From Lachnospiraceae bacterium (lineage in GTDB: Bacteria; Bacillota; Clostridia; Lachnospirales; Lachnospiraceae), in assembly GCA_021199395.1 (NCBI GenBank), contig JAJQIE010000179.1, positions 1-18,210 on the forward strand: a stretch of 18,210 nt of DNA. Reading direction: 5' to 3'. Position numbers and translations under genes: made by a program. Positions within the stretch are counted from its first letter, which is position 1. Each line of letters starts with the position of its first letter. The notes below the pieces were generated by a model that saw only the letters and a list, made by a program, of their open reading frames with translations, did no database searches and was not told the DNA's origin. Positions 1 to 18,210 of the stretch are shown one piece after another.

Positions 1-210
1 ATACACAGACAGTTGCTGAATTACCGGGATCAGGGAAACTCTGTGATTCTGATTTCCAGTGAACTCACAGAGATTATGAGCCTTTCTGACCGTGTGATTG
101 TAATGTACAAAGGCAGAATTTCAGGAGAGGTAGACCCGAAAACCGTGAGCACAATGCGGGTAGGTCTTCTTATGGCTGGAATTACAGAGGCAAAGGAGGC
201 GAATCAGTGA
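1..210 (+). CDS. Sugar/nucleoside ABC transporter ATP-binding protein, C-terminal fragment
   Basis: This is the last 69 codons of a gene that starts before the window. The reading frame is open from base 1 and stops at 208-210. The visible part resembles the end of the second nucleotide-binding domain of RbsA/YufO-type double ATPases: an amphipathic helix, then LISSEL in the switch (H-loop) region, where the usual His is replaced as is common in the second domain, then DRVIVMYKGRI. Walker and signature motifs lie upstream, outside the window. It should energise uptake through the two permeases that follow directly. An AAAGGAGG site inside its last codons serves the next gene. The exact substrate cannot be read from this fragment. 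Confidence 0.85.
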   Translation: MHRQLLNYRDQGNSVILISSELTEIMSLSDRVIVMYKGRISGEVDPKTVSTMRVGLLMAGITEAKEANQ

Positions 211-1274
211 TGGAAAGAAGGATAAATGGAATACTGAGAAGTCTTTTAAATTGTCTGATTCCCATTGGGCTGGCGTTTTTTGTCGGAGGGATTGTTATTC
301 TGATGATTGGGGAAAATCCGATCGAGGCGTATGGCGTGCTTCTGAGAAAATCCTTCTTTACCGCTGTGGGATTTCAGAATACTCTGCACTATGCCGGCCC
401 GATGATCCTGACCGGTCTGGCTATTGCCGTGACATTTAAGGCGAATATCTATAATATGGGAGTTGAAGGGTCACTGCTGATCGGCGCGTTTTCCGCAGGT
501 ATCGTAGGAGCGAATCTGACCGGACTTCCTTCTCCTGTGGTAAAGCTCCTCTGCTTTGCGGTAGCGATCGTCTTTGGCGTGGCTTTTGCACTGATTGCGG
601 CTGTGCTGAAGGTAAAGTTCCGCGCTGATGAGATGGTAGTGACCATGATGATGAATTACGCATTGTCAAAGGTACTGGAATATCTGGCTACCACAGTGTT
701 CCGGGACAGCGGCAGCGGTTATGTATGTACGCCGGTTGTCAGCGACAAGGCGATGTTTATGCGTATTTTTGGAAGATCCAGGTTGACTTTGTTTTTTTTC
801 ATAGTAATAGCTTTGCTCATTATTATGTACATAGTGATGAAAAAGTCAAAGCTCGGATATGAGATTACTGCGATGGGTCGGAATTTCGAGTTTGCGGAAG
901 CGGTCGGCATGAATGTCGGTCGTAAAATTATTACAGTTATGGTGATTTCCGGTGCGCTTGCCGGTATAGCCGGAGCCGGATGGATGATGGAGGATCAGTA
1001 CCGTTATACACTCGATTTCTCCGGAAGTCCGGGGCTTGGATGGGACGGTATGCTGATCGCGCTGATGGGCGGGCATGATCCGATTGGTATCCTGATCGCC
1101 GCGATTTTTTACGCGGGGTTAAAGACCGGCGCGGACAGCATCAATATGTATACAAATGTGCCGAAAGAGATCGTTTCACTGATTCAGGGTCTGATCGTAC
1201 TGTTCCTGGCGGTGAAATTTATCAGCGAACGGTTCCGTCCGCTGAAGTTCAAGAGCAGTGCAAAGGAGGTGTAG
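210..1274 (+). CDS. ABC transporter permease, nucleoside/BMP family (YufP-like)
   Basis: A polytopic membrane protein of about 354 residues with many hydrophobic helices, the first at about residues 10-33. The motif NMGVEGSLLIGA after the second hydrophobic stretch is typical of the branched-chain/ribose-type permease family (BPD_transp_2), especially the YufP/NupP nucleoside subgroup. The ATG at 210 shares one base with the upstream stop and has GGAGG at 195-199; an in-frame GTG at 207 is the alternative start. Tight packing with the ATPase and with a second, shorter permease matches the two-permease layout of purine/pyrimidine nucleoside importers served by a BmpA-type lipoprotein. The substrate is inferred from the family and from the nucleoside-processing genes downstream. 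Confidence 0.92.
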   Translation: MERRINGILRSLLNCLIPIGLAFFVGGIVILMIGENPIEAYGVLLRKSFFTAVGFQNTLHYAGPMILTGLAIAVTFKANIYNMGVEGSLLIGAFSAGIVGANLTGLPSPVVKLLCFAVAIVFGVAFALIAAVLKVKFRADEMVVTMMMNYALSKVLEYLATTVFRDSGSGYVCTPVVSDKAMFMRIFGRSRLTLFFFIVIALLIIMYIVMKKSKLGYEITAMGRNFEFAEAVGMNVGRKIITVMVISGALAGIAGAGWMMEDQYRYTLDFSGSPGLGWDGMLIALMGGHDPIGILIAAIFYAGLKTGADSINMYTNVPKEIVSLIQGLIVLFLAVKFISERFRPLKFKSSAKEV

Positions 1275-1277
1275 AGT

Positions 1278-2183
1278 ATGCAGCTGTTACAAAGTATTCT
1301 TTATGATTGTATTTATCACAGCGCTCCGATCATCCTCTGCGTGCTGGGAGGTATGTTTGCCTACAATGCGAACGTGTTGAATATCGGACTGGAAGGTATG
1401 ATGCTGAATGGGGCATTTATCTCGGTGCTCACGTATTACTTTACGCAGAATATGCTGCTGACTCTGGTGCTCACAATATTGAGCACACTGGTTTACGGAC
1501 TGGTGTTTTCCTTCCTTGGAGTGACGCTGAAAGGAAATGTTATCATCATTGGTCTGGCTGTCAACATGATTTCATCGGCTGTGGCGGGCTTTGTACTGGT
1601 GATTATGAATTCATCGAATATTATTTTGCAGGAGTTCGATCTGAACGCACTGAAGATCAATATTCCGATTATTCAGAGGATTCCTTTTATCGGTTCGATC
1701 GTCAGCGGACATCCTCCGATCACATATATCAGTTTTCTGATGATTTTTCTGATGTATGTATTGATGTACCACACGAAATTTGGAATCTATGTCCGTGTAG
1801 TGGGGGAGAGCGAGGAGGCTGCCAGAGCGATTGGTCTTCATATTGATTTTTACAAATATGCCGCTATCCTGATCGGAGCTGTAGGCTGCGCTCTTGGCGG
1901 GATGAACCTTTCTCTGGAGCGTCTGGGACTTTATACAAATGATATGGCTGCTGGAAGAGGTTTTATCGCTATCGCGGCTATTTACTGTGGACAGGGAAAA
2001 CCGGTGCAGTCATCGATTTATGCAATCCTGTTCGGGCTTTCGCGATCGCTTGCAGTCAATCTGAGCGTGTATGCGGGGAATGCTTCCGGATTGTTTGACT
2101 GTTTCCCATACATATTGATGATAATTGTGCTTGCGGCTTCGTCCTATGTGAAGCACAAGAGTATAAAGGTGAGAGGTTTTTAA
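1278..2183 (+). CDS. ABC transporter permease, nucleoside/BMP family (YufQ-like)
   Basis: The second permease of the importer, 301 residues, with about eight hydrophobic segments. The hallmark NIGLEGMML sequence (around residues 35-43) is the counterpart of NMGVEGSLL in the preceding permease. It starts three bases after the previous stop, with AAAGGAGG at 1262-1269. Together with the upstream ATPase and permease it would form a heterodimeric inner-membrane channel. The substrate-binding lipoprotein is not seen here and probably lies upstream of the window. The following hydrolase gene begins at the base right after this stop, so importer and enzymes are probably translated from one message. 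Confidence 0.92.
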   Translation: MQLLQSILYDCIYHSAPIILCVLGGMFAYNANVLNIGLEGMMLNGAFISVLTYYFTQNMLLTLVLTILSTLVYGLVFSFLGVTLKGNVIIIGLAVNMISSAVAGFVLVIMNSSNIILQEFDLNALKINIPIIQRIPFIGSIVSGHPPITYISFLMIFLMYVLMYHTKFGIYVRVVGESEEAARAIGLHIDFYKYAAILIGAVGCALGGMNLSLERLGLYTNDMAAGRGFIAIAAIYCGQGKPVQSSIYAILFGLSRSLAVNLSVYAGNASGLFDCFPYILMIIVLAASSYVKHKSIKVRGF

Positions 2184-2750
2184 ATGAAACAGACAGCGTT
2201 ATTAATCGTAGATATGGTAAAGGATTTTACTGATCCGGAAGGGCTTGTCTTTTATCCTCAGAACCGGGAAATCCTGCCCCGAATCCGGAAGGTGCTTGAC
2301 AGGTGCAGGGAGGAGGAATGTCTGATCGTATTTCTGCAGCATTGTAATCGAAAGAATAAGGTGGATCGGAAAATCGCCTCGATGCGTCCCAATTGTATGG
2401 AAGGGACGGACGGGATTGAGATCGACCCGATGCTTCCTGTGGATGAGAAGAAGGATTATGTCATTCGGAAACGCAGATACAGCGGATTTTTTGGAACGGA
2501 TCTGGATCTGGTGCTCAGGGAAAACGGTATTGAGAATCTGATCATTGTGGGCACAAAAACAAATTGCTGTATTCGCGCCACCGTGACGGATGCGTTTTAT
2601 CTCGACTATAATCCAATCGTGCTCAGCGACTGTGTCGCGACAAATTCTGAAACTGTAAATCAGGTGCATCTGGAGGATATCCGAAAATATCTGGGTCAGG
2701 TGATGGACAGTGAGGAACTGTTTGAAAAGCTGGGCGCGCGGGAGCTCTGA
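2184..2750 (+). CDS. Isochorismatase-family cysteine hydrolase
   Basis: A cytosolic hydrolase of 188 residues in the isochorismatase/nicotinamidase superfamily. The catalytic triad can be placed: Asp10 in LLIVDMVKDF, Lys96 in the stretch before RRYSGFFGTDLD, and Cys129 in GTKTNCCI, where the second Cys aligns with the family nucleophile. Members cleave C-N bonds in amides such as nicotinamide, N-carbamoylsarcosine and ureidoacrylate. The ATG directly follows the permease stop, with AAAGGTGAGAGG upstream. In this operon it might remove an amide or carbamoyl group from a released base or its degradation product. That role is inferred, since sequence alone does not fix the substrate in this superfamily. 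Confidence 0.88.
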   Translation: MKQTALLIVDMVKDFTDPEGLVFYPQNREILPRIRKVLDRCREEECLIVFLQHCNRKNKVDRKIASMRPNCMEGTDGIEIDPMLPVDEKKDYVIRKRRYSGFFGTDLDLVLRENGIENLIIVGTKTNCCIRATVTDAFYLDYNPIVLSDCVATNSETVNQVHLEDIRKYLGQVMDSEELFEKLGAREL

Positions 2751-2840
2751 GCGGACAGTGGAACAATGACTCGTGACCGAAAACAGACAAAAACGATAAA
2801 AGCGGTAAAAGTGGTATAAATAGAAAAGGAGGTGATATCT

Positions 2841-3791
2841 ATGGGATATGATGTGTTGACAAGTGGTTATGTCAGCATGGATCATATTATTAATGTGGCT
2901 TCCCCGGTTCGGGTCGGATATACGTCTCTGATCACGAACGCAGATAATACAAAAATACAATACGGAGGATGCTCTGTAAATATAGCAGTGGCTCTGAGTA
3001 AGCTCGGATTTCTGGCAATGCCGGTGCTCCGGGTGGGAGCAGATTGGGAAAGTAATGGATTTAAAAGGTTTCTGATGGAAGCCGGTGTGTCGCTGGATGC
3101 GACTACCGTGCTTGACGACGAGGCTACGTCTACCTGTTATCTGCTTCAGGATAATCATAATGACCACTATACGATTTTTTATCCAGGTTCCATGGATCGA
3201 AAATATGCTGTGCCAATACCGGATCAGTTTTTTGAAAATACAAAGCTTGGCGTGGTAACTGTAGCCAGCCGACAGGATAATCGGTATTTTGTGGATCAGT
3301 GTAAAAAGCATGGAGTTCCGATCGTATTTGGAATGAAGGATGATTTCGACGCGTTTCCTGCTGTCTTTCTGAAGGAGCTTCTTGAGGAAAGCAGTATTAT
3401 TTTCATGAATGAGGTGGAGCGGGAAATCATAGAGCAGATATATGGATGTTCAACGATAAAGAGACTGTTTGAGACCGGAAAGGTACAGCTTTTGATTACG
3501 ACGCTTGGTAAAGAGGGAAGCATATGTTATGAGAAAACCGCGGATGGTATAAAAGAATACCGCACGGGAATCTGTCAGGTAGATCAGGTGGTAGATGCCA
3601 CTGGATCCGGAGACGCGTTTATGTCTGGATTTCTGTATGGATACCTGAATAAGAGGCCCATACAGAAATGCTGTGAGCTTGGTACGGTTCTGGCGGCGTT
3701 CGTATTACAGAAGGAGGGATGCTGCACAAATATTCCGACCGCAGCCGAGCTTGAAGAGAGGACAGAAGAGTTCCATGTAAATGGCAGATAA
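2841..3791 (+). CDS. PfkB/ribokinase-family carbohydrate or nucleoside kinase
   Basis: 316 residues from the ATG at 2841, which has an excellent AAAAGGAGG at 2824-2832; an in-frame GTG at 2832 lies inside this site and is unlikely to be the start. Family marks are YGGCSVNIAVALSKLG near residues 41-56 (substrate-binding Gly pair), the NxxE motif as NEVE at 190-193 (Mg2+/phosphate), and the anion-hole signature DATGSGDAF at 252-260, with Asp258 as catalytic base. The enzyme transfers the ATP gamma-phosphate to a hydroxyl of a sugar, nucleoside or sugar phosphate. Next to a nucleoside phosphorylase, plausible substrates are the imported nucleoside, free pentose, or pentose 1-phosphate, as in the archaeal ribose-1-phosphate kinase of the same superfamily. 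The specificity is not resolved. Confidence 0.9.
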   Translation: MGYDVLTSGYVSMDHIINVASPVRVGYTSLITNADNTKIQYGGCSVNIAVALSKLGFLAMPVLRVGADWESNGFKRFLMEAGVSLDATTVLDDEATSTCYLLQDNHNDHYTIFYPGSMDRKYAVPIPDQFFENTKLGVVTVASRQDNRYFVDQCKKHGVPIVFGMKDDFDAFPAVFLKELLEESSIIFMNEVEREIIEQIYGCSTIKRLFETGKVQLLITTLGKEGSICYEKTADGIKEYRTGICQVDQVVDATGSGDAFMSGFLYGYLNKRPIQKCCELGTVLAAFVLQKEGCCTNIPTAAELEERTEEFHVNGR

Positions 3792-3814
3792 GAAAAACAG
3801 AATGGAGGTAAAAT

Positions 3815-4573
3815 ATGGGAACTTTATATATGGGCGCGAATGAGGGACAGATAGCAGATTATGTAATTTTCTCCGGAGATCCATGGCGTGTTGAGGTGGT
3901 TAAGAAATATCTGGATAATCCAGAAAAAATCGCGTTTCTCAGAGAATTTAATACATATACCGGTACCTACAAGGGCGTAAGGATTACGGCAAGCTCTACG
4001 GGGATGGGATCCCCGACGGCCGCCATCGCGATGGAGGAAATGTACGAGGCCGGCATGAAGGTGGCTGTGCGCATGGGGACAGTGATGGCGCTGCAGGATG
4101 GAATGCTTGGTAAATTTATTATCCCGATCGCAGCAATGCGCCGTGAATGCACCAGCGATACTTATGTGGAGAAAGCGTATCCCGCTGTGGCGGATATTGA
4201 GCTTGTGAATATCATGAATGAAACAGTGACGGATATGGGTGCGGAATATGTGAATGGCATAAGCTGTACAATGGATGGATTTTACAGTCAGATGCACGAT
4301 TCCCGTTTCTCACTGGAATCGGGAAGGAATCTGAGCGGTGTGTTTGAAGAACTGAAGAAGCTGCATGTGACTGGCGTAGATATGGAATCATCCTGCATGA
4401 TGACGCTAGGCCGTCTGATGGGCGTTAAAACCTGTGTTGTTACAATGACAACTGTACTGGAGAATCTGAAGGAAGTATTAAAGGGTCAGGAGCGCATTGA
4501 TGCGGAGGATCTGCTCTGCCGCACGGCGCTCGAAGGGATTTACCGGTACCATAGGAAAGGAGCGAAGCTATGA
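3815..4573 (+). CDS. Nucleoside phosphorylase, Udp/DeoD (PNP_UDP_1) superfamily
   Basis: 252 residues. It should split a nucleoside with phosphate into base and pentose 1-phosphate. Visible motifs are GDPWR at residues 21-25 (phosphate Arg), STGMGSPT at 61-68 (phosphate loop), VRMGTV at 85-90 and VDMES at 188-192, where the Glu contacts the ribose hydroxyls. The C-terminal region has VVTMTT where purine phosphorylases carry a catalytic Asp (SDH-like), so a DeoD role is unlikely. The uridine-phosphorylase base-binding QxR is also not clearly kept: the region reads FYSQMHDSRF. The start has GGAGG at 3804-3808. The last bases overlap the next gene as ATGA at 4570-4573, indicating translational coupling to the BtpA-family protein. 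Confidence 0.88.
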   Translation: MGTLYMGANEGQIADYVIFSGDPWRVEVVKKYLDNPEKIAFLREFNTYTGTYKGVRITASSTGMGSPTAAIAMEEMYEAGMKVAVRMGTVMALQDGMLGKFIIPIAAMRRECTSDTYVEKAYPAVADIELVNIMNETVTDMGAEYVNGISCTMDGFYSQMHDSRFSLESGRNLSGVFEELKKLHVTGVDMESSCMMTLGRLMGVKTCVVTMTTVLENLKEVLKGQERIDAEDLLCRTALEGIYRYHRKGAKL

Positions 4574-5355
4574 GTAAGGAACTGTTATCAAAAGGATCGC
4601 AGACAATTATCGGTATGGTTCATTGTCTGCCTTTGCCGGGAACCTGTGGGTTTGACGGAAATTACAGCAAAATAATGGATCGCGCGGTGGAGGACGCCAT
4701 TACGCTTGAAAAAGCCGGTGTGGATGCCCTTATCGTAGAAAATATGGGAGATACGCCATTTGCGGCATTGCTGGATAAAGCACAGATAACGGCTTTGACT
4801 GCTGCCGCGGTGAAGGTGCGGGAGGCTGTAAAGATTCCGATAGGGATAGACGCTGCTTTCAACGACTGTGAGGTATCGCTTTCGATTGCCGCAATGTGCG
4901 GCGCGAGCTTTATCCGCGTGCCGGTATTTGTAGATACCGTGCTTTTCAGCGATGGAATTATTTATCCATGCGCGCGCAAATGTATGAATTTCCGCAGAAG
5001 TATGGGGCTTGAGCATGTCAGGATCTTGGCGGATGTACAGGTAAAGCACGCGAATATGCTGAATCCGCAGATTACTGTGGAAATGAGCGCTAAGGACGCG
5101 GTAAGCAACGGAGCGGATGGAATCATTGTGACCGGAGCTGTGGTAGGTGCTGAGACGCCGATCGATATGCTGAAGCGGGTACAAAAGGTGGTAAAGGTAC
5201 CGGTATTTGCGGGAAGCGGCGTAAATCGAAGCAATATTCACGATCAGCTCCAGATCGCGGACGGATGCATTATCGGATCAAGTCTGAAAAAAGATGGCAT
5301 ACTGACAAATCCGATTGATTATGATCTTGTAAGAGAAGTGGTTGAGGCATTGTAG
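4570..5355 (+). CDS. BtpA/SgcQ family TIM-barrel protein
   Basis: 261 residues. The N-terminal IGMVHCLPLPGT and the block ALIVENMGDTPF (about residues 54-65) are characteristic of the BtpA/SgcQ family (COG0434). The C-terminal GSGVNRSN and IIGSSLKKDG look like the phosphate-binding end of a (beta/alpha)8 barrel. BtpA was first linked to photosystem I stability in cyanobacteria; SgcQ sits in an E. coli sugar operon. To my knowledge no enzymatic reaction is firmly established for the family. Overlap with the phosphorylase gene by ATGA suggests it acts on the phosphorolysis product or its phosphorylated derivative. The AGGAAAGGAG region before the start is a good binding site. The function is inferred from context only. 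Confidence 0.87.
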   Translation: MSKELLSKGSQTIIGMVHCLPLPGTCGFDGNYSKIMDRAVEDAITLEKAGVDALIVENMGDTPFAALLDKAQITALTAAAVKVREAVKIPIGIDAAFNDCEVSLSIAAMCGASFIRVPVFVDTVLFSDGIIYPCARKCMNFRRSMGLEHVRILADVQVKHANMLNPQITVEMSAKDAVSNGADGIIVTGAVVGAETPIDMLKRVQKVVKVPVFAGSGVNRSNIHDQLQIADGCIIGSSLKKDGILTNPIDYDLVREVVEAL

Positions 5356-5358
5356 TGG

Positions 5359-5376
5359 TGCAGCGAAACTGCTGCA
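5359..5376 (+). repeat. Short perfect hairpin between operon genes
   Basis: A six-base perfect inverted repeat (TGCAGC / GCTGCA) with a six-base GAAACT loop lies four bases after the btpA-like stop. No U-run follows, so it is not a standard terminator. It could be an mRNA processing or stability element, since the next gene starts 74 bases later with its own strong ribosome binding site. It could also be chance. Confidence 0.3.
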
Positions 5377-5449
5377 TGGGGATTTACTGTATATCAGTTG
5401 GAAAATTGTATCATAAACGGGCAAAAAGAACAGACAGGAGGAAAAAACT

Positions 5450-6592
5450 ATGATGAGACCAATGAAACTGGCAGGCAGTGAGCTGATGTTTGGGGAGGGC
5501 TGTCTTGCTTACATTAAAACAATGAAATATAAAAAGGTGTCGATTGTGATTGGCGGCTTCAGTATGGTAAAGAGCGGAATGCTGGATAAGGTAAAGGACT
5601 ATTTTGCGGAGACCGGGGCGGAGACTATGGTAATTTCCGGTGTGGAGCCGGATCCGCATTTTTCCACAGTCATGCGCGGAGCAGATGAGATGAAGGCATT
5701 CGAACCGGATCTGATCGTGGCGCTTGGCGGCGGTTCCGTTATGGACGCGGCGAAAACGATGTGGATTTACTATGAGCACCCGGAGTTGACAAAATTGTCA
5801 GATGTTTTTCCTCCAAACGCATTCCCTAAGCTGAGAGCAAAGGCAAAATTCTGTTGCATTCCATCGACCAGCGGAACGGCGAGCGAGGTATCCAGATCCG
5901 TTGTGATTACGGACGAGAAGGGTATCAAGCAGGGACTTGGAAATATGGAAATGATGCCGGATATTGCAATCTGTGATCCGGAGGTGACGGAATCCATGCC
6001 GCCGCATATCACCGCAGAGACCGGGATGGACGCGCTGACACATGCTCTGGAGGCGCTTGTATCAAACCGCGCGAACTATATGAGCGATATTCTGGCGAAG
6101 GCAGCGGCGAAGGATATTATAGAGAATCTGCCGAAAGCATACGAAAACGGGCATGACCGGAAGGCGAGAGAAATAATGGTAAATGCCTCGATGACAGCCG
6201 GCATGGCGTTTACAAACGTGTCCCTGGGAATTGTACATTCTATGGCACATACGTTGGGAAGCTATTTCCATATCGCTCACGGTCTGGCGGATGCGATTCT
6301 TCTGCCTTATATCATGGAGTTTAACAGTGCTGAGCCTTATGCGAAAAAAGCCTATGAGGATTTTGCGGTTTCTATTGGCAGCGATAATCTGATCGAAACG
6401 GTGAAGGAGCTGAATAACCAGGTGGGTATTCCGGAAAGTCTGAAAGCTGTGATACCGGATGAGGAAAACTATATGAGTATGCTTGATGAGATGGCTCCGG
6501 TGGCAAAGGGAGACGGCTGCACGAAAACCAATCCGATCATACCGGATCTGGATCAGTTTAAAGAACTGTTCAAAATTGCATACAGAGGCTAA
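5450..6592 (+). CDS. Iron-containing alcohol dehydrogenase
   Basis: 380 residues, the normal length for group III Fe-ADHs such as FucO. The cofactor loop GGGSVMDAAK is at residues 93-102 and PSTSGTASEVS at 138-148. The metal ligands can be assigned as Asp194, His198 (TGMDALTHA), His263 (GIVHSMAHT) and His277 (IAHGLADA), with spacing matching FucO closely. It should reversibly reduce an aldehyde to an alcohol with NAD(P)H in the cytosol. The ATG at 5450 is preceded by GGAGG at 5437-5441. Placed after a phosphorylase, a kinase and a BtpA-like protein, it may reduce a short aldehyde released by cleavage of the sugar phosphate, much as Fe-ADHs do in fermentative deoxysugar pathways. The substrate is inferred. 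Confidence 0.92.
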   Translation: MMRPMKLAGSELMFGEGCLAYIKTMKYKKVSIVIGGFSMVKSGMLDKVKDYFAETGAETMVISGVEPDPHFSTVMRGADEMKAFEPDLIVALGGGSVMDAAKTMWIYYEHPELTKLSDVFPPNAFPKLRAKAKFCCIPSTSGTASEVSRSVVITDEKGIKQGLGNMEMMPDIAICDPEVTESMPPHITAETGMDALTHALEALVSNRANYMSDILAKAAAKDIIENLPKAYENGHDRKAREIMVNASMTAGMAFTNVSLGIVHSMAHTLGSYFHIAHGLADAILLPYIMEFNSAEPYAKKAYEDFAVSIGSDNLIETVKELNNQVGIPESLKAVIPDEENYMSMLDEMAPVAKGDGCTKTNPIIPDLDQFKELFKIAYRG

Positions 6593-6610
6593 AAAGTAGG
6601 AGAACAGAGC

Positions 6611-7336
6611 ATGGAGATTATTTTATATTTGTCAAATGGATATCCGACGATAGATGCCAGCATTCAGATGGCAAAGGAATACGCGGACGCGGGATGCAGG
6701 ATGATTGAGATTGATTTTCCGTCCAGAAATCCGTTTCTGGAGAGCGAAATGATTCAAAACCGGATGCAGAAAGCGCTTGAGGTCTGCGATGATTATGACG
6801 CATACATGGAGGAAATCGTGGAGGTAAAAAAGAGCCTTCCCGATGTGAGACTGTTGGTGCTCTCTTATGAGAATACAATAAGAGAGATTGGCGTGGAGAA
6901 ATTTATCCGCTTCTGCCTGGAAAATGAGTTTCATGATGTCCTGCTCGTAGGGCTGACGAATAATGAGGTAAAGGAAAAAATCATTGCCGCGGGGCTGCGT
7001 GTGTCCTGTTATGTGCAGTACCAGATGTTGGAGGAGGAAATCGAGTCCGCAAAAAATTCAAACGGATTCGTTTATCTTCAGGCAAAGCCAAAGCCGGGAC
7101 AGGGTTATGTGAATCCAAACTATCCGACTTTAAAGGATTGTGTGCAGGGATTGCGGGATCATGGGATCGACCGTCCGATATACTGCGGAGTCGGTGTCTA
7201 CACCCCGGAGGATGTGAGAATGGTAAAAGAGGCGGGAGGAGACGCGGCTTTTATAGGGAGCACGATTTTGAAGCTGCAGGAGGATATTCCGGCGATGAAA
7301 GAGATGATTGGAAAATTTGTCGCAGAGTGCAGGTAG
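6611..7336 (+). CDS. TrpA-like TIM-barrel protein (putative aldolase/lyase)
   Basis: 241 residues, shorter than the roughly 265 of tryptophan synthase alpha. The N-terminus aligns with TrpA: LSNGYPTIDAS, then MIEIDFPSRNPF, then EMIQNRMQKAL. In this alignment Glu33 matches catalytic Glu49 of TrpA, and the catalytic Asp60 position is Glu44. Tyr155 in FVYLQAKP may match Tyr175, and FIGSTILK at 214-221 resembles the phosphate-gripping loop. There is no trpB or other trp gene nearby, so a tryptophan role is improbable. TrpA catalyses a retro-aldol cleavage that releases glyceraldehyde 3-phosphate, so a related cleavage of a phosphosugar intermediate is a reasonable guess. The start has AGTAGGAGA at 6596-6604. 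It is the last gene of the operon. Confidence 0.75.
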   Translation: MEIILYLSNGYPTIDASIQMAKEYADAGCRMIEIDFPSRNPFLESEMIQNRMQKALEVCDDYDAYMEEIVEVKKSLPDVRLLVLSYENTIREIGVEKFIRFCLENEFHDVLLVGLTNNEVKEKIIAAGLRVSCYVQYQMLEEEIESAKNSNGFVYLQAKPKPGQGYVNPNYPTLKDCVQGLRDHGIDRPIYCGVGVYTPEDVRMVKEAGGDAAFIGSTILKLQEDIPAMKEMIGKFVAECR

Positions 7337-7361
7337 ACAGAGTACGGGCAAATCAGGAGAT

Positions 7362-7396
7362 AAACAGGCAGGGAGAGGTGATTTTCCTGCCTGTTT
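7362..7396 (+). terminator. Hairpin closing the nucleoside-type operon
   Basis: An 11-base perfect inverted repeat (AAACAGGCAGG at 7362-7372, CCTGCCTGTTT at 7386-7396) lies 26 bases after the last operon gene. The A-rich and T-rich ends mean that either strand's transcript ends its stem in U's, so it may terminate transcription from both sides: the operon on plus and the ParA-like gene on minus. The U-run is only three bases, so its strength is uncertain. Confidence 0.65.
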
Positions 7397-7446
7397 GTAG
7401 TGCGCAGATCCGGGAAAGGCGCTCCCCTATCCGATTAGTAGAAGGA

Positions 7447-8223
7447 TTACCATAATTGCTGTGCGATAAATTTCAGCTGGTTTTTACATTTATCTACTGA
7501 TTTATTTACGCTCACACGCACTCTGTCAATTACTTTTGTTTCCCCCTCCTGTAATAGCTGCATTGGTTTCGACTCGATGGAAGATATACGTCCGGATCCG
7601 AGAAAATCATCAAGCATGAATAAATGATTTTCAGGAGTATTTGTGGATAAAAGCGTTCTGTGTTTGGAAAGAATATCATAAACCTTTTTCAGATAAACTT
7701 TGGTCTGCTTATTTGGTTCATTTCTGGCGTCGGCAACAGTTGACCATCCGCAATGCGTCAATACTACCATCTGTATTTTTGGAACATTGAGGTCATTATC
7801 AGGAAGATATTTTCTGAATTCACTTTGAGGGCTGCTTAGTGTATTGATCAATAATTCAAGAGATTTAATGGATTGTTGATCTGTCCTTACCGGTATGATC
7901 AGGGCGTCTGCCGCATACAAGGAAAGCTGAGTGGCTCCTGCAAAAAATGGAGAGGTATCTATGATACATTTATCCAGATTATTTTCAGAAAGCTCTCTGT
8001 TAATTTCTGTCTGTAATGAATAAAGAATGCTTTTTAAGGCCTGTTCACGCTGTGCGGGCTGTAATCCGGACGTCTGATTAATTGCGGTAATTAATTGAGA
8101 AGGCAATAAGTATAATTCCTCAGAAGAAGGAATATAGTAGTTATTTCGTATTGAAAAATAAGGATTTGTAGCCCCAATATAGGAAGCTACTCTGCCTGTG
8201 AAAAAGAAAATACCTCTTGACAA
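7447..8223 (-). pseudogene. ParA-like partition ATPase, N-terminally truncated (no P-loop)
   Basis: An open frame of 258 codons. The region KCIIDTSPFFAGAT (about residues 85-98) is the ParA/MinD-type switch/Walker B strand with Asp89, followed by AADALIIPVRTDQQSIKSL, which is characteristic of ParA ATPases. The deviant Walker A (KGGVGKT-like), normally within the first 20 residues, is missing. The frame begins with a TTG only, has no ATG, and upstream runs into a stop at 8278-8280 inside the metK riboswitch, so there is no room for the lost domain. Base composition is clearly more AT-rich than its neighbours. No ParB, relaxase or replication gene is near. It is most likely the residue of an integrative element or plasmid; a functional P-loop-less protein is the alternative. 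Confidence 0.7.
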
Positions 8224-8245
8224 TACTACTGAAAAGCAGTACCTT
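8217..8245 (+). promoter_or_regulatory. Candidate metK promoter
   Basis: A perfect TTGACA at 8217-8222 is followed after 17 bases by a poor -10 candidate, TACCTT at 8240-8245; a better-looking TATACC lies a few bases further on but with a 22-base spacer. Its place directly upstream of the SAM riboswitch fits the metK transcript. The -10 assignment is uncertain. Confidence 0.35.
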
Positions 8246-8276
8246 ATACCTCGTACAGATGAACAAAGGCTTTTCT

Positions 8277-8399
8277 CTTATTCAGAGTGGTGGAGATACA
8301 AAGGATCTGTGAAGCCACGGCAACCCCGGCGAAGGACGTCCGATGAAGGATGGAGCGTTCGGAAGGTGCCAACCTGAGCGAGTAAACTCGAACAATAAG
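8277..8399 (+). ncRNA. SAM-I (S-box) riboswitch aptamer
   Basis: The leader matches the SAM-I consensus. P1 is formed by CTTATT (8277-8282) and AATAAG (8394-8399). Next come the AGAG/GTGG strand, the conserved GAAGCCACGGCAACC core at about 8311-8325, and AGGTGCCAACCT at about 8364-8375 for the J3/4-P4 region. SAM binding stabilises P1 and lets the following terminator form, switching off metK, which is a standard target. Nothing in the core looks damaged. Confidence 0.95.
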
Positions 8400-8422
8400 G
8401 GGATTTGATGATTGAATGATTG

Positions 8423-8449
8423 AGTCCGCTTTATCGGCGGGCTTTTTTG
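8423..8449 (+). terminator. SAM riboswitch expression-platform terminator
   Basis: A stem AGTCCGC (8423-8429) pairs with GCGGGCT (8437-8443) around a seven-base loop and is followed at once by a run of six T's. It sits 23 bases after the aptamer P1 and 94 bases before metK, as expected for SAM-dependent premature termination. Confidence 0.9.
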
Positions 8450-8543
8450 TATAACAGGAAAGCTGTCCGAACTTCTCTATTATACAAAAAGTTATTCTAT
8501 AAATGGTAAAAACTCCGGAGAAAAGCGCAATTACAGAGAAAGG

Positions 8544-9740
8544 ATGAAAAAAGTGGACAGATTTTTATTTACTTCGGAATCGGTAACAGAGGGACATCCG
8601 GATAAGATGTGCGATCAGATTTCAGATGCGGTGCTGGATGCGCTGCTTGAGCAGGATCCGATGAGCCGCGTGGCGTGCGAGACTGCTACGACAACCGGGC
8701 TTGTGCTTGTCATGGGTGAGATATCCACAAAGGCCTATGTGGATATCCAGAAGATTGTGCGCGATACGGTGCGTGAAATCGGCTATACCAGAGGAAAGTA
8801 TGGATTTGACGCGGACACCTGTGGTGTGATTACCGCGATTGACGAGCAGTCGCCGGATATCGCGATGGGGGTGGATAAGGCGCTGGAAGCGAAGGAAAAC
8901 CGGATGAGCGATGATGAGATTGAAGCGATCGGAGCCGGGGATCAGGGTATGATGTTTGGATACGCCACAAATGAAACGGAGGAATATATGCCGTATCCAA
9001 TTTCGCTGGCACATAAGCTGGCGCGCCAGCTGACAAAGATTCGCAAGGACGGTACGCTCCCTTATCTGAGACCGGATGGAAAGACACAGGTGACGGTAGA
9101 ATATGATGAGAACGGCAGGCCGTTCCGGCTGGACGCGGTTGTGCTTTCGACGCAGCATGACCCGGATGTGTCACAGGAGCAGATTCATGAGGATATCAGA
9201 AAATACGTGTTTGATGTGATTCTTCCGCAGGATATGGTTGACGAAAATACAAAATTTTTTGTAAATCCGACCGGAAGATTTGTGGTCGGCGGGCCGAACG
9301 GCGACAGTGGACTGACGGGACGCAAGATTATCGTAGATACCTATGGCGGATACGCGAGACACGGCGGCGGCGCTTTCTCAGGAAAAGACTGCACAAAGGT
9401 AGACCGTTCCGCAGCATACGCGGCGCGCTATGTGGCGAAGAATATCGTAGCCGCGGGACTGGCGGACAAATGTGAGATTCAGCTTTCCTACGCGATTGGC
9501 GTGGCAAGGCCGACGTCGATTATGATAGATACCTTCGGCACCGGCAGGATTTCTGACGAAAAGCTGACAGAGATTGTCCGTGAGAATTTTGACCTGCGTC
9601 CGGCTGGCATTATCAAAATGCTGGATCTGCGCCGTCCGATTTATAAACAGACGGCGGCATACGGACATTTTGGAAGAAATGATCTGGATCTTCCATGGGA
9701 AAAGACCGACCGCGCGGAGATCCTGAAGAAGTACCTGTAA
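8544..9740 (+). CDS. metK: S-adenosylmethionine synthetase
   Basis: 398 residues from the ATG at 8544, the standard family length. It makes SAM from methionine and ATP in the cytosol. Seen motifs are [14 protein letters not shown] at the N-terminus (His18, Asp20, Lys21 by this start), [12 protein letters not shown] near residues 130-141 and the P-loop-like GGGAFSGKD near 274-282, all hallmarks of MetK. The start is debatable. The ATG at 8544 directly abuts AAAGG, leaving poor spacing, whereas an in-frame GTG at 8553 would have AAAGGA eight bases upstream and give an N-terminus [10 protein letters not shown], closer to known MetK proteins. Control is by the SAM-I riboswitch directly upstream. 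It is followed after 30 bases by an aldo/keto reductase. Confidence 0.97.
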
Positions 9741-9770
9741 AATTCTGCGGAAAACCTGATGAGGTGAAGG

Positions 9771-10685
9771 ATGAAAACAGTTGATTACGGATGCGGCGTA
9801 GATGCCTCAGCGGTTGTTCTGGGGTGTATGCGGATTGCACAGATGGAAAAAAAGAAACTGGCAGAGCTGATCAATATCGCTCTGGACTGTGGCGTCAATA
9901 CGTTTGACCATGCGGATATTTATGGCGGCGGAAAATCAGAAGAGCTGTTTGGACAGGTACTGGCTGAGACGCCTTCCCTGAGAGAGAAGCTGTTCATTCA
10001 GTCGAAATGCGGAATTCGTTCAGAAATGTACGATTTTTCAAAGGAACATATTCTGAATTCCGTGGATGGAATTTTAAAACGTCTGAATACGGATTATCTG
10101 GATCTGCTGATTTTGCACAGGCCTGATATCCTCATGGATGCGAATGAGGTGGCGGAGGCTTTTGACCGGCTTGCGGCTCAGGGAAAGGTAAGACGGTTTG
10201 GCGTCAGCAATATGAATCCAATGCAGATTGCGCTGCTGCAAAGCGCGCAGAAGGAAAAGCTGGCAGTGAACCAGCTGCAGCTCAGTCTTGCGCACACGTT
10301 TATCCTGGATGAAGGGGTGAATGTGAATATGCCGGATACTTCCGGTATGGTGTCAAGCGGCAGCGTTCTGGATTATTGCAGGCTGAATGAAATCGGTATT
10401 CAGAGCTGGTCTTCGCTTCAATATGGGTTTTTTGAAGGAACCTTTCTTGGAAATGAAAAATACCCGGAGCTGAACAGACAGCTGGATTTACTGGCTGAGA
10501 AATATGAAGCTGCGCCTGGGGCGATCGCCATTGCCTGGATTTTGAGAATACCAGGCGTAAATCAGGCGGTTATTGGAACTACGAAAACAGATCGTGTCCG
10601 CGAGCTGGCGGAAGCGTCTGAGATAAAGCTGACAGGAAAAGAATGGTATGAGCTTTATCTGAGTGCCGGAAATCGGCTTCCGTAG
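9771..10685 (+). CDS. Aldo/keto reductase (YdhF-like)
   Basis: 304 residues. An NADPH-dependent oxidoreductase of the (beta/alpha)8 aldo/keto reductase family. The catalytic tetrad is visible: Asp46 and Tyr51 in TFDHADIYGGG, Lys79 in IQSKCGI, and His116 in LLILHRPD. FGVSNM and VIGTTKTDR, the cofactor-binding regions, are also present. Its overall pattern resembles the YdhF-type subgroup. It starts 30 bases after metK, with GAGGTGAAGG just before the ATG, so it can be co-transcribed and thus SAM-controlled. No functional link to SAM metabolism is evident. The physiological carbonyl substrate is unknown. Confidence 0.92.
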   Translation: MKTVDYGCGVDASAVVLGCMRIAQMEKKKLAELINIALDCGVNTFDHADIYGGGKSEELFGQVLAETPSLREKLFIQSKCGIRSEMYDFSKEHILNSVDGILKRLNTDYLDLLILHRPDILMDANEVAEAFDRLAAQGKVRRFGVSNMNPMQIALLQSAQKEKLAVNQLQLSLAHTFILDEGVNVNMPDTSGMVSSGSVLDYCRLNEIGIQSWSSLQYGFFEGTFLGNEKYPELNRQLDLLAEKYEAAPGAIAIAWILRIPGVNQAVIGTTKTDRVRELAEASEIKLTGKEWYELYLSAGNRLP

Positions 10686-10731
10686 CACGTGGGGAACTCT
10701 GCAAAAACGAAAAGGGATATTTTAAAGGAAC

Positions 10732-10750
10732 AGGGCTGCTTTGCAGCCCT
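10732..10750 (+). terminator. Hairpin after the metK-aldo/keto reductase unit
   Basis: An eight-base perfect stem AGGGCTGC / GCAGCCCT with a TTT loop is followed by the moderately U-rich ATACTTTATAAAAAATTT. It lies 46 bases after the reductase stop and before a new promoter. It is a probable intrinsic terminator. Confidence 0.7.
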
Positions 10751-10810
10751 ATACTTTATAAAAAATTTAGAAATTAATCTTTTTCTTTAGAGGAAATGTA
10801 ACGTTTCATA

Positions 10811-10819
10811 TGTTATACT
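10811..10819 (+). promoter_or_regulatory. Extended -10 promoter for the two-component operon
   Basis: TGTTATACT at 10811-10819 fits an extended -10 (TG, one base, TATACT). No good -35 is present about 17 bases upstream (AGGAAA). The kinase start is 47 bases downstream. The AACGTT palindrome just upstream could be a regulator site, but this is weak. Confidence 0.5.
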
Positions 10820-10865
10820 TATCGAAAATAGCGTTTACCGCGCTGGGGAATTTCCGGGTGATGGA

Positions 10866-12362
10866 ATGAAATTAAAGACAAGGCTTATCATAGCCTTTTT
10901 CATTATTATTATGGTGCCATTTCTGATGTTTGGGATTATTATGCTGGGTGTTTCCAGATATCAGGTGGTTTTGGAAAACAGCTATGGCGTATCTGTTACG
11001 CTTGACAGTATTACGGATTCTATGAAAATCATCAGCTCATCGACGCAGGAGGTTTTTGAGGAGCTTCAGGAACAGATTGCGGAGGACGCGGAGGTCTTTC
11101 TGGATAAAGAGTATCTGGAGGAGATCAATGAAGAACTTTCCGGGAGATATTCTTATCTGCTCGTGAGGAAAGATGATGAGCTTTATTATAAAGGCTCAGA
11201 GGAGGATGTATCCTCTCTGCTTGAAGAACTCCCTTCCTATCGAGAGTCGGGTGATTCTTCCGAGAGCAGTTCCTATATAGCGAATGCTCAGGTATTTGCG
11301 CGCCAGCTGGATGTAGAGTTTGAGGATAGCTCAGAGGGAAGTATTTTTATCATTTCTCCTGTTTATCGGATTATGAGGCAGACGGGGAGGCTTTTTCGGG
11401 ATCTTCTGCTCGCAGTGGCGATCATACTTATTTTTACCGCGCTGATCATGGTGATCTGGATTTATACAGGCGTCAATGTTCCGCTGAAAAAGCTCAGCGA
11501 GGCGACGCATCGGATTAAGGAGAAGGATTTTGATTTTGAACTGGATGTAAAGGGAAATGACGAGATCAGCCTGCTGTGCAGAGATTTTGACGATATGAGA
11601 AGGCAGCTGAAGATGCAGGAGGAGGAGAAGGAGTCCTTCGACCGCCAGAGCAAGGAGCTGATCAGCAATATTTCGCATGACCTGAAAACACCGATTACGG
11701 CAGTGAAGGGCTATGTGGAAGGGATTATGGACGGCGTTGCGGATACGCCGGAGAAGATGGATCGCTATATCCGCACGATTTATATTAAGGCGAACGATAT
11801 GGATCGCCTGATTAATGAGCTGACATTTTATTCCAAAATAGATACGAACCGCATACCTTATACCTTTAACAAGATAGATGTGGTTGAATATTTTGACGAC
11901 TGCGCGGAAGAGGTCGGGCTGGAGATGCACGAGAGAGAAATCCGCTTTTCCTATATAAACAGCGTAGAACCGGGCACACTGGTCATTGCTGACGCAGAGC
12001 AGCTAAAGCGCGTTATCAATAATATTATCGGAAATTCCATAAAATATATGGACAAGCCGAAAAAAGAAGTACAGCTTCGTGTTTTTGATGCCGGAGATTT
12101 TATACAGGCAGAGATAGAGGACAATGGCAAGGGAATCGAAAACAGGGATCTTGTAAATATATTTGACCGGTTTTACCGAACCGATCTGTCGCGAAATTCC
12201 GCCCAGGGAGGAAGCGGGATTGGGCTTTCGATTGTAAAAAAGATTATAGAAGATCATGGCGGAAGAATATGGGCGACCAGCAAGGTGGGAGAGGGGACTA
12301 CCATGCATTTTGTGATCCGGAAATATCAGATTCCTGATATGCAGGGTTCATCCGCAAAGTAA
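10866..12362 (+). CDS. Sensor histidine kinase (HAMP-HisKA-HATPase)
   Basis: 498 residues. A membrane segment lies at about 7-29, an extracytoplasmic sensor at about 30-178, a second membrane segment at about 180-201, HAMP at about 200-255 and a dimerisation/phosphoacceptor domain with His271 in SNISHDLKTPIT. The catalytic domain has the N-box (Asn386 to Asn390 in VINNIIGNSIKYM), the G1 box DNGKGI at 419-424 and the G2 box GGSGIGL at 448-454. The outer sensor is strikingly acidic (many Glu/Asp, for example QEVFEELQEQ and GSEEDVSSLLEEL), so a cation, cationic peptide or pH signal is possible. The cognate regulator lies 140 bases downstream. The start has GGGTGATG upstream, a modest binding site. 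Confidence 0.95.
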   Translation: MKLKTRLIIAFFIIIMVPFLMFGIIMLGVSRYQVVLENSYGVSVTLDSITDSMKIISSSTQEVFEELQEQIAEDAEVFLDKEYLEEINEELSGRYSYLLVRKDDELYYKGSEEDVSSLLEELPSYRESGDSSESSSYIANAQVFARQLDVEFEDSSEGSIFIISPVYRIMRQTGRLFRDLLLAVAIILIFTALIMVIWIYTGVNVPLKKLSEATHRIKEKDFDFELDVKGNDEISLLCRDFDDMRRQLKMQEEEKESFDRQSKELISNISHDLKTPITAVKGYVEGIMDGVADTPEKMDRYIRTIYIKANDMDRLINELTFYSKIDTNRIPYTFNKIDVVEYFDDCAEEVGLEMHEREIRFSYINSVEPGTLVIADAEQLKRVINNIIGNSIKYMDKPKKEVQLRVFDAGDFIQAEIEDNGKGIENRDLVNIFDRFYRTDLSRNSAQGGSGIGLSIVKKIIEDHGGRIWATSKVGEGTTMHFVIRKYQIPDMQGSSAK

Positions 12363-12502
12363 GGATCTGTCGCGAAAGCACTTACCCGGCTTGCATTGCC
12401 TGACGTGCGAATCGCGGATCATAAAAACCAGGCGCGGTTCACAGAATTTTGAGATTACAAAGCGCGATTTACAATAAACAGATACGGCAGGAGGTTTTTC
12501 AG

Positions 12503-13192
12503 ATGAGCAGAATATTGATTGTAGAGGATGAGGTGGAGATTGCCGACCTGGAAAAAGACTATCTGGAGCTGTCCGGGTTTGAGGTAGAGATAGAAACTTC
12601 CGGAGACAGGGGACTGAAGCGATCGCTGGAGGAAGAGTTTGACCTGATCATACTGGATCTGATGCTGCCGGAGATCGATGGATTTGAGATTTGCCGTCAG
12701 ATCAGGGAAAAGAAGAACGTGCCGATTATTATGGTATCAGCAAAGAAGGACGATATCGATAAAATACGGGGTCTTGGGCTCGGCGCGGATGATTATATGA
12801 CAAAGCCCTTCAGCCCAAGTGAGCTGGTAGCGCGGGTAAAAGCTCATCTGGCGCGCTATGAGCGTCTGGTGAACAGCAATATTCAGGAGAACGATATTGT
12901 AGAGATTCGTGGGATCAAAATAGATAAGACAGCGCGCCGCGTGTGGGTCAACGGCGAAGAAAAGAATTTCACGACAAAGGAATTTGACCTGCTCACTTTT
13001 CTGGCGCAGAATCCGAACCATGTGTATACCAAGGAGGAATTGTTCCGAGAGATCTGGGACATGGAGTCCGTTGGCGATATTGCTACCGTGACGGTACACA
13101 TCAAAAAAATCCGCGAGAAGATCGAAAAGCAGTCCTCCAAGCCGGAATACATCGAGACGATATGGGGGGTCGGATATAGATTTAAGATGTAG
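12503..13192 (+). CDS. Response regulator, OmpR/PhoB family
   Basis: 229 residues from the ATG at 12503, which has GGAGG at 12490-12494; an in-frame TTG at 12449 would add 18 residues before the receiver and lacks a binding site. The receiver domain shows the acidic pair in VEDE (8-10), phosphoacceptor Asp52 in LILDLMLP and Lys101 in MTKPFSP. The C-terminal winged-helix domain shows FTTKEFDLLTFLAQ and the terminal IWGVGYRFKM typical of OmpR-type DNA-binding domains. It would be phosphorylated by the kinase encoded just upstream and act as a DNA-binding activator or repressor. Its targets are not visible in the window. Confidence 0.96.
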   Translation: MSRILIVEDEVEIADLEKDYLELSGFEVEIETSGDRGLKRSLEEEFDLIILDLMLPEIDGFEICRQIREKKNVPIIMVSAKKDDIDKIRGLGLGADDYMTKPFSPSELVARVKAHLARYERLVNSNIQENDIVEIRGIKIDKTARRVWVNGEEKNFTTKEFDLLTFLAQNPNHVYTKEELFREIWDMESVGDIATVTVHIKKIREKIEKQSSKPEYIETIWGVGYRFKM

Positions 13193-13240
13193 TATCATAC
13201 CCTTTTGTCGCTTAAATCATAAAATAACTCAATTATTTAG

Positions 13241-13269
13241 TTGTGGCGTTTGATATTTTGCGGTATACT
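13241..13269 (+). promoter_or_regulatory. Candidate promoter for the phosphofructokinase-dnaX unit
   Basis: TATACT at 13264-13269 with TTGTGG at 13241-13246 gives a 17-base spacer. The -35 is only a half match to TTGACA. It would leave a leader of about 80 bases before the phosphofructokinase start. Confidence 0.45.
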
Positions 13270-13355
13270 TTTATGTAACAGGGAAATCCTTCGGGACAGA
13301 GATACTTGCGAAAGGCGCGGATGTACCTGAAATACAGAAAAGGATGTGAATATCA

Positions 13356-14429
13356 ATGAAACGAATTGGTCTGCTGACAAGCGGCGGTGACTGCCAGGCT
13401 CTGAATGCAACTATGCGCGGAGTGGTAAAAGGTCTGTCAAGCAATCTGAGCGAGCTTGAGGTTTACGGATTTATGAACGGTTATAAGGGGCTGATTTATG
13501 GGGATTACCGTCTGCTGACCTCCAGTGACTTTTCCGGTATTCTGACAAAGGGCGGTACGATTCTCGGATCATCGAGACAGCCGTTCAAGCAGATGCGCGA
13601 GCCGGGCGAGAAGGGTCTGGACAAGGTAGAGTCGATGAAGCAGAATTATTATAAGCTGCGTCTGGACTGTCTGGTGATCCTGGGCGGCAACGGTACACAG
13701 AAGACCGCGAACCTGCTGCGGGAGGAAGGGCTGAATATTATCCATCTTCCCAAGACGATTGACAACGATATCTTTGGAACGGATATGACCTTCGGATTTT
13801 ACAGCGCGGTAAATGTCGCGACTGACGCGATAGACCGGATTCATACGACCGCGGCTTCTCATAACCGTGTCTTTATCGTGGAGGTTATGGGACACAAGGT
13901 AGGCTGGCTGACCTTATACGCCGGTATTGCGGGCGGCGCAGATATTATCCTGATTCCGGAGATCCCATATGATATTAAAAAGGTCGTGGCTGCGATTGAC
14001 AAGAGGACACAGGCCGGAAAAGGCTTCACCGTGATTGCCGTAGCCGAGGGCGCGATTTCGAAAAAGGACGCGAAGCTGAGTAAGAAGGAATACGCGAAAA
14101 AGCTTCAGCAGAGAGGAAATGCTTCGATCGCCCATGAGCTGGCGGATGAGATCAAGGCGGCGAACGGGCCGGAGGTGCGCATTACGATTCCGGGGCATAC
14201 GCAGCGAGGCGGCAGCCCATGTCCGTATGACCGTGTGCTGTCTACCCGTATCGGCCTGAAGTGCGCGGAAATGATCCTGAATGAGGAATATGGCTACATG
14301 GTCGGTATCGTTAATAATAAAATGAAGAAGGTTCCGCTTGGGGAAGTGGCAGGAAAGCTGAAAACGATCTCGCCTAAGGATGAGATGATCGCAGAGGCAA
14401 AGCTGATGGACATTTGTTTTGGAGATTGA
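13356..14429 (+). CDS. 6-phosphofructokinase with mixed ATP/PPi signature
   Basis: 357 residues. A glycolytic enzyme that phosphorylates fructose 6-phosphate. Motifs are LTSGGDCQALNA (8-19), GGNGT (110-114), PKTIDND (132-138) with catalytic Asp136, MGHKVGWLTL and the substrate-binding GHTQRGGSP. Against E. coli PfkA numbering, residue 104 is Gly (ATP type) but residue 124 is Lys (Lys133 here, PPi type), and the metal-site Asp103 is Asn. This places it outside the classical bacterial ATP-PFK group, among mixed-signature enzymes of PPi-type ancestry. It is probably ATP-dependent because of Gly104, though this needs assay. The start has AAAAGGATGTGA upstream. It ends seven bases before dnaX, so co-transcription is likely. 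Confidence 0.93.
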   Translation: MKRIGLLTSGGDCQALNATMRGVVKGLSSNLSELEVYGFMNGYKGLIYGDYRLLTSSDFSGILTKGGTILGSSRQPFKQMREPGEKGLDKVESMKQNYYKLRLDCLVILGGNGTQKTANLLREEGLNIIHLPKTIDNDIFGTDMTFGFYSAVNVATDAIDRIHTTAASHNRVFIVEVMGHKVGWLTLYAGIAGGADIILIPEIPYDIKKVVAAIDKRTQAGKGFTVIAVAEGAISKKDAKLSKKEYAKKLQQRGNASIAHELADEIKAANGPEVRITIPGHTQRGGSPCPYDRVLSTRIGLKCAEMILNEEYGYMVGIVNNKMKKVPLGEVAGKLKTISPKDEMIAEAKLMDICFGD

Positions 14430-14436
14430 TTCAGGT

Positions 14437-16191
14437 ATGAGTTATACGGCTTTATACCGCAAGTTCCGTCCCGCTTCGTTTGACGAGGTAAAGGGACAGG
14501 ATCCGGTTGTAAAAACATTAAGAAATCAGATCAGAGCAGATAGGCTGGGACATGCCTATCTGTTTTGTGGAACAAGGGGTACCGGTAAAACCTCCGTGGC
14601 GAAGATATTTGCGAAAGCGGTAAACTGTGAGCACCCCGCAGACGGCAATCCCTGCAATGAGTGTGCGTCCTGCCGGTCGATTGCGGCAGGCACCTCCATG
14701 AATGTGATTGAGATCGACGCCGCTTCCAACAACGGTGTGGACAACATCCGGGAGATTCGGGAGGAGGTCGCGTATTCGCCGACAGAAGGCCGGTACAAGG
14801 TATATATCATAGACGAGGTTCACATGCTTTCCACCGGCGCGTTTAACGCGCTTCTGAAAACGCTGGAGGAGCCTCCTTCTTATGTGATTTTCATACTGGC
14901 GACGACGGAGGCGCACAAGATTCCGGTCACGATTCTGTCCCGCTGCCAGCGGTACGATTTTCGCAGGATCGGGCAGGAGACGATTCTGTCCCGGCTGCGG
15001 GAGCTGACGGATGAGGAGCAGATCGAAGCGGAGGAAAAAGCTCTGCGCTATATCGCCAGAAAAAGCGACGGAGCGCTGCGCGACGCCCTGAGCCTTCTGG
15101 ATCAGTGTATTGCCTTTTATCTGGGGGAAAAGCTGACCTATGACCGTGTACTGGAGGTGCTTGGCGCGGTAGATACAGATGTATTCAGCGATCTGCTGCG
15201 CAAGCTTCTGCGCGGGGAGCTGACGGAAGCGATACGGACGCTGGATCATCTGATCATGCAGGGGCGCGATCTGACACAATTTGTAAATGACTTTACCTGG
15301 TATCTTCGAAATCTGATGCTGATGAAAGCGTCCGATGATATGGAGGAGATGCTGGACGTTTCCGGCGAGAATCTGAAGCAGCTGCGCGAGGAGGCGGCGA
15401 TGATCCGCAGCGATACGCTGATGCGCTATATCCGCATCCTGTCTGAATTGTCGAATTCCATCCGCTACGCGACCAACAAACGCGTGCAGCTGGAGATGGC
15501 GCTGATCCGGCTGTGTAAGCCGGAGACGCAAAGCGATGAGCTGTCTGTGCTGGAGCGTGTCCGGAAGCTGGAGCGTGTACTGTCAGACCGGGAGGCGTTT
15601 TTTAGCACGCCGATACAGGCTGCAGGTGCGCCGGGACGATGGGATGCTTCCATGACGGCTGGGCAGGCCGCGACAGGCGCGGAGCTGGCCGGAGGACAGG
15701 GGATGCCGGGCGCATCCGATGCGGCGCAGGCCGGCTTGGCGATGTCCGGCGGGTATCCGTCCGGTGCGCCGGAGACGACGGACGACGTCCTTTTGCCCAG
15801 AGCGGTACCGGAGGATCTGAAAAAAATCTGCGGGATGTGGAAGCAGATCATCAATGGGCTTCCTACGGGTGGATTCCGCACGACGCTTGCCTCGGCTGTG
15901 CCGAAATATAATACCTCTGATCCAGAAGATAATAAATTATATGTTGTGTTTTCCGATTATCTTGCCGAGCGCTATATGAACAGGGCAAGCTGGAAGGAGG
16001 AGCTGGAGCAGTTGATCTCAGACCAGACCGGAAAAAAGACCGAAGTAAGGTTCGTGCTGGAAGGAGACGAGGGTATCCAGCGGGGGACTCTGGTGAAGAT
16101 AGAGGCCGATCAGGTGGATAAGCTGGTGCATGAGAGAGTCAACATAGACATCGATATCGTGTCAGACGAGGACTCTAAAACAGCTTTTTAG
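14437..16191 (+). CDS. dnaX: DNA polymerase III subunit gamma/tau
   Basis: 584 residues from ATG 14437; an in-frame TTG at 14419 adds six residues but does not match family N-termini (MSYTALYRKFRP). This is the AAA+ clamp-loader motor. Walker A GTRGTGKTS is at 45-53, the zinc cysteines are Cys64, Cys73, Cys76 and Cys79, Walker B IIDEVH is at 124-129, sensor 1 is ATTE, and the arginine-finger motif SRC is at 168-170. A low-complexity Ala/Gly/Pro linker covers about residues 390-450 and is more GC-rich than the rest. The C-terminal tau region follows. Two A-run slippery sites (15820-15826 and 16032-16038) could yield shifted products. It lies seven bases after the phosphofructokinase gene. The usual downstream partners ybaB and recR are absent. 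Confidence 0.97.
   Translation: MSYTALYRKFRPASFDEVKGQDPVVKTLRNQIRADRLGHAYLFCGTRGTGKTSVAKIFAKAVNCEHPADGNPCNECASCRSIAAGTSMNVIEIDAASNNGVDNIREIREEVAYSPTEGRYKVYIIDEVHMLSTGAFNALLKTLEEPPSYVIFILATTEAHKIPVTILSRCQRYDFRRIGQETILSRLRELTDEEQIEAEEKALRYIARKSDGALRDALSLLDQCIAFYLGEKLTYDRVLEVLGAVDTDVFSDLLRKLLRGELTEAIRTLDHLIMQGRDLTQFVNDFTWYLRNLMLMKASDDMEEMLDVSGENLKQLREEAAMIRSDTLMRYIRILSELSNSIRYATNKRVQLEMALIRLCKPETQSDELSVLERVRKLERVLSDREAFFSTPIQAAGAPGRWDASMTAGQAATGAELAGGQGMPGASDAAQAGLAMSGGYPSGAPETTDDVLLPRAVPEDLKKICGMWKQIINGLPTGGFRTTLASAVPKYNTSDPEDNKLYVVFSDYLAERYMNRASWKEELEQLISDQTGKKTEVRFVLEGDEGIQRGTLVKIEADQVDKLVHERVNIDIDIVSDEDSKTAF
15820..15826 (+). other. A7 run in dnaX: possible slippage site for a gamma-like product
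   Basis: Seven A's cover Lys462 and Lys463 of DnaX, just after the low-complexity linker. A -1 shift would reach a stop at 15909-15911, about 28 codons later, and give a protein lacking the C-terminal tau part. The position resembles the gamma end of E. coli DnaX. The zero-frame reading G AAA AAA is not the ideal ribosomal heptamer. Confidence 0.3.
16032..16038 (+). other. Canonical A AAA AAG heptamer in dnaX, in the slippery phase
   Basis: The zero frame reads GGA AAA AAG at codons 532-534, so the heptamer is in the same phase as the E. coli dnaX frameshift site. A -1 shift would end at 16119-16121 after about 27 codons, replacing the last 50 residues of tau. The downstream hairpin (CGAA...TTCG) is weak and there is no Shine-Dalgarno-like element close upstream. 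Confidence 0.3.
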
Positions 16192-16315
16192 AAATAGCCT
16201 CCGCAGTCTGGCTCCGTGCTTCCGCATACTTCTTTGGCTCTTTCTGGCAGAAACCATAAAACAGGCACTCGATTAAAAACATCTGTCCCATTTTCGCTGG
16301 AATGGAACCGCCCTG
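16175..16315 (-). pseudogene. C-terminal remnant of an RpiR/SIS-type transcription regulator
   Basis: On the minus strand, codons ending at the stop in 16175-16177 encode about 46 residues reading SIPAKMGQMFLIECLFYG, then QKEPKKYAEARSQTAEAI. This resembles the last helices of the SIS domain in RpiR/MurR-family regulators. The frame stays open for about 20 more codons upstream but no longer looks like the family, and no start codon with a binding site is seen. The whole helix-turn-helix half is missing. The stop lies inside the end of dnaX (17-base overlap on the opposite strand). I read it as a broken gene; the family call is from pattern recognition only. Confidence 0.5.
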
Positions 16316-16366
16316 CAGGACATGGAATATGACCTTGAGGATTACTTTGCACAGGTGCAGCAGTAA
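16313..16366 (+). pseudogene. Possible C-terminal remnant of an unidentified gene
   Basis: A short plus-strand frame ends LQDMEYDLEDYFAQVQQ before the stop at 16364-16366. It reads like the end of a normal protein but has no ribosome binding site or start. It begins where the RpiR-like remnant on the other strand ends, suggesting both lost their 5' parts in the same deletion. Evidence is thin because of its length. Confidence 0.22.
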
Positions 16367-16463
16367 AGACAGAACGGATTATGGACCTTTCTCGTAGCTG
16401 TGAGGGTACGGAACGGCTACTGAGGATACAGAAAATCAGGCTTGCGAATGAGAGGATCAGGAG

Positions 16464-17435
16464 ATGGCAGTAAAGGTATGGTTAAATCTGGACCCGGAAA
16501 AGGTAGACGTATCGGTTTTGGATGAGGGACTGAAGAGAATCGGCTGCAGCCTGCTGGCTGAGGCGGTTGAAGGAAGCGACAGCGTGCTTGCGCACGCGCT
16601 GGATGCGGATATCGTGATAAGCATTATGGAGCGTTGGGATTCCGCAATGCTTAAACAGGTGGCGGGCAAAGTAAAATTCATCCAGAAATACGGAGCCGGG
16701 GTGGATAATATTGATCTGAAAGCGGCAGGCGAAAACGGAATTCCCGTGGCAAATGTTCCGGGAGGCAATTCCGCTGCTGTGGCTGAGGTTGCGCTGCTGC
16801 ATATCCTGAATTGCGGAAGACTGTTTTATCCCTGTGTAGCGGGTGTAAAGAAAAAATGCTGGCCATCTACGATTACAGGCAGGGAGCTTGATAAAAAAAC
16901 AGTAGGGCTGATGGGCTATGGAAACATTGCCCGTCAGCTGGCACGGATGCTATCGGGATTTGAGGTTCGGATTCTCGCCTATGACCCGTTTGTCACACAA
17001 CCGGCAGACGGGCAGAACGTCACATTTGTCAGGACTGTGGAGGAGCTGTTTCGGGAGAGCAATATTGTATCACTGCATATTCCGTGCAATGATGAGACGA
17101 GAAACAGCATCGGAAAAGACCTGTTTGATGTGATGAGCGAGGGCTCCGTCCTTGTCAATACCTGCAGAGGCGGCGTGATCGTAGAGGAGGATCTGGTATC
17201 CGCTCTGCGGTCAGGTAAGCTGTCGGCTGTTGGTCTGGACGTTCTCGCGGAAGAGCCTCCGCGCGCGGACAATCCGCTGCTTAGCATGGACAATGTGTTT
17301 ATCACATCGCACATGGGGGCCGCGTCCTATGAGTCGGAAGAGCGTTCACAGCGTATTATGGCGGAAGCAATCAATGAGTTTCTTCATGGCAGGCTGCCGG
17401 CAGGCGTGAGAAACCGGGAATTTTTATGTGGCTAA
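16464..17435 (+). CDS. D-2-hydroxyacid dehydrogenase (SerA-like, no ACT domain)
   Basis: 323 residues. It reversibly reduces a 2-keto acid to a D-2-hydroxy acid with NADH. Family marks are KYGAGVDNID (75-84), the Rossmann motif MGYGNIARQ (150-158), acidic Asp174 after the second strand (NAD preference), and the catalytic Arg235 (NTCRGG), Glu264 (LAEEPP) and His283 (TSHMGAAS). It lacks the C-terminal regulatory ACT domain of many SerA proteins, so it is more likely catabolic or a broad hydroxyacid dehydrogenase than serine biosynthetic. AGAGGATC upstream and AGGAG directly at the ATG serve as the binding site. The DapA-family aldolase gene starts 18 bases after the stop, so the two should act together. 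Confidence 0.93.
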   Translation: MAVKVWLNLDPEKVDVSVLDEGLKRIGCSLLAEAVEGSDSVLAHALDADIVISIMERWDSAMLKQVAGKVKFIQKYGAGVDNIDLKAAGENGIPVANVPGGNSAAVAEVALLHILNCGRLFYPCVAGVKKKCWPSTITGRELDKKTVGLMGYGNIARQLARMLSGFEVRILAYDPFVTQPADGQNVTFVRTVEELFRESNIVSLHIPCNDETRNSIGKDLFDVMSEGSVLVNTCRGGVIVEEDLVSALRSGKLSAVGLDVLAEEPPRADNPLLSMDNVFITSHMGAASYESEERSQRIMAEAINEFLHGRLPAGVRNREFLCG

Positions 17436-17452
17436 ACAGACAAGGGGGCTTT

Positions 17453-18210
17453 ATGAGTATTGAAAAATACAGAGGAATTATTCCTGCGTTTTATGCGTGT
17501 TATGATGAGGATGGTTCTGTGAGCGGCGAGCGAACAGAACAGCTTGCTGAACACCTGATCAGCAAAGGCGTAAAAGGGCTCTATGTAGGTGGTTCTTCAG
17601 GAGAATGCATTTATCAGAGCGTAGAGGATCGAAAGAAGATCCTCGAACATGTAATGAAGATTGCCAGAGGGCGGGTCACGGGGATCGCCCATGTGGCCTG
17701 CAATAATACCGCGGACAGCCGCGAGCTGGCCGCCCATGTCCAGAGTCAGGGCGTAGACGCGATTGCGGCGATTCCGCCAATTTATTTTCATCTTCCGGAT
17801 CACGCCATTGCGCAGTATTGGAATGATATATCCGACGCCGCTCCGGATACGGACTTTGTGATTTATAATATTCCTCAGCTCGCGGGAGTGGGGCTGACTC
17901 TTCCGCTGCTGAGGGAGATGCTGAAAAATCCGCGGGTCAGGGCGGTAAAAAACAGCTCCATGCCGGTTCAGGATATTCTGATGTTCAAGCAGGAGGGCGG
18001 AGAGGACTTTACCGTTTTCAACGGTCCGGATGAGCAGCTGGTGGCCGGGCTTGCGATAGGAGCAGACGGAGGGATCGGCGGTACCTATGCGGTCATGCCG
18101 GAGCTCTTTCTGCGGATCATGGAGCTGATGCGCAAAGGAGAGGTCGAGACGGCCAGGGAGAGCCAGTACGCGGTGGATTCCATTATTTTCGAGATGGGCT
18201 CCTGCAGGGG
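17453..18210 (+). CDS. DapA/N-acetylneuraminate-lyase family aldolase, 3' end outside the window
   Basis: 252 complete codons are visible and the frame stays open to the window edge; family members are about 290-310 residues. This is a class I (Schiff-base) aldolase of the DHDPS/NAL superfamily, with GGSSGE at 46-51 (pyruvate carboxylate loop), Tyr138 in VIYNIPQLAGV and Schiff-base Lys166 in AVKNSS. YNIP followed by a small-residue loop is closer to N-acetylneuraminate lyase-like members than to true dihydrodipicolinate synthase. It would cleave or form a 2-keto-3-deoxy acid using pyruvate. The ATG has AAGGGGG upstream. Pairing with a 2-hydroxyacid dehydrogenase suggests a 2-keto acid product is reduced. 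A sialic or other sugar-acid substrate is possible but unproven. Confidence 0.9.
   Translation, partial: MSIEKYRGIIPAFYACYDEDGSVSGERTEQLAEHLISKGVKGLYVGGSSGECIYQSVEDRKKILEHVMKIARGRVTGIAHVACNNTADSRELAAHVQSQGVDAIAAIPPIYFHLPDHAIAQYWNDISDAAPDTDFVIYNIPQLAGVGLTLPLLREMLKNPRVRAVKNSSMPVQDILMFKQEGGEDFTVFNGPDEQLVAGLAIGADGGIGGTYAVMPELFLRIMELMRKGEVETARESQYAVDSIIFEMGSCR

Follow-up and report, generated by a model that had tools for sequence, protein, structure and literature searches.

A conserved operon of anaerobic bacteria that may degrade nucleosides through a BtpA-family isomerase and a TrpA-like aldolase

What compound might be served by a gene cluster that joins an ABC importer to an amidohydrolase-like enzyme, a PfkB-family kinase, a nucleoside phosphorylase, a BtpA-family protein, an iron-containing alcohol dehydrogenase, and a relative of the tryptophan synthase alpha subunit? 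The question is raised by a stretch of 18,210 nucleotides from a Lachnospiraceae bacterium (the window), which is the entire contig JAJQIE010000179.1 and whose start cuts the gene for the ABC ATPase. A sequence-only reading had described nine adjacent genes on the same strand with overlaps or short gaps, and this is confirmed by the open reading frame coordinates and Pfam matches. Nine plus-strand genes lie within positions 1..7336, where neighbors overlap by at most 4 bases or are separated by gaps of up to about 97 bases:

1..210, + strand: ABC transporter ATPase, C-terminal 69 codons, truncated by the contig start (read from the sequence)
207..1274, + strand: ABC permease 1, BPD_transp_2 (PF02653, 124 bits)
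1278..2183, + strand: ABC permease 2, BPD_transp_2 (PF02653, 101 bits)
2184..2750, + strand: ISO, isochorismatase-superfamily cysteine amidohydrolase-like enzyme (PF00857, 148 bits)
2832..3791, + strand: PFKB, PfkB-family kinase (PF00294, 136 bits)
3815..4573, + strand: UDP, uridine-phosphorylase-like nucleoside phosphorylase, PNP_UDP_1 (PF01048, 109 bits)
4570..5355, + strand: BTPA, BtpA/SgcQ-family phosphate-binding TIM barrel (Pfam BtpA, 246 bits; TIGR00259)
5450..6592, + strand: ADH, iron-containing alcohol dehydrogenase (PF00465/PF25137)
6611..7336, + strand: TRPA, tryptophan-synthase-alpha-like TIM barrel, proposed retro-aldolase (Trp_syntA, 88 bits)
7360..7398, + strand: closing hairpin (stem of 17 pairs, -28.8 kcal/mol, z-score of -4.9 relative to shuffled sequences)

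For permease 1, the ATG at position 210 is a more likely start than the GTG at 207, and an ATG at 2841 in the PFKB gene sits after AGGAGG. The closing hairpin, also noticed earlier, is real. It is followed by no more than a short T run and is absent from the list of a simple terminator scan with different loop and tail rules, and it is probably a weak terminator. Missing from the window is the upstream part of the operon that its relatives possess, namely a GntR regulator, a BMP binding protein, and most of the ATPase.

The grouping of these genes is not a matter of chance, because it recurs in other genomes. The TrpA-like gene was found in 10 of the 299 family genomes searched, including that of the window, and eight of the nine other carriers have the same eight complete genes in identical order. 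A GTDB-wide scan, in which loci were located via the phosphorylase, yielded 80 loci spread over several phyla, and the carriers include many anaerobes of the gut, mouth, and environment. Ruminiclostridium cellobioparum and Lactonifactor longoviformis are two such carriers. All six enzymes are encoded in 66 of these loci, and all eleven genes (the six enzymes plus the importer genes, the GntR regulator, and the BMP binding protein) in 60. The enzyme order is exactly ISO-PFKB-UDP-BTPA-ADH-TRPA in 60 of the 80. Contig ends truncate nine of the 14 loci without the full enzyme set. ADH is missing from locus L094 and BTPA from the operon at L073, which counts against the pathway proposed below. Matches to the ATPase occur in 73 of 80 loci, to permease 1 in 74, and to permease 2 in 75, and complete ATPase-length reading frames lie upstream of permease 1 in loci L012-L019. 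Co-occurrence across genomes was the test that the sequence-only reading had named for itself, and the operon passes it. These observations support the view that the operon is one conserved functional unit.

The nucleoside-type import that had been suggested is likewise upheld. Solved relatives of the BMP protein from locus L014 include Lbp (64 bits), BmpD (51), BmpA (47), and TmpC (39). Furthermore, in an Anaerobiospirillum MAG (L064) the genes run PFKB-UDP-BTPA-ADH-TRPA-ISO, and upstream of them a PF03825 nucleoside H+ symporter (449 bits) replaces the ABC genes. These similarities support a nucleoside-type importer, and because a nucleoside symporter takes its place in L064, the substrate is likely to be a nucleoside.

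Given these features, we propose a GntR-controlled pathway, to which we assign a probability of roughly 40%. A nucleoside would be imported by the BMP protein, the ATPase, and the two permeases, and UDP would then split off the base with phosphate to give a pentose 1-phosphate. PFKB would add the 5-phosphate, and the same bisphosphate would arise if the nucleoside were phosphorylated first. BTPA, whose phosphate-binding TIM barrel has fold relatives of the HisF type, might convert the aldose phosphate to a ketose phosphate, which TRPA, with its TrpA-type Glu/Glu(Asp) pair and phosphate loops, could cleave by retro-aldol reaction to a triose phosphate plus an aldehyde of two carbons. ADH would reduce this aldehyde to an alcohol and also regenerate NAD+. 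The weakest step is that of ISO, which perhaps hydrolyzes an amide or ureide, either of the base itself or of some modified nucleoside. Neither the operon nor such a pathway was found described in literature searches. Somewhat more tentatively, bacteria may degrade nucleosides via a pentose (bis)phosphate by means of a sugar-phosphate isomerase from the BtpA family and a sugar-phosphate aldolase derived from TrpA.

The phosphorylase conserves R25, R43, R86, T89, and E191, with R43 and R86 present in 82 of 82 sequences. Its phosphate site is intact, and these residues together with the PF01048 match place the protein among nucleoside phosphorylases at the family level only. It scores below the cut-off of the uridine phosphorylase model TIGR01718 (161 versus 280.3 bits). 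The position that we take to be the O5′ contact, equivalent to His8 of E. coli uridine phosphorylase in our alignment, is Tyr5 in all 79 operon copies counted and His in three non-operon paralogs. The invariant Tyr seems to suit ordinary ribose poorly, which counts against the proposed scheme, and is the sole hint of a 5′-altered substrate. A further point against it is that 8 of 9 cassette-carrying genomes, including that of the window, have deoB, and 8 of 9, again including it, have deoC, so that ordinary nucleosides do not need the operon route.

These facts could favor a pathway like the DHAP shunt, wherein UDP would split a 5′-deoxy or otherwise 5′-modified nucleoside, BTPA and TRPA would stand in for MtnA and Ald2, and ADH would reduce the aldehyde released along with DHAP; the kinase would have another role or act on a nucleosidase product. 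The presence of standard pentose routes in most of the genomes fits this idea, as does the similarity of ADH, which is nearest to the alcohol dehydrogenase domain of AdhE (best solved relative 3zdr), a domain that we take to reduce acetaldehyde. In contrast, PFKB retains residues that presumably bind ribose and act in catalysis in kinases that phosphorylate the 5-hydroxyl, a group that a 5′-deoxy sugar lacks. The known shunt converts 5′-deoxynucleosides to a triose phosphate and an aldehyde that is reduced to an alcohol (PMC10986504), an outcome like that proposed for the operon, but none of the eight complete proteins of the operon matches the families of its MtnN, MtnK, MtnA, and Ald2. On balance, we regard this alternative as somewhat unlikely.

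The kinase has D261, N193, E196, and N50 in 75 of 75 sequences and D17 in 72. Its best solved relative is MJ0406 (listed as SUGAR KINASE), which we take to be a nucleoside kinase. This relationship, along with a UDP O5′ residue unlike that of nucleoside phosphorylases, would agree with an order of events in which PFKB phosphorylates the nucleoside and UDP cleaves the resulting 5′-phosphate, with Tyr5 in the 5′-phosphate pocket. However, PFKB carries the basic residues R67 (72/75) and H112 (73/75) where MJ0406 and the Burkholderia 3b1n protein align the neutral residues Cys or Thr, and Gln, a difference that would suit an anionic substrate and favors the proposed scheme. UDP also scores 161 bits for uridine phosphorylase versus 61 for AMP nucleosidase. 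This order is therefore unlikely. Against our preferred scheme, PFKB falls far under the curated ribose-1-phosphate kinase cut-offs (63 of 330 bits for NF053626 and 61 of 500) and scores higher for other kinases, the top one being 5-dehydro-2-deoxygluconokinase (100 of 300 bits).

ISO is difficult to accommodate, and its lack of a firm place counts against the proposed scheme. The residues D10, K96, and C129, presumably its catalytic triad, are present in 76 of 76 sequences, and its gene is in 75 of 80 loci. Of the operon enzymes, it is also the one that differs least between the window and the eight relatives from the same family (73-80% identity). Perhaps a modified or amide-bearing nucleoside, such as nicotinamide riboside, is imported for its base; ISO would then be the central enzyme, and those acting on the sugar would clear the by-product. 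We consider this distinctly unlikely, given that ISO scores well under the cut-offs for nicotinamidase (40 of 174 bits), RutB (82 of 378), and biuret hydrolase (58 of 370), and that no enzyme resembling base salvage was recognized by eye among the 25 largest flanking gene clusters.

Where sources name the TrpA-like protein, the names shown say tryptophan synthase alpha. If automatic names were trusted, then the operon would be an ordinary housekeeping mixture that includes this subunit and a photosystem assembly factor, and three of nine genomes (G232, G178, and G113) indeed have no other TrpA-type gene above the cut-off. Yet TRPA itself scores 81.9 bits against a TIGR00262 cut-off of 102.35, none of the 89 loci with the operon or something related to it (the 80 loci and L012-L020) has a trpB match, and the gene order is conserved across phyla. 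A separate TrpA-type gene exists in six of the nine genomes (matched in two pieces in that of the window), five of them in trp blocks (one verified by Pfam). The housekeeping reading is very unlikely, close to negligible.

TRPA does retain E33 (47/49) and E/D44 (48/49), which we equate with the catalytic acid pair Glu49/Asp60 of E. coli TrpA, as well as G195 and G216 (49/49). Five real TrpA proteins from operon-carrying genomes also have Glu at both acid positions, but they are only 22-24% identical to TRPA and form their own clade with support of 1.0 in a midpoint-rooted tree. Where these have A, L/M, V, and S, TRPA has R51, Y134, Q157, and K159 (35/49, less strict), giving a polar pocket. 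On the basis of this pocket, the absence of an adjoining trpB, and the low score, we rejected the assignment of TRPA as tryptophan synthase alpha.

It counts against the proposed scheme that a Pfam search matched none of the operon proteins to a known isomerase of pentose phosphates, to a sugar aldolase, or to a phosphatase. The R15P isomerase of the haloarchaeal non-carboxylating pentose bisphosphate pathway, which we take to be of the eIF2B type, is not in the operon, and any IF-2B member occurs in just four of the nine genomes. Neither an HAD RuBP phosphatase nor a FucA-type aldolase is among the eight complete operon proteins. The outline of that pathway, with a phosphorylase (named Urdpase1), kinase (named RbsK), isomerase, aldolase, and aldehyde reductase (PMC9700705), resembles the one proposed for the operon. 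The operon differs in that BTPA and TRPA would replace the eIF2B-type isomerase, HAD phosphatase, and FucA, and in its dedicated ABC importer, its amidohydrolase, and its bacterial hosts, most of which also have deoB. The operon resembles this haloarchaeal route, with a putative non-homologous isomerase and aldolase, more than the DHAP shunt, whose MtnK, MtnA, and Ald2 it lacks. The earlier interpretation thus holds for a conserved unit with nucleoside-type import, a phosphorylase with an intact phosphate site, a kinase with a catalytic Asp, and a TrpA-like protein that retains the catalytic acids of TrpA, but not for its choice of nearest parallel.

If the proposed pathway is correct, then it would parallel the haloarchaeal route independently, add a means of nucleoside use to the anaerobic microbiome, and reveal a TrpA scaffold turned sugar-phosphate aldolase. 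The cassette is widespread in anaerobes yet obscured by annotations like tryptophan synthase alpha, and its enzymes are currently mislabeled or without known function. Its compact eleven-gene form and natural variants make points of the pathway directly testable. Some of the same components are known from E. coli yegTUV, which has a nucleoside transporter, a glycosidic-bond hydrolase, a PfkB kinase, and a GntR regulator. To our knowledge, yegTUV lacks BtpA, a TrpA-like protein, and ADH.

The last two enzymes to be considered are ADH and BTPA. ADH has D194, H198, H263, and H277 invariant in 74 sequences, and as an Fe-ADH it is a candidate glycolaldehyde reductase. A point against the proposed scheme is that an Fe-ADH for small aldehydes is no obvious partner for glycolaldehyde phosphate, the fragment expected from cleavage of a ketopentose 1,5-bisphosphate. 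BTPA exceeds the cut-off of TIGR00259 (BtpA/SgcQ; 235.4 versus 153.4 bits) and falls far under that for photosystem I BtpA (197 of 400 bits). Its predicted model (pLDDT 93.5) has MfnB/ThiE/HisF-like fold relatives. An isomerase function would be the first enzymatic role for the BtpA family, as far as literature searches show. The neighbors of BtpA genes outside the operon favor the proposed scheme: they include kinases of the FGGY or PfkB families, domains of dihydroxyacetone kinase, and an aldolase of the DeoC family. At one locus (L159) the cluster around a divergent BtpA comprises BMP-type ABC genes and genes for a PfkB kinase, a SIS protein, an amidohydrolase, and a protein of the xanthine dehydrogenase type.

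The window spans the whole of contig C104, from a draft genome of 353 contigs, and the 5′ part of the operon is absent because the contig ends there. The part present (1-7336) holds nine + strand genes with a 17-pair hairpin at its end.

1-210, +: end of the ABC ATPase gene
after the ATPase end, +: two permeases, ISO (isochorismatase-domain hydrolase) and PFKB (PfkB kinase)
then, +: UDP (Udp-like phosphorylase), BTPA (BtpA), ADH (iron alcohol dehydrogenase) and TRPA (TrpA-like)
8544-9740: metK, identified by eye

Gene, family and hairpin analyses agree with the gene content, spacing and closing hairpin given in the sequence-only reading. The expectation that the gene set is kept together in other genomes has also held up. 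A TRPA match was found in 10 of the 299 family genomes searched (the window's own counted), and the eight complete window genes recur in unchanged order in eight of the nine others; the ninth locus, L020, has only a TRPA relative (30% identical). Scanning all of GTDB with an alignment of UDP gave 92 relatives, the best 80 of which were used as loci, with genes matched at E ≤ 1e-8 against single queries and UDP present by construction. All six enzymes were matched on one strand in 66 of the 80 loci, and the eleven genes GntR-BMP-ATPase-permease-permease-ISO-PFKB-UDP-BTPA-ADH-TRPA in 60. The lowest enzyme identity is 26-28% in L098 and L097 and at least 37% in the remaining 64 of the 66. Record titles of the 80 include Lachnospiraceae, Ruminiclostridium, Clostridium, Olsenella, Atopobium, Spirochaetes, Anaerolineaceae, Izimaplasma and other Tenericutes, Sporolactobacillus, and an Anaerobiospirillum MAG. 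Because UDP of Olsenella is nearer to the window's (68-72%) than that of Ruminiclostridium (60-62%), the UDP identities suggest transfer between lineages.

The 14 loci without all six enzymes comprise nine cut by contig ends (L037, L045, L051, L063, L066, L069, L072, L095, L096), two UDP paralogs with the operon absent (L099, L100), and three exceptions. L094 is missing ADH. The operon of L073 (Sporolactobacillus shoreae) is missing BTPA; upstream of it, on the opposite strand, a divergent BtpA (32%) and a TrpF-family gene overlap (L073:453-1882). L089 has neither ISO nor PFKB, and its UDP lacks the start; no run of N was found at this gap, which is a deletion or a misassembly. The variant clusters at L097 (8265-15134) and L098 have three or two tandem UDP paralogs and the rearranged order UDP-PFKB-TRPA-ADH-ISO-BTPA. 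A VOC/glyoxalase-fold gene lies inside the operon or at its end in 17 of the 80 loci (e.g., L035:13661).

We read this as a putative operon for nucleoside catabolism whose set of enzymes is new, in which a nucleoside would be converted to a pentose phosphate, a ketose phosphate, and then a triose phosphate plus a two-carbon aldehyde, itself reduced to an alcohol. This outline gives a place to five of the six enzymes: ADH is the candidate aldehyde reductase, and BTPA and TRPA, if the middle steps are theirs, would be non-homologous replacements. It has two weak joints, namely that ISO has no clear place and that a bisphosphate route without a phosphatase would end in glycolaldehyde phosphate. 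A histidine-phosphatase/GNAT fusion beside the clusters at L093 (14200-15204) and L098 (15991-16971), which have two TRPA genes each, might be the missing phosphatase there; no such fusion was found among the other variant loci examined gene by gene.

Three lines make a nucleoside the candidate substrate: the BMP relatives, a symporter, and the family membership of UDP. Solved relatives of the BMP protein at L014 include Lbp, BmpD, BmpA and TmpC (39-64 bits); TmpC/PnrA and BmpD are purine nucleoside binders. At L064, no ABC transporter genes were matched; the gene 5′ of PFKB-UDP-BTPA-ADH-TRPA-ISO there encodes a nucleoside H+ symporter (PF03825, 449 bits). UDP is a PNP/Udp-family enzyme whose phosphate-site residues R25, R43, R86 and T89 are conserved in 81 or 82 of 82 aligned copies, and E191 in all 81 with a letter at that position. 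A standard uridine phosphorylase is ruled out (161 bits versus a cut-off of 280). With query position 7 aligned to chain residue 10 of 1k3f, Tyr5 of UDP corresponds to residue 8 of E. coli uridine phosphorylase, a His that contacts O5′. Position 5 is Tyr in all 79 operon copies counted but His in three non-operon paralogs (the second copy at L057, L099 and L100), a difference arguing that C5′ of the UDP substrate, or its binding, differs in some way. The genes deoB and deoC are each present in eight of the nine cassette-carrying genomes checked, so ordinary pathways are mostly available and the operon probably serves something that they handle less well or not at all, which keeps alive the rival reading that the substrate is an unusual sugar.

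The proposed nucleoside route parallels two known pathways in outline but differs in its enzymes. The haloarchaeal route runs from guanosine through R1P, R15P, RuBP and Ru1P to DHAP and glycolaldehyde, and on to ethylene glycol, using a phosphorylase, an ATP-dependent R1P kinase, an R15P isomerase, a HAD hydrolase, FucA and a reductase (PMC9700705). In contrast, family profile search found none of these isomerase, phosphatase and FucA families in the operon, which instead has BTPA and TRPA, proposed for the middle steps. The DHAP shunt runs on MtnN, MtnK, MtnA and Ald2 (PMC10986504), whereas the same search found none of these families in the operon. Literature searches found no published account of the gene set, and the weight of the finding rests on the proposed BtpA and TrpA-like assignments. 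A search with the TrpA-like protein returned 756 proteins at E ≤ 1e-25, and the source names given among the best 120 of the 756 are tryptophan synthase alpha, a label that is probably wrong in many records.

At L020 (3556-7709), the TRPA relative has as neighbours a mannose-family PTS, a 27% Fe-ADH and two ADP-ribosylglycohydrolase-family genes. This grouping suggests a related pathway in which uptake is by the PTS; among 398 genomes, it was not found a second time. Elsewhere, a divergent BtpA is clustered with PfkB, SIS, BMP-type ABC transporter, amidohydrolase and xanthine-dehydrogenase-type genes (L159:300-14236), a different BtpA pathway that may likewise be for purine compounds.

Beyond the operon in the window, a ParA/AAA_31-like gene (7447-8223, - strand) matches only profile positions 76-172 of 177; its N-terminal region is missing, and it is probably what remains of a truncated gene. 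A SAM riboswitch (8275-8401, + strand; RF00162, 72 bits) lies 5′ of metK, a known arrangement.
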